This document shows positions 1 to 64,000 of a stretch of DNA of 64,000 nucleotides, piece by piece. Both the position numbers and the translations under genes were made by a program. The number at the start of each line of letters is the position of its first letter. The first letter of the stretch is position 1. The notes below the pieces were generated by a model. That model saw nothing but the letters and a program-made list of their open reading frames with translations, was not told the DNA's origin and searched no databases. Origin of the DNA: an uncultured Akkermansia sp. (lineage in GTDB: Bacteria > Verrucomicrobiota > Verrucomicrobiia > Verrucomicrobiales > Akkermansiaceae); contig CANPYO010000001.1 of the NCBI GenBank assembly GCA_947588645.1, positions 1 to 64,000 of the forward strand. The letters are read 5' to 3'.

Positions 1-137
1 CTCTAGCATACTTTGAACTTCTTGGCACCCTTTTTTGTGCCAAGAACCTGTTGCATTTAATCTTGCAATCCACATAAAGCGGTTGCCTTGGGGAAAAGGG
101 TTGACAAAGAACGGAGCGAGGAGTAGAGTCAAGCGCC

Positions 138-1385
138 ATGGAAAAGAAGCAATATGTGTTGGGCACATATGGACGCGCGCCGATCCAGATGGAACGCGGC
201 GAAGGTTCATTCCTGTATGACACGACCGGAAAGCGCTACGTAGATTTTTGTGCGGGTATAGCGACCTGCTGTTTGGGGCACAGTCATCCGGTGATGGTGA
301 GAGCGTTGGAGGAACAAGCTCGCAAACTGGTACACTGCTCCAACTTGTATGGCATACCGGGTCAGGAAGAGCTGGCTGAGCTCATTGTGCGCAAAGTGGT
401 TGGTATAGACGGACAGGTGTTTTTTTGCAATTCCGGGGCGGAAGCAAATGACGGCATCATTAAAGTAGCGCGTCGATTCGGTCACCGTCACCCGGCGGCG
501 GATGGATCGCCCCGTTTCGAGGTAATCACCTTCAACAAAAGCTTCCATGGACGCACGCTTGGCTCTATGGCGGCCACGGGGCAGAAAAAAATACAGGTAG
601 AGTTTGACCCGTTGCTGGTGGGTTTTCGCTATGTGGATTTTAATGACATAACAGCGTTGCGCGCAGCTGTGAGTAAGGAAACGTGTGGCATTCTGCTGGA
701 GGCGGTGCAGGGGGAAGGTGGGGTGAACCCCGTTGATGCAGCTTTTCTGCGTGCAGTAGCTGATTTATGCCGCGAAAAGGATTTGCTGCTCATGCTCGAT
801 GAGGTGCAGTGCGGTTTTGCCCGCTGCGGTGAGATGATGGGCTGGCAGGCGGTGTGCCCGGATGTTCAGCCGGATCTCATTTCGTGCGCGAAAGGCATTG
901 GGGGAGGCTTTCCCATGGGCTGCTTCTGGGTGAGCAACCGCGCCATTGATGACCGCGGTACACCTCTCTCCTCTATCATGACCCCGGGGTCGCATGGCTC
1001 CACCTTCGGCGGAACTCCGTTGGCCTGCGCGGTATCCAAGGCGGTGGTGACCGAGATCCTGCGCCTCAACCTTGCTGCACGCGCCAAGAAACTTGGCGAA
1101 CATGTGAAACAGACGGTGGAAGGCTGGCATCTCCCCTGCGTGGAGACGGTGCGCGGCTTGGGGTTGTTGCGTGGAGTGGCTCTCAAGTCAGGCAGCTTCG
1201 CCGTGCCGGAGGGTAAGACTCCTGCGGCGCATGTGAATGAACTCTGTCGTGAAGCCGGTCTGCTTGCCTGCCCGGCCGGTGCGGAGACGTTGCGCCTCAT
1301 CCCTGCACTGAACATTCCTGAAGACGTGCTGGACGAAGGGCTGAATATTCTTCACAGTGTCCTCAGCACGCTGGCGCAAGCGTAA
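138..1385 (+). CDS. argD: Class-III PLP aminotransferase, acetylornithine/ornithine aminotransferase-like
   Basis: 415 aa ORF; motifs FCAGIATCCLGHSHP, FFCNSGAEANDGIIKVAR, GILLEAVQGEGGV, LLMLDEVQCGFARCG, STFGGTPLACAV typical of the ArgD/RocD family. Confidence 0.85.
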   Translation: MEKKQYVLGTYGRAPIQMERGEGSFLYDTTGKRYVDFCAGIATCCLGHSHPVMVRALEEQARKLVHCSNLYGIPGQEELAELIVRKVVGIDGQVFFCNSGAEANDGIIKVARRFGHRHPAADGSPRFEVITFNKSFHGRTLGSMAATGQKKIQVEFDPLLVGFRYVDFNDITALRAAVSKETCGILLEAVQGEGGVNPVDAAFLRAVADLCREKDLLLMLDEVQCGFARCGEMMGWQAVCPDVQPDLISCAKGIGGGFPMGCFWVSNRAIDDRGTPLSSIMTPGSHGSTFGGTPLACAVSKAVVTEILRLNLAARAKKLGEHVKQTVEGWHLPCVETVRGLGLLRGVALKSGSFAVPEGKTPAAHVNELCREAGLLACPAGAETLRLIPALNIPEDVLDEGLNILHSVLSTLAQA

Positions 1386-1586
1386 GAATCCATGGCGTAC
1401 GGGGCTGTCAGCAACCGTTGCGCCTTCCTCACGCCGCTCTCCTCATCCGTTTGTCATCCACGATTTGGCTAAGGTTGTAGACGCAACTCTGCGCATTCGC
1501 TCAAGGGTTGCACGTCTGTGAACTCATCGTAAACCGCATTTCCTTTCCTCCTCAGCTTCTTCCCTCGCCACCGGCGCTCATTTTTC

Positions 1587-1610
1587 AAATCGTAATCGTA
1601 AATCGTAAAT
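1587..1610. repeat. AAATCGT heptamer array
   Basis: CAAATCGTAATCGTAAATCGTAAAT. Confidence 0.8.
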
Positions 1611-1704
1611 GAATGATCGCTTTTTCTTGGGACGGATGTGCCACATGTCCTCATGCGGTTGCATTTGTCTTGCCAAACAGAGTCGTTGGTGATATGGTAC
1701 GGGC

Positions 1705-2337
1705 ATGGTGTCAGGGCTGATGTCGTATAGTGGTGGTGCTCTGGAGTGCAACGGCTATTTGGTGGTGGGCGCTCAAGGGGAGTGTGTGGCGGTGGATGCT
1801 CCCGATGGTTTTGCCGAATGGGCGCTTGCTCGACTTTCGGAGGAAAATCGCATCACTCACCTGCTGCTCACGCACCAGCATTTCGACCACATTCAGGATG
1901 CTGCAGCTCTGCAACGCGCAACCGGGTGTCGTGTGCATGCGGGTGCGGCGTATGACCCCGCGCTTACCCTTGCACAGAATGCGCAGGCCTGGGGCATACC
2001 CGAGCCGGAACCTTTCACTGTGGACGAGGTAATGCCCATGCGGGATGCTACACTGACGCTTGCCGGCATGCAATGGCGGGCGCTGCGTGTGCCGGGGCAC
2101 GCTCCGGACGGTTTGGCGTGGCACATTGTTGAACGAGGCGTGGTATTCACAGGAGATGCCCTATTTGCCGGTTCTGTGGGGCGCACCGATTTTCCGGGAG
2201 GCAGTGCAAGAACACTTCAGGAAAGCATAAAACACAAAATTCTGACGCTTGACCCGCACACCACGGTGCACCCAGGGCACGGTCCCGGCACCAGTGTGGG
2301 TGAGGAGCTGCTCAACAACCCTTTCGTTCACCTGTGA
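1705..2337 (+). CDS. MBL-fold metallo-hydrolase (glyoxalase II-like)
   Basis: 210 aa; THQHFDHIQD metal-binding motif, later GDALFAGSVGRTDFPGGS and HPGHGPGTS. Confidence 0.85.
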   Translation: MVSGLMSYSGGALECNGYLVVGAQGECVAVDAPDGFAEWALARLSEENRITHLLLTHQHFDHIQDAAALQRATGCRVHAGAAYDPALTLAQNAQAWGIPEPEPFTVDEVMPMRDATLTLAGMQWRALRVPGHAPDGLAWHIVERGVVFTGDALFAGSVGRTDFPGGSARTLQESIKHKILTLDPHTTVHPGHGPGTSVGEELLNNPFVHL

Positions 2338-2359
2338 AATCTCATCGACATACACGATC

Positions 2360-3556
2360 ATGACATTCGAAGAATTAGGACTCTCCGCTCCTGTGCTGCA
2401 GGCTGTGAAGGACTGCGGTTACACTGCCCCAACTCCTATCCAGGAGCAGGCTATTCCCCATGTGCTCGCCGGACGGGATGTCATCGGCGCTTCCCAAACC
2501 GGTACGGGCAAAACGGCCGCCTTTGCCCTGCCTATCCTCACTCGTTTGCAGCACACCGGCCGTCCTCAAGCTCTCGTGTTGGAACCCACGCGCGAGCTGG
2601 CCGATCAACTTGCTGAAGCTTTTCGTACCTACGCCGCGCACACCGACATCACCATTGGGCTGCTCTACGGTGGTGTGGGCTATGGTCAACAGGCAGCTGC
2701 TCTCAAAAAAGGAGTCGATGTGGTAGTGGCTACTCCGGGGCGCCTTGTGGACCACTTCTACCGCGGCAATATGAAGTTTAAGGAGGTGAAAACGCTTGTC
2801 CTCGACGAGGTGGATCGCATGACAGATATGGGCTTCTTGCCCATCGTGCGTAAAATTGTGAACCTGTGTCCCTGGGAAGGTCGGCAGACGCTTTTTTTCT
2901 CTGCCACGATGCCACAGGTTTTACAAGGCTTTGCCAAATGGTGCCTCACCGACCCGTATGAAGTGGCGATTGCCCGGCGCGAAGTTGCTTCCACTATTTC
3001 TCACGCATTCTACCCGGTGGGACTGGATCAACGCGATGAGCTGCTGCTTGCCCTCGTGAAGCAGACTAACTTCAGTAATATGATGATCTTCACCCGCACG
3101 CGCAAGGAAGCGGACATGGTGGCTTCCTTGCTCTCCCAAGCGGGTTGGGGGCATATGGTGACCGCTATGCACTCCGACATTCCTCAGAAGGAACGCATGG
3201 CTGCTCTGCGCGGGTTCAAGGAGGATCAATACCGCATCCTCGTGGCCACAGATGTGGCTGCCCGCGGCATCGATATCAACGGCGTGTCCCACGTCATCAA
3301 CTACCGCGTGCCGGAAAACCCGGAAGATTACGTGCACCGTATCGGTCGTACGGGGCGCGCCGAGGCTCAGGGAGATGCGTTTACCCTTCTCACGGCAGAT
3401 GAGGTTGACTTTGCCAAGTCGATTGAAATATTTCTCAAGCAAAAAGTGGAACGCCGCAGACTGGAGGGCTTCCCTTACGCCTACACGGCTCTGCTGGATG
3501 AAGACGCCCCCCCGTTGCGTAAACCGCGTCCTGCTGCCGGCGGACGCCGCCGCTGA
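2360..3556 (+). CDS. DEAD-box ATP-dependent RNA helicase
   Basis: Motifs ASQTGTGKTAA, PTRELA, TPGRL, VLDEVDRM (DEVD variant of DEAD), SAT, HRIGRTGR. The ORF track opens at 2249, but MTFEELGLSAPVLQAV at 2360 is the plausible start. Confidence 0.88.
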   Translation: MTFEELGLSAPVLQAVKDCGYTAPTPIQEQAIPHVLAGRDVIGASQTGTGKTAAFALPILTRLQHTGRPQALVLEPTRELADQLAEAFRTYAAHTDITIGLLYGGVGYGQQAAALKKGVDVVVATPGRLVDHFYRGNMKFKEVKTLVLDEVDRMTDMGFLPIVRKIVNLCPWEGRQTLFFSATMPQVLQGFAKWCLTDPYEVAIARREVASTISHAFYPVGLDQRDELLLALVKQTNFSNMMIFTRTRKEADMVASLLSQAGWGHMVTAMHSDIPQKERMAALRGFKEDQYRILVATDVAARGIDINGVSHVINYRVPENPEDYVHRIGRTGRAEAQGDAFTLLTADEVDFAKSIEIFLKQKVERRRLEGFPYAYTALLDEDAPPLRKPRPAAGGRRR

Positions 3557-3571
3557 AGTACATGGTCAACC

Positions 3572-4078
3572 ATGCGAGTGCTCTCCATAGATCCCGCCAT
3601 CCGCAATACGGGCTATGCTGTGATTGAAGGGGATCACCGTTCCGCGCGCGCCTTGGAATACGGTACACTGTCGCTTAAGACGAGTTTGCTCCAGAGCTCC
3701 TGCTTGTTGGAGATACACCGGCACGTGCTTTCGCTCATTGATAAATGGCATCCGGATGAACTTGCGATCGAGGGCGTTATCTACGTGCAGTCACACCGCA
3801 CGGCTATTGCCATGGGCTCTGCGCGCGCTGCTACACTCATTGCCGCTGCTGATCGCAACGTGCCCGTCATGGAGTATCCGCCCAGCTGCGCCAAATTGGC
3901 TGTTGTGGGACGAGGAAGCGCCCAGAAGGAGCAAGTTGCCTTTATGGTTCGTGCCTTGCTTGGTCTGAGTGAAACTCCGGCTCCGGATGCAGCGGATGCC
4001 CTCGCCATCGGTTTTGCCCATTTAGCCGCTGCCGATCCACTGCGCGCGCACCTCTTCGCCAAAAGGCGCTATATTTGA
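3572..4078 (+). CDS. ruvC: Crossover junction endodeoxyribonuclease RuvC
   Basis: 168 aa; MRVLSIDPAIRNTGYAVIE, LAIEGVIY, DAADALAIGFAHL catalytic acidic residues in RuvC arrangement. Confidence 0.85.
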   Translation: MRVLSIDPAIRNTGYAVIEGDHRSARALEYGTLSLKTSLLQSSCLLEIHRHVLSLIDKWHPDELAIEGVIYVQSHRTAIAMGSARAATLIAAADRNVPVMEYPPSCAKLAVVGRGSAQKEQVAFMVRALLGLSETPAPDAADALAIGFAHLAAADPLRAHLFAKRRYI

Positions 4079-4083
4079 GCTTG

Positions 4084-4110
4084 GGCAACCGCATTAGAAA
4101 ATGCGATTGC
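4084..4110 (+). repeat. Degenerate solo hairpin end of the CAGGGCAAACGCATT repeat
   Basis: GGCAACCGCATTAGAAAATGCGATTGC. Confidence 0.65.
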
Positions 4111-4172
4111 TATTCACAAACCACGAATAGGCGAAGCCTCTTCTCCCCGCGCCTCCGGCGCGCTCACTTTTC

Positions 4173-4211
4173 AAATCGTAAATCGTAAATCGTAAATCGT
4201 AAATCGTAAAT
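4173..4211. repeat. AAATCGT heptamer array (five units)
   Basis: AAATCGTAAATCGTAAATCGTAAATCGTAAATCGTAAAT. Confidence 0.9.
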
Positions 4212-4301
4212 GGGCAGGCTCTGTCTGCCATCGGGCGCCTATGGCTGTGTGGTGGAATCGCTTTTTTTCATGGGACGAATGTGAAAAATCTCAGGCTGGG
4301 T

Positions 4302-4341
4302 TCTTTTTTGCTTGCAAAACGCCCCCTAAAAGAGATAGTAT
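4302..4341 (+). promoter_or_regulatory. Promoter region of the 1.5-k aa autotransporter
   Basis: TTGCAA-18-TAGTAT containing CGCCCCCTAAAA; shared with the upstream region of the 23501 gene. Confidence 0.45.
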
Positions 4342-4410
4342 GGGATACCCGATTGGCACGGGATGCAACGATGCGCCAACCAGGCGCTACTCATACTACA
4401 CGCTACAGCA

Positions 4411-7400
4411 ATGAAACTGCATATTCCTACCCCACTTCGCAAAGCTTTACTCACCTGTATGGCTGCTGCCATGGCTCCATCTTTTGCCGGATTTGCTGCT
4501 TCCGGCTCGTTCATTGCGGGGGCGGCCGTTGTCATCTCTCTGTGTGCGCAGCAAGCCGAAGCAGCCGCCAAACTCACTTCGCACCGTACCACGAAGATGG
4601 AAGGCGAGGAAGAGGTCATCTATTCCGGGTACATCTTCACAATGACGGAAGCGGCAGAGGGCAACTTTACCGCCTCTCGTTACACATGGTACAATGCTCA
4701 AACCTTCCCTCCCGAAGATGATGCCGTGGCTTTTGAAGCGCTTGGTTCCGACAATGTCGATCTTGGAACCGGCAGGCTCGATAACAGTAATTGGACGGCG
4801 CTGTGGACATCGTTCCGAAATAATAACGCTGATAACAGCGAATACGGGCAGACGATGCGGTTTGCTGAATCGTTCACTGTTGGGCTGAGCTGGGATAACA
4901 TGTGGATGGGTGGTTTCATTGTTGAAAGAGGCGCTACCGTCAACTTGACTCCTGACACTGACAATAATAATACCACCCGCAACTTCCACCTCGCGGCCGG
5001 CGGTGGGCGTGGAAGTAACATTACAGTGCTTGGGACTCTGAATTTTACTGCCTCGGCAGGCAATTCAAGCACTCGCGTGCTGCATTTTGTCAGTAGCGGC
5101 GCGGTTAGCGTGATTCGCGTGGCACAGGGTTCTTCTTTCACCTTGGATGGATACAGTTTGCAAGTCGATGCCGCGTCAGTCGAAATTAAGAAAGTTGATA
5201 CGGGGTCGGAAAACAGTATTGCGGGTAGGGTCAACACCGGTGTGATCACCATTGCTTCAGGAGGTACCCTGACCGTGCGTGATGGCGCCAGACTTACGGT
5301 AGCTAACAGCGTGAGTGGCGATGGCAAGCTGGTATTGAATAACGGCACGCTGAATATGGGGAATTTCAAAGATGACGTAACTTCCCCTGTTCTTGTCGAT
5401 ATATTGAATCTTAGTGCGCAAGGTAGTGACAACTTCATTCTTGGCGAAACCTATACAATCCATAGCTTGGAGATTGGAAATGATGCAACCCTCGCTATCA
5501 ATTCCGGTGTTGGAACCGTAGAAGCGCTGAAGGACTCTGGCAAGGGAGTTTCCGGCGAGGTAGAGGTGAGCGGTTCTAATACTCAATTGACCATCCGGAA
5601 GGGCGGCGGATCATCTTTCAGTGGCACGGTGTCTGTGAGCAATGGCGCCGTCCTCCACATGGAAGAAACCTTGGAAGATGCCACACTTGGCAGGAGTGCC
5701 ACGCTCGTGGTCTCCGATGGTGGTCACTTGGAGCTGGGGGGCAACGGCGACATTCAGAACAAAGTCATAGTGAAGGGGGGATTTATTGATCAACCCCGTC
5801 GTTTGCAGGGAGACGTGATTTTGGGCATGGAAAGCGGCTCGATTGATCTGGACCAAATGGATGCGAAAAACCTCCATTTTGATCACAACGCCGGGAGTGT
5901 CACCGGTCTGAGGGGGGGATCCACGATCACCTTCGGCAGCTACGAGGATGAGAACGGGGAGACTCAAAAAGACAGCATTAAGCTGGGAGCCGCCAATGTG
6001 ACCAGAGAGGGAGAGAACGGTACCTATTTTTTACAGTTCAGAGGCAACGGATCCATAGATTTTGAGGAGGATGGCGAGCTTTACATTGACGTCGATACGG
6101 AGGTTGCCAAAGACATGGATGGGAAATACGTGCTCTGGATCAGTAATGGCACCATCAGTGCCGAGACTATGCAGAGGCTGCTCGACGAGAAAAAAATTGT
6201 ATTTGATGGACTATTAGAGGGCATGGTATGCCGACTGGAACAGGAGGAGGGTGATAGTAGCTTCCGTCTCGTACTCGATGGCAACATAGAAGGGATATGG
6301 TTTGCCAGCGAAAGGGGAGATATTGAGAGTTCCGGGTGGGATGATGGCCTTTACGGCGGCGGGTCGTGGAGTGGGGTATGCGTCGACAGGAATATGGAGG
6401 TGAAGCTGAATCTGGATGAAGAAGTCGGGGAGAGAAGTGTCGTGCTGCCGCAGTTAAAAGGGAATTCCGGCATGACCCTCTCTCTGAAGAACGACGGTTC
6501 CGACCTTCTCACCGTTAAATTGGACAATGGGAAGACGGACAGCAATATGGAAGGGAACATCCAAGTGGGGGACAGAGTCCGGGTAGAGAAAACTGGCGCG
6601 GAACGGCTCACCGTTACGGGCAACATGACGTCGAAGGGGACGGTTGTTGTGGAAGAGGGAACGCTCCGTTTAGAAGGCAAAAAAAACTCTATCGGCGTGC
6701 TGGATGTGAAAGAGGGCGCCGCACTCAACGTTTCAGGCACACTCACGCTGACTGACGACAGCGACCTGACCGGGGGAACCCTTGAGGGCATCGGAACGCT
6801 CGCTTTGGAGAAGAGTCTGGATCTCAGCAATGCTGTTTTAGGGCGCGTACTGACCATCGATTTTAGCAATCAAAATGCCAAGCTTACCATCGGTGACCGC
6901 GAGGCGCAAGTGGGCGGTCTGTCCGGCGACGGTTCCCTTTCGCTGAACGGTGACAATAGCAATCTCACCATCTCAGGCGAAAATAAATCCGGCAGCTTCA
7001 GTTTTGGAGGCAAGTTGGAGGTGAAGGAAGGGGGCGCCGGAACCATCTCTGTCATCCAGGGTGCTGACCAGGAGTTCACCGGCGCCGGCCATGAGAACAT
7101 CAACCTTCATATTGGCGAGCAGGTTGCCCCGGAGAATCCGGAGGATCCGGGGGCATCCGGTGACGGTTCTCCTCTTACAAGAGCCGGCGAAACCGGAGCC
7201 GTTCTCCGCTTGTCCGGAAAGTCTACGTACGGCGAGGTGATGGTCAGGAATACCGGTAAACTGGTGGTAGGACCAAACAGCGTCGTCACCGCTTCCAGCC
7301 TCGTGCTTGAAAAAGATTCCTGCTTGGAGCTGGTTATCGACAGTAACACGCTCGACGGCGGCGATATGAACAATCTCGACGCTCCTGTGAAGGTGGAAAA

Positions 7401-8883
7401 TAAGCATGAGGATTCCGGTTCCCTCCGCGTGGAAAAGGGTTCGAAACTCAAGATCAGCTTCAGGGATGACGGAGATGGCGGATCTATCCTTCAGCCTGGC
7501 GAGGATCTGTATGTTCGTCTTCTTGATTATGAAAACCTCGAGAGCGACGAGGGAGAAAACTATACGACAGGAGATACCTTCGAGGACAAAGATCTCAAAC
7601 TGGACGATCTCTTTGACTTCTACTACACCGACGTGCATGTCGAGTTCCGGAATAACGGCGGATCGAATGATGGAGGAGTTTACCTGACGGGCACGTCGAT
7701 TCAGGGGAATCCTTTCGAAAGAACAGCCAATACGGTCAATTCGAAGGTCGGTGCAACCATGCTCTGGGACGCTCGTGACGCTCTGCTGCAAACCGATTCG
7801 CCGGATGCTACCCTCAAAAGTGTCCTGAACGCCGTCAAGGAGCAGAGCAAAGATGCCCCAAGTGAGGCGAACCGGATCATGTCCGCCGTAGCCGGAAGCA
7901 CCGTGACAGCCCTGGGATCAGCTCAGCGCGATAGCATGCGCCGCCAGCTTTCCCGCATTCGCCAGCACTCCAACACGCTTGGTCTCACCCCGGGCTATCA
8001 GTACAATGATATGCCCTACTACCACACATGGTTGGAAGGCACCAGCTCGTACTCTCGACTGAGGCAAGATGGCGATTCCGCGGGCTACAAACACCAGTCT
8101 TGGGGCGGAAGCTTTGGTATCGACGCCGATGTGACTGAGCGTACCTCTCTGGGCATGTCAGTCACTGCCTTGTACGGCGACTTGGATGCCGATGCCAGCG
8201 ATACGGCAACCGGGCACTTGGACAGCTACTACCTCTCCGGCATCATGCGCACACAAATTGGCCGCTGGGGTCACACTTTCATCCTGTCCGGCGGCATTGA
8301 CCGCGCTAAGCTGGATCGTACCGTTGAGTACGATCGTACCGGTGAGTACGGCTCCGGCTCCTATGCAGCCAAGGGCTCCACCCATGGCTGGGCTCTGGGC
8401 GCCGTCTATGAGATGACCTACGATCTTCCCGTGGGTGAAGAGCACAATTACCTCTTCCAACCCCTCGTGAACTTGAGCTACGTGCGCTCCTTTATGAAGG
8501 GGTACAACGAAAACGGTCCCTCTGTTTTGAATCTGAACGTGGATGATCAGGTCTGGGATACATTTACGATAGGTATTGGCGCCCGCTGGATTGGCACTTT
8601 GGAAGAAACGACGCTGGAGCGCCGCATCCAGGTGGAATTTTCTGCCATGGTGTTACAGGATCTGGCTGATAGTCGCGGCAGCGCTGATGTCTCTCTGCAG
8701 GCTACCCCCGGTGCCATCCATACCGTCTACGGCGCTGAATATGGTCGCACCGCCGTACAGGTGGGCGCAGCCTTTCGCGTTCCCATATCCGAGCAGACTC
8801 TCATCTACCTCAATACTGATGCCGAGTTCCGGCAGGGTAACACAGCTTGGCAAGCCAGCCTCGGCATGCGCTACGACTTCTGA
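4411..8883 (+). CDS. Autotransporter with beta-helix-type passenger and C-terminal beta-barrel
   Basis: Start MKLHIPTPLRKALLTCMAAAM (signal-like) at 4411; Gly/Thr/Ser-rich repeats; C-terminal barrel from about nt 8020 ending in aromatic MRYDF. The ORF track opens at 4363. Confidence 0.85.
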   Translation: MKLHIPTPLRKALLTCMAAAMAPSFAGFAASGSFIAGAAVVISLCAQQAEAAAKLTSHRTTKMEGEEEVIYSGYIFTMTEAAEGNFTASRYTWYNAQTFPPEDDAVAFEALGSDNVDLGTGRLDNSNWTALWTSFRNNNADNSEYGQTMRFAESFTVGLSWDNMWMGGFIVERGATVNLTPDTDNNNTTRNFHLAAGGGRGSNITVLGTLNFTASAGNSSTRVLHFVSSGAVSVIRVAQGSSFTLDGYSLQVDAASVEIKKVDTGSENSIAGRVNTGVITIASGGTLTVRDGARLTVANSVSGDGKLVLNNGTLNMGNFKDDVTSPVLVDILNLSAQGSDNFILGETYTIHSLEIGNDATLAINSGVGTVEALKDSGKGVSGEVEVSGSNTQLTIRKGGGSSFSGTVSVSNGAVLHMEETLEDATLGRSATLVVSDGGHLELGGNGDIQNKVIVKGGFIDQPRRLQGDVILGMESGSIDLDQMDAKNLHFDHNAGSVTGLRGGSTITFGSYEDENGETQKDSIKLGAANVTREGENGTYFLQFRGNGSIDFEEDGELYIDVDTEVAKDMDGKYVLWISNGTISAETMQRLLDEKKIVFDGLLEGMVCRLEQEEGDSSFRLVLDGNIEGIWFASERGDIESSGWDDGLYGGGSWSGVCVDRNMEVKLNLDEEVGERSVVLPQLKGNSGMTLSLKNDGSDLLTVKLDNGKTDSNMEGNIQVGDRVRVEKTGAERLTVTGNMTSKGTVVVEEGTLRLEGKKNSIGVLDVKEGAALNVSGTLTLTDDSDLTGGTLEGIGTLALEKSLDLSNAVLGRVLTIDFSNQNAKLTIGDREAQVGGLSGDGSLSLNGDNSNLTISGENKSGSFSFGGKLEVKEGGAGTISVIQGADQEFTGAGHENINLHIGEQVAPENPEDPGASGDGSPLTRAGETGAVLRLSGKSTYGEVMVRNTGKLVVGPNSVVTASSLVLEKDSCLELVIDSNTLDGGDMNNLDAPVKVENKHEDSGSLRVEKGSKLKISFRDDGDGGSILQPGEDLYVRLLDYENLESDEGENYTTGDTFEDKDLKLDDLFDFYYTDVHVEFRNNGGSNDGGVYLTGTSIQGNPFERTANTVNSKVGATMLWDARDALLQTDSPDATLKSVLNAVKEQSKDAPSEANRIMSAVAGSTVTALGSAQRDSMRRQLSRIRQHSNTLGLTPGYQYNDMPYYHTWLEGTSSYSRLRQDGDSAGYKHQSWGGSFGIDADVTERTSLGMSVTALYGDLDADASDTATGHLDSYYLSGIMRTQIGRWGHTFILSGGIDRAKLDRTVEYDRTGEYGSGSYAAKGSTHGWALGAVYEMTYDLPVGEEHNYLFQPLVNLSYVRSFMKGYNENGPSVLNLNVDDQVWDTFTIGIGARWIGTLEETTLERRIQVEFSAMVLQDLADSRGSADVSLQATPGAIHTVYGAEYGRTAVQVGAAFRVPISEQTLIYLNTDAEFRQGNTAWQASLGMRYDF

Positions 8884-9054
8884 TTCTCCGCCATCCCCCG
8901 GCTATTTACGATTCACGGTTTGGAAAATTCCCGCGTTTGCGCGGGTTGGCGAAGTTTGCCGTCTCGCTGGCTTACTTCCTTCATCCGTAGGTAACGCATG
9001 GGAAATGGGTTGAATGAGATCGGAGAAAATTTTATTGGGACACGTGTGGATCAG

Positions 9055-9082
9055 GGCAAATGCATTAGAAAATGCGTTTGCC
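9055..9082 (+). repeat. Solo hairpin end of the CAGGGCAAACGCATT repeat
   Basis: GGCAAATGCATTAGAAAATGCGTTTGCC. Confidence 0.7.
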
Positions 9083-9213
9083 GTGACGTCCGGATTGAAT
9101 TCGTGTCAGCTTTCATTTTTGCCTTGCGTTTTTCGTGAATAAGTTATAGATTGTGGTGTCACTTAACCACGAGTCGGCGAAGAGGCGACTCTACAAATCA
9201 AGACAACTAAAAA

Positions 9214-9624
9214 ATGGGTCAACAGCATCGCAAAGTTACGAAGCGCCGCCGTCGCAGCGCCTACATTAAGCGCCAGAAAGAAATGCGCAAAAACAGCCTC
9301 GCAACTGCTCCACTTGCCAAGAAAATCCTGCCCGCTACCATGGTAGCTGACAAGGCTGAGGTGGTGACAGCTACTATTGTGAGCGAACCACCGGCTAAAA
9401 AGGCTCCGGCCAAGAAAACGGCAGAATCGAAGGCAACGGACGAAAAGCCCAAGAAGGCTCCGGCTAAGAAAACTGCGGCTTCCAAAGCAAGCGGTGACAC
9501 TGCCAAGAAAACGAGCGCCAAGAAGAAGGCATCTACCGATGCTCCTGCCGAGGAAAAGCCCAAGAAGGCTCCTGCTAAAAAAGCCCCGGCTAAGAAGGCA
9601 GCTGCCGAGAAAGCTGACGAATAA
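9214..9624 (+). CDS. Basic Lys/Ala-rich histone H1-like / nucleoid-associated protein
   Basis: Basic N-terminus MGQQHRKVTKRRRRSAYIKRQKEMRK followed by KKAPAKK repeats. Confidence 0.65.
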   Translation: MGQQHRKVTKRRRRSAYIKRQKEMRKNSLATAPLAKKILPATMVADKAEVVTATIVSEPPAKKAPAKKTAESKATDEKPKKAPAKKTAASKASGDTAKKTSAKKKASTDAPAEEKPKKAPAKKAPAKKAAAEKADE

Positions 9625-9645
9625 GCCCGGCACCCCGATTTTCAC

Positions 9646-9677
9646 GGCGCGTCCGCTCCCACGGGCGCGCCTTCTTT
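9646..9677 (+). terminator. Rho-independent terminator after the H1-like gene
   Basis: GGCGCG...CGCGCC stem followed by TTCTTTG, 20 nt after the stop codon. Confidence 0.5.
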
Positions 9678-9681
9678 GCGC

Positions 9682-10398
9682 GTGAACATAAGGAGTATCC
9701 ATGCGGCATGTGCCCTGTATGCGGGGACGTGGGTGTGCTTGACGAATTGCGCACAACAACAACTCGCTCCCACATACAATGAGGGGGGTGTTGCCACCTT
9801 GCCGGCCGAATTTTGCTACGCAGATGACGTGGTTCCCCTGTTGCGCACTGACCTGAAATACGCGGGGAAAGACAATTTTGTAGGACGCCCTATCGCCGGT
9901 TATGTGGGGAAACGACCCATTCTGCGCCGCGATGCGGCAATAGCTCTTCAGAAGGCAGCGGCTGAGCTGCACCCGCTCGGCTACGGTCTCATCATTTGGG
10001 ATGCCTATCGCCCGGCTCGAGCCATGCGTGACTTTCGTGCATGGTCCCGCACACCGGATGATTCTACCCGCGCTACCTTCTACCCCCGCACGACCAAGAA
10101 GGGCATCTACGCCTCTCATTACATCGGCGACGTCTCAGAACACTCCTGGGGCATCGCTGTTGATATTTCTCTCTACCGACTGGAAAATGGGGAGCTCGTG
10201 GACATGGGCGGGCGGCACGATCTGCTCGACCCTTCCTCCGCCACCGATTCAACGGAAGTCTCCCCGGTCCAACGCTCCAATCGCCGCCTGTTGCGCGATG
10301 CCATGCAACACGCCGGTTTTGAAAATTACCCCAAAGAATGGTGGCACTACCGCTTGGGCAACTCCCGCCCTTGGCTCAGTTACGATTTCTGCACGTAA
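9682..10398 (+). CDS. D-Ala-D-Ala dipeptidase (VanX/DdpX-like, peptidase M15D), putative lipoprotein
   Basis: IIWDAYRPARAMRDF, SHYIGDVSEHSWGIAVDISL, EWWHY motifs; lipobox-like LTNC; start uncertain (track uses TTG 9676; GTG at 9682). Confidence 0.8.
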   Translation: MNIRSIHAACALYAGTWVCLTNCAQQQLAPTYNEGGVATLPAEFCYADDVVPLLRTDLKYAGKDNFVGRPIAGYVGKRPILRRDAAIALQKAAAELHPLGYGLIIWDAYRPARAMRDFRAWSRTPDDSTRATFYPRTTKKGIYASHYIGDVSEHSWGIAVDISLYRLENGELVDMGGRHDLLDPSSATDSTEVSPVQRSNRRLLRDAMQHAGFENYPKEWWHYRLGNSRPWLSYDFCT

Positions 10399-10522
10399 CT
10401 TTTCACGTAATTTGTCCGGAGCAAACGCGTATGGATGACGCGGGAGAAGTGGAGAAACCTCTCCAGATGGTTCATTTCATCTATCTCCGGACACGAACTC
10501 CCCACATCGTACCTCGTACATA

Positions 10523-10553
10523 GGCAAACGCATTTTCTAATGCGTTTGCCCTG
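10523..10553 (+). repeat. Solo copy of hairpin end of the CAGGGCAAACGCATT repeat
   Basis: GGCAAACGCATTTTCTAATGCGTTTGCCCTG, preceded by TACGA heptamers. Confidence 0.75.
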
Positions 10554-10624
10554 CTGATTTGTCTTGCATTCTAGCCAGCTGTCTGATAGTCTGACCCGCG
10601 GCTGGAAAACGGTCATACGAACAT

Positions 10625-11464
10625 ATGAAAACGACACGAGTACTGATGGCTGCCTTGCTGATGGCAGGAGTTCTGAGCGCTGAAGAGGGTCAGGTGACTG
10701 CAACACCCCTGGATCCGTTATCTCCTCAGGTAGCACCTAATTTGACGAGCGATGTTCCGGTCGTGGAAGAAACTCCGGCAACGAAGAAGGACGCGATTGC
10801 ATGGCCAAGAGGCGTATTCGCGGATGTTTCGGTGGGAACGCAGGGGTTGGGACTGGATGTAGGGTATTCCTTTACCCGCTATCTCAAGCTGCGCGTGCGC
10901 GGCACGATGCTGTCGTACGACCACAAGGACACGTGGAGTGATATGGATGTGAAGGCCAAGTTAAAAAGTAGCAGCTGTGGTCTAATCCTGGATGTGCATC
11001 CCTTCGGCGGCTCTTTCCGTCTCTCAGCCGGGTTGAATGCAGCTCCGCTGCGCGTGGAGGCCGAGGGTAACATGGATGACTTTAGCACACTGGGAGGGGA
11101 GTACATTGACATCGGTGGATACGATTTCAGAGTACCAGATGGAGTCGGATCAATCCGGGGTCGTTACAAGTGGGATGCGGTGCAGCCCTATTTCGGTTTC
11201 GGATGGTCCTGCAGTTCGGAAAGCGAGCATGCATGGTTCTTCACTGCGGATATTGGTGTGAATATCATAGGTAAGGGGAAGCTGAGCGTCGGGTACAACG
11301 GCGATGTCGAGTACAGAGAAACGGGCACCAGCTCCGCATATAAGAAATTGGATAACTCTACACTGGAGAGTGCTATCCGCGAGGAGGGCAAGGATTTCTT
11401 CGATATTGCCGATAAAATCGTTATTTACCCCGTTGTGCACATCGGCGTGGGGTGCAGATTCTAA
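10625..11464 (+). CDS. Putative outer-membrane beta-barrel protein
   Basis: N-terminal signal-like MKTTRVLMAALLMAGVLSAEE; alternating amphipathic strands; C-terminal aromatic VGCRF. Confidence 0.6.
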   Translation: MKTTRVLMAALLMAGVLSAEEGQVTATPLDPLSPQVAPNLTSDVPVVEETPATKKDAIAWPRGVFADVSVGTQGLGLDVGYSFTRYLKLRVRGTMLSYDHKDTWSDMDVKAKLKSSSCGLILDVHPFGGSFRLSAGLNAAPLRVEAEGNMDDFSTLGGEYIDIGGYDFRVPDGVGSIRGRYKWDAVQPYFGFGWSCSSESEHAWFFTADIGVNIIGKGKLSVGYNGDVEYRETGTSSAYKKLDNSTLESAIREEGKDFFDIADKIVIYPVVHIGVGCRF

Positions 11465-11561
11465 CGACGTCCGTACCCCTCAAATCGTACATGGGCACAC
11501 TCCATCTGCCATCGGGCGCCAATGGCTGCGTGTTTGGTTACGCTTTTTTTCGGGACGGATG

Positions 11562-11803
11562 CAGGGCAACCGCATTAGAAAATGCAGTTGCCTATGTACG
11601 AAGTACGATGTACGATGTACGATTTATTAATAATGTGCGCGTTGCGCGGATTTTTTCGGATCATTAATGTCTGCTGAAATCTCTTTGGAGCCAATATCAT
11701 GATGATCTCTTGTTGTCATGATTTTTGATGCGTATAAACGGTGATATCAGTCAATAAGAGCATTTCCTCTGTCGATTGACTTCTCTCAAATGCGTTTGCC
11801 CTG
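11562..11803 (+). mobile_element. MITE-like repeat, copy 1
   Basis: CAGGGCAACCGCATT...AAATGCGTTTGCCCTG termini; flanked by 10-bp direct repeat GGGACGGATG (11552-11561 / 11804-11813). Confidence 0.75.
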
Positions 11804-11865
11804 GGGACGGATGTGGACTGCTTGACATTTATCGTTTATTTTTTCAGCGTTTTCGCAAAATCTCC

Positions 11866-11894
11866 TTGACATTCCTCTCGCACTCTCCTATACT
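11866..11894 (+). promoter_or_regulatory. Sigma70-type promoter of tRNA-Gln
   Basis: TTGACA, 17-nt spacer, TATACT; about 14 nt upstream of tRNA 5' end. Confidence 0.75.
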
Positions 11895-11907
11895 CCGCCC
11901 ATCCGTC

Positions 11908-11979
11908 AGGGCTATGGTGTAATTGGCAACACATCGGTTTCTGGCACCGCTATTCGGGGTTCGAGTCCCTGTAGCCCTA
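11908..11979 (+). tRNA. tRNA-Gln (anticodon CTG)
   Basis: AGGGCTA/TAGCCCT acceptor stem, D-arm TGTAATTGGCAACA, anticodon loop TTCTGGC, T-arm CGGGGTTCGAGTCCCTG. Confidence 0.88.
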
Positions 11980-11982
11980 TCG

Positions 11983-12020
11983 CAAGCCTGACTGGCGAAA
12001 ACCAGTCAGGCTTGATTTTT
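11983..12020 (+). terminator. Rho-independent terminator after tRNA-Gln
   Basis: CAAGCCTGACTGG cgaaaa CCAGTCAGGCTTG followed by ATTTTT. Confidence 0.85.
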
Positions 12021-12140
12021 CAAGGGCTTTGAGGTATTGTCTAGTCGTACGCAGTCGCTAGTAATTTACGAAAATTTTACGACTCAACTTTACGACTTTG
12101 TGAGAGCATGCTCGATTTTTTTCTCGGCTTCCAATTTTTG

Positions 12141-12176
12141 AAAAAAATAGCCCGCCGAGTCTAGCCACCCGGCGGG
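12141..12176 (-). terminator. Rho-independent terminator (minus strand)
   Basis: Minus strand CCCGCCG GGTGGCTAGACT CGGCGGG CTATTTTTTT. Confidence 0.8.
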
Positions 12177-12210
12177 TTGATTAGGAAAGAGGTCGAAGAC
12201 CCCATCTGAT
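12143..12210 (-). ncRNA. Predicted ~70-nt small RNA, candidate RNA antitoxin to the 12303-12374 peptide mRNA
   Basis: Own promoter (TTGACA 12240-12245, N17, TATCCT 12217-12222) and own terminator; three complementarity blocks to adjacent mRNA. Confidence 0.6.
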
Positions 12211-12216
12211 ACAGCA

Positions 12217-12245
12217 AGGATATATCTCCGGAGCGGAAGTGTCAA
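12217..12245 (-). promoter_or_regulatory. Predicted promoter of the small RNA
   Basis: Minus strand TTGACA-17 nt-TATCCT. Confidence 0.6.
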
Positions 12246-12302
12246 GAAAAATTTTTCTCCACCTTTCGGCTCCCACCCGGCTAGAGGTGGGAGCCGGTCT
12301 GG

Positions 12303-12374
12303 TCACTTAAGCAACAAGAGCACGATTATATCTCCAATGCACTTGATGAGTACCCAGACATCAGATGGAGTCAT
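12303..12374 (-). CDS. 23-aa hydrophobic peptide, candidate type I toxin
   Basis: ATG...TGA encoding MTPSDVWVLIKCIGDIIVLLLLK; SD AAGGAGG 13 nt upstream; dedicated promoter; too short for the ORF track. Confidence 0.6.
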   Translation of the reverse strand: MTPSDVWVLIKCIGDIIVLLLLK

Positions 12375-12415
12375 CTTTATATATTATCCTCCTTCCTAAG
12401 CCTTGCGGCAGGGAT

Positions 12416-12444
12416 ATTTTACCCGTTTTTCACTCGCCTGTCAA
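12416..12444 (-). promoter_or_regulatory. Sigma70-type promoter of the 23-aa peptide gene
   Basis: Minus strand TTGACA-17 nt-TAAAAT with A-rich upstream sequence. Confidence 0.7.
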
Positions 12445-12519
12445 GCTTTTTCTGCAACTTTTTTCACTTTTTTATTCTTTTTCTCATTATTTTTTTTTGG
12501 TATTTTCGCATTTTTTTGC

Positions 12520-12547
12520 TTGACAGCTCACGCCGTGCCCGTAAAAT
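12520..12547 (+). promoter_or_regulatory. Promoter of the HTH gene
   Basis: TTGACA-16 nt-TAAAAT ending 10 nt before ATG. Confidence 0.6.
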
Positions 12548-12556
12548 TCACCCGTT

Positions 12557-12901
12557 ATGATGACACCGAAAGAACTAGCTACGGCCATAAAACAGCGCAA
12601 AATACCACGCCAAGAGATCGCTCACCGCATGGGCATCAGCAAGGGCACGCTCGCTCATTGGCTCGCCGGGTTGGATCCCATCCCCGCCCGAAAGCAGCGC
12701 GTGCTCGAGGAAATTATCGCGCAGGAAACGCACCCGGAATTCAACGCCGTTGCCGCCTTCGCCGTACGCTTCTCCATCCGCGAACTCCGCACCGTGAAAT
12801 CCCTTTGGGGCAACGCCTCCACGCCCGCCGGCATGGAGAAGCTTTTGCGTGCTCTCGCTCTCGGTGAGCGCAAGCCGCGCAAAAAAGACTCATCCTGCTA
12901 G
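12557..12901 (+). CDS. Small helix-turn-helix (XRE/Cro-like) DNA-binding protein
   Basis: 114 aa; RQEIAHRMGISKGTLAHWLAGLDPIP helix-turn-helix pattern. Confidence 0.65.
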   Translation: MMTPKELATAIKQRKIPRQEIAHRMGISKGTLAHWLAGLDPIPARKQRVLEEIIAQETHPEFNAVAAFAVRFSIRELRTVKSLWGNASTPAGMEKLLRALALGERKPRKKDSSC

Positions 12902-13200
12902 TTTCCGGCTCAACCATCCGGTTGATTCATAGACAAGCATTCGCTTCACGCCGTCTTGCTCGTCGAGCATACGCTGGATCTGATCTATGCCCTCACAACT
13001 CCTCACCCCTGCGGGGCAAAAGCCATGCTTTTGGCTAAACTGCCTTACGCCGTCGGCAGTTTTCACCCTGCGGGGCAGCCCTGCGGGCTGGCTAATCGGC
13101 CTTCCGTCCGTCGGCCGCTTTCTAACCACCCCCGCGCACGGTTTCATCACATCCCTTCGCTGAAGCTTTGCATAGCCCGCGCCTCAGGCGCGCTATAATT

Positions 13201-13233
13201 CAAATCGTAAATCGTAAATCGTAAATCGTAAAT
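13201..13233. repeat. AAATCGT heptamer array
   Basis: CAAATCGTAAATCGTAAATCGTAAATCGTAAAT. Confidence 0.9.
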
Positions 13234-13335
13234 GACCAATGGCTTATGCTTCATGATGTGCCGTTAACTACCTATTGGAGGTACATTTTCTTGGGACGGA
13301 TGTGGATTTTATTGGGGCAGCAAAGCGGATTATGC

Positions 13336-13364
13336 TTGACAACGCGGTCAGGGTAGGGTATTTT
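13336..13364 (+). promoter_or_regulatory. Promoter of tRNA-Cys
   Basis: TTGACA-17 nt-TATTTT, about 18 nt upstream of tRNA. Confidence 0.6.
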
Positions 13365-13382
13365 GCGGTGCGCGAGCATTAA

Positions 13383-13456
13383 GGCGGGATAGCCAAGTGG
13401 TCTAAGGCAGCAGTTTGCAAAACTGCCATTCGCGGGTTCGAATCCCGCTCCCGCCT
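13383..13456 (+). tRNA. tRNA-Cys (anticodon GCA)
   Basis: GGCGGGA/TCCCGCC acceptor with U73, anticodon arm GCAGT TTGCAAA ACTGC, T-arm GCGGGTTCGAATCCCGC. Confidence 0.92.
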
Positions 13457-13532
13457 CTCACGAAAGCGAGAGAACCCTGTGTCGAGAAAGCAGATGATTT
13501 GCGGCACGGGGCTTTTTAGTTGAACGCCTGTT

Positions 13533-14039
13533 ATGAAACGTATCGGAATTTACGCCGGGAGCTTTGATCCTCCCACGAATGGGCATCTCTGGATGATTCG
13601 CCAAGGGGCGGAACTCTTCGATGAACTGGTGGTGGCGCTGGCTGTGAACCCGGAAAAGACGTCTTTTCTGACCACGGAGGAACGGCGAGAGGCGCTGGAG
13701 GAAATGGTGGCGGATTTGTCGGGTCATGTGCGCGTGGCGGTGGTGAAACACGGGTTTTTGGTGGATTTTGCGCGCGAGGCGGGCGCCACGCACCTGCTGC
13801 GCGGGCTGCGAGGGGTGGCGGACTTTGAATACGAAAAGACGATGGCTCGAATGAATGGGCGCATGGACCCCGGCATCCAGACGGTGTTGATGGTTGCCCC
13901 CAGCGAGCTGGAGGAAATATCGTCTTCTCTGGTGCGGGGGTTTGTGGGAACGCCGGGGTGGGAGCGATGGGTGTCGGCCTGCGTGCATCCGGCTGTGTTT
14001 CGCCGCATTGTGAAGGCTCACCACCGGACAGAATCCTGA
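13533..14039 (+). CDS. coaD: Phosphopantetheine adenylyltransferase
   Basis: MKRIGIYAGSFDPPTNGHLWMI, LLRGLRGVADFEYEKTMARMN, PSELEEISSSLVR. Confidence 0.92.
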   Translation: MKRIGIYAGSFDPPTNGHLWMIRQGAELFDELVVALAVNPEKTSFLTTEERREALEEMVADLSGHVRVAVVKHGFLVDFAREAGATHLLRGLRGVADFEYEKTMARMNGRMDPGIQTVLMVAPSELEEISSSLVRGFVGTPGWERWVSACVHPAVFRRIVKAHHRTES

Positions 14040-14042
14040 GCT

Positions 14043-15176
14043 ATGATATATTGGGACAACAATGCTACGACGCCTCTTTTGCCGCAGGTGGCAGAAGCGA
14101 TGCAGCCATTCTGGACGGAGCAGTTTTTTAACCCTTCGGCTGCTTACCCGCAGGCTAAAGCGGTACGCCGTGCGGTAGAGAGGGCACGCGAGCAGGTGGC
14201 TGCCCTGATCGGAGCCGATCCTGCGGAAGTCTTTTTTACCTCCGGCGGCACGGAGAGTACGAACACGGCGTTGGCGCAGTTCAGCAGTGTCCTTGCGCTC
14301 GCCACAGACCACCCGGCCACACTGCGCTGCGTGGAGTCGCGCGGCTCGCTGTGTCCGGTGCAATCTTCGGGTGAGGCCGATCTTCATGCCTGGAGCGAGC
14401 TTTTGCCTCGGCATGGAGGAGCCTCCTTCGCGTTGGCGAACCATGAAACCGGCGTCATCCAACCTGTGGCAAAGCTTTGTGCCGCAGCGGAGCAGGCAGG
14501 CGTGCGCGTGCATATCGACGCTGTTCAGGCCGCCGGGAAAATATCGCTCAACCTGCATGAGTTGCCTGCGGTGGACTACGCCTCGGTCTCTGCGCACAAG
14601 CTGCACGGTCCGAAGGGTGTGGGAGCCCTGTTTGTGCGTACCGGCGCGCCGATGCGCCCCTTGCTGCTCGGCGGCGGGCAGGAGGATACACGGCGTTCCG
14701 GCACACTGAATGTGCCCGGCATTGTGGGGTTCGGAGCGGCGGCGGAGCTGGCGCTGCAGCAAATGGAGCAAACCGCCCGCGCCGCGCGGCATCGTGAGAT
14801 CTTTCTGTCTGCTTTGCAACAGGCAGGCATTTCCGCTGTTCAGAATGGGGCAGGGGCGCCGCGTCTGCCGCATGTGCTCAATTTGCGCGTGCCGGGCTGC
14901 ACGGCAGAATCGCTCTCACTCCTGCTGGAACCTGCAGGGTTCATCTGCGCCGCAGGATCCGCATGCACCAGCGCGTCGCCGCATCCCAGCCACGTGCTGC
15001 TCGCCATGGGACTTTCTCCGACTGAAACGCGTGAGTCGCTCCGTCTCTCGTGGAGTCGGTTCACGACGGATGATGAATGCGCTGCAGCAAGTGAACTCTT
15101 CATTGCATGTGTGCAAAAATTGCAATCCGTACAGTCGCACCTCACCGGCAAAGTCGACGTCTACATCCCAAAGTGA
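14043..15176 (+). CDS. Cysteine desulfurase (NifS/IscS-like)
   Basis: YWDNNATTPLLPQV, FFTSGGTESTNTAL, HIDAVQAAGKI, SAHKLHGPKGVGALF, GSACTSASPHPSHVL. Confidence 0.88.
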   Translation: MIYWDNNATTPLLPQVAEAMQPFWTEQFFNPSAAYPQAKAVRRAVERAREQVAALIGADPAEVFFTSGGTESTNTALAQFSSVLALATDHPATLRCVESRGSLCPVQSSGEADLHAWSELLPRHGGASFALANHETGVIQPVAKLCAAAEQAGVRVHIDAVQAAGKISLNLHELPAVDYASVSAHKLHGPKGVGALFVRTGAPMRPLLLGGGQEDTRRSGTLNVPGIVGFGAAAELALQQMEQTARAARHREIFLSALQQAGISAVQNGAGAPRLPHVLNLRVPGCTAESLSLLLEPAGFICAAGSACTSASPHPSHVLLAMGLSPTETRESLRLSWSRFTTDDECAAASELFIACVQKLQSVQSHLTGKVDVYIPK

Positions 15177-15214
15177 TTGGATCTGAATTGCATTTCCCAG
15201 AATGCGTGTTTTTG

Positions 15215-15455
15215 CAGGGCAAACGCATTTGAGAGAAGTTAATCGACAGAGAAAATGCTTTTATGGGCTGATATCAATGTCTATACGTATCAAAAATCGT
15301 GACAACCAGTGGTCATCATCATGATGGCTTTAAAGGGATCTCAGCACACATTAATGATTCGAAAAAATCTGCGCAACGCGTACATTATTAATAAATCGTA
15401 CATCGTACATCGTAAATCGTACGTGGCAAACGCATTTTCTAATGCGTTTGCCCTG
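15215..15455 (-). mobile_element. MITE-like repeat, copy 2 (inverted orientation)
   Basis: CAGGGCAAACGCATTTGAGAG...AACGCATTTTCTAATGCGTTTGCCCTG; 10-bp TSD CGTGTTTTTG at 15205-15214 and 15456-15465. Confidence 0.8.
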
Positions 15456-15501
15456 CGTGTTTTTGCTTTTTTCCGGGCGGCGTTCGGAGTAAAATGGGGG
15501 C

Positions 15502-18500
15502 ATGAAAAAGGATGGTGCAGATTACATTCGCATCCGAGGCGCGGCGGAAAATAATTTGAAGAAAATTGATGTGGATATCCCGCTCGGGAAACTGACGGTG
15601 GTGACGGGACCGAGCGGCAGCGGCAAGACGTCCCTGGCGATGGCTACCCTGTATGCAGAAGGGCAGCGACGTTACATGGAGACCTTTTCTCCGTACGTGC
15701 GGCAATTCATGGATCGCATGGACAGACCGGCGGTGGATGCTGTGGAAAATGTGCCGCCGGCTATTGCACTCGGCCAGAGAAATTCCATAAAAAACTCGCG
15801 TTCCACAGTGGGTACGATGACCGGCATGAACGAGTTTTTGAAGCTCGTCTTCTCGCGTCTTGCGGTGGGACATGATAAGCATGGGCACGAGGTGCGTCCC
15901 GCAACGCCGCAAGGGGTGGCAGCCGAGCTGCTGCGCGATCATCCGGGCGAGGAAGCCGCTGTCCTTTTCGGCGTGACTCCTGTGGGCAGCTTTGCGGAAA
16001 TGCGCGATGCGCTGGTGGCTCAGGGGTATTTGCGGGTGTGGGTGAAGGGCAAAATCATGCGTCTGGAGGATGCTTCGGAAAAGCAGCTGGGGATGAACGC
16101 GTGGCTCGTGGTGCAGGACCGCGTGCGCCTGACGCCCGAGAATGAGCCGCGTCTGACGGAAGCGTTGGAAAATGCCCTGCATTTCGGACAAAACATCGTC
16201 CAATGTTCGTTGCGCGCGGAAGACGGCAGCTGGGGCAAACCCATGCAGCGACGCAGTGATTGGTACCCCCTGCTCGAGCCGCAGCCGGGGCTTTTCAGCG
16301 GCAATTCTCCCCTGGGCGCGTGCCCCGAATGCAAGGGCTACGGTCGCGCGATCTCCTACGACTACAACAAGGGGTTGATCCCGGATCTCTCCATCCGCGA
16401 TGGCGCCCTCAAGATGCTCTCCACCCCCACGCTGTCCGCCTGCTTCCGCGACTTCGTCCGCGTGAATAAAAAATGCAAGGCGGTGCGCATGGATGTTCCC
16501 TGGAACAAGCTCACCCAAAAAGAGCGCGACTTTGTGCTGCTGGGCAACTGCGGGGATTTGGATGTCTGGCAGGCCTACGATCAGGGCTATTGGTACGGCT
16601 ACAAGGGCATTTTTGAGGATATGGAGAAGCACGCGCACAAGCTCACCGTTCGCGTTTTCCTGGCGTACTACCGCGTGTACAGCGTGTGCCCGGCGTGCGG
16701 TGGCGGACGTCTCAGACCCGAGGCTCTCGCCTTCACCTTGGGCGGGCTTACGGTGCCGCAGGTGCAGGCCTTGCCCATGGATGAGCTGCTGGTTTGGGTG
16801 GATACGCATGTCCTGCCGCAGGTGGGGAAGGATCGCTCGCTGGCGCTGGCCGTGCGCGAGCTGCGGAGTCGCGTGGCCTACCTGTGCGAGGTGGGCTTGC
16901 CGTATCTGAGCGCCTCGCGGCTCACGCGGTCGCTCTCCGGCGGCGAGATCGAGCGCGTGAGCCTCACTGCGTGCCTGGGCGCTTCGCTCACGGAGTCGCT
17001 TTTCGTGCTGGATGAACCGACGGTCGGCCTGCACTCGCGCGATACTTCGCGTCTCATCTCAGCCATGCAGAAATTGACCGCACGTGGCAACACTTTGGTT
17101 GTGGTGGAACATGAGGAGGCGGTGATGCGCGCGGCAGACTACATCGTCGATATGGGACCAACCGGCGGCTCTGCGGGTGGCAAATTGGTGTATGCGGGAA
17201 CCCCGGCCGGGCTGCTCAAGTCGCCGAAATCGCTCACCGGTCAATACCTGACGGGCGCCCGTTCCATCCCCATCCCCAAGAAACGCCGCAAACCATCCGG
17301 CATGATTCGCATACGCGGCGCCGAATGCCACAATCTCCACCGCTTCGACGTGGATATCCCGCTCGGCGTGTACACCTGCCTCACCGGTGTATCGGGAAGC
17401 GGCAAGAGCACGCTCGCCTGTCAAGTCCTCTACGGTCACGTGCATCCGGAAGAGCTGGACGATGAAGAGAGCGTACGCGTGAAGTCCATTCGCGGGTTGG
17501 AGAAAGTGCAGGAAGTCGTGCTGGTGGATCAGAGTCCCATCGTGCGAACGCCTCGTTCCACCCCCGCGCTCTACATGAAATTTTTCGAAGATATCCGCGC
17601 CCTTTTCGTTCAGGAGCCCACGGCTCAGGCGCGGGGTCTGAAACCCGGCTACTTTTCCTTCAACAGCGGGGAAGGCCGCTGCCCGCGTTGCGCAGGGCTG
17701 GGCATGGAAAAGGTGGAGATGCAGTTCCTCTCGGATATTTTCGTGCCCTGCGCGCTCTGCCACGGCTCGCGCTACACGCCGCAGGCTCTCAGCATCACTC
17801 ACCGTGGTTTGAGTATGGCCGATGTGCTGGCTCTGGACGTCAAGTCGGCCATTCGCTTTTTCTCCCAAGAAGCCAACGCCCATGGGGAGCGCATCACGGC
17901 AGGTCTGGAGCTGCTGCAGGAGGTGGGGCTGGGACACCTGGGGCTCGGGCAGCCCTTGCATACCCTCTCAGGCGGCGAAAATCAGCGACTCAAGCTCGCG
18001 CGCATCCTTTCCGAATCGAGCCTCTCTGCCGATGGCCGCGGGAGTTTGCTGATATTGGATGAGCCGGGTACGGGGCTTCATTTTTCGGATTTGGAGGCGC
18101 TGCTGGCAGTCTTCAACCGCTTGGTGGCGCAGGGACACTCGCTCCTGGTCATCGAGCACAATCTCGATCTCATCAAATGCGCGGATTACGTGATCGACTT
18201 GGGGCCGGAGGGTGGCAAGGGGGGCGGGCGCATCGTGGCTTCCGGCACGCCGGAACAGGTCGTGAAGCAAGGGCAGGGGCATACGGCCGCTTTTCTGAAG
18301 CTCGCTCTCGCCGCCGATCCCATTGTTCCGCAGTTGCCCGCCCCGGCTCGTGAGTCGTCCTCTTCCTCGCGCATGATTTCCCTGCGCGGCGCCCGCCACC
18401 ACCAGCTCAAGAACATCGATGTGGATATCCCCTTGCACGAAATGACCGTGGTCACCGGCCTCTCCGGCAGTGGCAAGAGTACACTCGCCTTCGACATCAT

Positions 18501-21033
18501 TTTCGCGGAGGGGCAGAAGCGTTTTATGGACGTGATGAGTCCCTACGCGCGCCAATTCACCGATCAGATGGAGACGCCGGATATTGATGCGCTCACCGGG
18601 TTGCCCCCTACGGTTGCCATCGAGCAAAATCGCTCTCGCGGCGGCAGTAAATCCACCGTCGGCACGGTCACGGAGATATGGCAATACCTGCGCCTGCTCT
18701 ACGCTAAACTCGGCACGCCGCATTGCCCGCGCTGCGGGGTCGAGGTCGGTCGCCGCTCTCCCGCAGAAATCCACGCCGTCGTGCAGCAGTTCATCGCTCG
18801 CAAACCGGCTTCGCTGCTCATCGCCGCTCCGGTCGTGCGCAACCGCAAGGGCCATTACGCTGACCTGGCGCGCTGGGCTGCTCGCAAGCATTATCCTTTC
18901 CTCATCGCGGATGGCTCCCTCGTGGCTCCGGATGATTTCACGCCCCTGGATCGCTACTCCAATCACGATGTGGATGTGGTGCTCGCCGAAATTGCGGTGA
19001 AACGTAATGCCATTTCCATGAATGGCTCCCCCTGCGACTTCGCGACGCTGCAGGAGTGCATCGATCGCGCCCTGGAGATGGGCGACGGTTTCCTGCGCCT
19101 CATCACTTCGCGCAATGTGCAGCGTGCCACATTGCTCGGCACGCGTCTCACCTGCCCGAAATGCGGGGAATCTTACGCCGACCCCGAACCGTCCACCTTT
19201 TCTTTCAACTCACCGCATGGGTGGTGTCCCGTTTGCCTGGGGCATGGCTTCGTGCAACAGCGCTCCCATGCCCATCGAGATGACGACGCCCGCACCAGCG
19301 AACTCGAAAAAGAACTGCGTTTTGATTTGGAAGCCGAGCAAGCCGCTGAAAAGGGCGAGCTCTCCTGCGTATGTCCTGCGTGCGGCGGGCAGCGTCTGAA
19401 TCCCTTTGCTCTCGGTGTCACTCTCTTTGGTCGCTCCATCGCTGAGCTGGGCGAGGCGGATGCCCAATCCGCTCTGCGCATGGTGCAGGACTGGCGTTTC
19501 AGCGGACGGGAGGCCGAAATCGCCCGCAACGTGGTGGCCGAAATTGAACCGCGCTTGCGCTTCCTGCAGGGCGTTGGCCTCGGCTACCTCTCGATGAACC
19601 GCGCTGCCACCACTCTCTCCGGCGGAGAAATCCAGCGCATTCGCCTGGCCGCTCAGCTGGGCTCCAACCTTCGTGGTGTGCTCTACGTCCTGGATGAACC
19701 GACTATCGGCTTGCACCCGCGCGACAATGATCGCCTGCTTGCCACGCTCGATGATCTGAAACGCCGCGGTAATACGCTGCTCGTGGTCGAACATGATGAG
19801 GACACCATGCGCCGCGCCGACCACCTGATCGACATGGGGCCCGGCGCCGGCATCCACGGCGGGCAGATTGTGGCTGAGGGGTCGCTCGACGAGATCATGC
19901 ACAACAGCGCTTCTGTCACCGGGCAGGCCTTTCGCCGGACGGATCAACACCCGTTTTGCGGCAAGTGGCTGCCGTTGAAGGATGCCGTCTGGCTCGAGCT
20001 CACGGGCTGCCGCCTGCACAATTTAAAAAACGTCACCCTGCGCATCCCCCGCGCTCGTTTCACGGTGGTGACCGGTCCTTCCGGCGCCGGCAAAACTTCG
20101 CTCATCACCGATACGCTCGGCCCCGCAGTGCGCCGCGCTGCCGGCGATTCCTCCATCCCCAAGACATGGAAGAGCGCCAAGGGCTTGGACACAGTGCGCG
20201 CGCTCTATCAAGTGGATCAAACCCCGTTGGGCAAAACCCCGCGTTCCACCCCCGCCACCTACATCGGCATCTTCGATGAAATACGCAAACTCTTCGCTCA
20301 GTCGGCGGATGCTCGCCGCCTCGGTTTCGATGCAAGCCGCTTTTCCTTCAACACCTCCTCCGGCAACTGCCCGGACTGCAAAGGCACCGGCTTCATCCGC
20401 CGCGAAATGGATTTCCTGCCGCCCTGCGCCGTGCCCTGCGAGACGTGTCGCGGTTCGCGTTACAACTCCCGCACCCTTCAGGTGCGCTACCATGGCAAGA
20501 CCATTGCTGAGGTGCTGGGGATGAATATGGAGCAGGCCGCCGCCTTTTTCGAAGGACAGCCCCGCCTTGCCGATCCCCTGCGTCTGCTCTGCGATACCGG
20601 TCTGGGCTATCTCACCCTCGGCCAGGCGAGCAACACTCTCTCCGGCGGCGAGGCGCAACGCATCAAACTCGTCTCCGAGCTCATCAAGGGACGTCGTGCC
20701 GCACTCACGGCCATTCGGCGCGGACGCACTCTCCCCCAAGACCTCTACCTCATTGAGGAGCCCACCATCGGCTTGCACCCCCAGGATGTCCGTCTGCTCG
20801 TCCGGGTCCTCCGCCGCCTCGTGGAGCTCGGCAATACCGTCGTCGTCATCGAGCATAATCTCGAGCTGATAGCCGAGGCCGATTACATCATCGATATGGG
20901 ACCCTCCGCCGGCGCAGAAGGTGGACAAATTATGGCGACAGGCACTCCCCGCCAACTCGCCCGCAGCAAATCCTCCCCCACGGCCTCCTTCATCCGCGCC
21001 GAGCTCGCCTCCGGAATACCCCGTCCGCACTGA
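15502..21033 (+). CDS. uvrA: Tandem-fused UvrA (two UvrA halves, four ABC ATPase domains)
   Basis: 1843 aa; four Walker A motifs (GPSGSGKTSLA, GVSGSGKSTLA, GLSGSGKSTLA, GPSGAGKTSLI), four LSGGE signatures, multiple CxxC zinc motifs. Confidence 0.9.
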   Translation: MKKDGADYIRIRGAAENNLKKIDVDIPLGKLTVVTGPSGSGKTSLAMATLYAEGQRRYMETFSPYVRQFMDRMDRPAVDAVENVPPAIALGQRNSIKNSRSTVGTMTGMNEFLKLVFSRLAVGHDKHGHEVRPATPQGVAAELLRDHPGEEAAVLFGVTPVGSFAEMRDALVAQGYLRVWVKGKIMRLEDASEKQLGMNAWLVVQDRVRLTPENEPRLTEALENALHFGQNIVQCSLRAEDGSWGKPMQRRSDWYPLLEPQPGLFSGNSPLGACPECKGYGRAISYDYNKGLIPDLSIRDGALKMLSTPTLSACFRDFVRVNKKCKAVRMDVPWNKLTQKERDFVLLGNCGDLDVWQAYDQGYWYGYKGIFEDMEKHAHKLTVRVFLAYYRVYSVCPACGGGRLRPEALAFTLGGLTVPQVQALPMDELLVWVDTHVLPQVGKDRSLALAVRELRSRVAYLCEVGLPYLSASRLTRSLSGGEIERVSLTACLGASLTESLFVLDEPTVGLHSRDTSRLISAMQKLTARGNTLVVVEHEEAVMRAADYIVDMGPTGGSAGGKLVYAGTPAGLLKSPKSLTGQYLTGARSIPIPKKRRKPSGMIRIRGAECHNLHRFDVDIPLGVYTCLTGVSGSGKSTLACQVLYGHVHPEELDDEESVRVKSIRGLEKVQEVVLVDQSPIVRTPRSTPALYMKFFEDIRALFVQEPTAQARGLKPGYFSFNSGEGRCPRCAGLGMEKVEMQFLSDIFVPCALCHGSRYTPQALSITHRGLSMADVLALDVKSAIRFFSQEANAHGERITAGLELLQEVGLGHLGLGQPLHTLSGGENQRLKLARILSESSLSADGRGSLLILDEPGTGLHFSDLEALLAVFNRLVAQGHSLLVIEHNLDLIKCADYVIDLGPEGGKGGGRIVASGTPEQVVKQGQGHTAAFLKLALAADPIVPQLPAPARESSSSSRMISLRGARHHQLKNIDVDIPLHEMTVVTGLSGSGKSTLAFDIIFAEGQKRFMDVMSPYARQFTDQMETPDIDALTGLPPTVAIEQNRSRGGSKSTVGTVTEIWQYLRLLYAKLGTPHCPRCGVEVGRRSPAEIHAVVQQFIARKPASLLIAAPVVRNRKGHYADLARWAARKHYPFLIADGSLVAPDDFTPLDRYSNHDVDVVLAEIAVKRNAISMNGSPCDFATLQECIDRALEMGDGFLRLITSRNVQRATLLGTRLTCPKCGESYADPEPSTFSFNSPHGWCPVCLGHGFVQQRSHAHRDDDARTSELEKELRFDLEAEQAAEKGELSCVCPACGGQRLNPFALGVTLFGRSIAELGEADAQSALRMVQDWRFSGREAEIARNVVAEIEPRLRFLQGVGLGYLSMNRAATTLSGGEIQRIRLAAQLGSNLRGVLYVLDEPTIGLHPRDNDRLLATLDDLKRRGNTLLVVEHDEDTMRRADHLIDMGPGAGIHGGQIVAEGSLDEIMHNSASVTGQAFRRTDQHPFCGKWLPLKDAVWLELTGCRLHNLKNVTLRIPRARFTVVTGPSGAGKTSLITDTLGPAVRRAAGDSSIPKTWKSAKGLDTVRALYQVDQTPLGKTPRSTPATYIGIFDEIRKLFAQSADARRLGFDASRFSFNTSSGNCPDCKGTGFIRREMDFLPPCAVPCETCRGSRYNSRTLQVRYHGKTIAEVLGMNMEQAAAFFEGQPRLADPLRLLCDTGLGYLTLGQASNTLSGGEAQRIKLVSELIKGRRAALTAIRRGRTLPQDLYLIEEPTIGLHPQDVRLLVRVLRRLVELGNTVVVIEHNLELIAEADYIIDMGPSAGAEGGQIMATGTPRQLARSKSSPTASFIRAELASGIPRPH

Positions 21034-21166
21034 AAGCTTGCCTCAAGCTCGTGGGGCGGCTGTGAGTCAACGTACTTCGTACCTCGTAAATGAGCAGCCG
21101 CTCTGCGGCCGCTTGGGGCCGTCGGCCACTTTCGCAGCTTCGCGAGCTCCGCTCGCCGAATTTTGC

Positions 21167-21184
21167 AAATCGTAAATCGTAAAT
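21167..21184. repeat. AAATCGT heptamer array
   Basis: AAATCGTAAATCGTAAAT. Confidence 0.8.
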
Positions 21185-21197
21185 GAATGATTTTGCC

Positions 21198-22991
21198 TCA
21201 AAACAACCTGTTGGGTTTCTTCTCTTCTCGCCCCTCCAGATAATTGACATTGCGGCTTACGCCGGCGCCGTAGGGAGAAGACAGGCGGACGTCCGGTTCG
21301 CTCTTGATGAGACGCCCGGATCGGCGGAGCCACCACAGCCCACCCAGCACGAGAAGAATTGATCCCATCACGGAAGCGACCCCCACCGCAATCGGGCGCA
21401 TTGATGGGTTGTCAATCATTTGGCGCAGCTCATCACCCAGGGTTACATCCTCGGCCTCATCTTCCTCGCGCATTTGGATGGGAATGAGCGGCACCAGCAT
21501 ATCGGCACGCTGCTCCAGAGGCGGAAGCTGCTCGGCCACAGGAGCCAGGCAGGCATTCAGCTCCTGCACGGCAGCCAGCACGCCCTCCACCCCGCCACCG
21601 CGTACCAGCGCTGCGTGTCGCACCCTGTCGAGCCAGGCATGGCGGTCGGTATCAGTCAGGTTGAGTTCGTGGTAGCCGAGTTCAATTTGAGGGGAATCGC
21701 CCACACCGTACATGAGCATCACCGTATATTCGCCCGGCTGAGCCACACTGCGAGCCAGCGCACCCGCCGCCAGCTCCATGGGTATCTCTTGCCCGGTGCG
21801 GAAAAAAGCAATGTACAGGTGGTAGCCGGAGTTCGCATTCACTCGGCGCAACGTGTATTCCACATCCTCGCGTTCCGGCCTGTTCAACAGCTCTTGCGGG
21901 TCAAGGATACTCTGCCCCTGTGCCGAGGTGTAGCCCTGGTAGAATCGCTTCGAGATGCGCTCATCCTTCGGCGCGCTGTCGCCCACGGGTGGCGGAGGCG
22001 TTCCCCCTGCATCCGTCAGCATGCGGTACGCCGCGGGTATCTCCCCCGACAGCAAATGGACATAATCCCCATGGGACCACTTCGGAGCCGCATGCGGTGT
22101 CGCGGGGTTGCCGCCTTCTTCCTTTGCCTCCGGCTTCGCAGGCGTCTGTGCGCCAGGATCCTTCCCTCCCTCTGTCACCTCCTCAGCCGCGGCATCATCC
22201 GGAAGCGCTGTCTCGGGGGCAGCCTGCAAACTCCCCGCCAACACGCCCATCGCCACCGCCACACTGCGCATCAAGATCGGCTTGCGCATGCGCTTGTTCA
22301 CACTGTGCGAACGCGCTGCCAACTGCGTCACAGCAGATTTCATCACCTTGCGCAGCCCCACCGCCGTGGCGCGCTCGCGGAAGTAGAGACGAGCCCCGAT
22401 GATGCTGCTGTTGATGCTGTCGGGGTTGATATAAGGATCCAGCATGTAGCCCCAGGTGAAGCACGCAACCTCCAGCTGCACATCCAGCGCCAAAATCAAC
22501 ATCCACTCCTGCCTCACCGGCGGCGGATAGGGATGGATGAAATCGCGGATGTTCTTGCGAAGCTGCTTCCACCACTCGCGTATGACTCCGATCCGCTCGT
22601 GCTCATCCTCCCGCGAGCGACCGTGCCCCATGGCCAAATCGGCGTCCTCAATGGCTTGCACCGCCTCGCGCTTGCCGAATGATGGATGATGAATCACCGC
22701 GTGATTGAGCGCCCAGTGCGCATGCGCTCGAAATTGCTTCATCTGCCCGTGCGAGGTGATGAATATGCCCAGCGCCACGGGTGGAATATTGCGCTCCATA
22801 TCCTCCAACGCCTCCATGAGTTCCCGCCTCTCACTGTGCGTGAGCACGCCCGCTTCATCCACAACTCGCGTAAACTCCAGAGCCTGTGTCCCAAACACGG
22901 CTTCCGCACGCTTCAGACTATACCCACATACCGGGCAGCGCTCCACGGCGCCCGGGTGTATCGTCGCATGACAACTGGGACATATTGGCAC
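21198..22991 (-). CDS. Membrane protein with N-terminal zinc ribbon, TPM-like domain and C-terminal TM helix
   Basis: VPICPSCHATIHPGAVERCPVCGYSLK zinc ribbon; TRVVDEAGVLTHSERREL resembles TPM domains; the track ORF extends to 23366 but GTG at 22991 is a plausible start. Confidence 0.55.
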   Translation of the reverse strand: MPICPSCHATIHPGAVERCPVCGYSLKRAEAVFGTQALEFTRVVDEAGVLTHSERRELMEALEDMERNIPPVALGIFITSHGQMKQFRAHAHWALNHAVIHHPSFGKREAVQAIEDADLAMGHGRSREDEHERIGVIREWWKQLRKNIRDFIHPYPPPVRQEWMLILALDVQLEVACFTWGYMLDPYINPDSINSSIIGARLYFRERATAVGLRKVMKSAVTQLAARSHSVNKRMRKPILMRSVAVAMGVLAGSLQAAPETALPDDAAAEEVTEGGKDPGAQTPAKPEAKEEGGNPATPHAAPKWSHGDYVHLLSGEIPAAYRMLTDAGGTPPPPVGDSAPKDERISKRFYQGYTSAQGQSILDPQELLNRPEREDVEYTLRRVNANSGYHLYIAFFRTGQEIPMELAAGALARSVAQPGEYTVMLMYGVGDSPQIELGYHELNLTDTDRHAWLDRVRHAALVRGGGVEGVLAAVQELNACLAPVAEQLPPLEQRADMLVPLIPIQMREEDEAEDVTLGDELRQMIDNPSMRPIAVGVASVMGSILLVLGGLWWLRRSGRLIKSEPDVRLSSPYGAGVSRNVNYLEGREEKKPNRLF

Positions 22992-23057
22992 GCACCCCTT
23001 ATATCCTATTTTCCCGCGCGCGTAAAGAACGAATTCGCGCGCAAACGCGGAGCTTGT

Positions 23058-23270
23058 CCAATCGTAAATTTCCCTAACGTTACCATTTTTTGCAAGTCGA
23101 CTTGCGGATGACCTCACCGCATGCTCGCTCTTTTTCTGAAAACCAAAGGCCAACCGGTAGGCTTCCGTCTGGCTTTCGCCCTCCGCAATCTGTCGAGCAA
23201 ATGGCAAATGTTGCTCTTTTCCCTTCTCAGGTTCCCTCTTATGTGTCGCTTTTTTGTCACACTGTTGCAT
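23058..23270 (-). pseudogene. Truncated terminase-small-subunit-like ORF, in frame with the downstream gene
   Basis: GGAGGAAAT-ATG; FARQIAEGESQTEAYRLAFGFQKKSEHAVRSSASRLAKNGNVREIYDW resembles terminase small subunit N-termini; then runs into repeat-like sequence TTTACGATTGGACAAGCTCCGCGTTTGCGCGCGAATT. Confidence 0.45.
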
Positions 23271-23367
23271 ATTTCCTCCGTAACTCGTTTCCCCAAATCG
23301 TAATCGTACATAGGCGCCGCCACGCGCCCCGGTCTGCCTTGATTTATTTTTTCTCCAGAAACGCATT

Positions 23368-23401
23368 TTTTTCTTGCTTACCGCCCCTAAAAAGCTAGAA
23401 T
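23368..23401 (+). promoter_or_regulatory. Promoter region of the giant autotransporter
   Basis: TTGCTT-16-TAGAAT containing CGCCCCTAAAA. Confidence 0.45.
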
Positions 23402-23500
23402 GAATCTGTGCGTCTGTCGGGGGTGTCCCCGGGCATGCGTTTCTACTGATACCATCGACCCTCAGAAGAATTCTCCCTTACATCATTCTATTCAATCATC

Positions 23501-26500
23501 ATGAAACTTCACCTTCCATGCGGACTTCGCAAGGCTCTGTTGGCATGCCTTGCCGCTTTAGCTGCGCATTGCCGTGTCCCTCGCACGGTATCGACCGGCA
23601 CCGCCTTGCTGGGCGTCTTTACCATGCTTTGGGGCGCAGCCTCCCACGCGGCTACTCAGCAGGATCAGGACTCGCCCTTGTCGGAGGACGAGGAAGTTCT
23701 CCTTTTGGATGAACCGGACGAGCTCACCTTCGATGCTCCCAACCTGTTGAGTGAGGATGATGAGTATGGCTTGCAGAGATTCCTCGCCGCCAACAACGAG
23801 GAAAACGTCATGACGATCTCTCGAGGTGATTCGGGGATTATGCCGGTTGCAGCGCCAGACGGAGCTTTTGAGGTAAATGCTCATGACAGAGGGGCCGGCT
23901 CATTGACAGATGCGTACAGCAATCACAACCAGGCGGGAACGACTTGGAATATTAACTTGAAGTCCGGAATCAACTACTTCCCCTCCACCGCCGATCCGAT
24001 CCTGGCCAATATTTACTTAAGCCAAACCTTGACGATTAACCAGGGATCTTCTAGGACTACTGTGACATTCCAAGGTGCAATTACAGGGGAAAATGGCGCC
24101 AACTTGGTGTACGCCTGGGCGGGGGGAGCAAGTGTCGGCTGGAAATTCATGGCTAGTACTCTCGATGATTTCCGTGGTAATATTTCCACTTCAGGTAGGG
24201 AAAATGATACTGACGCCGCCCACACATTCACATGTACGATTGAGGGGAGATCGAATACGGGGGCAATCACACTGAATGGCAGGCAAGATGTTTTGGCGCT
24301 GAACAACGCCACCATGCGGAACTCTGCCATCAATGTGACTACTCTGAACGTGGCAAATAAAGATGCCTCAACGACCACTGCTACGACATTTGATGTCGAA
24401 AATGTTACCGTGACGGGTACGCTGACTACCGCGCCCGGGAGCACAGCGCAGTTCGATTCGGGTAACATTGTGCTTGCCACTGTCACCAATAACGGGACAT
24501 TGAGCTTGGGAAACACTGCCTCTGCGATATTAAACGGTGTGATGTCTGGCAGTGGCTCCCTGACGATAGGAGGTACGGCATCTTTGACTGTGAGCGCCAA
24601 TAACAATGTTGATGTCAATAGCCTGACCATGAGCGGCGGCACACTGACGTCGAATGGGACGGGACAGGTGAACGTCAACGGTGTCCTGACCATGAGCGGC
24701 GGGAGTATAACGGTGGGTAATCGTCTTTTTTTGAAGGATAACGGTAATACACATTACATCCGAGGGGGAGCAAGCGTGACCGCGGCAGAGATGACCAACG
24801 GTCAAGGTCATGTGGGGAATTTGGTGATTGGCGGACAGGTAAACGGGGTTGGAGATGTGACTAATGGCAAGCTCACGGTGGGGAGTGGAGCTTCGACGGT
24901 GACGGCTGACCTCCTGAAGGCGCGTACTCTCTGGATCAGTAACGCCCAAACTGTAAGTAATGCGGATAATCGCTCCGTGGTGATCGTTTATGGTGGAGTA
25001 AACCTCTACACTAAGTTTGATCGTAGCACGTTAACGGCAACAGGTCTGTCCGGAGATGTGTGTGTCCTGGTCGATGGTGCGAGTGACTTGATTGTGAAGG
25101 GGGCCATGCACGGAAATAACAACGCTCTCCTCGAGAGTGTGTATGTGAGAAATAACGCGACGATGACCGTGGAAGGGATGCTCTCCATCCAGAATGACAA
25201 TAAGTTAGACATCAATGCTGGCACCGTGACCCTGAATGGCGGTTTGACGGCGAATTCTGTGGCTTTGACGCAGGGGAGTCTGACGGCGGGCGGGACAAAG
25301 GTGACCGGTACCTTCACCATGGGAGGTGGTGTCACAGCGCAAGCAGCGGTTGACGGGCTGAGTGCTGGTTCTCTGGAGACGCTGGAGAACGGAAAAAGTC
25401 TGACCTTGGTGAGTGGGGCGTTGACAATAACGGACGCCGTGAATATATCGGGGGGAGAACTGCGTCTGAGTGGAGGAGCTGTGAGTGTGGCGAACGGGAT
25501 TGACGCAAGCGGGGGCAAGCTGGTGCTGGGCAGTGTGAGGGTGGCAGAGGATCTGAAGATCACGCTGAGAGACAGCGCCGTCCTTGAGGTGGCAGATGGT
25601 GCAGAACCGGGGATTGATGGAATTTCACGGATAACGCTGGGTATCGAGGTGGCGGATGACGCCTCGTCGGGTGGCAAGCTGAAGCTCACGAAGGCCGCCA
25701 TGGACACGTTGCTTAAGTGGAAAGGACAGATCAACTTCAGCATCACGGGAGCGCCGATCGGCGCCATTTGGGATTACGAGCTCTTCGACGACACGACGGG
25801 TTGGTCGAGTGCCGATACCGAGGCTGCCGAGTCTTTCCTGAAGGAGTTCCTGGGAAAGGACATCCTGGAGGGACGAGGAGGCATCACAGTGGATTCCTCA
25901 GGCAATGTGCACTACGCCTTGGCCGGAGACCTCACGTGGACCGGTCAAGACGGTGAGACGGGCAGTGTGTGGGATGAGACTGCCAAGAATTGGGAGAAGG
26001 AAGGTAAAGAGGCTCAGGTGTTCGAAGACAAAGATTCTGTCACATTCGGCACCGCTGGAAGCGGGCACAGTGATATCATCGTATCCGGTGAACTGACTGC
26101 CGGGGATATCCGCGTGGAGGGCGAAAGCATTTACAGCTTCACCGGAGAGGAGGGAGATGATTCGATAAACGCTGTCGGGAATTTGTACGTGAGAGATGGC
26201 TCGTCGGCAACCTTTAGTAATTTAAAGTCGTTCAGCGTGGCGGGCGGCACGCTGCAGGGTACTCTTAGGCTTGAAAACACGGGGACAGAGAACAGCCTGG
26301 GCAGCATGATCGTGAAATCTGGCGGCGGGATCACCATTGTCGGCGAAACGGCGAGAACCACTCTGACGAGTCTTGATATCGAGGGCGGCTCGCTGACCTC
26401 CTTCGGCGCGGGGCAGGACGGCTCCAAGAGCGTCGGCGGCGCGATCACCGTAAATGGGGCGATGACCGTAAGCAACGTCGACGGTAGCGGTGGTCAGGTA

Positions 26501-29500
26501 GACGTGACGGGCGACTTGTCGGCATCCTCCTTGGTCGTGAGCGGGACCGGGGTGAGTGTGATCGTGTCCGGAACCATGGGGGTAGGCAATTCGGATACGA
26601 ATGACCCTCTCCTGAGGATCGACCAGGGTGGTAGCGTAACGGCCGGCTCCTTGAAAGGGTTTGGGGGGAATGGTTACGCCGGGCGCATTTTGGTGGGTGG
26701 AAACGGCATCGGCACGCTGACCGTGGGCAGCGAAGGAAAAAAGGGCGTGCTTGTGCTTGAGGCGCGCGGGCTGAGCGTGCAGGGAGGAAACTCGAGTGTG
26801 ACGGTTCATGGCGACGCTTCTCTCTATGGAAGTTACGATAACGATCACGCCCTTCTTGTCACGGGTGCAACAGTGGATATCAGGGGAACCCTGCGTGCTC
26901 CCAACTCAGCTGATGATCCCAGCAGCGCCGTGAGAGTGGAGATCGGAGGAAATTTGAGCATCGGGAAAGGGGCGTGGGTGCAGGGTAGCCTCGAGGTGCT
27001 GAGCAACTCCAATGTCAAAGTTGATCAGCGTCTCAGTTTGGAGGATAGCAATGACCCAGTATTGATCGTGACGGGCGGCAGCAGCGTGACGGCAGGATCT
27101 ATTTGGGGGTGGACTGATACCGGGGTCGCCGGACGCCTGACCGTGGGAGATGCGGTGTCCGCCGGTACCCTCACCGTCGGCGTCGAGGGGTATTCCGTGG
27201 AAGAGGAGGTACTGAAGGCGAAATCGCTCTACGTGCAGCATGCAAATTCCAATGTTACCATCAACGGGGATGTGAAACTGACCGGCACGACGGAAGACAA
27301 TAACAATGCGTTGAAGCTCGAAGGCAGCAGCTCCATGACTGTTCACGGGGGGGTGCATGGAGCTGGTGGCGACCCCATGAGTGGCGGCGTTTCGCTCAAC
27401 AACGGATCCCATCTTACGGTTGATGGCGACGTTGCAAGCGGTGGCAACGTCTCTCTCGGCGGTGAATCTTCTTCTTCGCTCACGGTCGATGGCAGCGTTA
27501 AAAGTGACGCCCTCCAAATTACAAATGGTACGGCGACCTTGAAGGGCGGATTGACGGCGAATTCGGTCAGCTTGAGTAATGGGAGTTTGCAGCTGGGAGG
27601 AGAGGTGAACGTTTCCGGCGCCTTCACGGTGTCCGGCGGCACGCTCACCTTGGGCGTTGGAACAGGGGCTGAACACCCTCTCACCTCGTTGACCGCGGGC
27701 GAGAGGATCAGCTTGGTAGGCGGCACTTTGGATCTGAGTGTGGCGAGTGTGGAAGAGCTGGGCGTGATCGATTTCGGGTGGTTCAACCACGTGGATGTAG
27801 GACAACATTACAATAACCAAAATATTCGGCCCTTGCTCAAGGTTGATACTGATAACTTGTGGAAGCTGGCTCATTTGAAATCCAACACCGTCCTGGATCT
27901 GGAGGGCTGGAACGGAAGCACAGGATTGCATCTGGTGGACCGCGACGATGTATCCAAGCTGAAAAACGGGGACTCTTTGAATTCTTATTTTGATGCGTTC
28001 CTCCACGAGCACCTGCGCAGTCGGGGCCGTGATCAGCGGTACAGTTTGGACACAGACGGCATGCTGACGATTGTTGGTGAGGTGACCGAACTGACTTGGG
28101 ACGGAAGCGCAGGGGACGCTTGGCGCGCCCAAACAGAGGACAGTTCCGACAACATGTGGAATATGGGGGGGGAGAGCGGCCTCACGGACACTTACTTCCG
28201 GAACGGGGAAAAGGTGATTTTCACGACCGAGGGCAAAGAGTATGAAGACGTGTCCACGACTGTGGCGATCGACGGCATTGTGCGACCCGACAGCCTCCAA
28301 TTCGTTTCCGGAACTTGGACGATCACCAAGGCGCAGGCAGAGGAAGGCGAGGAGGAAAAGACGGCCGTGGTCGTTTCTTACGGTCAGTTGAAGCTGAAAC
28401 AAGGCACGGATGTCACGTTCAAAGACGTGGACTCCTTGACGGTACTCGGCGCAACCATCGAAGGTCATCTGACGCTGGACTTTGAGGGGACGAGAAGAGT
28501 CGACACGGTCAACGTCAGCGCTTTGGGCCGCTTGACCATTAAGACGGGTGATGTGAGCGTGTGGGAAGGCTCTACGGTCATTCACGGCAGTGGCGCTGTG
28601 ATATTGGATGCCGCCGATCAGGTCGTAACAGTCAATGGAGACAACAATCTCTTTGCCGTACTCCTCGCCGGGGGGGATGCCACAGTGCAGCGTGATAGAA
28701 CCCACGAAGGCATCGGGAGCTTTGTGGTGGCGTCAGGCACGACGCTTCAGCTCGCAGCCAACGCTGCCACGATCGGCAAGGGGTTGAGCTTGGCGCGTCA
28801 GTTGGTCGTGCAAGGTGGCGCCTCCATTCAAGTCGACGCTTCAGTGTTCGACTATGGAAGCAGCCCGTCGGTGATGCATTACAACGAACGCGGTACGCTG
28901 GTTCTTGCGGGGGACGGGATTGAAGGGGAAGAGGCAACGGGAGCCCTGAAAGTTACCGCCGAAGAATATATAAAGTGGGCGGTGGAGTTGGCGGACGATG
29001 CGTCCATCTATCTGAATGGTGTTACACTGCATTTTGGCGGCGCCGGAGCGTACGCCGGCGCATTTCATGGAAATGGTAAGAGACTCACGGTAAAGGGCGG
29101 ATCGAGTTCCGTTCTGCAGATTGGAGAAAACTTCAGGATGGTTAATGAGGTCGATGAGCATGGAGGCGGTACGATCGAAATGACCGCGGGAACAAGGCTT
29201 CAGCTGGCTGAAGATACGTTGGACATGTCGGCCTATGCGATCGTTCTTAACGGGGGATCGCTTGATGTGCAAAGGACTGCGCAAATTAAGTCCCTGAGCG
29301 GAAATGGAGGAGTAAGCTATGCCAATACAAACCAGGTGTTGGAGATTGTCGGCTGGGCTGAAGAGGCGTATACCGGGAGTCTTGCTCCCGGGGGTCTCGC
29401 GACAGTCAAGATCGCCGGAGGGGCGCGCTTCCTGCTGGGAGATGGCGCAGCGGTTGGTAACAAGGTGGAGGTTTACGGCACACTCTCTACGGATGATGCG

Positions 29501-32500
29501 GCGGAGGCTACGGAGAGTGGGGAGCCGGCCTCGCTCGCGGCAAGCGTGAGTAACCTCAATATCGCCGCGGGCAGTGCAGTTGGTCTTGGGAAGAACTCGA
29601 CCCTGACGGTTAGCAGCAACTTGGCGGGGCTCGGTGGGGGATTCGGGTCCATTGAAGGAAAAGAAGGGAGCATGCTGGTGCTGCGACAGGGGGGTACCGG
29701 TGGCACGTTCGGAGGCTGGGTGAGCAGCAGTTTCACGTATGCGGGGGGGGGGCAGTATACGCTGAGCGGCGGCTTCACGGGACCTGAGTTGGTGGTGAAC
29801 AGCAACGGCACGCTGAATCTCACCGGTGCGACGAGCAGAGAGGAGGGCGAAGCGAGGACTGTCCTCGATCTGAGAAATACTGATGTCGACGTGGCAGCCG
29901 GCGCGACCTTGGTGTTGGGAGGCGGATCCAACAACAAAGTGAACCGTGTGTACGTGACGACGACGAAAGAGGTCGAGGGCGGAGAGCAACAGCAGCTGAC
30001 CTTGAATGGTACGCTGACGCTTCGGGGGACGTTGCTCAACCAGGTGGAAGGGGATCTCACATTGGGAGCGGGTGCGACGCTCAACTATGACAACGGTGGG
30101 GCGGGCAGGAATGCTCTCACCGGCGTGTTGACCCTGGATGGCGGTACATTGACCTGGCAAAGGAAGTTGGAGGTCGAAGGATTGGAGAGGGGCACGAGCG
30201 GGATGCTGAATGGGGCTGATTCTCCGGAGTTTCTGATCACCGGCAACGTGGGCAGGCACGTGTACGACGGAGTTCTGGGAAACATTGCCGTGACGATGAA
30301 GGGCTCGGCGACGCAGGCGTTCTCCGGATCAAGTTACACGAACGCGTTTATCGTGGAGGACGGAACAATTGAATTCTCCGGTGCCGTCGACCTGAGCGGA
30401 GCGACGCTCACGCTGAAAAACGGCGTCTTTAGCTTCACCGGCGGGTCTGGCATCGTCGATACGCTCACAACAGGTGATGGGGGGGATAAGCGAGCCTTGG
30501 TGCTGGGTGGCGGCGAGCTGTCGGTGGCGAAGCTGGACGGCAGTTTGACGAGTCTCACGCTGGAAGGGGGCAGCCGTTTGGACCTCGGCGACGGTAACGC
30601 GCCGACTGAGCCGGTGCTTTACGACTTGGGGACGGTGATCTTGGGGGGCAACGCAACCTTGGGGGGACTGAGACTTGTGGCGGGAGAGGGAGATTTGCCG
30701 GAACCTTTGCCGGAACCGACGCAGCTGCATTTCACCGGGTTTGACTACTCTCGAGGAGGGAACCTGACCATCGAGTTGTCGGGAGATGATTTGGGGACGA
30801 TTGCCCGGAACCGTACGGGTTATCAGCTCTTCCAGATTCGGGAGGGGGATCTCCTCACGGATAAGTGGTGTGATGGCATCAACATCGAGGTGAAGGATAA
30901 CTCGGCTGGTTGGAATTGCCGCGTGGATTCCAGCGGGTACCTCTGGATTTTGGATTCGACCAATGCCCTCACTTTCGACGGCTTCGAGTACATTGAGGAA
31001 GAAGATCGCAAACAACCATTGGACTCCATGACGTGGATTTCGAATGATCCGGATCTCGAGTGGCAGGTCGGCCGTGGGGAGGGGCAGGCTCCTGTGTGGA
31101 GCACGTGGCGCGACAACAGCGGCGGGCAGAACGTGATCCTGACGCTTGCCGAGGAGTGGGCCGGGGAGGTCGAACAACCCAAGATGGAGATGGAAGTGTC
31201 TCTGGTGGGTGGAGTCAGCGTGCACGATATGAAGGTGGAGGGCGCGACCTTCACGTTCACGCACGAGTCGGACGTGGAGGGCAGTCTGAGCGTCACTGGC
31301 AACCTCTCAATTGCGGGTAATGGCGGCGTGGTGGTGAAGGGTTCGACCGTCACTGTGGACGGCGAGCTGACCGGAGTCATAGATGAGGACGGCGAGCTGA
31401 GAGCGGGAAGTATGATCGTGGGCGCCGGAGGCCGCTTGGAGACGACCGTTGATGAAAACTACACGTCCAGGATCCTGCTGGAGGATACCGGCACGTTGCA
31501 GGCAAAAGGTCAGGCGAAGGTGAAGGTGACCGGTGTGGAAAATCGCATTGAGACTTTCTCGGGAGACGGTAACGAACTTCACCTGGATCTGGTCGTTGAT
31601 ATTGCCACTGGTGCTGCTTCAGGGGATGGGTGGACTCCTGTGAATCAGGATACTTCGGCTTCCGGTAATCTCTATCTCGACAGCGTCAGCGTGAATAAAG
31701 GGACGTTGAAACTCGTGGACGTACCGGAGGCCATTCATGTGGGAAATTTGACGGTAGGGAATAATGATCCGGATCACCTTGACAGCATAGCCAACATGTC
31801 GGGAGTCGCGGTGGATGGACTCGTGACGGTGAACGCGGACGGGCAACTCGCGCTGGGGACGACGAAGGAGACGACGTTGAGAGGCGGACTGACGGGCGTC
31901 GGCGCAATCAGCGGCGGTACGGATACGGCTCATGCCAAGCTCACCTTCGACGGCGCCTTGTCTGAGGCGCAGACCTTCGAGGGCTCCATCACTCGCGTGG
32001 ATATCACGGTCATCGGCGATGCGAAGAATCAGACCTTGACGAAGCTGTCCGACAGCACTGTCACGGTGGATCAGGGCGGCGCCATTACCTTGGGTGGCGA
32101 TGGCGAAGACGATGTGGTGAATCTCGAAGGAGCGACGAATGTTTTCCAAGGAACGCTTGCATTCACGGGATCGAACAACACGGTGGCGGGAGGGGAGTCC
32201 CTCACCATGGGCAGACAGGGAACCGATGAGACGGAGCCTGCGGTGGGAGTCATCGAGGTGCTCGAGGGCAGCTCTCTCACCATCACCGGCGGTCTGGGGT
32301 CGAAAACGGACAACGGCAGCATCACGGGAAGTGGTGTGCTGACGGTGGATACCACGGGAGCGACGAGCTCGGCTGTGACGTTCGGGCAAGGCATCAACGT
32401 GGTGAAGAAGGGCGCCGGGGAGCAGAGTTTCTCGGCGGATCTCGGTAGTGGGGGAACCCCGCATGAGGGCGCCATCACGGTGCAGCAGGGGACGCTGACC

Positions 32501-35500
32501 TTCGGCGGCGATGTGTTCCAGTCCGGGGACGTGACGCTGGCGCACGGGACGACGCTGCATTTCAGTAAGGTCAGTGCGGAGGGCGAGACGGCTCAGGTTC
32601 AGTTGGGAGCGATCAATGCCGCAGACGAGGTGCCGGAAAGTTACGAGGGCGCTATCGTCTTCGACGGCGAGAAGCTCACCCTGGGAGCCGGCAGGGAAAG
32701 CTTCCTGGGCAGTTTGGAGTTCACGCGCGATGGGGAGACCACCTGGGATTTGGCGGGTAACGTCACGCTGGGAGGGTTGACCGTGGAGGCGGCTGATCAA
32801 TTGACCGTCGGAGGAGAGGGGCGCCTGACTCTGGACGGTGAATTGGATCTGGGCGACCAGGATCTTGTCGTGAATCTGGTTCCCGGTCTGGCCGTGACGC
32901 GGGGCGATGATTTCGGCTACAGAGAAGGAACCACGGGCAGGCTCATTCTGAACGGGGAGGGTCTCGGCACGCCGGTGCACATGTCGCTGATCTTTGACAA
33001 GTCGTGGGAGGGAGAAGAGGTTGGCCTTGACGGCAACGTGTTCTACTACGACTTCGGTGCGGAGCATGTCGGTTACGGTGAGGATGCCAGGAATTTCAAG
33101 AGCGTCACGGTGAGAAGCGGGGCGCAGTTCTGGCTGAAGGAGACTTATGACCAGTCAGAGGTGGAGACGCAGGCCGGGGTACAGCTGGGGTCGGGTGAGG
33201 TGCACATCGCCGGCAAAGGGTTCACAAATGAGGACGGATCTTTCCAACCGAACGTCGTCGGGGAGGGCGAGGATGCATACCTTTCCTACGGCGCGCTGCG
33301 CTTGGATGATGGAACCTTGCTCATTGGCGGTTCCCTGGTGCTGGATGAGGATGCGGCGGTGCTCGTAAGCAGTGGCACGGGGACGATTGCCGCCGAGGCG
33401 GTGACAGGCAGCGCCCAAGGTGGTGAAGTTCTCACCAAGTACGGCGACGGCACGCTGGAGATCACCGGCTCGGTGTCGGGGCTGGGAGGTATCGCCACTG
33501 CGGATGCGGATTCTTCCTCTTCGAGTGACGGAACAACATCCGGCGGAACGTTGATCCTTTCCGGTTCTTTGGATGTGGGCGAGGGCTCCTTCACGTTCAA
33601 CGCTGATGGACGCGGCGATGGCCCCAGCAGCAGTATTGTGGTGCAGGGCGGCTTGACCGGCAGCGCGAATATCACAAAGACGGGCTATGGAACCCTGGTG
33701 CTGGACGGCACGAAGCACGAACTCACGGCCACCGGCAGTCTGACGATCGACGAGTACAGTACGGTTGAACTGATGGGAACCAACAATTTCTCGGGCGTGG
33801 TGGTAAATGGCGTTCTGAATTTGGCGGGTACCGACGTCGCCTTGAAGAAGCTCGATGGCGACAGCTCCGGCACGATCGGGTTGGGTGGTAGGACTCTGAC
33901 CATCATCGGTACGGGCGGTACTTTCAGAGGGTGGATCAAGGAAGGACAGTTGACGATTGATAAAGGCGCTTCGCAAGAGCTCGTGGACGGCGATCCTGAC
34001 AACTTCGATCAGGTGGATGTTGTGGACAACGGAACGCTGACGCTTTCCGCTCCGAAAACCACCATCAGGAGTCTGTCCGGCAGCGGAACGGTGACGGACG
34101 ACAAGGCGGAGAGCAGAATCACCTTGATCATCCAAAAGCCTCAAGGAGAAAAGACTTTCGATGGCTCGCTGGAGGATGTCGGTAGCATAACCGTGAGGGG
34201 TGGCGTCCAGGGCTTCTCGAAAGCGTTTTCCGGCGCGTTCGCGAACGTGGAGAATGTCGTAGAGGATGGCGTGGAGAAAGTTGGCGTCCTCAAGCTCCTT
34301 GGTGCGGACAATACGCTGACCATCGGCTCTCTGGAGGGTACGCTGACCATCGGCGATGATGCGTATGAGGATGCGAGTCTCACGCTGACCGACCAGACGA
34401 CGACCTCCGGGACGATCAATGGCACGGGTGCGCTCACGCTGACAGGCATGGGCAGCATCGAAAGTTTGATCGAGGGCTCGCTGGCGATCACGTCCTCCGG
34501 CACACAGAGCCTCACCAATGTGACCGCTGAGAGCATCGCGGTGGAGAGCGGCAGCATGACCGTAAGAGAAGGCATCACTGTGAATCGGATGAGCGTGTCC
34601 GGCGGCAGTGTCTTGACGCTGGAAAACAGTAATGTGAGAGCAAAGGACGAAAGCGCGGTGAACGGAGAGGAACCGCATCTCGATATCGAGGTGAGTGGAG
34701 CGGAATCGCGCCTCGCGTTTGCCTTTGGCGATCCCGACCTGGGCAGCGGGATAATAAATCTGACGCTCTCCAGCGGCGCTACGCTGGACATGAGCGAACT
34801 CACCGGCCGTGTGGATGGGCAGCATGGGCAGGAGATTCTCCTGAATACGCTCGGCGTGACTGACGGCGGCAACATGACCTGGGCGGACAGCGTGACCGGC
34901 AACCAGACGGTGTATGTGGGCACGATGAGCGCTACGGGTGACGTGAATCTCGGTTCGCTGGCGAGCGGGCAGGAATTGCATCTGGAGCATCTGTCCAACG
35001 TGACCGGTCACCTGACGGCCGATGTGAGCGGCGGGGGCGTGGTGTACCTGGGCGAAATCTTTGTGGCCGCCGGTGAGACGGGGGGCAGCGTGGCGGTAAG
35101 AGGCGGCGACCTGCATGTGCACGCCGTGGAAAATGGTGGTCACGGATCCGCTTTCCACAAATCCGGTTCCGGCGACTTCAACATCGGCAGCAAGGTGGTC
35201 TTTGAGAGGAGCACCGAGAATAACTATAACAAGCTGTTTGTGACCTTCTCCGGCGGTCTGACCTGGGGCGGGAAGAACGCGGGGACAGACGTGCTGGGCG
35301 CCGGCGAGCTGAGTTTTGACGGCGGGAATCTCGCGTTTGGTTACGATGAAGAAGACAGCTCCTTGTTGAAGATGGATCAGAGTTTGTTTACCTCCGATCT
35401 GACCTCCATCTACATCGATCTGAAGAAGATGAGGGTTGAGTCGTTGGAGGGGCGGGGCTTCAGGCTGGGCATTGTCCTGAGCGCGAGTGAGTACACCGAC

Positions 35501-38500
35501 GAAAAGGCTGCAGAATTGCTGGAATTGTTTGCCGGCAATGCCAGTGGTCAGATGGGGACGGATGACGAGGAGGGGGAGGAAGGTGAAGGCGGCGAGGAAG
35601 GAAAGGGTGGTTTGATCGATTTGGATGAAAATTACAGCTTCAGTGAGAAGTCTTTGAGTTGGGAGCTTGACGCGGATGGCAACCACTACCTGACCCTGCA
35701 CGCCAGCGGCATCGCACTGCTGGACGTGAAGTACTGGGATCAGCGCTGGGATGCTGCCAATTATTCCGCGCCGAACAGCGGCATATTGGAGAAGACCCGC
35801 TTCCACGACTTCGGTTCACTTTCCGGCAATACGGGTTCCTTCCTGGATAGCACGCTCGCGTTGGCTGACACTCCCTTGTTGAAGGATGGTGGTCATAATG
35901 ACGCAAATGAGTCTCGCACGGTTGTATGGGTGGACAGCGGAGCGGATGTGTGGAACGGTTCAGGCGTGAACACGACCCGGGCGACCATTGTTGGCGGAAG
36001 TGTCCATAAGACGGATGAATCGGTGTCGATTGTCGGCGTGGTGGACAGCTTCGACAGCTACATTTGGTACAACCCGGTGCAACCGGCGGACACGGATCCG
36101 GCAGATGACGCGGCGGCAGATGAGGAGTCTCCGATGCCTCCTTCGGATACCACGGCGCACGTGCACATGCTGGTGGGCGGGTCGGTCTGCACTTGGCTGA
36201 GCCCATCGGAGGACGAGCGCGGCGGCTTCAAAGGAATAAGCCACATCCAGATGGAGAATGGCGCGGTGGATTACATCGTGGGCGGTAACCACGTGAACAA
36301 CAGCGCCTTCACCTTTGACGGCGACAGCTACATCTCCGTCTTCGACGGCAGCGTGCTCGGCTCGGTGGTGGGCGGCAGCACGCTCACCGAGGGCAGTGCG
36401 AGCGGGGCAAACGGGTACGCCTTCTCCGGCGATTCCCACGTCAACATCTACGCCGTGCTGAGCAATGCGAAGGACGCGGAAGGCAAGGATCTCGTGCCGA
36501 CAATCTCCTCCGCCGTCTCGACTTCAGAGAGTACACAGGCTGCGGAAGGTACGGCCTTTACCGCGGTGGTGGGCGGCAATGCGTGGATCGGCTTCGCTAC
36601 GGCTGAGGGCGCTCAGGACGCCGTGACGACCTTCAACGGCAATTCCCACGTCCTTGTTGACCTGGTGGATTCCCAGTATCAGCTGAATGGCGGGGATGCT
36701 CCGACGGAAAAACCGGCTCCGGATGCGGAAGGTTCCTTCGACAAGGCCATCGTGGGCGGCAACTACACGGCCTTCCGGAAGGATGAGAATGGAGCCCGCT
36801 CGAGCTCCACGCAGTTCCTCGGCAACACGGACATCTCCATCACCGCCAACGAGAATCACACCTTTACCGCGGGCATCAACGGCGCAAGCCGCAGTGCGCG
36901 CGCCGGCGAGGGAATCACTCTCTTCGGCATTGCCGATCTCGCGCCCGAGAAGCCAGAGTTGCGCTCCTCCACGAACATCACCATCGATGGCGGTACGTAC
37001 CGGGAGGCCATCGCGGGCGGCTTCTGGTTCGAAGAGAGCGCCACGGGCGACCATGCGGCCGAGTTCTACGGCGACACGCACGTCACTTTGAATGCGGGCA
37101 ACTTCTCCCGCGTCGTGGGCGGCAACTACAACCTGGCCGGTGGCGCCGGCGCCTCGGAAACGACGATGGGCGACACCCACGTCTCTGTCGCGGGCGGAAC
37201 CATCGCGGGCGGCTTGCTGGTCGGCGGCGATTTCTACAAAGACGATAACGGTCAGAGCAATGTCCGCACGGGCAACACGAATGTCGAGATTTCTGGCGGT
37301 GCGTTTACGGACACTTCCATCGTGGGCGGCGACTACGCTGACTTCTCCGGCACAACGACCGGCAACGCGAGCATTCAAGGCAATGCCAACCTGATCATCG
37401 GATCGCCCGATGCGGACAACGCCGCCATCACGATCAAGGGTAAGCTGGTCGGCGGCAGCATGGTTCTTGACGATGGAAGCGGAGCCCATACGGTGGATGT
37501 GCAGAGCAGCACGATCACCGTGAACAGCGGAACTATCGAGGGCGTGGTGATCGGCGGCAGCTACCAGAGCGACCACAGAGCGGGTGAGTCGCCTGCCATG
37601 AACACGCTGAGCAGCGAGAGCATCGTCGTCAACCTCGACGGCGGCGTCATCACCGGCAACGTGTACGGCGGCCATTACAGCGAGGTGGCGGACCACGCGG
37701 ACGCGCTGGAGCTGGGCACGGTGGAGATCAATGTGAACGGCAGTGAGGTGACCGGCAATATCGTGGGCGGCAATTACCTCGCGGCGGTGAAGGATTCGGA
37801 AGCTGCGCCGGGGGGTGCGGTGACCATCAATCTGAACTCCGGCAGCGTGAGCGGGGATGTGTACGGTGCGGGTCACCATGCAGCCGCCTCCCTCAGCGGT
37901 GAGGAGGCTGCGCTCAACGCGAGCGTGGCGGAAGTGGTCGTCAATCTGAGTTCGGACTTCGTGTTCGCGAGCACTCCGGAGACCGAGTCCCATCGCCTGA
38001 GCGGCGGCTTCCTCAAGGCCTCCGGTAACGAGAAGCTCGATGCCTCCTCGGTGGATCACGCCGTGCTCAAGTTGACATCCGGAGGGGTGTACACGAATCT
38101 GACCGAGGTGACCCTGCAGGACTTCGATGAGGTCGTGCTGGGCTCGACGGCTGCCGTGTCTGACTTCTCCTTGACGCAGGACGCAAAGGGCGTGGGAACC
38201 TCGTACCGGGACTACGACGCGGACGGCATGAAGGTTCGCACGGTGGATGCTCTGCTCGTGCGCCGCGATGAAAATGCGCAGGACACTGCCCGCTTCACCG
38301 TGAACGGCAATCTGGATATGACGGGCGCTGCCACGCGGGCGCTGGATGTGAGCGGGGCCGAGATGCGTGTGGGCGCTGTGAGCGGATTGCAGACCCTGCT
38401 GGTGCATGACGGTCGCATGACGGTGGATTCCGAGCTGAAGATGGTGGACGGGCTGCACATCGACTTGGAGAACGGCTTCAGCAGCAGCTACGGCAAGGAT

Positions 38501-41500
38501 GAGAGCCGCGCCTTCCTCCGGGCGGGCAGCATCGATATGAGCCAGTTCTCCGCCGACAGGAAGGTGAAGCTGACGGTGTCCGGACTGTACGAGGGAGGCA
38601 GGGTGCACGAGGGCTTGTTCTACCTGGTGAGCGGCTTCGACCCGGAGCAACAGAAGGGCTTTGCGGATCTCTTTGACGCCGAATTCCTCAAGACGTTGGA
38701 GACTCAGACCAACGAAGCTCTCCATGAAGGCGAGTCCGGTTTCAGCTGGAATGGCGAGGGTGAGGGCTACTACTTGGATCTGCAGGAGCGCGCCGGCAGC
38801 CTAGTGCTGAGTGTCCGCTTCGGCTCCCCGGACAAGTGGTTCTGGAACGGTCAGGTCGGCTCGGAGCATGATGTGGAGGCCGGCGTCTGGAAGGGCAATA
38901 CGAATGACAACTGGAGCAAGCTGGATCAACCGGGTGCCGAGGGTGGCGAGACGCCGAATCAAGCCCCGCTGGTCAACTTCACGGAAGGCGCCAGCAACGC
39001 GAACGACGGCGTTGTGCGCATCGAGGGAACGGTGACGCCGGGCGGCATCTGGGTGCAGGGTGGTGAATACACCTTCCGCGAGTCCGACAAGGGCGGCAGC
39101 ATCGAGCTGCGTTCGCCGCAGATCAGACCGGGTGATCCCAAGGAAGATCCTGACAGGATTATCGGCAAGATTGTGGTGGGTGGCGTCGATGATGCGAATT
39201 CCTTTGCCTCGTTGGATCTCCAGATGGGCACGACGTTGGTGCCGGAAGTGGAGATGCGCGATCGCGGCGTGTTGACGCTGAGCCACGAGAATGCCATTCA
39301 AGACAACACGAGGGTGTCCTTCCTGGGCGGTAAACTCGTGATCAACGAGAAGGTTTCCGAAATCCGGCCGGATGGAAGCGGTGAGCTCTGCTACACCGGG
39401 AATATGGGCGCACGCCTCAACTTGGCGGACGACAACATGCTCATCATTCAGGTGGGCAGGTCCTATGAGGGCTTCCTCGCCGAGTTGGCTGCTGCCCCCG
39501 CAGGTGCGGCGGAATTTTCCGGTTCCGGGGAATCCCCCTATGCCGCGCCCGAACAATCGCTCGTCATGGGCAATATCAACACCGCCCTCAATGCGACTGA
39601 GGGATCGGATGGTATGCGCAAGGCTTTGTATACCAATGGTGTAGAGAAGAGTGGGCGCTATAAGCTGACCATGGCCTGGAGGGAGACGGGCACGGATGTG
39701 ACCCTCAGCTCCAACATCCGCGCGCAGGAAGGGGAACTCGCCTACGAGATCGGCACAGCGGCGGATGGCGAAATGACGCTGCCCGACGGTGTGACGGTGG
39801 TGCGCGGGGCGACCTTCAGCATGTTCGCTACGGCGGGCAATGTGACCCTGGGCTCCTTCACGAGCCGGGATCGAGCTTCCGGAGAGATGGAGAGCTTGAT
39901 TGGGGACATGCTGGGCATGGATGATGTGGCGCGCGTGTCGGTAGGCTCTGCGGATGACAAGGCGACGTATTCCTTCACGGGAGACAACTCTTCCTTCAGC
40001 AACGGAGCGATCCGCCTGGTGGGCAATGGTTCCTCGTCGCTCGCACGGGCGAAGGATTTGAAGGCTATCGGTGCGGCGACCTCGGCGCAGAACGCCCATG
40101 TGCGGCTCGAGCTGCAAGGGCGCGCTCTGGAGTTTGACGCCAAGACGGAGACGGGGAGGAGAGGTCTTGATCTTTACCTGACCGGCATGGATGTGAGCGG
40201 CGACAACGCCAGCTTCCTGGGCGGGTATAGCTTGGGGAATGCGGCCAACGCGCGCATCAACGTGTATGCCTCGACTCTTACCGGCGATGGTGTGCTGGCC
40301 AATGCCTGGGGCAAGGATGCCAACGGCGAGGGCACGGTCTCCACGGCCTTCCACCACTCTTTCACCGGCGATATGGCCGACTTCCACGGGAAGATTGTGG
40401 CGGGCGCCTCAACGCCCGGAGGGCAGAACAGCGCTTCCGACTCCAGCTGGACGCTGAATGTGCAGAATGTTGCGGAGGATCACGACTACGACTTCAGTCT
40501 GGGCGGCACCGGCAAGGTGACCATGAATGCGGGTGAGTCCGCCATCACCCTGACCGGGCAGGTCAGTGACCTGGTGAGCCTGGAGAACGCCGGCAGTGGC
40601 GATGTCGTCCTCAAGGGGCAAAACTCCACGACCGGCGCCCTCATTACCGGCGACGGATCGGACGAGGCAGTCGCCGGCGGCTTTGTGCTGGACGGCGGTG
40701 CGACTTGGAGCGGTACGCAGCTGCAAGGCCATGGAACCTTCACGCTCAAGCAGGGCACGCTGACCAACGGCGGCAGCTTCACGAAGGATGAAAACGCTTC
40801 CGTCGTGGTGGACGCTACCGGTGTGGTTGACGTGAAGGGTATGAAAGCTGATACGCTCGGCGATATCACCGTGCACGGCGACCGAGGCGGACGTCTCTCG
40901 AATGTGCAGGGTACGCTGGGTACGAGTGGGCGCAGGGTCACACTCGTCTTCGACGAAGCCAACCTGAGCGGGGTGGGCGAGGATGCCGACGGTTTGGTCT
41001 CCTTCACCGGTAAGGGCGGTTCGCTCGTGGTGACGCAAGACAGCCAGGCAGAAACACCGGACAGCGGTTTGGTTCTCGACTTCTCGGAGGGGGGATTCGT
41101 GGATGTGCTGAAGAGCCACAGGGTCGAGGGTGCGCAGACCGTGCTGCATGTCGTGGAGAACGGAACGCTGAACCTCGATGCCGTGGATGACGGCGATCTG
41201 CTGCGCTTCCTGACCAAAGATTCCTCCGGTTACGGACAATTGCTCTCCGATCTCGGTTTCACCCTCAATAAGAGCGGCGCAACGAGCGGCAACCTGTTGC
41301 TTTCCGGTGTTTCGACGGACGTGTACCTGGTGCTCGGCGAGCCCGGCGGCGACGACGACGATGTGACTGTGGGCGCTGTCAACGACGCCTTCGATCGGAA
41401 GAAGGCTGTGGTGGTCGATCAGAACACCGGTCTGACACTGCGCTTCGATGACAACTCCGGCGACGAGGTGACGCTGCATAATCTGGTGGGCCTGGTGGGC

Positions 41501-44410
41501 TCCTCGCTCAATGTCGTCGATGATCGCGAGAACACGCAGGGAACCGTGACCGTTGAGCTGAATAACGAGACCTGGGAGAACGTGGACGGCTTCGGCTACG
41601 AGCAGGGGCAGGTGCAGGATGACAGAGGGCATGTCGTCGGAACGGGCGCGCCCAACGGAACGGAAGGCTTCCGAGTGAAGGGGCAGGATACCACCTTCGA
41701 GGGCACGATCACAGGCGATGCGGCCGTGGTCTTCGACAAGACGGGCGACGGCCGTCTCACACTCGGCAGTGATCAGAGTCACCAAGGTTCGACCGGCGGC
41801 GTGAACGCGAAGGGCTCCTTCCGGATCTCCGATGGCTCCATCACCCTGCAGGGCAACGGCCTCGACGGAAATGGCAACACGATGGGAGAGCTCGTCTTTG
41901 CCTACGATTTGACTTCCGACGAGCGGACGGACGACAACACCGGTCTGACGCTCAACGAGGGGATTCACCTCACCGTGCACGGTATGCACGAAGAGGGCAA
42001 GAACGGCGCTGAGAACGGGATTCTCGGCGGCGATGTGACCCTCAACAAGGACAGTGTGTTCACCTTTGACAACTCGGCTAAACAGGAGGGATCGGTGCTG
42101 CATGACACCACGTTTAAGGCCGGTTCGTCGGGCGGGTTGCTCGTTGTTGGAGGCACGACTCCCGTCGGCGATGGAACCACTGCCCAAAACGGCTCCAGCC
42201 TGACCTTGGACAGCGCCAATTCCGGCATAAGTGGGGTGGACTTCCAGGTGAAGGATGGCGCGGAGGTGACCATGAGCAACGGCGCAGAGGTGACGAATAG
42301 CAACATCACTGTCAGCGGCAAACGGCAGACGTTCAATGAGAACGGCGAACTGACGACCAAGGGCAGCTTGCTCGCCATGGAAGGTAAGCCTTCGTCTTCG
42401 TCCATCGGCGGCGCAGGCGACATCACGGTGCAGGAGGGAGGTGAGCTGGCCCTCCGTGGAGGTGCGACCATCGTCGGCGAGGATAAGAACATCACGCTGA
42501 CGGGCGAGGGATCCAAGTTATCGGTGGATGACGAATCCTCGTTGGCCGTCTCGGGCAAGATGTCCGTGAGCGATCGCAGTGAGCTGGATCTGAATGGCAG
42601 CTCCGGCAACTCCATCGGGTCGCTCACCGGTACCGGCGTCATTTCCGGTAACCAGGGGGCTCAGCTGACCATCAAGGGGCCGGGAGAAAGTTCCTTCTCC
42701 GGCACGCTCACCAGCGATACCAAGCCGTCGAACGGTCTCAAGAGCCAGGGCGGCAAGTTGATTGTGGAGAACGGCAGCCGTCTGACGCTCGATCATGTGA
42801 CGATGGAAGCCAGGTGGGATTTGCGCGTGAACGACGGCGGCTACGTCGGTCTGTTCGCGGATAAGAGCTCTGCGGACTTCGGCAATATCGAGCTGGCGGG
42901 CGGCGGTGAACTCGAACTCGGCGACATCTCCGGCGGATTGAGCGGCACCCTCTCTGTGGATGATCAGAATGGCAAGAAGGGCAAACTGAGCATCAACGTC
43001 GGCGATGGCAACGGCGATGTGAGCCTGGATGACCTCGATATTGTGGGGGCGGATGGTAAGAGACTGTCGGCTCAGCAGGCAGCCGGCAAGCTCGAGGTGG
43101 ACTTCACCGGACGCGGTTCCGATCACTACAACGGATCGCTCCAGTACAACAGTCAGGATGGCTGGTACATCTACATGAACCGCAAGTCCTCCAATGGTTT
43201 CCTCAGACCCGGCATGCACAAGAATGTGCGCGCGGGCGCCAATCTCGCGTGGAATGTGGATGATCCGCTGAGCAAGGCCAGTCAGTACGTGAACGGCGCC
43301 GGCGCTTTCGGCGACCTGTACATGCTGTTCAAGTCCATCGCTGAGGGCTACGGCATCGTGGATCAGACCCTCGCTGACGCGGGATTCTCGAACCCGACCT
43401 CGATGGAGAATATGGACCGCACCCTTGCGGCGATGGCGGGCAGCTCGGTGGCGACGCTCGGCTCCGCGAGTCTGCAGGATGTGAAGCGCCAGTTGGAGAG
43501 CATACGCAACCGCTCCACCATGTTGGGCGACGCGAGTGTGAATGCGGATCCGGGCGCCAGGAAGATTCACGCCTGGGTGAATGCTGAGAGCGGCTATCAC
43601 AAGGTGGATGCCGATGGCTGGGCTCCCGGTTACACCCTGGATGGTTGGGGCGGTACCCTCGGCGGCAGCGTCGACTTCAGCGCCTCTACCAGCGCCGGCT
43701 TGGCTATCACGGCCATGTACAACAATTTGAAGACCGATTCGGCTGACATGGGCAAGGGCGATATCGACGTCACCTACCTCAGCGGCTACATCCGCATGCA
43801 ACAGGGCGCCTGGAGTCATACCTTCCTCGCCACGTTCGGTTCCTCCAATGTTTCGCTGGATCGCACGGTCTCCTACGGCCTCGGCTCCGGCTACAGGACT
43901 CATGGCGAGACGGACGGCTTCTCCACCGGCTTCATGTACGAGGTGGCCCGCACCAGCATGCTCAATGAACGAGGCACGGTTGCTCTCCAGCCGGTCTTCA
44001 ATGTGCAGTACCGCCACTCCAAGATCGACGGCTACGACGAAACGGGCAGCGATGCCGGCTTGCGCGTCAATGAGGCCTCTGCCGATATGGTGACCTTCGG
44101 CCTCGGCGCTCGCATGCAGTCGGTCATCAGCGAGAATGTCTTTGGCAGAGCCTCGGTGTTCGAAGCTCGGGCGCTTGTCAAGGCTGATGCCGGCGATGAC
44201 GCCGGCGAGGCCAGCAACTCGCTGCTCCACGGCGACTTATCCCAGGACGTCGAGAGCGCCAGTGTCGGCAAGATCGGCCTTGAGATCGGCGCCGGCCTGA
44301 CCCTGCCCATCGGCAGCAACGGCGGCACCATCTTCGTCGACGCCTCGGCTGAGTTCCGCTCCCGCTACACCAACCTCAACGCTAGCGCCGGTTACAAGAT
44401 CAGCTTCTGA
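23501..44410 (+). CDS. Giant autotransporter (6969 aa) with repetitive beta-helix passenger and C-terminal beta-barrel
   Basis: Uninterrupted 20.9-kb ORF; MKLHLPCGLRKALLACLAALAAHC signal; barrel from about nt 43556 to terminal NASAGYKISF. Confidence 0.88.
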   Translation: MKLHLPCGLRKALLACLAALAAHCRVPRTVSTGTALLGVFTMLWGAASHAATQQDQDSPLSEDEEVLLLDEPDELTFDAPNLLSEDDEYGLQRFLAANNEENVMTISRGDSGIMPVAAPDGAFEVNAHDRGAGSLTDAYSNHNQAGTTWNINLKSGINYFPSTADPILANIYLSQTLTINQGSSRTTVTFQGAITGENGANLVYAWAGGASVGWKFMASTLDDFRGNISTSGRENDTDAAHTFTCTIEGRSNTGAITLNGRQDVLALNNATMRNSAINVTTLNVANKDASTTTATTFDVENVTVTGTLTTAPGSTAQFDSGNIVLATVTNNGTLSLGNTASAILNGVMSGSGSLTIGGTASLTVSANNNVDVNSLTMSGGTLTSNGTGQVNVNGVLTMSGGSITVGNRLFLKDNGNTHYIRGGASVTAAEMTNGQGHVGNLVIGGQVNGVGDVTNGKLTVGSGASTVTADLLKARTLWISNAQTVSNADNRSVVIVYGGVNLYTKFDRSTLTATGLSGDVCVLVDGASDLIVKGAMHGNNNALLESVYVRNNATMTVEGMLSIQNDNKLDINAGTVTLNGGLTANSVALTQGSLTAGGTKVTGTFTMGGGVTAQAAVDGLSAGSLETLENGKSLTLVSGALTITDAVNISGGELRLSGGAVSVANGIDASGGKLVLGSVRVAEDLKITLRDSAVLEVADGAEPGIDGISRITLGIEVADDASSGGKLKLTKAAMDTLLKWKGQINFSITGAPIGAIWDYELFDDTTGWSSADTEAAESFLKEFLGKDILEGRGGITVDSSGNVHYALAGDLTWTGQDGETGSVWDETAKNWEKEGKEAQVFEDKDSVTFGTAGSGHSDIIVSGELTAGDIRVEGESIYSFTGEEGDDSINAVGNLYVRDGSSATFSNLKSFSVAGGTLQGTLRLENTGTENSLGSMIVKSGGGITIVGETARTTLTSLDIEGGSLTSFGAGQDGSKSVGGAITVNGAMTVSNVDGSGGQVDVTGDLSASSLVVSGTGVSVIVSGTMGVGNSDTNDPLLRIDQGGSVTAGSLKGFGGNGYAGRILVGGNGIGTLTVGSEGKKGVLVLEARGLSVQGGNSSVTVHGDASLYGSYDNDHALLVTGATVDIRGTLRAPNSADDPSSAVRVEIGGNLSIGKGAWVQGSLEVLSNSNVKVDQRLSLEDSNDPVLIVTGGSSVTAGSIWGWTDTGVAGRLTVGDAVSAGTLTVGVEGYSVEEEVLKAKSLYVQHANSNVTINGDVKLTGTTEDNNNALKLEGSSSMTVHGGVHGAGGDPMSGGVSLNNGSHLTVDGDVASGGNVSLGGESSSSLTVDGSVKSDALQITNGTATLKGGLTANSVSLSNGSLQLGGEVNVSGAFTVSGGTLTLGVGTGAEHPLTSLTAGERISLVGGTLDLSVASVEELGVIDFGWFNHVDVGQHYNNQNIRPLLKVDTDNLWKLAHLKSNTVLDLEGWNGSTGLHLVDRDDVSKLKNGDSLNSYFDAFLHEHLRSRGRDQRYSLDTDGMLTIVGEVTELTWDGSAGDAWRAQTEDSSDNMWNMGGESGLTDTYFRNGEKVIFTTEGKEYEDVSTTVAIDGIVRPDSLQFVSGTWTITKAQAEEGEEEKTAVVVSYGQLKLKQGTDVTFKDVDSLTVLGATIEGHLTLDFEGTRRVDTVNVSALGRLTIKTGDVSVWEGSTVIHGSGAVILDAADQVVTVNGDNNLFAVLLAGGDATVQRDRTHEGIGSFVVASGTTLQLAANAATIGKGLSLARQLVVQGGASIQVDASVFDYGSSPSVMHYNERGTLVLAGDGIEGEEATGALKVTAEEYIKWAVELADDASIYLNGVTLHFGGAGAYAGAFHGNGKRLTVKGGSSSVLQIGENFRMVNEVDEHGGGTIEMTAGTRLQLAEDTLDMSAYAIVLNGGSLDVQRTAQIKSLSGNGGVSYANTNQVLEIVGWAEEAYTGSLAPGGLATVKIAGGARFLLGDGAAVGNKVEVYGTLSTDDAAEATESGEPASLAASVSNLNIAAGSAVGLGKNSTLTVSSNLAGLGGGFGSIEGKEGSMLVLRQGGTGGTFGGWVSSSFTYAGGGQYTLSGGFTGPELVVNSNGTLNLTGATSREEGEARTVLDLRNTDVDVAAGATLVLGGGSNNKVNRVYVTTTKEVEGGEQQQLTLNGTLTLRGTLLNQVEGDLTLGAGATLNYDNGGAGRNALTGVLTLDGGTLTWQRKLEVEGLERGTSGMLNGADSPEFLITGNVGRHVYDGVLGNIAVTMKGSATQAFSGSSYTNAFIVEDGTIEFSGAVDLSGATLTLKNGVFSFTGGSGIVDTLTTGDGGDKRALVLGGGELSVAKLDGSLTSLTLEGGSRLDLGDGNAPTEPVLYDLGTVILGGNATLGGLRLVAGEGDLPEPLPEPTQLHFTGFDYSRGGNLTIELSGDDLGTIARNRTGYQLFQIREGDLLTDKWCDGINIEVKDNSAGWNCRVDSSGYLWILDSTNALTFDGFEYIEEEDRKQPLDSMTWISNDPDLEWQVGRGEGQAPVWSTWRDNSGGQNVILTLAEEWAGEVEQPKMEMEVSLVGGVSVHDMKVEGATFTFTHESDVEGSLSVTGNLSIAGNGGVVVKGSTVTVDGELTGVIDEDGELRAGSMIVGAGGRLETTVDENYTSRILLEDTGTLQAKGQAKVKVTGVENRIETFSGDGNELHLDLVVDIATGAASGDGWTPVNQDTSASGNLYLDSVSVNKGTLKLVDVPEAIHVGNLTVGNNDPDHLDSIANMSGVAVDGLVTVNADGQLALGTTKETTLRGGLTGVGAISGGTDTAHAKLTFDGALSEAQTFEGSITRVDITVIGDAKNQTLTKLSDSTVTVDQGGAITLGGDGEDDVVNLEGATNVFQGTLAFTGSNNTVAGGESLTMGRQGTDETEPAVGVIEVLEGSSLTITGGLGSKTDNGSITGSGVLTVDTTGATSSAVTFGQGINVVKKGAGEQSFSADLGSGGTPHEGAITVQQGTLTFGGDVFQSGDVTLAHGTTLHFSKVSAEGETAQVQLGAINAADEVPESYEGAIVFDGEKLTLGAGRESFLGSLEFTRDGETTWDLAGNVTLGGLTVEAADQLTVGGEGRLTLDGELDLGDQDLVVNLVPGLAVTRGDDFGYREGTTGRLILNGEGLGTPVHMSLIFDKSWEGEEVGLDGNVFYYDFGAEHVGYGEDARNFKSVTVRSGAQFWLKETYDQSEVETQAGVQLGSGEVHIAGKGFTNEDGSFQPNVVGEGEDAYLSYGALRLDDGTLLIGGSLVLDEDAAVLVSSGTGTIAAEAVTGSAQGGEVLTKYGDGTLEITGSVSGLGGIATADADSSSSSDGTTSGGTLILSGSLDVGEGSFTFNADGRGDGPSSSIVVQGGLTGSANITKTGYGTLVLDGTKHELTATGSLTIDEYSTVELMGTNNFSGVVVNGVLNLAGTDVALKKLDGDSSGTIGLGGRTLTIIGTGGTFRGWIKEGQLTIDKGASQELVDGDPDNFDQVDVVDNGTLTLSAPKTTIRSLSGSGTVTDDKAESRITLIIQKPQGEKTFDGSLEDVGSITVRGGVQGFSKAFSGAFANVENVVEDGVEKVGVLKLLGADNTLTIGSLEGTLTIGDDAYEDASLTLTDQTTTSGTINGTGALTLTGMGSIESLIEGSLAITSSGTQSLTNVTAESIAVESGSMTVREGITVNRMSVSGGSVLTLENSNVRAKDESAVNGEEPHLDIEVSGAESRLAFAFGDPDLGSGIINLTLSSGATLDMSELTGRVDGQHGQEILLNTLGVTDGGNMTWADSVTGNQTVYVGTMSATGDVNLGSLASGQELHLEHLSNVTGHLTADVSGGGVVYLGEIFVAAGETGGSVAVRGGDLHVHAVENGGHGSAFHKSGSGDFNIGSKVVFERSTENNYNKLFVTFSGGLTWGGKNAGTDVLGAGELSFDGGNLAFGYDEEDSSLLKMDQSLFTSDLTSIYIDLKKMRVESLEGRGFRLGIVLSASEYTDEKAAELLELFAGNASGQMGTDDEEGEEGEGGEEGKGGLIDLDENYSFSEKSLSWELDADGNHYLTLHASGIALLDVKYWDQRWDAANYSAPNSGILEKTRFHDFGSLSGNTGSFLDSTLALADTPLLKDGGHNDANESRTVVWVDSGADVWNGSGVNTTRATIVGGSVHKTDESVSIVGVVDSFDSYIWYNPVQPADTDPADDAAADEESPMPPSDTTAHVHMLVGGSVCTWLSPSEDERGGFKGISHIQMENGAVDYIVGGNHVNNSAFTFDGDSYISVFDGSVLGSVVGGSTLTEGSASGANGYAFSGDSHVNIYAVLSNAKDAEGKDLVPTISSAVSTSESTQAAEGTAFTAVVGGNAWIGFATAEGAQDAVTTFNGNSHVLVDLVDSQYQLNGGDAPTEKPAPDAEGSFDKAIVGGNYTAFRKDENGARSSSTQFLGNTDISITANENHTFTAGINGASRSARAGEGITLFGIADLAPEKPELRSSTNITIDGGTYREAIAGGFWFEESATGDHAAEFYGDTHVTLNAGNFSRVVGGNYNLAGGAGASETTMGDTHVSVAGGTIAGGLLVGGDFYKDDNGQSNVRTGNTNVEISGGAFTDTSIVGGDYADFSGTTTGNASIQGNANLIIGSPDADNAAITIKGKLVGGSMVLDDGSGAHTVDVQSSTITVNSGTIEGVVIGGSYQSDHRAGESPAMNTLSSESIVVNLDGGVITGNVYGGHYSEVADHADALELGTVEINVNGSEVTGNIVGGNYLAAVKDSEAAPGGAVTINLNSGSVSGDVYGAGHHAAASLSGEEAALNASVAEVVVNLSSDFVFASTPETESHRLSGGFLKASGNEKLDASSVDHAVLKLTSGGVYTNLTEVTLQDFDEVVLGSTAAVSDFSLTQDAKGVGTSYRDYDADGMKVRTVDALLVRRDENAQDTARFTVNGNLDMTGAATRALDVSGAEMRVGAVSGLQTLLVHDGRMTVDSELKMVDGLHIDLENGFSSSYGKDESRAFLRAGSIDMSQFSADRKVKLTVSGLYEGGRVHEGLFYLVSGFDPEQQKGFADLFDAEFLKTLETQTNEALHEGESGFSWNGEGEGYYLDLQERAGSLVLSVRFGSPDKWFWNGQVGSEHDVEAGVWKGNTNDNWSKLDQPGAEGGETPNQAPLVNFTEGASNANDGVVRIEGTVTPGGIWVQGGEYTFRESDKGGSIELRSPQIRPGDPKEDPDRIIGKIVVGGVDDANSFASLDLQMGTTLVPEVEMRDRGVLTLSHENAIQDNTRVSFLGGKLVINEKVSEIRPDGSGELCYTGNMGARLNLADDNMLIIQVGRSYEGFLAELAAAPAGAAEFSGSGESPYAAPEQSLVMGNINTALNATEGSDGMRKALYTNGVEKSGRYKLTMAWRETGTDVTLSSNIRAQEGELAYEIGTAADGEMTLPDGVTVVRGATFSMFATAGNVTLGSFTSRDRASGEMESLIGDMLGMDDVARVSVGSADDKATYSFTGDNSSFSNGAIRLVGNGSSSLARAKDLKAIGAATSAQNAHVRLELQGRALEFDAKTETGRRGLDLYLTGMDVSGDNASFLGGYSLGNAANARINVYASTLTGDGVLANAWGKDANGEGTVSTAFHHSFTGDMADFHGKIVAGASTPGGQNSASDSSWTLNVQNVAEDHDYDFSLGGTGKVTMNAGESAITLTGQVSDLVSLENAGSGDVVLKGQNSTTGALITGDGSDEAVAGGFVLDGGATWSGTQLQGHGTFTLKQGTLTNGGSFTKDENASVVVDATGVVDVKGMKADTLGDITVHGDRGGRLSNVQGTLGTSGRRVTLVFDEANLSGVGEDADGLVSFTGKGGSLVVTQDSQAETPDSGLVLDFSEGGFVDVLKSHRVEGAQTVLHVVENGTLNLDAVDDGDLLRFLTKDSSGYGQLLSDLGFTLNKSGATSGNLLLSGVSTDVYLVLGEPGGDDDDVTVGAVNDAFDRKKAVVVDQNTGLTLRFDDNSGDEVTLHNLVGLVGSSLNVVDDRENTQGTVTVELNNETWENVDGFGYEQGQVQDDRGHVVGTGAPNGTEGFRVKGQDTTFEGTITGDAAVVFDKTGDGRLTLGSDQSHQGSTGGVNAKGSFRISDGSITLQGNGLDGNGNTMGELVFAYDLTSDERTDDNTGLTLNEGIHLTVHGMHEEGKNGAENGILGGDVTLNKDSVFTFDNSAKQEGSVLHDTTFKAGSSGGLLVVGGTTPVGDGTTAQNGSSLTLDSANSGISGVDFQVKDGAEVTMSNGAEVTNSNITVSGKRQTFNENGELTTKGSLLAMEGKPSSSSIGGAGDITVQEGGELALRGGATIVGEDKNITLTGEGSKLSVDDESSLAVSGKMSVSDRSELDLNGSSGNSIGSLTGTGVISGNQGAQLTIKGPGESSFSGTLTSDTKPSNGLKSQGGKLIVENGSRLTLDHVTMEARWDLRVNDGGYVGLFADKSSADFGNIELAGGGELELGDISGGLSGTLSVDDQNGKKGKLSINVGDGNGDVSLDDLDIVGADGKRLSAQQAAGKLEVDFTGRGSDHYNGSLQYNSQDGWYIYMNRKSSNGFLRPGMHKNVRAGANLAWNVDDPLSKASQYVNGAGAFGDLYMLFKSIAEGYGIVDQTLADAGFSNPTSMENMDRTLAAMAGSSVATLGSASLQDVKRQLESIRNRSTMLGDASVNADPGARKIHAWVNAESGYHKVDADGWAPGYTLDGWGGTLGGSVDFSASTSAGLAITAMYNNLKTDSADMGKGDIDVTYLSGYIRMQQGAWSHTFLATFGSSNVSLDRTVSYGLGSGYRTHGETDGFSTGFMYEVARTSMLNERGTVALQPVFNVQYRHSKIDGYDETGSDAGLRVNEASADMVTFGLGARMQSVISENVFGRASVFEARALVKADAGDDAGEASNSLLHGDLSQDVESASVGKIGLEIGAGLTLPIGSNGGTIFVDASAEFRSRYTNLNASAGYKISF

Positions 44411-44430
44411 CGAAGCCAATCTTGTAACTA

Positions 44431-44512
44431 TGTACGATGTACGAGGTACGATTTGGAAAGTTCGCGCGCCTGCGGCGCGGGCGTATCCAAATCGTATCGT
44501 AAATCGTAAATC
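44431..44512. repeat. Inverted heptamer arrays around GC-rich core
   Basis: TGTACGATGTACGAGGTACGATTTGG ... CCAAATCGTATCGTAAATCGTAAATC. Confidence 0.8.
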
Positions 44513-44590
44513 AAAATGTTTCTCCGCGCGTTATTTTCTTCTTGCATTCGCGGGGGATGAGAGTATACTGTGCGCGAGTTCAAACGCAGT

Positions 44591-47308
44591 ATGGATACGA
44601 TACGCACATTTACCACGGGAGAAGGCAAGACGGCGCGCTATTATTCATTGCCGGCTCTGGCGGAGCAGGGATACCCCGGCATTCGGCGTATGCCGATATC
44701 GCTGCGCATTGTGTTGGAGAGTGTTCTGCGCAACTGTGACGGGTTGCGAGTGACGCAGCAGGACGTCGCCAATCTCGCCGGTTGGCAAGCTGGGGGAAAG
44801 GCGGACTTTGAGGTGCCCTTTACGGTAGCGCGCATCATTCTGCAGGATTTGACCGGGGTGCCGCTGCTGGTGGATTTGGCGGCGATGAGGGATGCGGTGC
44901 AGGCGCGTGGCAAGGAGGCGGGGAAGATGGAGCCGCTGGTGCCGGTGGACTTGGTGGTGGATCATTCCGTGCAGGTGGACTGGGCGGGTTTTCCCGGCGC
45001 CTTGCAGAAGAACATGACGCGTGAGTTCGAACGCAATGCCGAGCGCTATGAGTTCCTCAAATGGGGGCAGCAGGCGTTCAACTCTTTTTCGGTGGTTCCT
45101 CCCGGCACCGGCATCGTGCACCAGGTGAACTTGGAGCGACTCGCCCGCGGTGTCATGCAGCAGGGAGATGTCTTTTACCCGGATTCTCTGGTGGGCACCG
45201 ATTCTCATACCACCATGATCAATGGCCTGGGTATTGTGGCCTGGGGGGTGGGCGGTATCGAGGCTGAAGCGGGCATGCTCGGTCAGCCGATCACTTTCCT
45301 TGCGCCGGAGGTGGTGGGCGTGCAGCTTACGGGGAGCCTGCGCCCGGGTGTGACGGCGACGGATCTGGCGCTGCGGGTCACTCAGATGCTGCGGGCGCAT
45401 GGCGTGGTGGGTAAGTTTGTGGAATTTTTCGGGGAAGGCGCAGCGGCGCTCTCTTTGCCGGATCGTGCTACGGTGGCCAACATGGCTCCGGAATATGGCG
45501 CGACCATGGGCTTTTTCCCCATGGATGAGGTGAGCGCGGACTACCTGCTGTCCACCGGACGCAGCCGCGAACATGTGGATACCTACATCGCCTATTATCG
45601 GGCGCAACAGATGTTCGGCGTGCCGCAAGCGGGGGATATCGATTACAGCACGGAGCTGACGCTCGATCTGGACAGCGTGCAGCCCGCCGTCGCAGGTCCC
45701 CGCCGTCCGCAGGATCTCATCCCGCTCGCCGAGCTGAAGCAGAGTTTTTCCCGCATTTGCGAGAGCACCTTCGGTCGCCCCGCGAGCGCGGAGACCGTGC
45801 GCGTGCAGATGCACGGCAATGCCGGTGATCCGGATGCCCCTGAGGAGCATGAGGTGGAGCTGCGCGACGGGTCTATTCTCGTGGCGGCCATCACCAGCTG
45901 CACCAACACCAGCAATGAGGGGCTCATGCTCGCCGCCGGCATTCTCGCCAAGAAGGCTCTTGCTCTTGGCTTGCACGTGCCCGCATACGTGAAGACGAGT
46001 ATGGCGCCCGGTTCGCGTGCGGCCGCTCACTATTTTGCGCACACGGAACTCACCGCCGCGCTGGATGCTATCGGCTTTTCCATCGTCGGCTACGGCTGCA
46101 CCACTTGCATCGGCAATTCCGGTCCCCTCAACAGCGCTATCGAACAGGCAGCGGAGCAGCGTCCCTTCATTTCCTGCTCCGTGCTGTCCGGCAACCGCAA
46201 CTTTGAGGCGCGCATCCATCCGCGCGTGAAAGCGAACTTCCTCATGTCGCCCCCTCTCGTGGTGGCTTTTGCGTTGGCGGGACGGGTGGACATCGATATG
46301 GAGAACGAACCGTTGGGGCACACCCCGGACGGACAAGCCGTGTATCTGCGCGATGTTTGGCCTACGCCGCAGGAACTCGCCGACGCCCGCGCGCGCGCCT
46401 GCACGCCGGAGGAGTACCTCGACTGCTACTGCTCGCCCGCGCCGGAGTGGGATGCCATTCGCCCGCCGAAGGGCGCCACTTTTGCCTGGCATGCGGATTC
46501 CACCTACATTCACCGTCCCCCTTTCTTCGATGCCTTCACCGGGGAAAAGCAGCCGATTCACGATATTGTGGAGGCGCGTGCCCTGGGCATTTTCGGCGAT
46601 AGCGTGACGACGGATCACATTTCCCCCGCCGGCGCCATCAAGCCCACAGGCCCGGCCGGACAATTCCTCGCCGAGCACGGTGTGCAGCGGCGCGATTTCA
46701 ACACCTTCGGCTCGCGCCGCGGCAATGATGAGGTCATGGTGCGCGGCACCTTTGCCAATGTGCGCATCCGCAACCTGATGACCCCCGGTATCGAGGGCGG
46801 CTACACCCTCTATTTCGGCACGCGACCCGTCAACGAACCGGATGTGCCGATCTCTTCGCCGATCGGTACCCCCACTTTCATCTACGATGCCGGTATGGCG
46901 TACAAAGCCGATGGGGTGCCTGCTATCATCATCGGCGGGTCGGATTACGGTATGGGATCCAGTCGAGATTGGGCTGCCAAAGGAACTGCTCTGCTCGGCG
47001 TGCGGGCGGTCATTGCCAAGAGCTTTGAGCGTATTCACCGCTCCAATCTCATCGGTATGGGTGTGCTCCCGCTTGTTTTTGCTCAGCCGGACGATTACGA
47101 CCGTGTGCGCGACCTGAAGGACGCTCTCTTCTCCATTACCGGCTTGAGCAGCGATATAGCCCCGCGCGCCGCCGCTACCCTGCTGGTGCAGCCGGCTCAG
47201 GCTCCGGCTTTCTCTCTGCCGCTCATTGTGCGCCTCGATACGCCTATCGAGCGGGAATATTTCCGCGCCGGAGGCATCTTGCCATACGTCCTCTCCCGCT
47301 ATTGCTAA
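44591..47308 (+). CDS. acnA: Aconitate hydratase (AcnA type)
   Basis: PVDLVVDHSVQVD, DSLVGTDSHTTMINGLGIVAWGVGGIEAEA, AITSCTNTSN, GYGCTTCIGNSGPL, IGGSDYGMGSSRDWAAKG. Confidence 0.93.
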   Translation: MDTIRTFTTGEGKTARYYSLPALAEQGYPGIRRMPISLRIVLESVLRNCDGLRVTQQDVANLAGWQAGGKADFEVPFTVARIILQDLTGVPLLVDLAAMRDAVQARGKEAGKMEPLVPVDLVVDHSVQVDWAGFPGALQKNMTREFERNAERYEFLKWGQQAFNSFSVVPPGTGIVHQVNLERLARGVMQQGDVFYPDSLVGTDSHTTMINGLGIVAWGVGGIEAEAGMLGQPITFLAPEVVGVQLTGSLRPGVTATDLALRVTQMLRAHGVVGKFVEFFGEGAAALSLPDRATVANMAPEYGATMGFFPMDEVSADYLLSTGRSREHVDTYIAYYRAQQMFGVPQAGDIDYSTELTLDLDSVQPAVAGPRRPQDLIPLAELKQSFSRICESTFGRPASAETVRVQMHGNAGDPDAPEEHEVELRDGSILVAAITSCTNTSNEGLMLAAGILAKKALALGLHVPAYVKTSMAPGSRAAAHYFAHTELTAALDAIGFSIVGYGCTTCIGNSGPLNSAIEQAAEQRPFISCSVLSGNRNFEARIHPRVKANFLMSPPLVVAFALAGRVDIDMENEPLGHTPDGQAVYLRDVWPTPQELADARARACTPEEYLDCYCSPAPEWDAIRPPKGATFAWHADSTYIHRPPFFDAFTGEKQPIHDIVEARALGIFGDSVTTDHISPAGAIKPTGPAGQFLAEHGVQRRDFNTFGSRRGNDEVMVRGTFANVRIRNLMTPGIEGGYTLYFGTRPVNEPDVPISSPIGTPTFIYDAGMAYKADGVPAIIIGGSDYGMGSSRDWAAKGTALLGVRAVIAKSFERIHRSNLIGMGVLPLVFAQPDDYDRVRDLKDALFSITGLSSDIAPRAAATLLVQPAQAPAFSLPLIVRLDTPIEREYFRAGGILPYVLSRYC

Positions 47309-47360
47309 AACACAAGACCTTTACGATTTAGAATTTCCCGCACTTGCGCGCGAATTTCTC

Positions 47361-47392
47361 AAATCGTACATCGTACGTCGTACATCGTACAT
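47361..47392. repeat. Heptamer array (AAATCGT/ACATCGT variant)
   Basis: AAATCGTACATCGTACGTCGTACATCGTACAT. Confidence 0.85.
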
Positions 47393-47468
47393 GGGCGACG
47401 CTAGTCGCCACCGCCCACGCCTTCCGCTTACGCTTCGCATTCCCCGCGCCTTCGGCGCGCTGTAATCC

Positions 47469-47493
47469 AAATCGTAAATCGTAAATCGTAAAT
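47469..47493. repeat. AAATCGT heptamer array
   Basis: AAATCGTAAATCGTAAATCGTAAAT. Confidence 0.9.
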
Positions 47494-47502
47494 GCCTTGC
47501 GT

Positions 47503-49923
47503 TTACCGAAAGCGAACAAAGATGGGCGTCCTCGGTGGGGTGTCAGTGGTGTCGAGCGATTCGATGTGGTCGGAGGCAACCCATCCGCGCAGGCCGGTAG
47601 CGGTCTCCACATAGGAGAAGGAACCACGGCGAGCGAGCAAATGCAGCGGGGAAGAGGGGGTGAGCTGGAGAGTTGCTGAGGCATCCGGCGAGGCGGCGGT
47701 GTGCAGAGGGGTGCCGTGCAGCACGTAAGCTAGGTCTGATGCGGGCAGGGAGGAGAAATCTGCCGAGTCGCGCGTGGCGTAGTAGAGCCAATTCAACGCG
47801 CAGAGCAGACTGAGAGCGGCAAAGAGCGCCGTAGCGGATGTGAGCCAAGCTGACCGTCGGCGCATGAGCAAGTGCAGCGCGATGCAGAGCAGCAGGACTG
47901 CGGTGCAGACGATGCCGGCAATCCAGAGTTGTCCGCAGGAGAGCAGAGTGAAGATATGATGCACGCCGGAACGCACCGGAAGCAGGGCGCCTTCCTTGCG
48001 TTGGATAAATTCGAGGTTGGCGCGGGCTTCGGGAAAAGTGGGGTTAATTTGCAAGGCTCGGGCAAAGCTGAGAGCAGCGGCGCCCGGTTTGCCGAGGCGG
48101 TACTGGCAGGCGCCTATGTCGTAGTAGAGGACATCTGCGTCCGGGGCATTGTCGCCAAGATTCTTCTGCAGTTGTTGGAGTTTATCGAGAGCTTGGGAGT
48201 ACTGCCGGGCGGCGTAAAGCTCCTGCGGAGAGCCGTCATTAGCGGTGGAGAAAGGCAGCAGGGCCAGCAACGTGAGACATAGCACCCCGGTCGCGCGCAT
48301 CAGGGCTTTGCGCACGGCTTGCAGCATGGCCGCACGCTCATCCTTCGGCACAATGGGAGATGCTTCGGGGCGGAACGCTTCATCATCCCGGCGTTGCAGG
48401 ATGCGTTGCAACTCCTCATCGCGCGCTTCGTCGGGCACTTGGGCCTCGATAAAGGCGCCGATGCGTTTGAGGAAGGTGAGGGAGTCCGGCTCGGAAGAAA
48501 TGGCGGCGAGTTCGTGCTCGCGTGCACGCTCGGCAGACCTGCCGGCCAGAAGACGAGCGCTGTATCGCCAAGCCAGATAGATGAAGATGAGGAGAGCCGG
48601 CAGGTAAAGCAGATACCACAGCGCGCGCGGCAGAACGAAGGTTCGCCGGTCTCCACTGCCTACGGGGATGAAATCGTAAATATCCGTGAGTTCTGCGACG
48701 GGCACCGTGCCTGCCGGTGGCGGCGTGGCGGCCGTTTGCACCAAGGCGGGTCCGGCAGAATTTGTCTCGCGCCAGGGAAGGGGAATGGGCGGTGAGATCG
48801 CACGCTTGTAGGCCATGGCCTCCGGATCGAAATAAGCGAGGGAGAAGGCGGGAATGCTGTCCACTTCCGTGACGGGGCGCATGAGTTGGGAGAAAACCAT
48901 GCCGATGGTTTCGCCGGTGGCGGAAATGATGGGTTTACGAGTGGCGGGCACGAGCTTCCACTCATCCGTCATGTCGGGAGCCGGGCAGGCGAGCTGCTGC
49001 AGATTGCCCGTGCCATGTACAGTAATTTGCACCTCCACAGCCTCGTTCATGGCCAGGGAGCTTGCATCGCATTTTGTGGAGATCGTGTAGCGTCCCACGG
49101 TGTCGCTGAAGTTCGCCGGGGCTCCGGGAGGAAGGGGCAGAGCGGAAAGTGTCAGGGTGGGCAGGGGAATCTCCTCTTGTCCCACGGTGAAGAATCCGCG
49201 TTGGCGAGCCAGTAAAATCTTGCCGGTAATGTCCGAGGCGCCCTCGCGGAAGGGAGTGAGTTCCCCGGAGAAATCCGCCGTGCGCCAATCCTGCCTGTTT
49301 GCGAAGGCCGTGGGATTCTCCATGATCTGTCCCTGCACCATGGCGAGCACCCCTTGCACGGCGGGCTGCAGCGTGCTTACCTTGACGCCTACGGAGTGCA
49401 TCTGCGGCAGATTGCTCACAAAACAATCTTGCGGGAAAAAGAGCTTGAGAGAGGCTTTGACGGGTTGGTGCACGTAGGGATCCTGCGGGTGCGTGTACCA
49501 GAGCGCTCCGTAAGGTACCGGGGTGTTGTACCATTTAATTTGCGCGGTTGAGCACACTTGAAGCGGGGGAACTTTGACCGTCTGCTTGCGCCCGCTTCGG
49601 TATTCCACGGTCAAATCCGGAATTTGCAGGGTTCCGGTTTTGTCCGGTCGCACCAAGATCGGCAGGATTTGCACCATGGCGCGGTTGGCATCCAGCGGAT
49701 TGGCTCCCGCCTTGGATTGCAAAATTTGCACCCCGGCGAATTGCACGCGCGGCTGCTCGCGGATGGAAAAAATGTCCTCGCCTACCTCCGTGTCCACGAG
49801 GTAAAGCAGTACCTGTTCCCCCGGCACTGCCACGCCTGTGGACCAGACCGGTGTCACCTGTGCGGCGGCGTACCAAGCTGCCGCAAGGAACATAATGATG
49901 ATGCTTTGGATGAATTGTCGCAT
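47503..49923 (-). CDS. BatD-like protein with TPR (BatE-like) and C-terminal SH3 segment
   Basis: 806 aa; BatD-like N-terminus, TPR DVLYYDIGACQYRLGKPGAAALSFARALQINPTFPEARANLEFI, C-terminal ATLQLTPSSPLHLLARRGSFSYVETATGLRGWVASDHIE. Confidence 0.75.
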   Translation of the reverse strand: MRQFIQSIIIMFLAAAWYAAAQVTPVWSTGVAVPGEQVLLYLVDTEVGEDIFSIREQPRVQFAGVQILQSKAGANPLDANRAMVQILPILVRPDKTGTLQIPDLTVEYRSGRKQTVKVPPLQVCSTAQIKWYNTPVPYGALWYTHPQDPYVHQPVKASLKLFFPQDCFVSNLPQMHSVGVKVSTLQPAVQGVLAMVQGQIMENPTAFANRQDWRTADFSGELTPFREGASDITGKILLARQRGFFTVGQEEIPLPTLTLSALPLPPGAPANFSDTVGRYTISTKCDASSLAMNEAVEVQITVHGTGNLQQLACPAPDMTDEWKLVPATRKPIISATGETIGMVFSQLMRPVTEVDSIPAFSLAYFDPEAMAYKRAISPPIPLPWRETNSAGPALVQTAATPPPAGTVPVAELTDIYDFIPVGSGDRRTFVLPRALWYLLYLPALLIFIYLAWRYSARLLAGRSAERAREHELAAISSEPDSLTFLKRIGAFIEAQVPDEARDEELQRILQRRDDEAFRPEASPIVPKDERAAMLQAVRKALMRATGVLCLTLLALLPFSTANDGSPQELYAARQYSQALDKLQQLQKNLGDNAPDADVLYYDIGACQYRLGKPGAAALSFARALQINPTFPEARANLEFIQRKEGALLPVRSGVHHIFTLLSCGQLWIAGIVCTAVLLLCIALHLLMRRRSAWLTSATALFAALSLLCALNWLYYATRDSADFSSLPASDLAYVLHGTPLHTAASPDASATLQLTPSSPLHLLARRGSFSYVETATGLRGWVASDHIESLDTTDTPPRTPIFVRFR

Positions 49924-49928
49924 AGTGT

Positions 49929-51968
49929 TTAATAATCTTTAAGAGGACGGCGGCGGGAGACGTCCTTGTGCGGAATGGGAGAACCTCCGGTCTCGTCCAT
50001 GTGCATGCGCAGAATTCCTGCAGCGCGCTGCTTTTCCTTTTGTTCGTCACTCAACTCGGCTTGCTGCATTTCTGCCTGCTGCCGGTCGTCTCGTTGTTCG
50101 TCCTGGTTCTGTTGCGGATCCTGGTTTTGCTGCGGATCTTGCTTCTGCTGTTGATCCTGGTTCTGCTGTTGATCTTGCTTTTGCTGTTGATCTTGATTCT
50201 GCTGCTGATCTTGATTCTGCTGCTGATCTTGATTCTGCTGTTGATCTTGATTCTGCTGTTGATCTTGATTCTGCTGTTGATCTTGATTCTGCTGTTGATC
50301 TTGGTTCTGCTGCTGATCCTGGTTCTGCTGTTGATCCTGGTTCTGCTGTTGATCCTGGTTCTGCTGTTGATCCTGGTTCTGCTGTTGCTCTTGGTTCTGC
50401 TGTTGATCTTGCTTCTGCTGTTGATCCTGCTTCTGCTGTTGATCCTGCTTTTGCTGCTGATCCTGGTTCTGCTGTTGGTCTTGGTTCTGCTGTTGGTCTT
50501 GGTTCTGCTGCTGCTTGAGACGCTCGATCTCTTCCTCGAGCAATTTGATGAACTTCTGGATTTTTTCCGAGTTATTCTTTGCCTGGATGAGGCCGGAATC
50601 CGCTTGTTGAGCATCGCGGTAGGGAGCGAGAACCGACTTGAGCTCATCGACAATTTTTTGCAGTGATTCGGGGGATACTTTTGCGCCGGAATCCTGAGCG
50701 TAAAGACGACGCAATTTCTCAAAGCAGGCGTGTGCTCGTTGATTGCCTAGAGCCAGGTGGGTCGCGGCCTGGAGGCGTGAGTCACTCGTCAGAAGAGCCT
50801 CGGAAAAAAGCTCTCGAGCTTCTTCGTCCTTTTGCTCTTGAAGGGCTTGGAGCGCCCGAGCGTACGAATCTGCCGGGGTTGAATCGGCCGAAGCATGCTG
50901 CGAAAGAAGGAAGCAGCCCGCCAGCAACACGACGCCGCGCCGTGGAGCCTTCCATCCCGTGGCGGCTAGAATGCCGGCGATGATCAGCAACAAGGCAGGA
51001 ACGGCAAGCCAGGCAAACAAGTCTCGCGGCACACGCCCGGAATCAAAGGTTTCCTCGTGCCGGGTAAGACGCGAAGCTGTCTCGCGAGCGAAAGCGGAAA
51101 GATCGGCGCCGGAGCCCATGATGAAGAAATCGCCGTTCGTAGCCTTGGCGAGCCGCTGCAGCGAATCCGTGTCCAACTTGCTGATGACATGCTTGCCGGA
51201 GGCATCCTGCCAGAGGCCGTTCTCGCCATGGGGATCAGGGATCGGAGCGCCGGTGGGGGTGCCCACACCTACCGTGATGACGAGCATGTTCTTTTTACGA
51301 GCCTCTTCGGCCAGGGAAACCGGTGTGTCCACGGTGTCCTCGCCATCGCTGAGAATGACGAGGGCGTTTGCGCTATCGGGAGCGCTGCGCGTGAAGGTCG
51401 CAATGGCGCAGCGCAAGAGTTGGTCGAAATTGGTTCCGCCGCTGCCGGCCCAGTCCCGGTTCACTTGCTCCAACGCATCGCGTAGAGCCGTGTGGTCATG
51501 CGTCAGCGGAACGACGAGGTCGGCCTCCCCCGAAAAGATGATGAGCCCAATTTTATCCCCCGGCAGTGCGTCGATGAGTTCGTAGGCTGCCGCGCGGGCT
51601 TCATCCAGACGCGATGGGGAGACGTCTGTCGTCTCCATGGATCGTGAGATGTCCAGGGCGATGAGCAGATTGCGACCGGAAGCGGAGGCGCTGCCCGGCT
51701 CATAGCCGTTGATGGGACGAGCCAGCGCCAGGATGATGCAGGCAAGAGCAGGGAGGAGCAAAAGAACCGGCAGCAGAGAACGCCACACAGGCGGTTTGAT
51801 GACCAGCTCCGGGTGCTCGGAAGATACCAGTGAGCCCCAAGCTTTGCCGAGACGCCGCCGCCACAGCAGAACCGCCACTCCCAGTATGACCGGAAGCAGC
51901 AGGACTATCAGAATATGCGGGTATAGAAAGCTCATGGCGCAAAGCGGGTGCGTAATTCTGAAAAGCAA
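49929..51968 (-). CDS. BatB/BatC-like VWA protein with Gln-rich hexapeptide repeat
   Basis: VWA MIDAS ALDISRSMETTD; ...QQQNQDQQQNQD... repeat; DEQRDDRQQAEMQQAELSDEQKEKQRAAGILRMHMDETGG tail. Confidence 0.8.
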   Translation of the reverse strand: MLFRITHPLCAMSFLYPHILIVLLLPVILGVAVLLWRRRLGKAWGSLVSSEHPELVIKPPVWRSLLPVLLLLPALACIILALARPINGYEPGSASASGRNLLIALDISRSMETTDVSPSRLDEARAAAYELIDALPGDKIGLIIFSGEADLVVPLTHDHTALRDALEQVNRDWAGSGGTNFDQLLRCAIATFTRSAPDSANALVILSDGEDTVDTPVSLAEEARKKNMLVITVGVGTPTGAPIPDPHGENGLWQDASGKHVISKLDTDSLQRLAKATNGDFFIMGSGADLSAFARETASRLTRHEETFDSGRVPRDLFAWLAVPALLLIIAGILAATGWKAPRRGVVLLAGCFLLSQHASADSTPADSYARALQALQEQKDEEARELFSEALLTSDSRLQAATHLALGNQRAHACFEKLRRLYAQDSGAKVSPESLQKIVDELKSVLAPYRDAQQADSGLIQAKNNSEKIQKFIKLLEEEIERLKQQQNQDQQQNQDQQQNQDQQQKQDQQQKQDQQQKQDQQQNQEQQQNQDQQQNQDQQQNQDQQQNQDQQQNQDQQQNQDQQQNQDQQQNQDQQQNQDQQQNQDQQQNQDQQQKQDQQQNQDQQQKQDPQQNQDPQQNQDEQRDDRQQAEMQQAELSDEQKEKQRAAGILRMHMDETGGSPIPHKDVSRRRPLKDY
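50098..50512. repeat. Coding minisatellite, 18-bp unit (QQ[N/K]Q[D/E][Q/P])
   Basis: About 22 tandem units of CTGTTGATCTTGATTCTG-type 18-mers read directly on the plus strand. Confidence 0.9.
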
Positions 51969-53560
51969 AAGCCAAGCAGCAGGAGAATGAGCGCCGCCGA
52001 CAGAGGGTACATGAAGAGAGGATCAAAGCTCACTAACTTGCGGCGTGTGGCGTCTGTCTTCTCCAGAGAGTCGATGCTGCGGAAGGCTTCCTGCAACTGG
52101 GCGCCACTGCCGGCGCGGTAGAAGCGACCGCCGGTGATGGTCGCAATTTCGCGCAGCGTTTTCTCATCGAAGGTATCGACATCTGCCGTGTAACGCGAGA
52201 GACGCTCATCCCTGCCGATAGCGATCGTGAAAATCTTGATGCCGAGTTTGGCGGCCTCCTTGGCCGCATCGACGGGAGAGATGGAGCCGCTGTTGTTCAC
52301 ACCATCCGTTACGAGGATAATGACCTTGGACTTGGTCTCAACGCGCTCGTGCAGACGGGTGGCAGCCCCGGCAATGGCGGTGCCGATGGCCGTGCCATCC
52401 GGTTCCACGTAGCCCGGACGGTCCGCTTGCCCGAATTGTCCGGCCTCAGGCAGGTAAAATTGCTCCATGATGTAGCGCAAAATCGCATGATCGAGGGTGA
52501 GTGGGCTGCACAGCTTGGCGCGTCCTGCAAAGGCGAGCATGCCGATACGGTCGTTCGGGCGGTCGGCGATAAAGTTTGAGATGACGTGCTTGGCGGCAGT
52601 GAGGCGATCCACCGTGGCGCGTCCCGTGCGGCCGCGTTCATCGCGTACGGAAAAGACCATATCGCGCAAGCCCATGGAGCCGGAAAGATCGCAAGCAATC
52701 ATGATGTCGATGCCGCTCACCTTTTGTTCTTCATGCTCGAGACGCCAACGGGGCTGCGCCAAAGCCACTACGAGCGCAACGGCTGCCAGCGTTGAGCAAA
52801 TGGGGCCAAGACGTCCGGCCAGAGTGTGAGGTGTACTCAGAAGCGGGCGTACAAATGAAAGCGTGGGTAAGCAGACACTGCCCTCGGCGCCTTCACGCCG
52901 GCGCAAAAAGAACAGAGGTATCAGAAGCAGCAGCACCCACAGCCAACCGGGACTGCCCCATTCGAGCTCGCGAGTGCCACTCACCACCGCGAGCGGCAAG
53001 AGGGCGTGCAACGGCACGGAGGAGGGCGTGTTCTGCGTCTGCTGCGCGTCGCGAATCTTGCCGAGGAGGTCGCGTGCGCGTTCGATAAAATCGGTCATGG
53101 CGGCGGCATCGCCGACATCACTGGCGGCGTATTTGAGATCCGCGAGTTGTTGCAGCAGGGAGAGCATGGGGAGGCGCAGAGGCTCCGGCACGGCAGACAG
53201 CGAATCGATGCGGCGGCTGAATTCCTCATGCGTTTCGTACAGGGCAGGGTCCTGGAGTTCTCCTTGCAAGAAGCGGCGCAATATCATCGAAAGCTGCAGG
53301 CTGAATTCCCGGAGGAGTTGCGGGCAGTTGGCTTGCAGGGCATCCAGGGCTTCCAGCGCCTGCTGAGCCGGCGTCGTTACGACTTCCGGCGCTTGTGTGC
53401 GTCGCCGATACAGGTAGATGTACAGCACGGAGCCGATGAGGGCGATGAGCAGAGCCGCAAGCAGCCACCACACCCAGCCGCTGGCGGCAAACTGCTCTGC
53501 CGGGAGCTCGGGGGCAAGCTCCGGTATGGCATCCGGTATGCTGGTGGGCGTGAAGGGCAT
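51932..53560 (-). CDS. BatA-like VWA protein with N-terminal DUF4381-like membrane region
   Basis: MIACDLSGSMGLRDM MIDAS, VTDGVNNSGSISP; N-terminal TM and FLQGELQDPALYETHEEFSRRI. Confidence 0.8.
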   Translation of the reverse strand: MPFTPTSIPDAIPELAPELPAEQFAASGWVWWLLAALLIALIGSVLYIYLYRRRTQAPEVVTTPAQQALEALDALQANCPQLLREFSLQLSMILRRFLQGELQDPALYETHEEFSRRIDSLSAVPEPLRLPMLSLLQQLADLKYAASDVGDAAAMTDFIERARDLLGKIRDAQQTQNTPSSVPLHALLPLAVVSGTRELEWGSPGWLWVLLLLIPLFFLRRREGAEGSVCLPTLSFVRPLLSTPHTLAGRLGPICSTLAAVALVVALAQPRWRLEHEEQKVSGIDIMIACDLSGSMGLRDMVFSVRDERGRTGRATVDRLTAAKHVISNFIADRPNDRIGMLAFAGRAKLCSPLTLDHAILRYIMEQFYLPEAGQFGQADRPGYVEPDGTAIGTAIAGAATRLHERVETKSKVIILVTDGVNNSGSISPVDAAKEAAKLGIKIFTIAIGRDERLSRYTADVDTFDEKTLREIATITGGRFYRAGSGAQLQEAFRSIDSLEKTDATRRKLVSFDPLFMYPLSAALILLLLGFCFSELRTRFAP

Positions 53561-53563
53561 GGT

Positions 53564-54454
53564 TTAGCGGAGAAATAGTCGGCTGCGACGCTTGAAGAGT
53601 GCGCGAAGTTTGGGCATAAAGTCTTCGTTGGTGAGTAGCTGAAGATGGTCGATGGACAGTTGTCCGAAGAGCTTATCCCAATCGGCAAAATGTGCATGCA
53701 CCCGCTTGGAATGCTCGGCGCGAAGAGCTGCATCAGACAAATTGGCTGCGAACTGCACGCCCGTCTCGGCATCCAATGCGCAGACGCGTCCGGCGGCGGG
53801 CAGGGAGATTTCCAGCGGGTCATTCACGCGCATCGGGATGAGTTCGTGGCAAAAGTTGAGCTTGCCGATGGATTGCTTATCCGGGGCGAAAAGGAAATCA
53901 CTAATCATAACCAGCAGCGTTTTCTTGCGCTGGGTGCGCAGCAATTCATCGACCACGGTGGGCACATCTTCATCCGCCCCGCCGGGCGGGGCGCTGAGGA
54001 TGGAAGTGAGCACGCGCAGATATTGGCGCACGCCTTTGGCCGGGGGCAGGTAAAAATGCGGATTGCAACCGAAGATGAGCAGACCGGTTTTATCGCCGTT
54101 GAGGGCGGCGCTGTAGGCAAGGGTGGTAGCGATGCGCGCAGCGTACTCCAGTTTGGAATCCGGACTCAGACTGCCGGCGTAGCGCATGGAGGCGCTGGCA
54201 TCTACCGCCAGCAGCAGAGCTTGCTCGCGCTCCTCATGAAACTTGCGCACGTAGGGGGTGCCGGTGCGTGCGGTCACTTTCCAATCGATGAAACGCGGCT
54301 CGTCGCCCGGAGTATACTCGCGAAATTCGTCGAAATCGAGCCCCTGTCCGCGGAAGCCGGATCGGTACAGCCCGGCAAAGGTGGCAGTAACCAAGCGTCG
54401 CGCCTGCATTTCAATGCGGCGCACTCGCTGCATGATGTCCTGCGTTTTATCCAT
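53564..54454 (-). CDS. DUF58 domain protein
   Basis: GFRGQGLDFDEFREYTPGDEPRFIDWKVTARTGTPYVRKFHEEREQALLLAVD. Confidence 0.9.
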   Translation of the reverse strand: MDKTQDIMQRVRRIEMQARRLVTATFAGLYRSGFRGQGLDFDEFREYTPGDEPRFIDWKVTARTGTPYVRKFHEEREQALLLAVDASASMRYAGSLSPDSKLEYAARIATTLAYSAALNGDKTGLLIFGCNPHFYLPPAKGVRQYLRVLTSILSAPPGGADEDVPTVVDELLRTQRKKTLLVMISDFLFAPDKQSIGKLNFCHELIPMRVNDPLEISLPAAGRVCALDAETGVQFAANLSDAALRAEHSKRVHAHFADWDKLFGQLSIDHLQLLTNEDFMPKLRALFKRRSRLFLR

Positions 54455-54481
54455 GACATGCGAGAGGCGGTGCGCTTCTTA

Positions 54482-55471
54482 TCAAGGTACAGGTACTTTC
54501 GAGAGGATGCGGTCAATGACATCGTCTGCCGTCACATTGGCGGCTTCGGCCTCATAAGAGAGGAGGATGCGGTGACGCAGGATGTCATGCGCCAGATCCT
54601 TCACATCCTGCGGGGTCACATAAGCGCGCTGGTGGGTGAAGGCAAGCGCCTTGGAGGCCAGAGCTATGTTGATGGTAGCGCGTGGAGAAGCGCCTGCGCG
54701 TACCATGCCGGACAGCGAGCGATCCACCTTTTCCGGTGTGCGGGTCGTGCGCACCAGGTCTACGATGTAGTGCTGCACCGCCGGGTCGATGAATATCTTA
54801 TCCACCAGCTCGCGGGATGCCTCAATATCCTGAGCCTCCACGACCGGGTGCGTCGTGGGAACAGGTCCGGTTCGCCCCATCAGGGTGAGTACTTGCAATT
54901 CCTCGTCGCGCGAGGGATAGTCGACGACCACCTTAAAGAGGAAGCGATCCAGCTGCGCCTCGGGAAGCTGGTAGGTGCCTTCCTGTTCGATCGGGTTTTG
55001 CGTGGCAAGCACGAGGAAGGGATTGGGCAGGGTGTAGCTGGTCTCGCCCAAGGTTACCTGGCGCTCCTGCATGGCCTCCAACAGCGCACTTTGCACTTTG
55101 GCGGGCGCGCGGTTAATTTCATCCGCCAAAACCAAATTGGCAAAGATAGGACCTTTTTTGGGCGAAAATTGATGCAGCTCAGGGTTGTATATCATGGTGC
55201 CCACCAGGTCTGCGGGCAGAAGATCCGGCGTGAATTGAACGCGGGAAAAATTGGCGTGCATCGCCCCGGCCAGCGTTTTCACGGACAGGGTCTTGGCTAG
55301 CCCCGGAACGCCCTCCAGCAGGACATGACCCTTGCAGAGCAAGCTCAGGATGAGGCGAGAAATGAGAGCCTGCTGCCCCACCACGACTTTGCTGATTTCG
55401 ATTTTGAGTGTGCTGATCCAAGAAGAGCGGCGCACGATGAGGTCGGTTAATTCTTGGGTATTCGTTTCCAT
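54482..55471 (-). CDS. MoxR-family AAA+ ATPase
   Basis: GHVLLEGVPGLAKTLSVKTLA Walker A, LADEINRAPAKVQSALLEAMQE, LATQNPIEQEGTYQLPEAQLDRF. Confidence 0.93.
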   Translation of the reverse strand: METNTQELTDLIVRRSSWISTLKIEISKVVVGQQALISRLILSLLCKGHVLLEGVPGLAKTLSVKTLAGAMHANFSRVQFTPDLLPADLVGTMIYNPELHQFSPKKGPIFANLVLADEINRAPAKVQSALLEAMQERQVTLGETSYTLPNPFLVLATQNPIEQEGTYQLPEAQLDRFLFKVVVDYPSRDEELQVLTLMGRTGPVPTTHPVVEAQDIEASRELVDKIFIDPAVQHYIVDLVRTTRTPEKVDRSLSGMVRAGASPRATINIALASKALAFTHQRAYVTPQDVKDLAHDILRHRILLSYEAEAANVTADDVIDRILSKVPVP

Positions 55472-55552
55472 ACGCTCCCCCTAGCATAGCACGTTGCCCC
55501 CGTATTTCAAGCTGCATCTTGCAGTCTGACACAATTTGACAGGTCTTACCAC

Positions 55553-55579
55553 GGCAAACGCATTGGAAATACGTTTGCC
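55553..55579 (+). repeat. Solo hairpin end of the CAGGGCAAACGCATT repeat, followed by TACGA heptamers
   Basis: GGCAAACGCATTGGAAATACGTTTGCC then TATGTACGAGGTACGATTTTCGATGTACGATTTG. Confidence 0.7.
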
Positions 55580-55774
55580 TATGTACGAGGTACGATTTTC
55601 GATGTACGATTTGCAAATAATGCGGAGCGTAAGCGAAGGTGGCGGATAAAACAAGGTTCGGGCATGGTTACAAAGGGACGGGAAGCGAAGCGGTCGATTT
55701 CTAACCAACTCCGCGTGTCGCTTTCGAAACACGCGCTTCGCTACCCCCGCGAGCCGGAGGCGAGCCACTCTTCT

Positions 55775-55799
55775 AAATCGTAAATCGTAAATCGTAAAT
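55775..55799. repeat. AAATCGT heptamer array
   Basis: AAATCGTAAATCGTAAATCGTAAAT. Confidence 0.9.
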
Positions 55800-55807
55800 G
55801 ACTTGTC

Positions 55808-56575
55808 TTACAGACTGAGGCGGTCGGTAATGACGTCGGTGATGGGGCGGTTTTGGATTTTCTCGCTCAGGATGCCGTCACCGAGTATGTCGGGCGAGCA
55901 ATAGCGGATAAGCTTGCCGAGCCGCTCAGCCCAACTGCGCAGGTTCACATCGGCATTGCCCGTTCTTTTGTAAGCATCCGCAGAGATGAGTCGAGCTGCC
56001 TTGCGATTGCTATCCTTGCAGGCGAACAGAAGTTGTCCGGTTTTGACGTCACGGATGGTGAGTTCAATGCATATATCGCCTTCGGCAAATTTACCGACCA
56101 CGCCGGTGACGCCGGGAACTTTGATAAAATTGCCGCTGATTTTGGAGAGAATGCGCAGGACAGGATACTGGGGGCGAAAGTGAACGAGCGCCATATCGAC
56201 GCGAATATCGGCCGTAGTTGGGTCATCCGTCAAAGTCCAATTGTGCTTGTTGGCCTCGTTCCCTTCCCTCAAAGCTTTGCCAAGGGATTCCACCATGTAA
56301 TGCTGCATCTGGGGAACCATAAGGGGCGCTAATTCCGGTTCATCCTTCTCAACTTTGGAAATATCCAGCGGCGCAATGTAAATGGAGCCTTCCTTCTGGT
56401 TGAGATAGGGATTGCCGCGACCCCAAGACCAGGCGCCGTTGAGGGAGATTTTTATGGAACGGCGCAACTGCACGTCGTACAGACCACTCTCGGAGGTGAG
56501 GGTATGTTGCTGCGCACAGGAGACACACAGCAGAGAAGCCAGGATAAGCAGAACAACGTATCGAACACTGGTCAT
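55808..56575 (-). CDS. Putative lipoprotein, DUF3313-like
   Basis: Lipobox LLCVSC; TADIRVDMALVHFRPQYPVLR..VEGDICIELTIRDVKTGQLLFACKDSN-like organisation. Confidence 0.55.
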   Translation of the reverse strand: MTSVRYVVLLILASLLCVSCAQQHTLTSESGLYDVQLRRSIKISLNGAWSWGRGNPYLNQKEGSIYIAPLDISKVEKDEPELAPLMVPQMQHYMVESLGKALREGNEANKHNWTLTDDPTTADIRVDMALVHFRPQYPVLRILSKISGNFIKVPGVTGVVGKFAEGDICIELTIRDVKTGQLLFACKDSNRKAARLISADAYKRTGNADVNLRSWAERLGKLIRYCSPDILGDGILSEKIQNRPITDVITDRLSL

Positions 56576-56628
56576 GAGCCAATCATATCACAATCTGAGC
56601 CGTGTTGCAATACCACCAAGGAAAACGC

Positions 56629-56860
56629 CAGGGCAAACGCATTAGAAAATGCGTTTGCCTATGTACGATTTACGATTTACGATTTGTTAATAATGTGCGC
56701 GTTGCGCAGATTTTTTCGGATCATTAATGTATGCTGAGATCCCTTTAGAGCCATCATCATAATGACTGCTTCTTGTCACGATTTTTGATACGTATAAACG
56801 TTGATATCAGCCAATAAGAGTATTTCCTCTGTCGATTAACTTCTCTCAAATGCGTTTGCC
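56629..56860 (+). mobile_element. MITE-like repeat, copy 3
   Basis: CAGGGCAAACGCATTAGAAAATGCGTTTGCC ... TCTCTCAAATGCGTTTGCC; internal body closely matches copies 1, 2 and 4. Confidence 0.75.
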
Positions 56861-56907
56861 TATGTACGATGTACGATTTGGAAAATTCCCGTGCTTGCGC
56901 GCGAATT

Positions 56908-59346
56908 TTACGGTTTGCCGGCAGAAACAATGCGACCTCCTTCGTCACCGGCGCCCGGTCCGAGTTGCACCAGGTAATCGGCGCGGGAGAGCATGCCGGG
57001 GTGGTGCTCGATGCACAGGATGGTATGCCCGGCATCGCGCAGACGATAGATGGCACGTAGCAGTTGATCCACCTCTGCAAAGTGCAGACCGGTGGTAGGC
57101 TCATCCAAGATGAAGAGGAGTTTTTTCTCGTGCAGAGCGCGCAGGTTGCGGGATGGGCCTGCTTTGGCCAGATAAGTGGCTAGTTTGACTCGTTGCGCTT
57201 CCCCGCCGGAGAGTGTTTCTGCAGCCCGGTCGAGAGGCAGGTAGCCCAATCCGATGTCGTGCATAGCTTGAAGAATGGAGACTGCCGCGGGAATGCTTGA
57301 AAAAAAGGAGAGGGCATCCTGCACGGTGAGGGCAAGCGCTTGAGCAATCGATTTGCCGCGCCAAGTGACCTCCAGCGTTTCGCGGTTGTACCGGGCGCCG
57401 TGGCAGGCATCGCAGGGGGTGTGGAGATCTGCCAGGAAGTTCATATCTACCTCCAGGAAGCCTGTGCCGCTGCAACGCTCGCAACGCCCCCCGCGCACAT
57501 TCAGCGAAAAGCGAGCCGGCGTGTACCCGCGCGCACGCGACAGAGGCAGGCGCGCGTAGAGCGGTCGAAGCACATCCAATAAGCCTGTGGCTGTGGCGGG
57601 AGTGGAACGTCCACCGCTGCCGATGGGGCTCTGATCCACCACGACAGCACGCTGGATGTTTTGTGCCCCGCTGAGTTTGCCGGTCTTGAGTGCGGGAACG
57701 AGGCAATCGTGCACCAACGTACTTTTGCCCGAGCCGCCGGGACCTGCCAGACAGGTGAAGGCGGCAATGGGAAAGCTGAAGTCGATGTTTTTCAGGTTGT
57801 GCGCGCTGGCGCGGTGCAGGGTGAGCCATCCGTATTCACCGGGGGTGATGGGCGCGGGGTGAGCGTAGGTGCAGCGACCCGCGAGCCAAGCGCCGGTGGG
57901 CGAGTCCGGGTTATCCATGAGCTGCGCGCAGGTGCCGGTGGCCACAATGCGACCGCCTTCCGGACCGCTGCCGGGACCCATTTCCACGATGAGATCTGCG
58001 GCGCGCAACAGTTCAGCATCATGCTCCACGACAAGGATCGTGTTTCCCTTGTCGCGCAAGCGTTGCAACGCGAGGATAAGCCGTTTGGTTTCGGAGGAAT
58101 GCAGACCGATGGTGGGTTCATCCAGCACGTACAGCACGCCGGAGAGACCTCCGCCGATTTGTCCGGCCAGGCGAGCGCGTTGCAGTTCACCGCCCGAAAG
58201 TGTCGTGGCCGGACGGTCAAGAGTCAGGTAGCCCAAGCCGAGCTCGTGCAAACACACCAACCGTGTGCGCAGAGCATCCAGAGCAGGGCGAAGTGCACGG
58301 GAGAACACCGTGGGCAGGGAAAGCGAATCCAGCAGCTCCAAGTTATGCTGCACGGTAATGTGGCAAAAGTCGCCGAGGCCGATTTCACGCTCACCAAAGC
58401 GCAGAGTGACGGCCAGGGCGGTGGGATTCAGGCGCATGCCGCCGCATGCCGGGCAAGTCATGAGCGCTTTCTTGCGATTTTCGACGACACCTCGTCCTCC
58501 GCATTTTGGGCATGCGCCGCTCGACGAAAAGGGGGAGAAAAGTTCCGGGCTGAGATCCGGCAGAGTGAACCCTGTGTGTTCATTGCGAAAGCGTGTGTGA
58601 TAGGTGCTCAGCTGCGGTTCCGTTTGCCCGGGAGCTTGCGTCAATGCGCGCACTTCATCCGGACAAATCCGAAGCGCATTTTGAAGAGAGTCTGCCAGGC
58701 GTGAAAAATTATCCGGTTTGACGACGAGGCGATCCACCACCAGCTCCAGCGCCGCCTCCGGGGGCAGGGGGGTGTCCTCCAGCTCGTCCAGGTCGCGCAG
58801 CTCGCCATTCACCCGCAGGCGCAGGTAGCCGGCTTTGCGCAGTTGCAAGGTGTTCAGCTTGTCCTCCTCATCGTTCCATTTCTTGTCCAAGGGCGCGAGC
58901 ATGGTGAGCCGCGTGCCATCGGGCAGCTCGCAGAGTCTGGCGGAGATTTCGTCCGGGCTGAGTCGGGTGAGCGCCTCGCCTGTGACGGGGTCGTGCGGCG
59001 TTCCGATGGCAGCGTAAATGATGCGCAGGTAGTCGAGAGATTCTGTGATACTGCCCAACACGGCACGGGAAGTAGAAACGGGAAGTCCTTGCTCCAGGCA
59101 CAGGGCGGGGGGCAGCCCCTCAATGCTCTCCACCTCAGGACGGGCGGGACGAGCCATCATCCTCCGTGCAGCGGGGGAGAGACAATCCAGAAAACGGCGA
59201 CGCGACTCAGCAAAGAGTGTGTCGCGCGCCAGCGTGCTCTTGCCGGAACCACTCGGCCCGGCCAGCGCAATGAGCTTTCCTGCCGGCAGACTCAAATCGA
59301 TGTGCCGAAGCGTATTGAGGGAGGCCCCACTGATACGAATGTCCAT
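56908..59346 (-). CDS. UvrA-like ABC ATPase, second paralogue (812 aa, single length)
   Basis: GPSGSGKSTLARDTLFAESRRRF, GPGGSGKSTLVHD, LSGGELQRARLAGQIGG, LSGGEAQRVKLATYL, FILDEPTTGLH. Confidence 0.88.
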   Translation of the reverse strand: MDIRISGASLNTLRHIDLSLPAGKLIALAGPSGSGKSTLARDTLFAESRRRFLDCLSPAARRMMARPARPEVESIEGLPPALCLEQGLPVSTSRAVLGSITESLDYLRIIYAAIGTPHDPVTGEALTRLSPDEISARLCELPDGTRLTMLAPLDKKWNDEEDKLNTLQLRKAGYLRLRVNGELRDLDELEDTPLPPEAALELVVDRLVVKPDNFSRLADSLQNALRICPDEVRALTQAPGQTEPQLSTYHTRFRNEHTGFTLPDLSPELFSPFSSSGACPKCGGRGVVENRKKALMTCPACGGMRLNPTALAVTLRFGEREIGLGDFCHITVQHNLELLDSLSLPTVFSRALRPALDALRTRLVCLHELGLGYLTLDRPATTLSGGELQRARLAGQIGGGLSGVLYVLDEPTIGLHSSETKRLILALQRLRDKGNTILVVEHDAELLRAADLIVEMGPGSGPEGGRIVATGTCAQLMDNPDSPTGAWLAGRCTYAHPAPITPGEYGWLTLHRASAHNLKNIDFSFPIAAFTCLAGPGGSGKSTLVHDCLVPALKTGKLSGAQNIQRAVVVDQSPIGSGGRSTPATATGLLDVLRPLYARLPLSRARGYTPARFSLNVRGGRCERCSGTGFLEVDMNFLADLHTPCDACHGARYNRETLEVTWRGKSIAQALALTVQDALSFFSSIPAAVSILQAMHDIGLGYLPLDRAAETLSGGEAQRVKLATYLAKAGPSRNLRALHEKKLLFILDEPTTGLHFAEVDQLLRAIYRLRDAGHTILCIEHHPGMLSRADYLVQLGPGAGDEGGRIVSAGKP

Positions 59347-59354
59347 GGCTTGCG

Positions 59355-60035
59355 TCAGGATGAGGAATCGGGAATCTCCCGAATGCCGATGTGCCGACCG
59401 CCGGAGTCAACCTGCAGGTATGGCGTGCAGCAGGGTCCGTTGAGCTTACCTCCGGGGTATATATGCACGGAGTCGCGGGCGTACACGCGCCCGCTGAGCG
59501 CACCGTGCACATCGGCGTGCTCGACAGAGATGCCCGGCTGCACTTCCGCTTTTGCTCCACGCTGCACGATAAGCTCATCGGCAATGAGGTTGCCTCCCAC
59601 AGTAGCGTGTCCTACCAGCGTGATGGTTCCCGTCGCTCGTATGTTTCCTGCCACTCGCCCCGCTCCATGCAGGTGGTGGCATACGATATCCAGTCCGGAA
59701 AGCTCCACTCCGGCCGGTATTTTCACGTTCCCGAGCGTGCGCACGTGCAGTCGGTGCGTGCCGGGCTTGAGCGTAATGTTGTCCGTATTCAGGTGAGCAA
59801 AGCAGTTGGGACACGCCGCAGAAAGTGCGGCAGCGGGAATGCTGCATGTCTTGCCGCATTCGTAGCACACGATCTCGCGCATGGGAACGGCGACACGCGA
59901 CTCACGCTCCACGGGAGGCGCGAGAGGATCACGCCGCCTGTGCCCACCCTGTGCCAAATAGCCGGAGAAACCGGGAGCCTCCAGCGGTCGGGTGATGAAG
60001 CCCGAGTCTGCAGAGGTCATCCTCGCTTCGATCAT
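59355..60035 (-). CDS. Bactofilin-like protein with internal zinc-ribbon
   Basis: CYECGKTCSIPAAALSAACPNC zinc ribbon, then beta-helical GRVAGNIRATGTITLVGHATVGGNLIADELIVQRGA. Confidence 0.6.
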   Translation of the reverse strand: MIEARMTSADSGFITRPLEAPGFSGYLAQGGHRRRDPLAPPVERESRVAVPMREIVCYECGKTCSIPAAALSAACPNCFAHLNTDNITLKPGTHRLHVRTLGNVKIPAGVELSGLDIVCHHLHGAGRVAGNIRATGTITLVGHATVGGNLIADELIVQRGAKAEVQPGISVEHADVHGALSGRVYARDSVHIYPGGKLNGPCCTPYLQVDSGGRHIGIREIPDSSS

Positions 60036-60664
60036 ACCAAGAGATTGGAGGCGTCTTCATCGGCAGAAGAGGAAGTACGCCTGACGCTCTTCCTGGGTGA
60101 GGACGCCGGTGATTTGAGGGGAGCGGTGATACCGAGGTTAGCGCCTGCCTGGACGTGGCCGACAATCTGAGCTCCCTCCTGAATGGCGATACTGTTTGCA
60201 GTGACATCTCCCTGCAATTCAGCGGTGGAGGAGAGTTCAACGCGGTCAGAAACTACAACGTTGCCGATAACCTTGCCATGGATAATGGCGCTCTTTGTGC
60301 GGATAGCCGGCTGGTTCTTGTCCGTACCGGAAATCTTAGCGTTGGCTCCCACAGTGAGCACTCCATCAGATACTATCTCGCCTTCCACGATACCGTCCAC
60401 CAGCAAGTCGTCCGTGAAACGCAGAGTGCCTATCACGGTGACATCAGAGTTGAGCACATTGCTGTTGGAAGAGGAGGGAATATCCGGCGAGGACTCGCCA
60501 AAGGGGGATAAATCAGACTCCCTCGTGGCGTAAAAGTCGGAAGCCGGATCAGCGGGATCGCCCGCAGGGGCATCCCACGGCGAACTAACGGAGTCTTTAG
60601 AAAAATCGGACGACGCCTTATAATCGGGCTCTGAATTGCTCTTGGTGTTGTTGAAGAATGGCAT
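60032..60664 (-). CDS. Bactofilin
   Basis: VLNSDVTVIGTLRFTDDLLVDGIVEGEIVSDGVLTVGANAKISG...GKVIGNVVVSDRVELSSTAELQGDVTANSIAIQEGAQIVGHVQ. Confidence 0.85.
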   Translation of the reverse strand: MPFFNNTKSNSEPDYKASSDFSKDSVSSPWDAPAGDPADPASDFYATRESDLSPFGESSPDIPSSSNSNVLNSDVTVIGTLRFTDDLLVDGIVEGEIVSDGVLTVGANAKISGTDKNQPAIRTKSAIIHGKVIGNVVVSDRVELSSTAELQGDVTANSIAIQEGAQIVGHVQAGANLGITAPLKSPASSPRKSVRRTSSSADEDASNLLV

Positions 60665-60974
60665 GATAGGAAGCGGGTTGAATCTTGTGCGCGGAGTTCG
60701 CAGAGATGCTCCGCTCATACGCGCTTCATCCTACCCGAATGCGTGCTTTTTGTCCATCCGAAAGTGCGTCTTGACTCGTTTTTTTTGCATGTCGCATGTT
60801 CGACGTGTTGAGTACATCCGTCCGAGTATAATTTTTCCATTCCCATTCGACATTTTTCCCACGCGTTTCATGGAAAATGAATGGCGGAAACGTCCCCCCA
60901 TTTGCCTCCGTTCCCGTTTCAGCTTTGCAAGTTCAAATCGTAATTGTAAGAATCGCAACTGATTTCTTTCACGA

Positions 60975-61646
60975 TCAGACTTCGGCCGTATAAATAGCAG
61001 CGATGCCCCCGCAGAGTGGCAGGTGCGTGGGGCAGATGAACCCGGCTCCTCGCATCAGCGCCAGCATGGCCTCCCCGCTCGGAAATTGCTCAATGCTCTG
61101 TCCCAAGTAGGCGTACGCGGTGCGCTTGCCGGTGAGCAGGGTAGCCAGATGCGGCAGAATGTGGTGCAAATACAATCGGTAGGGTTCCCTGGCTATGCCA
61201 TCGGGAAGGGAAAAATCAAGCACGAGCAGGTGCCCGCCAGATTTCAGCACCCGCTTAAACTCACGCAGCGCCTCTGCGTAGTTCGGCAGATTGCGCAAGC
61301 CGAAAGCGATGGTAAGCGCGTCAAATGAGGCGTCTGCAAATGGCATATGCATGGCATCCGCTCGCAAGGTGTGAGTGAGCCCTCGTCGCCGTGCGATGGC
61401 GAGCATGGGTTCGCAGAAATCGAGACCGAGCACATGGGTCTCGGGTAACTCTCGGCGGATATCCAGCGCCAAGTCGCCTGTACCCGTGGCGACATCCAAC
61501 AGGTCGGAAGGGTGCCAATCTGCGACGATCTGTACGGCACGCGAGCGCCAAAGTATATCTGCCCCCAGTGAGAGTATGTGGTTGGCCGCGACGTAGCGCG
61601 AGGCAATGGCACTGAATGTGTCGTGGACGAATTGCGGGTCGACCAT
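60975..61646 (-). CDS. ubiE: Demethylmenaquinone methyltransferase (UbiE/MenG)
   Basis: FSAIASRYVAANHILSLGADILWR, LLDVATGTGDLALDI, ALTIAFGLRNLPNYAEALREFKRVLKSGG. Confidence 0.9.
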   Translation of the reverse strand: MVDPQFVHDTFSAIASRYVAANHILSLGADILWRSRAVQIVADWHPSDLLDVATGTGDLALDIRRELPETHVLGLDFCEPMLAIARRRGLTHTLRADAMHMPFADASFDALTIAFGLRNLPNYAEALREFKRVLKSGGHLLVLDFSLPDGIAREPYRLYLHHILPHLATLLTGKRTAYAYLGQSIEQFPSGEAMLALMRGAGFICPTHLPLCGGIAAIYTAEV

Positions 61647-61652
61647 GGCGCC

Positions 61653-62873
61653 TCAGGAAAGAATGTGAGCGATCAGCGCATCAGCGTAGTCAGACGTACT
61701 CAGAGCAGAAGCTCCCGGAATGAGGGCGGCCAGATCTGCAGTGACCTGGTGGGCGGCGAGGGCAGCCTGAAGTCCGCGCAGCAAGGCATTCGCCGCCTCG
61801 TTCCAGCCGATGTAACTGAGCATCATTTGAGCAGAAAGCAGGAAGGAACTCGGATTCACCTTATTCAGATTCGCCAGAGCGGGCGCCGTTCCGTGTGTGG
61901 CCTCAAAGATGGCGTGACCTGTGCAGTAATTGATGTTGGCGCCGGGGGAGATGCCGATGCCGCCCACTTGCGCCGCGAGAGCATCCGAGCAATAATCGCC
62001 ATTCAGGTTGAGGGTAGCAATTACGGAGTGTTCTGCCGGGTGCAACAGGATTTCTTGCAAAAAGGCATCACAAATGCAGTCTTTGATGATGATGCCGCAA
62101 GGAAGCTGTCGCCAGGATCCTTTGCCGTAAGGGACAGCGCCGAACTCACGCTCGGCGAGCGCGTATCCCCAATCGCGAAATGCTCCCTCGGTGAACTTCA
62201 TGATATTGCCCTTATGCACCAGGGTGACGCTGGGGAGTTGATGGTCGATAGCGTACTGGATGGCCGCACGCACGAGTCGCTCCGTCCCCTCGCGCGAGAC
62301 AGGTTTGATGCCGAAGCCGCTCGTCTGTGGAAAACGAATTTTTGCTACGCTGTCCGGGAAGGTAGCGCTCAGCCAATCGCGCAGGGTTTGGGCTTCCGAA
62401 GAGTCTGCTGCGAACTCAATACCTGCGTATATGTCCTCCGTATTCTCGCGGAAAACGACCATATCCACCAGCTCAGGGTGCTTCACGGGCGTTTCCAGTC
62501 CGCGAAAATAGCGTACCGGACGCACGCAGCAATACAGATCAAGACCTTGACGAAGAGCCACATTCAACGAACGAATGCCCCCGCCTACCGGAGTGGTGAG
62601 GGGACCCTTGATACCTACCAAAAAATCGCGAAACACGTGCATCGTTTCTTCCGGCAGCCAAGTTCCCAACGTATCGTATGCTTTTTGCCCGGCAAGCACT
62701 TCCATCCAGTCGATGCTGCGAGTGTCAGAGTATGCCGATCGCACGGCTGCGTCGATGACCGGTTGCGAGGCTCGCCAGATATCCGGCCCGGAACCATCGC
62801 CGATGATGAAGGGAATAGTGGGATGGGGCGGCACGACGAGACCGCTGGGCTGCATACGGATGGGATTGCTCAT
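61653..62873 (-). CDS. icd: NADP-type isocitrate dehydrogenase
   Basis: [78 protein letters not shown]; start set to MSNPIRMQ. Confidence 0.9.
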
Positions 62874-62877
62874 TTTC

Positions 62878-63147
62878 TTATTCATCATCGGCGTTTTCAT
62901 CTTCCAACTCTTCATCATCCTCTATGTACTGAGCCGTGGTAGAGTAAACAGGCTCGGTCTTCACTTGTTTCACGGCTGCCGGTTCGGATGACTCCGGAGT
63001 TTGGCTGTTCAGGTGACAATACACGAAAACGGAGGCCACAACGAGCGGAGGAAGAATGTAGAAAAGAACGCCTTGCCCCCTCTTTTTTACCTCGGCGGTT
63101 TCTATTTTAAAATCGAAGACTGGTTGGTTGTTTGCAGAAGGTGCCAT
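62878..63147 (-). CDS. Small single-TM protein with acidic C-terminus, hypothetical
   Basis: 89 aa; [22 protein letters not shown] and [15 protein letters not shown] tail; 4 nt upstream of the icd start. Confidence 0.55.
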
Positions 63148-63205
63148 AACTCGGACGCATCATAACACCATTCAGCTTTTTTGGCAAGTGAAGACTACAT
63201 CCGCG

Positions 63206-63422
63206 CAGGGCAAACGCATTAGAAAATGCGTTTGCTATGTACGATTTATTAATAATGTGCGCGTTGCGCAGGTTTTTTCGGATCATTAATGTATGCCGAG
63301 ATCCCTTTAGAGCCATCATCATAATGACCTCTTCTTGTCACGATTTTTGATACATATAAACATTGATATCAGCCAATAAGAGTATTTCCTCTGTCGATTA
63401 ACTTCTCTTAAATGCGTTTGCC
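63206..63422 (+). mobile_element. MITE-like repeat, copy 4
   Basis: CAGGGCAAACGCATTAGAAAATGCGTTTGC ... TCTTAAATGCGTTTGCC; body matches copy 3. Confidence 0.75.
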
Positions 63423-63471
63423 GTGTACGAAGCACTTGACATGTCAGGAGGGTGTGTGGTAGCGTGGTGAC

Positions 63472-64000
63472 ATGAGAACAACACGCACAGACGGAAGGGC
63501 CGTGGGGGAAATGCGTCCGCTTGTATTTCACCCCGGGGTGGCGCCGCAGGCAATGGCCTCGGTGTTGGTGAGTTTCGGAAAAACGCAGGTGATCTGCGCT
63601 GTATCAGTGGAGGATGATGTGCCGGGATGGATGAAGGCACAAGGAGTGAGCGGAGGGTGGCTGACAGCGGAGTATTCTATGCTTCCGTATTCCACACCGA
63701 CGCGCAAGAGGCGCAGTAGTAATGGCAAGGTGGATGGTCGGGCAGTGGAGATACAACGACTCATAGGTCGTTCGCTGCGTGCGGTGGTGGATTTGGAGGC
63801 GCTCGGTGAGCGCACGGTATGGGTGGATTGCGATGTACTGCAGGCAGATGGGGGAACGCGCACGGCTAGTATCAGCGGCTCTGCCGTGGCTCTGCAGTTG
63901 GCGTTCCGGCGCATGGTGCAGGAGGGCGTGTTGGAGAACAACCCGATGAAGCAGCTTGTTTCGGCCGTTTCCGTGGGAAAGGTGGACGGCGAGGCCTTGT
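63472..64000 (+). CDS. rph: Ribonuclease PH, 3'-truncated by window end
   Basis: Own translation MRTTRTDGRAVGEMRPLVFHPGVAPQAMASVLVSFGKTQVICAVSVEDDVPGWMKAQGVSGGWLTAEYSMLPYSTPTRKRR; absent from the ORF track because open at the edge. Confidence 0.9.
   Translation, partial: MRTTRTDGRAVGEMRPLVFHPGVAPQAMASVLVSFGKTQVICAVSVEDDVPGWMKAQGVSGGWLTAEYSMLPYSTPTRKRRSSNGKVDGRAVEIQRLIGRSLRAVVDLEALGERTVWVDCDVLQADGGTRTASISGSAVALQLAFRRMVQEGVLENNPMKQLVSAVSVGKVDGEAL

Follow-up and report, generated by a model that had tools for sequence, protein, structure and literature searches.

A likely type I toxin-antitoxin module from a multi-copy Akkermansia family with small RNAs antisense to peptide start regions

Reported type I toxin-antitoxin systems are said to come from Proteobacteria, Firmicutes and Tenericutes alone, apart from a recent cyanobacterial candidate (PMC12390103); the paper describing that candidate, msoT1/msoA1, called it the first such case (PMC12390103). 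This narrow range is perhaps due to searches that depend on known sequences. ZorO is a peptide of 29 aa, Zor/Orz pairing covers 18 nt, and a variable stretch decides which RNA recognises which mRNA (PMC3919570). IstR-1 competes at a standby site 5' of the gene; the RNAs of TisB/IstR-1 and ShoB/OhsC are divergent, and tisB is under LexA (PMC8309996, PMC3919570). The full-length mRNAs of hok and aapA are closed by 5'-3' pairing and activated by truncation, and their antisense RNA is transcribed across the toxin gene on the opposite strand (PMC6733600). The genes of Fst/RNAII (par) are convergent and overlapping, with a common terminator repeat.

The locus described here lies in the window, a stretch of 64,000 nt of Akkermansia DNA. 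It is likely a type I toxin-antitoxin module of a new Akkermansia family. Its anatomy, the pairing, the co-variation, the purifying selection on the peptide, the phage context and the orphan RNAs were established by computation.

Locus anatomy and antisense pairing

The window is part of a genome assembly (G000) of 2.49 Mb in 158 contigs. The following features were located on its minus strand.

12416..12444 (-): P1, promoter of the peptide mRNA, TTGACA-N17-TAAAAT; position and form shared by every HTH-linked homologous locus
12388..12399 (-): SD region of the peptide mRNA, target of antisense block 1; block kept with altered sequence in G092a and G092b
12303..12374, including stop (-): 23-aa hydrophobic peptide ORF, putative toxin of subtype A; ATG at 12374, stop ending at 12303, product MTPSDVWVLIKCIGDIIVLLLLK
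12360..12372 (-): codons 1-5 of the peptide ORF, target of antisense block 2 (13 bp), from the duplex computation
12267..12296 (-): GC-rich hairpin 3' of the ORF, no U-tract in subtypes A-C; read from the sequence and homologous loci
12217..12245 (-): P2, promoter of the antisense RNA, TTGACA-N17-TATCCT; present again at every homologous or orphan RNA locus
12141..12210 (-): antisense RNA of about 70 nt with intrinsic terminator (predicted antitoxin); T-run ends at 12141
12181..12192 (-): antisense block 1 (anti-SD); pairs with 12388-12399
12199..12210 (-): antisense block 2 (anti codons 2-5), from the duplex computation

The SD-like motif of the 23-aa ORF was AAGGAGG, and its distance to the ATG was long (13 nt). 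The hairpin behind the ORF (from 12296) was followed by an A-rich stretch instead of a U-tract; it is therefore unlikely to be an intrinsic terminator. The 70-nt RNA matched covariance model R2 with an E-value of 5e-14, the locus being part of the R2 training set; no Rfam match was obtained for the RNA at gathering score, only a chance-level match to flavi_FSE on the other strand. Relatives of the peptide with 52-55% identity were present in G092, and pN/pS was approximately 0.46 among three subtype A peptides. No Pfam or NCBIfam match to the peptide was found up to an E-value of 10; peptides of 22-35 aa are short for such tests, and some families are absent from the libraries.

Block 1 (12192-12181 against 12399-12388) comprised 12 bp and block 2 comprised 13 bp (GACTCCATCTGAT, RNA +2 to +14), or 14 bp with one extra base at the RNA 5' end. 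Only the portion of the RNA upstream of the terminator was used for duplex energies, because the GC-rich terminator dominates whole-RNA energies and makes these uninformative. Between the 5' domain of the RNA and the initiation region, the duplex energy was -39.6 kcal/mol versus -18.1 +/- 3.2 in 1000 dinucleotide shuffles; the z-score was -6.7, and none of the 1000 shuffles was equally strong. Pairing alone was not significant at a subtype C locus in G014 (z -0.9) and was marginal at G008b (z -2.0). The complementarity at the window locus is not due to chance, as settled by its conservation in related loci (see below).

An earlier note, made from the sequence alone, had proposed a candidate new type I toxin-antitoxin locus here. 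Its P1, SD, ATG at 12374, 23-aa ORF, hairpin, P2, RNA start near 12210 and terminator all held when the minus strand was re-read, as did its block 1 of 12 bp. Block 2, given there as 12 bp, also held and was in fact slightly longer (13-14 bp). The suspicion that the peptide matches no known toxin held as well, with no Pfam or NCBIfam match.

Co-variation of peptide and RNA across the family

When the window locus sequence was used in a DNA search, only its promoter part was found elsewhere. The view of the locus as an isolated case, suggested by that search, was rejected; a search with the protein of the divergent HTH gene exposed the family. Akkermansia genomes contain a multi-copy family with at least four peptide subtypes of 22-35 aa (A, 22-24 aa; B, 35 aa; C, 30 aa; D, about 32 aa), and at each locus a small RNA with a separate promoter and terminator is antisense to the start region of that locus's own peptide. 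The HTH-linked loci share one layout (P1-type promoter, short hydrophobic ORF, hairpin, P2, RNA with terminator) and differ in ORF sequence. Additional B and C copies, some in the window's own genome (G000:C89), have a different P1 and no HTH gene.

Covariance models of the RNA recovered RNA loci of B/C type (nearly 30 strong ones) and of A type (about 10), almost all within one genome clade. Subtype D was uncovered through weaker covariance matches, with 21 peptide matches in 12 other genomes of the genus. In an order-level search the B-type RNA model was practically limited to the genus, and model R1 gave one weak match outside it (G046, E 7.7e-6). The RNA was located downstream of the peptide gene in subtypes A, B, C and some D, and upstream in other D loci. 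A triple array of subtype D (L228, G070:C118) had the order RNA-toxin-RNA-toxin-RNA-toxin. A reading of this array by the RNA-downstream layout, with each RNA paired to the toxin upstream of it, was rejected; each RNA fitted the toxin directly 3' of itself. As a separate observation, subtypes B, C and D (e.g., L073, L033, L207) had a structured, GC-rich mRNA leader of the GCGCCCGTCAGGGCG...CGGGTGC type, which was conserved and without a clear SD.

Among 20 peptide/RNA pairs, the mean longest complementary run was 12.25 nt versus 9.11 +/- 0.54 when partners were permuted within subtypes, a value reached in none of 100,000 permutations. The mean energy of the same pairs was -30.6 versus -24.3 +/- 1.1 under within-subtype permutation (0/100,000). 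For 12 subtype D pairs with the RNA upstream, the mean run was 11.4 versus 8.75 +/- 0.42 (0/100,000). The two sets overlap in three pairs, giving 29 distinct pairs. The permutation tests were not corrected for the kinship of the loci, which is their main weakness; given the many different tags, inheritance alone is probably not the source of the co-variation. Two pairs can be read directly: in G094 the mRNA AAAAATGCC faces the RNA GGCATTTTT, and in L064 the mRNA AAAAACGC faces the RNA GCGTTTTT. In subtypes B and C the cognate RNA was not always the best by energy among all 20, and cross-talk between close B/C paralogs is possible.

Codons 2-7 of subtype B were hypervariable (pN 0.49, pS 0.38) and codons 8-35 nearly invariant (pN 0.051, pS 0.169), showing purifying selection on the peptide beyond the target codons. 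It is the variable codons that the antisense RNA targets, and its sequence tracks them; with the rest of the peptide constrained, the peptide is therefore a real, constrained product and its first codons are the address read by the RNA. The pairing footprint covered the SD and codons 2-5 in subtype A. In subtypes B-D it covered the start codon and codons 4-7, the latter via a stem-loop.

The earlier note had named homologs without a conserved ORF or complementarity as the case that would refute it. The opposite was seen: the ORF, both promoters, the hairpin and the terminator recurred, and complementarity was retained while its letters changed. Its proposal of a type I locus is thus supported by conserved architecture and co-variation, with toxicity and transcription still inferred. 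It did not mention that the locus belongs to a multi-copy family with orphan RNAs and a phage context, that an HTH gene lies divergent to it, or that the read-through mRNA is predicted to mask itself.

Genomic context and orphan RNAs

The surroundings of the module in the window contain the following features.

12557..12901 (+): divergent partner gene for a 114-aa HTH protein; Pfam HTH_3 E 3.4e-4 (below gathering score), PHROG regulator families E down to 1.4e-5
12520..12547 (+): promoter TTGACA-N16-TAAAAT of the divergent HTH gene, taken straight from the sequence; overlaps the palindrome CCGTnAAATTnACGG, the best kept element in homologs
11908-11979 (+): tRNA-Gln, on one side of the module
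13383-13457 (+): tRNA-Cys, on the other side of the module

A role of the palindrome CCGTnAAATTnACGG as operator is inferred. The HTH gene was common to seven complete loci (the window's own, two in G092, one in G014, two in G008, and L064), with homologs at the same place 77-88% identical. It was missing from most copies of the module, and it is therefore not essential to it. Distant HTH homologs (45-49%; L051, L058, L035, L052, L059) stood alone without a toxin module, near genes that, from reading the flanking sequence, we take to be murA- and aroC-like. The HTH protein had no match in IMG/VR, phage and plasmid sequences, and the subtype B coding pattern had no viral match.

The module was located between the two tRNA genes, with dispersed repeats on both sides (11561-11807 and 12991-13305). 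No tRNA was detected when six other copies (L064, L070, L072, L073, L205, L206) were scanned, and a common tRNA insertion site is thus not indicated. Two copies were found among phage genes. The subtype B copy of L064 was in a prophage, flanked by methyltransferase and DnaC-like genes and, at its other end, by genes for small membrane proteins and endolysin. In L235 (IMG/VR contig IMGVR_UViG_3300031555_005866), a toxin and RNA of subtype D, almost the same as those of G022:C53, lay opposite Bet/RecT-like, exonuclease, RusA-like and terminase small subunit genes, with no repressor. Both fit a phage-carried accessory gene with its own promoter and terminator. Elsewhere in the window, a 1843-aa ORF (15502-21033) has the look of a head-to-tail fusion of two UvrA-type ABC ATPases, and positions 4363-8883 encode a 1506-aa autotransporter-like repeat protein.

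Approximately 26 RNA loci had no intact peptide gene, some of them as tandem pairs. No intact A, B or C toxin without an adjacent RNA was found among the loci examined. Such an imbalance agrees with a peptide that harms and an RNA that protects, the toxicity being inferred. The toxin-less RNA copies of G094:C57 and G096:C51 were near-identical to the window locus RNA and matched the window locus mRNA over 18 contiguous bp, exceeding its own RNA. Similarly, the RNA of G000:C156 matched the G092b mRNA better than G092b's own RNA did. At L199, L205 and L206, a dispersed repeat abutted the module remnant at the former toxin site.

More generally, dispersed repeats (those of the window, at the positions given above, and those of L090, L199, L205 and L206) were observed to flank the module or to abut the deletion ends of toxin-less loci; they might be agents of toxin removal. 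Tandem toxin-less RNAs, A-type then B-type, were also noticed in two genomes (L187, G025:C2:43081-43312; L098, G093:C155:255-487), directly 3' of the end of an apparent DNA methyltransferase gene, and L069 and L202 were near a similar gene. Such tandem RNAs could be a guard or immunity arrangement. The orphans may be debris or immunity, either of which fits. In a bolder reading, of which we are a little more doubtful than convinced, this is a phage-borne type I family of Verrucomicrobiota whose first codons are a fast-evolving address tag recognised by an independently made RNA, and hosts hoard toxin-less RNAs, as single copies or tandem pairs, as RNA-based immunity against incoming toxin-bearing elements.

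Proposed mechanism, rival explanations and known systems

In the mechanism proposed here, toxicity, transcription, the translational block, the role of the HTH protein and any benefit are inferred. P1 would drive an mRNA for a short hydrophobic, probably membrane-inserting peptide whose translation would slow or kill the cell, and P2, on the same strand just 3' of the peptide gene, would give rise to an independent RNA of about 70 nt. This RNA would pair in two collinear blocks (RBS region and first codons) and block the ribosome start, with RNase III cleavage of the duplex as the likely next step. In subtypes B-D, the loop of a stem-loop would pair with codons 4-7 and a linker across the start codon, with the same blocking effect. 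Read-through from P1 to the shared terminator would give a long mRNA that carries its own antisense at the 3' end and is folded shut; a truncated or processed mRNA would be the translated form, restrained by the free RNA. The predicted 269-nt read-through transcript of the window locus folded with both blocks closed and the initiation region on its own 3' end (z -8.84). Self-closure was predicted in 8 of the 9 A-C loci tested; it is conditional on P1 read-through and was not shown in vivo. Closure is not expected in D loci, since the hairpin behind the ORF has a U-tract in that subtype. The divergent HTH protein would probably control its own promoter and perhaps P1 too. Paralogs would be insulated by the fast divergence of codons 2-7, which the RNA follows. 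Modules would move with phages and repeat-rich DNA, commonly losing the toxin and keeping the RNA, and a possible benefit is element maintenance or phage exclusion.

The strongest rival is that the small membrane peptide, under control of the antisense RNA, is regulatory and modulates a protein of the host or phage (e.g., in lysis timing or superinfection exclusion), and that its loss is harmless. In its favour, toxicity of the peptide is only inferred, the subtype B copy in the L064 prophage sits between the DNA methyltransferase gene and the small membrane-protein and endolysin genes, and the peptide was lost at many loci. However, a toxin also predicts peptide loss with the RNA kept, intact A-C peptides without RNA were not found, and a large number of paralogs with swapped specificity is usual in toxin-antitoxin families; we consider this rival unlikely. 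A cis fold-back element, in which the 3' "sRNA" is merely the mRNA 3' UTR that masks the start until cut and no separate RNA exists, would explain why the predicted read-through transcript folds exactly so. It is very improbable, as every copy, even an orphan that has no upstream gene, has P2 (16-17-nt spacing) in front of the RNA, and in many D loci the RNA is encoded before the peptide gene and ends at a terminator of its own, which a 3'-end element cannot account for.

Also very improbable is a phage immunity switch, in which a lysogeny control region resembling C4/icd/ant of phage P1 is made up of HTH repressor, short ORF and antisense RNA. The divergent HTH gene with a palindrome at its promoter and the prophage context of L064 speak for it, but most copies are without HTH and outside recognisable prophages, and the L235 module lies opposite phage recombination genes with no repressor. 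Chance complementarity or a leader-peptide attenuator can all but be ruled out. Pairing of 12-13 nt at a single locus can occur randomly in AT-rich DNA, and there is a hairpin 3' of a short ORF. However, chance is refuted by the conserved co-variation, on top of the z-score of -6.7, and for an attenuator no minus-strand gene lies within reach past the terminator, only tRNA-Gln on the other strand.

The type I toxin-antitoxin reading was compared with described systems. The short hydrophobic peptide ORF expected of the class was present (22-35 aa, a hydrophobic stretch, purifying selection outside the target codons), as was the nearby antisense RNA, significant alone at the window locus and co-varying in 29 distinct pairs. 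P2 and the terminator were conserved; toxicity, transcription of the RNA and repression by pairing are inferred. No type I system from Akkermansia or Verrucomicrobiota was found in the open literature searched, subscription journals being mostly outside its scope. If it is type I, the family places many loci in Verrucomicrobiota, in a gut-bacterial genus. It is a natural series of matched target/antisense variants for studying the evolution of RNA specificity, and its orphan antitoxin RNAs make the anti-addiction idea directly testable for RNA antitoxins. Microcystis msoT1/msoA1 is likewise a candidate type I locus outside Proteobacteria, Firmicutes and Tenericutes (PMC12390103), but it is from a cyanobacterium and has a different toxin, and no relation was shown.

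The 5'-3' long-distance closure of full-length mRNA in hok/Sok and aapA/IsoA resembles that predicted, on P1 read-through, in 8/9 A-C loci, but the closing 3' segment in Akkermansia is the (predicted) separately transcribed, same-strand antitoxin RNA. Ibs/Sib of E. coli also has several copies of hydrophobic toxins, of 19 aa, and an RNA with target recognition domains (PMC8309996). Sib, however, fully overlaps ibs on the opposite strand (PMC8309996), whereas the Akkermansia RNA and toxin genes do not overlap. The opposite-strand RNA of Hok/Sok, AapA/IsoA and Ibs/Sib was thus not seen; there is no overlap, and P2 is downstream on the same strand. Nor was the convergent overlap of Fst/RNAII (par) seen at the window or homologous loci.

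ZorO/OrzO and ZorP/OrzP of E. coli O157:H7 share with the Akkermansia loci a small hydrophobic peptide, an RNA with its own promoter, limited pairing and tandem paralogs (PMC3919570), with pairing blocks of 12-15 nt in the Akkermansia family versus 18 nt in Zor/Orz. Their RNA is divergent and pairs with the 5' UTR, whereas the Akkermansia RNA gene stands in tandem with the toxin gene, before or after it on the same strand, and the RNA is directed at the start codon and codons 2-7; the specificity tag therefore lies inside the coding region. Zor/Orz is also from a different phylum, with no sequence likeness in family searches. TisB/IstR-1 and ShoB/OhsC of E. coli are similar in their membrane peptides of 29 and 26 aa, separate RNA and limited pairing (PMC8309996, PMC3919570), but the Akkermansia loci have a dedicated HTH neighbour and the start region itself is paired. 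Two features of Zor/Orz, TisB/IstR and ShoB/OhsC were not met: the RNA was on the same strand, downstream or upstream, and not divergent, and toxin homology was not found (no Pfam/NCBIfam match up to E 10, with short peptides and incomplete libraries). The layout is nearest to this limited-pairing group, TisB/IstR, ShoB/OhsC and Zor/Orz; the Akkermansia family is not assigned to any of the three because its RNA is same-strand instead of divergent and reads the coding region.

Follow-up and report, generated by a model that had tools for sequence, protein, structure and literature searches.

In the Fst/RNA II system (par of pAD1), both RNAs share a single bidirectional terminator, which renders their loops complementary by construction (PMC7472228). 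The toxin mRNA and antitoxin of txpA/RatA in Bacillus subtilis also carry complementary apical loops, including those of the terminators (PMC3531473), but these RNAs overlap by ~120 nt at their 3' ends, and loop complementarity is therefore automatic there. In aapA/IsoA of Helicobacter, a short toxin with an inert full-length mRNA is matched by a module-specific sRNA (PMC6733600), which in that system is an overlapping antisense RNA forming an 80-bp duplex. The genes of tisB/IstR-1, shoB/OhsC, zor/Orz and dinQ/AgrB do not overlap (PMC4147584); they are divergent, the sRNA targets a long 5' UTR and not the translation start, and no loop contact has been described (PMC4147584). According to a 2025 paper that added the first type I systems in Cyanobacteria, such systems had previously come from Proteobacteria, Firmicutes and Tenericutes only (PMC12390103), and we found no report of one in Akkermansia in the literature searched.

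We analysed a 64,000-nt stretch of DNA from a gut Akkermansia (hereafter the window), on the minus strand of which a toxin unit and an sRNA unit lie adjacent and co-directional, each headed by a promoter-like site. The parts of the locus are as follows.

11908-11979, plus strand: tRNA-Gln
12020-12097, plus strand: match to DNA that precedes the integrase-like ORF in relatives, with no integrase afterwards here
12144-12210, minus strand: antitoxin sRNA of about 65 nt, with limits deduced from the positions of its promoter and terminator
12151-12176, minus strand: sRNA terminator hairpin, then a U run; its loop GGCUAG (12166-12161) is one side of contact 3
12181-12192, minus strand: sRNA block matching the Shine-Dalgarno region
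12195-12210, minus strand: sRNA block matching the start-codon region
12217-12245, minus strand: predicted antitoxin sRNA promoter, TTGACA-17-TATCCT
12267-12296, minus strand: mRNA 3' hairpin; its loop CUAGCC (12284-12279) is the other side of contact 3
12303-12374, minus strand: toxin ORF MTPSDVWVLIKCIGDIIVLLLLK, 23 aa, hydrophobic, taken from the ORF list and having homologues
12360-12375, minus strand: contact 2, mRNA side, the start codon and first codons
12388-12399, minus strand: contact 1, mRNA side, TTAGGAAGGAGG, which holds the Shine-Dalgarno sequence
12416-12444, minus strand: predicted toxin-mRNA promoter, TTGACA-17-TAAAAT
12520-12547, plus strand: predicted promoter of the HTH gene, TTGACA-16-TAAAAT
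12557-12901, plus strand: divergent helix-turn-helix (HTH, XRE-like) gene, 114 aa, an ORF with a weak HTH_3 match

When Rfam covariance models were run on the locus, tRNAs alone reached gathering score and no other credible RNA-family match appeared at E<=5. Searches of Pfam and NCBIfam with the cassette peptides matched no family.

A preliminary description had proposed that the toxin-mRNA hairpin and the sRNA terminator present perfectly complementary loops, GGCTAGA (plus-strand 12279-12285) and TCTAGCC (plus-strand 12160-12166). Both positions proved exact and the complementarity held; the loops had been drawn slightly too large. The predicted minimum-energy folds give loops of exactly 6 nt, CUAGCC and GGCUAG, which are exact reverse complements and reach 7 nt with one flanking pair, on a perfect 11-bp stem for the mRNA (12 with a closing U.G) and a 10-bp stem for the sRNA. 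Both loops are unpaired in these folds, which leaves every loop base free to pair. No U run directly follows the stem of the mRNA hairpin, which is therefore not a clear terminator, and the toxin transcript may extend into the sRNA gene. Two 12-bp blocks of 5' complementarity had also been claimed, and they are real: 12195-12210 matches 12360-12375 (16 nt, 88%) and 12181-12192 matches 12388-12399 (12 nt, 92%). The further claim that chance complementarity was made less likely held against background hairpin pairs, random loops and cassette permutations. For the background, we took hairpins of >=8 bp and compared the loops of those lying 30-250 nt from each other on one strand. Over both strands of the window, one of eight such pairs exceeded 4 nt of loop complementarity, and this was the toxin/sRNA pair (7 nt); none of the 40 background pairs from the other fetched loci did so, which gives 0/47 for all background pairs, window included. 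The two pairs that stood out in locus L034, with 7 and 6 nt, belong to cassettes of the toxin/sRNA family. With random loops of the same size, a 7-nt match has a P of about 0.0006.

The L034 cassettes are two tandem relatives (A and B) found by peptide search in the Akkermansia genome G092 (contig C57). Both have the same order of parts as the window, including the divergent HTH gene, which is 80-86% identical to window 12557-12901, and HTH homologues of 77-86% identity adjoin several related cassettes, also divergently. Further cassettes were found with an sRNA covariance model, a 5'-UTR pattern and toxin profiles, which added G075, G002 (two), G077, G079, G006 (two) and G070 (two). Complete cassettes, their units paired by adjacency, thus numbered 12, the window and 11 others from Akkermansia genomes, most of the genomes compared being draft assemblies. 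We call class I the window, G092 A, G092 B and G075, and class IV the other eight (QVIEYLIY-type peptides and relatives). The peptides are 23-24 aa long with a mean hydropathy of 0.67-1.52, and promoter-like sites are visible in the homologues too. A U run follows the mRNA hairpins of class IV but not those of class I, and the sRNA is convergent in three cassettes (G006b, G070a and G070b). We also observed in G007:C80 (L165) a class I toxin, MKLTPRKLWSVLKWLIEVILLLLD, truncated near the contig end, with a second cassette-like unit (MNTKNTEKLPVVSPWFTEYLIQLLIILMEVLR) immediately upstream.

The preliminary description had named loops drifting independently among homologues as a refutation; the opposite was seen in the 12 cassettes, where the loops change and the complementarity stays, which suggests that the loops of both RNAs have evolved to touch. 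The loops of the 11 further cassettes are mostly unlike those of the window (UCAGGCC/GGCCUGA, CUGGAC/GUCCAG and AUUCGCAG/CUGCGAAU are examples of complementary pairs). The longest Watson-Crick runs between cognate loops were 7 nt in the window, 7 in G092A, 6 in G092B and 9 in G075 for class I, and for class IV 5 nt in G002a, G079, G077, G006b and G070b, 6 in G006a, and 4 in G002b and G070a; in other words, 5-9 nt in 10 of the 12 cassettes and 4 nt in two. Non-cognate loop pairs, drawn from ten distinct loop sets, averaged 2.9 nt, and on permutation the observed sum of 58 was reached in 1/200,000. Taken singly, the shortest matches (4-5 nt) are unremarkable, those of 4 nt lying at the single-locus chance level (P about 0.19 for G002b and 0.18 for G070a). 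The 5' contacts, which span the Shine-Dalgarno sequence and start codon, behave in the same way: predicted duplexes range from -31 to -48 kcal/mol, 10 of the 12 mRNAs pair best with their own sRNA, and 0/200,000 permutations were as good as observed. The exceptions are the G077 mRNA, which prefers the G079 sRNA by 1 kcal/mol, and the G002b mRNA, which fits another sRNA better. In these tests the hairpins were hand-picked and related cassettes are not independent, so the permutation figure is not a strict probability.

The G077 and G079 toxins are 88% identical, and their loop cores are exchanged: UGGUC in the mRNA and GACCA in the sRNA of G077, GACCA in the mRNA and UGGUC in the sRNA of G079. 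Their 5' regions cross-react in prediction whereas their loops do not; the loops could therefore supply specificity there. Similarly, an sRNA without a toxin in G025:C2 has the loop CTGGAC against GTCCAG in its relative G092B. Such flips go towards the reverse complement without being exact letter for letter, and the inverted repeats of the stems may have allowed the inversions that produced them, a possibility that is inference only.

According to these results, the cassette is likely a type I toxin-antitoxin module in which a hydrophobic 23-aa peptide is silenced by a ~65-nt antisense RNA through three contacts; the case rests on sequence only, with no expression, toxicity or binding data. 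Two criteria for type I systems are met, an antisense RNA (through three co-varying contacts) and a small hydrophobic peptide. The sequences, the predicted structures and the co-variation of all contacts across relatives are shown here. In the proposed mechanism, the toxin mRNA would encode the peptide, a predicted membrane toxin, and the sRNA, made in the same orientation from a separate promoter immediately 3' of the toxin unit, would silence this mRNA in trans. Contact 3 would bring the 6-nt loop of the sRNA terminator together with that of the mRNA 3' hairpin, likewise 6 nt; contacts 1 and 2 would cover the Shine-Dalgarno sequence, the start codon and the first codons and so block translation. 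Transcription, transcript ends (those of the class I mRNAs in particular, without a U run after the hairpin), binding in the cell, the loops-first order, toxicity, membrane action and a faster decay of the sRNA are all inferred. In G006b, G070a and G070b the sRNA gene is convergent, and there the sRNA must act in trans. The 4-nt matches of G002b and G070a, together with a sister group lacking contact 3 (see below), weigh against this reading.

The alternative that survives best is that the pairing occurs mainly in cis: the 3' part of a read-through mRNA would pair with the Shine-Dalgarno sequence and start codon, the loops would kiss, and the RNA would stay inert until trimmed, as in hok and AapA. 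This is possible, though less likely than the trans route. The class I mRNA hairpins lack a U run, and folded read-through RNAs give Shine-Dalgarno pairing with P=1.0 in 3/3 tested, whereas the window mRNA on its own gives about 0.02; moreover, AapA offers a precedent of long-distance inhibition relieved by 3' trimming (PMC6733600). Against it, the sRNA has its own promoter-like site, the class IV mRNAs have a U-run terminator ahead of the sRNA and yet their loops match, and the convergent relatives are unable to pair in cis. In addition, the Shine-Dalgarno sequence, unpaired in the window mRNA fold, is already largely paired in the folds of the short G092 A and B mRNAs. The convergent and terminated relatives thus imply that cis pairing is not the whole story, but in class I a cis route may operate alongside the trans route, as far as predicted folds can tell.

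Alternatively, the peptide might be no toxin but a small membrane peptide under antisense control that serves some other function, such as prophage regulation. Its toxicity is indeed only inferred, and the peptides match no Pfam or NCBIfam family. We nevertheless consider this reading unlikely, as mobile, multi-copy and fast-diverging loci, in which the antitoxin outlasts the toxin upon decay, follow the pattern of addiction modules. It is very unlikely that the loops match merely through shared DNA ancestry, both hairpins having arisen from a single sequence or a bidirectional terminator: the par terminator loops do owe their complementarity to one shared DNA hairpin (PMC7472228), but the window stems are unrelated in sequence and the sites lie about 115 nt apart, the loops matching nonetheless, and the loops differ among relatives and still match. 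Finally, accidental matching of short-looped GC-rich terminators, conceivable for 4-5 nt matches taken one by one, is made very unlikely by the permutation result (1/200,000) and by the background pairs (0/47 above 4 nt).

Antitoxins that stand alone also support the type I module reading. Orphan class I sRNAs occur in G092:C35 (L047), G025:C6 (L149), G025:C2 (L150), G093:C57 (L151) and G095:C51 (L152), where the promoter-like site is kept and an adjacent toxin is absent, and G094:C49 holds a decayed one. The G093 and G095 orphans have the loop GGCCAG, one base away from that of the window, and the G093:C57 sRNA is predicted to fit the window toxin by 5' pairing (-47.5). By the same prediction, in G002:C13 the s2 sRNA fits G006a and the plus-strand sRNA fits G070a. 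In G002:C105 (L155 1000-1360), one toxin gene precedes a tandem row of three antitoxin sRNAs, whose loops are TTGGTCG, CAGACCA and TTGGTCG, the second being the swapped loop type. Orphans and arrays are consistent with anti-addiction, without proving it. A bolder reading is a loop arms race, in which mobile modules would shift specificity by altering both kissing loops, at times by exchanging them towards their reverse complements as between G077 and G079, and genomes would keep orphan or arrayed antitoxin RNAs as anti-addiction immunity against absent modules; we would lean slightly against it.

The sister cassettes encode peptides of 35 aa in G008 (two, including G008:C4), G000:C89 (L067) and G093:C1 (L068), and of 30 aa in G014:C71 (L037). 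Their layout is that of classes I and IV, and the same HTH gene adjoins those of G008 and G014. The genome of the window itself holds one of them (G000:C89) and a remnant (G000:C46, L071). As a separate observation, a reverse-strand AGGGCAAACGCATTTGAGAGAAG... repeat near the window cassette (11752-11815), possibly a small mobile repeat, also lies beside the toxin remnant in L071. Apparent pairing in the sister group is found at the start codon only, and no loop-loop complementarity was found when these cassettes (30-35 aa peptides) were checked for it; in the 35-aa group, the top of the mRNA hairpin is conserved, GGGAAACC, and is not complementary to the sRNA loop. The G008a sequence spans two copies and was left out of the contact comparison. 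Contact 3 is therefore not needed in the wider group and belongs to classes I and IV.

The surroundings of the cassettes point to mobile DNA. The G092 pair adjoins a head maturation protease gene, and the cassettes there lie in a prophage. An integrase-like ORF, recognised on reading the sequence and without a family search, comes after tRNA-Gln in G020 and G014, and the 3' side of this tRNA gene is apparently an integration site in relatives. As the stretch at 12020-12097 survives without an integrase, the window cassette probably lies in what is left of an integrated element. In G008:C21 (L075, reverse strand), a CRISPR array with 13 repeats within the stretch read has a spacer, GGTGGGCCAACACTGGCGGGCGCTTTCTTTTT, that matches the family sRNA terminator at 27/32 to each of two known copies and is a pointer to an unsampled mobile element. 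Prophage, integrase site and spacer fit an addiction module carried on mobile DNA.

Searches for further copies gave little. The window cassette DNA, compared with relatives and plasmids, matched nothing convincing besides itself; neither the window peptide nor a class I cassette matched phages, and the HTH profile found nothing in viral contigs. Upstream of distant HTH relatives (<=49% identity), no obvious toxin-sRNA unit was seen, and across the order the peptide profile gave only weak matches outside Akkermansia. Several candidates were rejected: four matches of the pattern GTCTGGNNNNTCATYAAGTGCA in viral contigs, as chance; the viral matches of GGCATAGRAAGGAGRTG (10) and ATTGARYANNTGATTTATCTG (2), which all lack a cassette-like peptide; the sole phage match of a class IV cassette, to 40 nt of GC-rich mycobacteriophage DNA, attributed to chance; and weak sRNA-model matches after apparent coding sequence (e.g. 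G007:C23 and G036:C45), which are plain terminators. The pattern GCCCGCCNGNNGGCCNNNNCNGGCGGGC matched one viral contig, whose content was not examined.

The family offers a natural set of kissing-loop pairs with varying sequences, which makes loop-coded specificity between neighbouring RNA pairs directly testable, and the orphan antitoxins and arrays do the same for RNA-based anti-addiction. Unlike in par, the complementarity is not imposed by a shared DNA hairpin, and its upkeep is therefore evidence for selection on the contact. Among the described systems, the cassette resembles txpA/RatA in its complementary loops without the 3' overlap, aapA/IsoA in its short toxin and module-specific sRNA without overlapping genes, and the tisB/IstR-1 group in its non-overlapping genes without their divergent arrangement. 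The analogy with Fst/RNA II made in the preliminary description held for the logic, a loop contact with 5' contacts over the ribosome-binding site, while binding, loop seeding and toxicity remain inferred. The contrast that it drew between tandem genes here and convergent genes in par held as well, but some relatives are convergent. Like Fst/RNA II, the cassette has a short hydrophobic peptide, a small RNA of similar size and an association with mobile elements (PMC7472228), and combines a terminator-loop contact (predicted and co-varying) with two contacts over the Shine-Dalgarno sequence and start codon (PMC7472228). It differs from Fst/par in its tandem genes, with both predicted promoters on the minus strand, in its two separate hairpins with unrelated stems and no shared bidirectional terminator, in the divergent HTH gene that accompanies Akkermansia cassettes, and in the class I mRNA hairpin without a U run. 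Moreover, the PXXXG(C) motif of the Fst/Ldr family is absent by inspection, with no Pfam or NCBIfam match. On the stem-loop by which the Fst mRNA hides its own Shine-Dalgarno sequence, the predicted folds are divided, the sequence being free in the window mRNA and mostly paired in G092 A and B. From sequence alone, we classify the cassette as sharing the working logic of Fst/RNA II while standing outside the Fst/par family.
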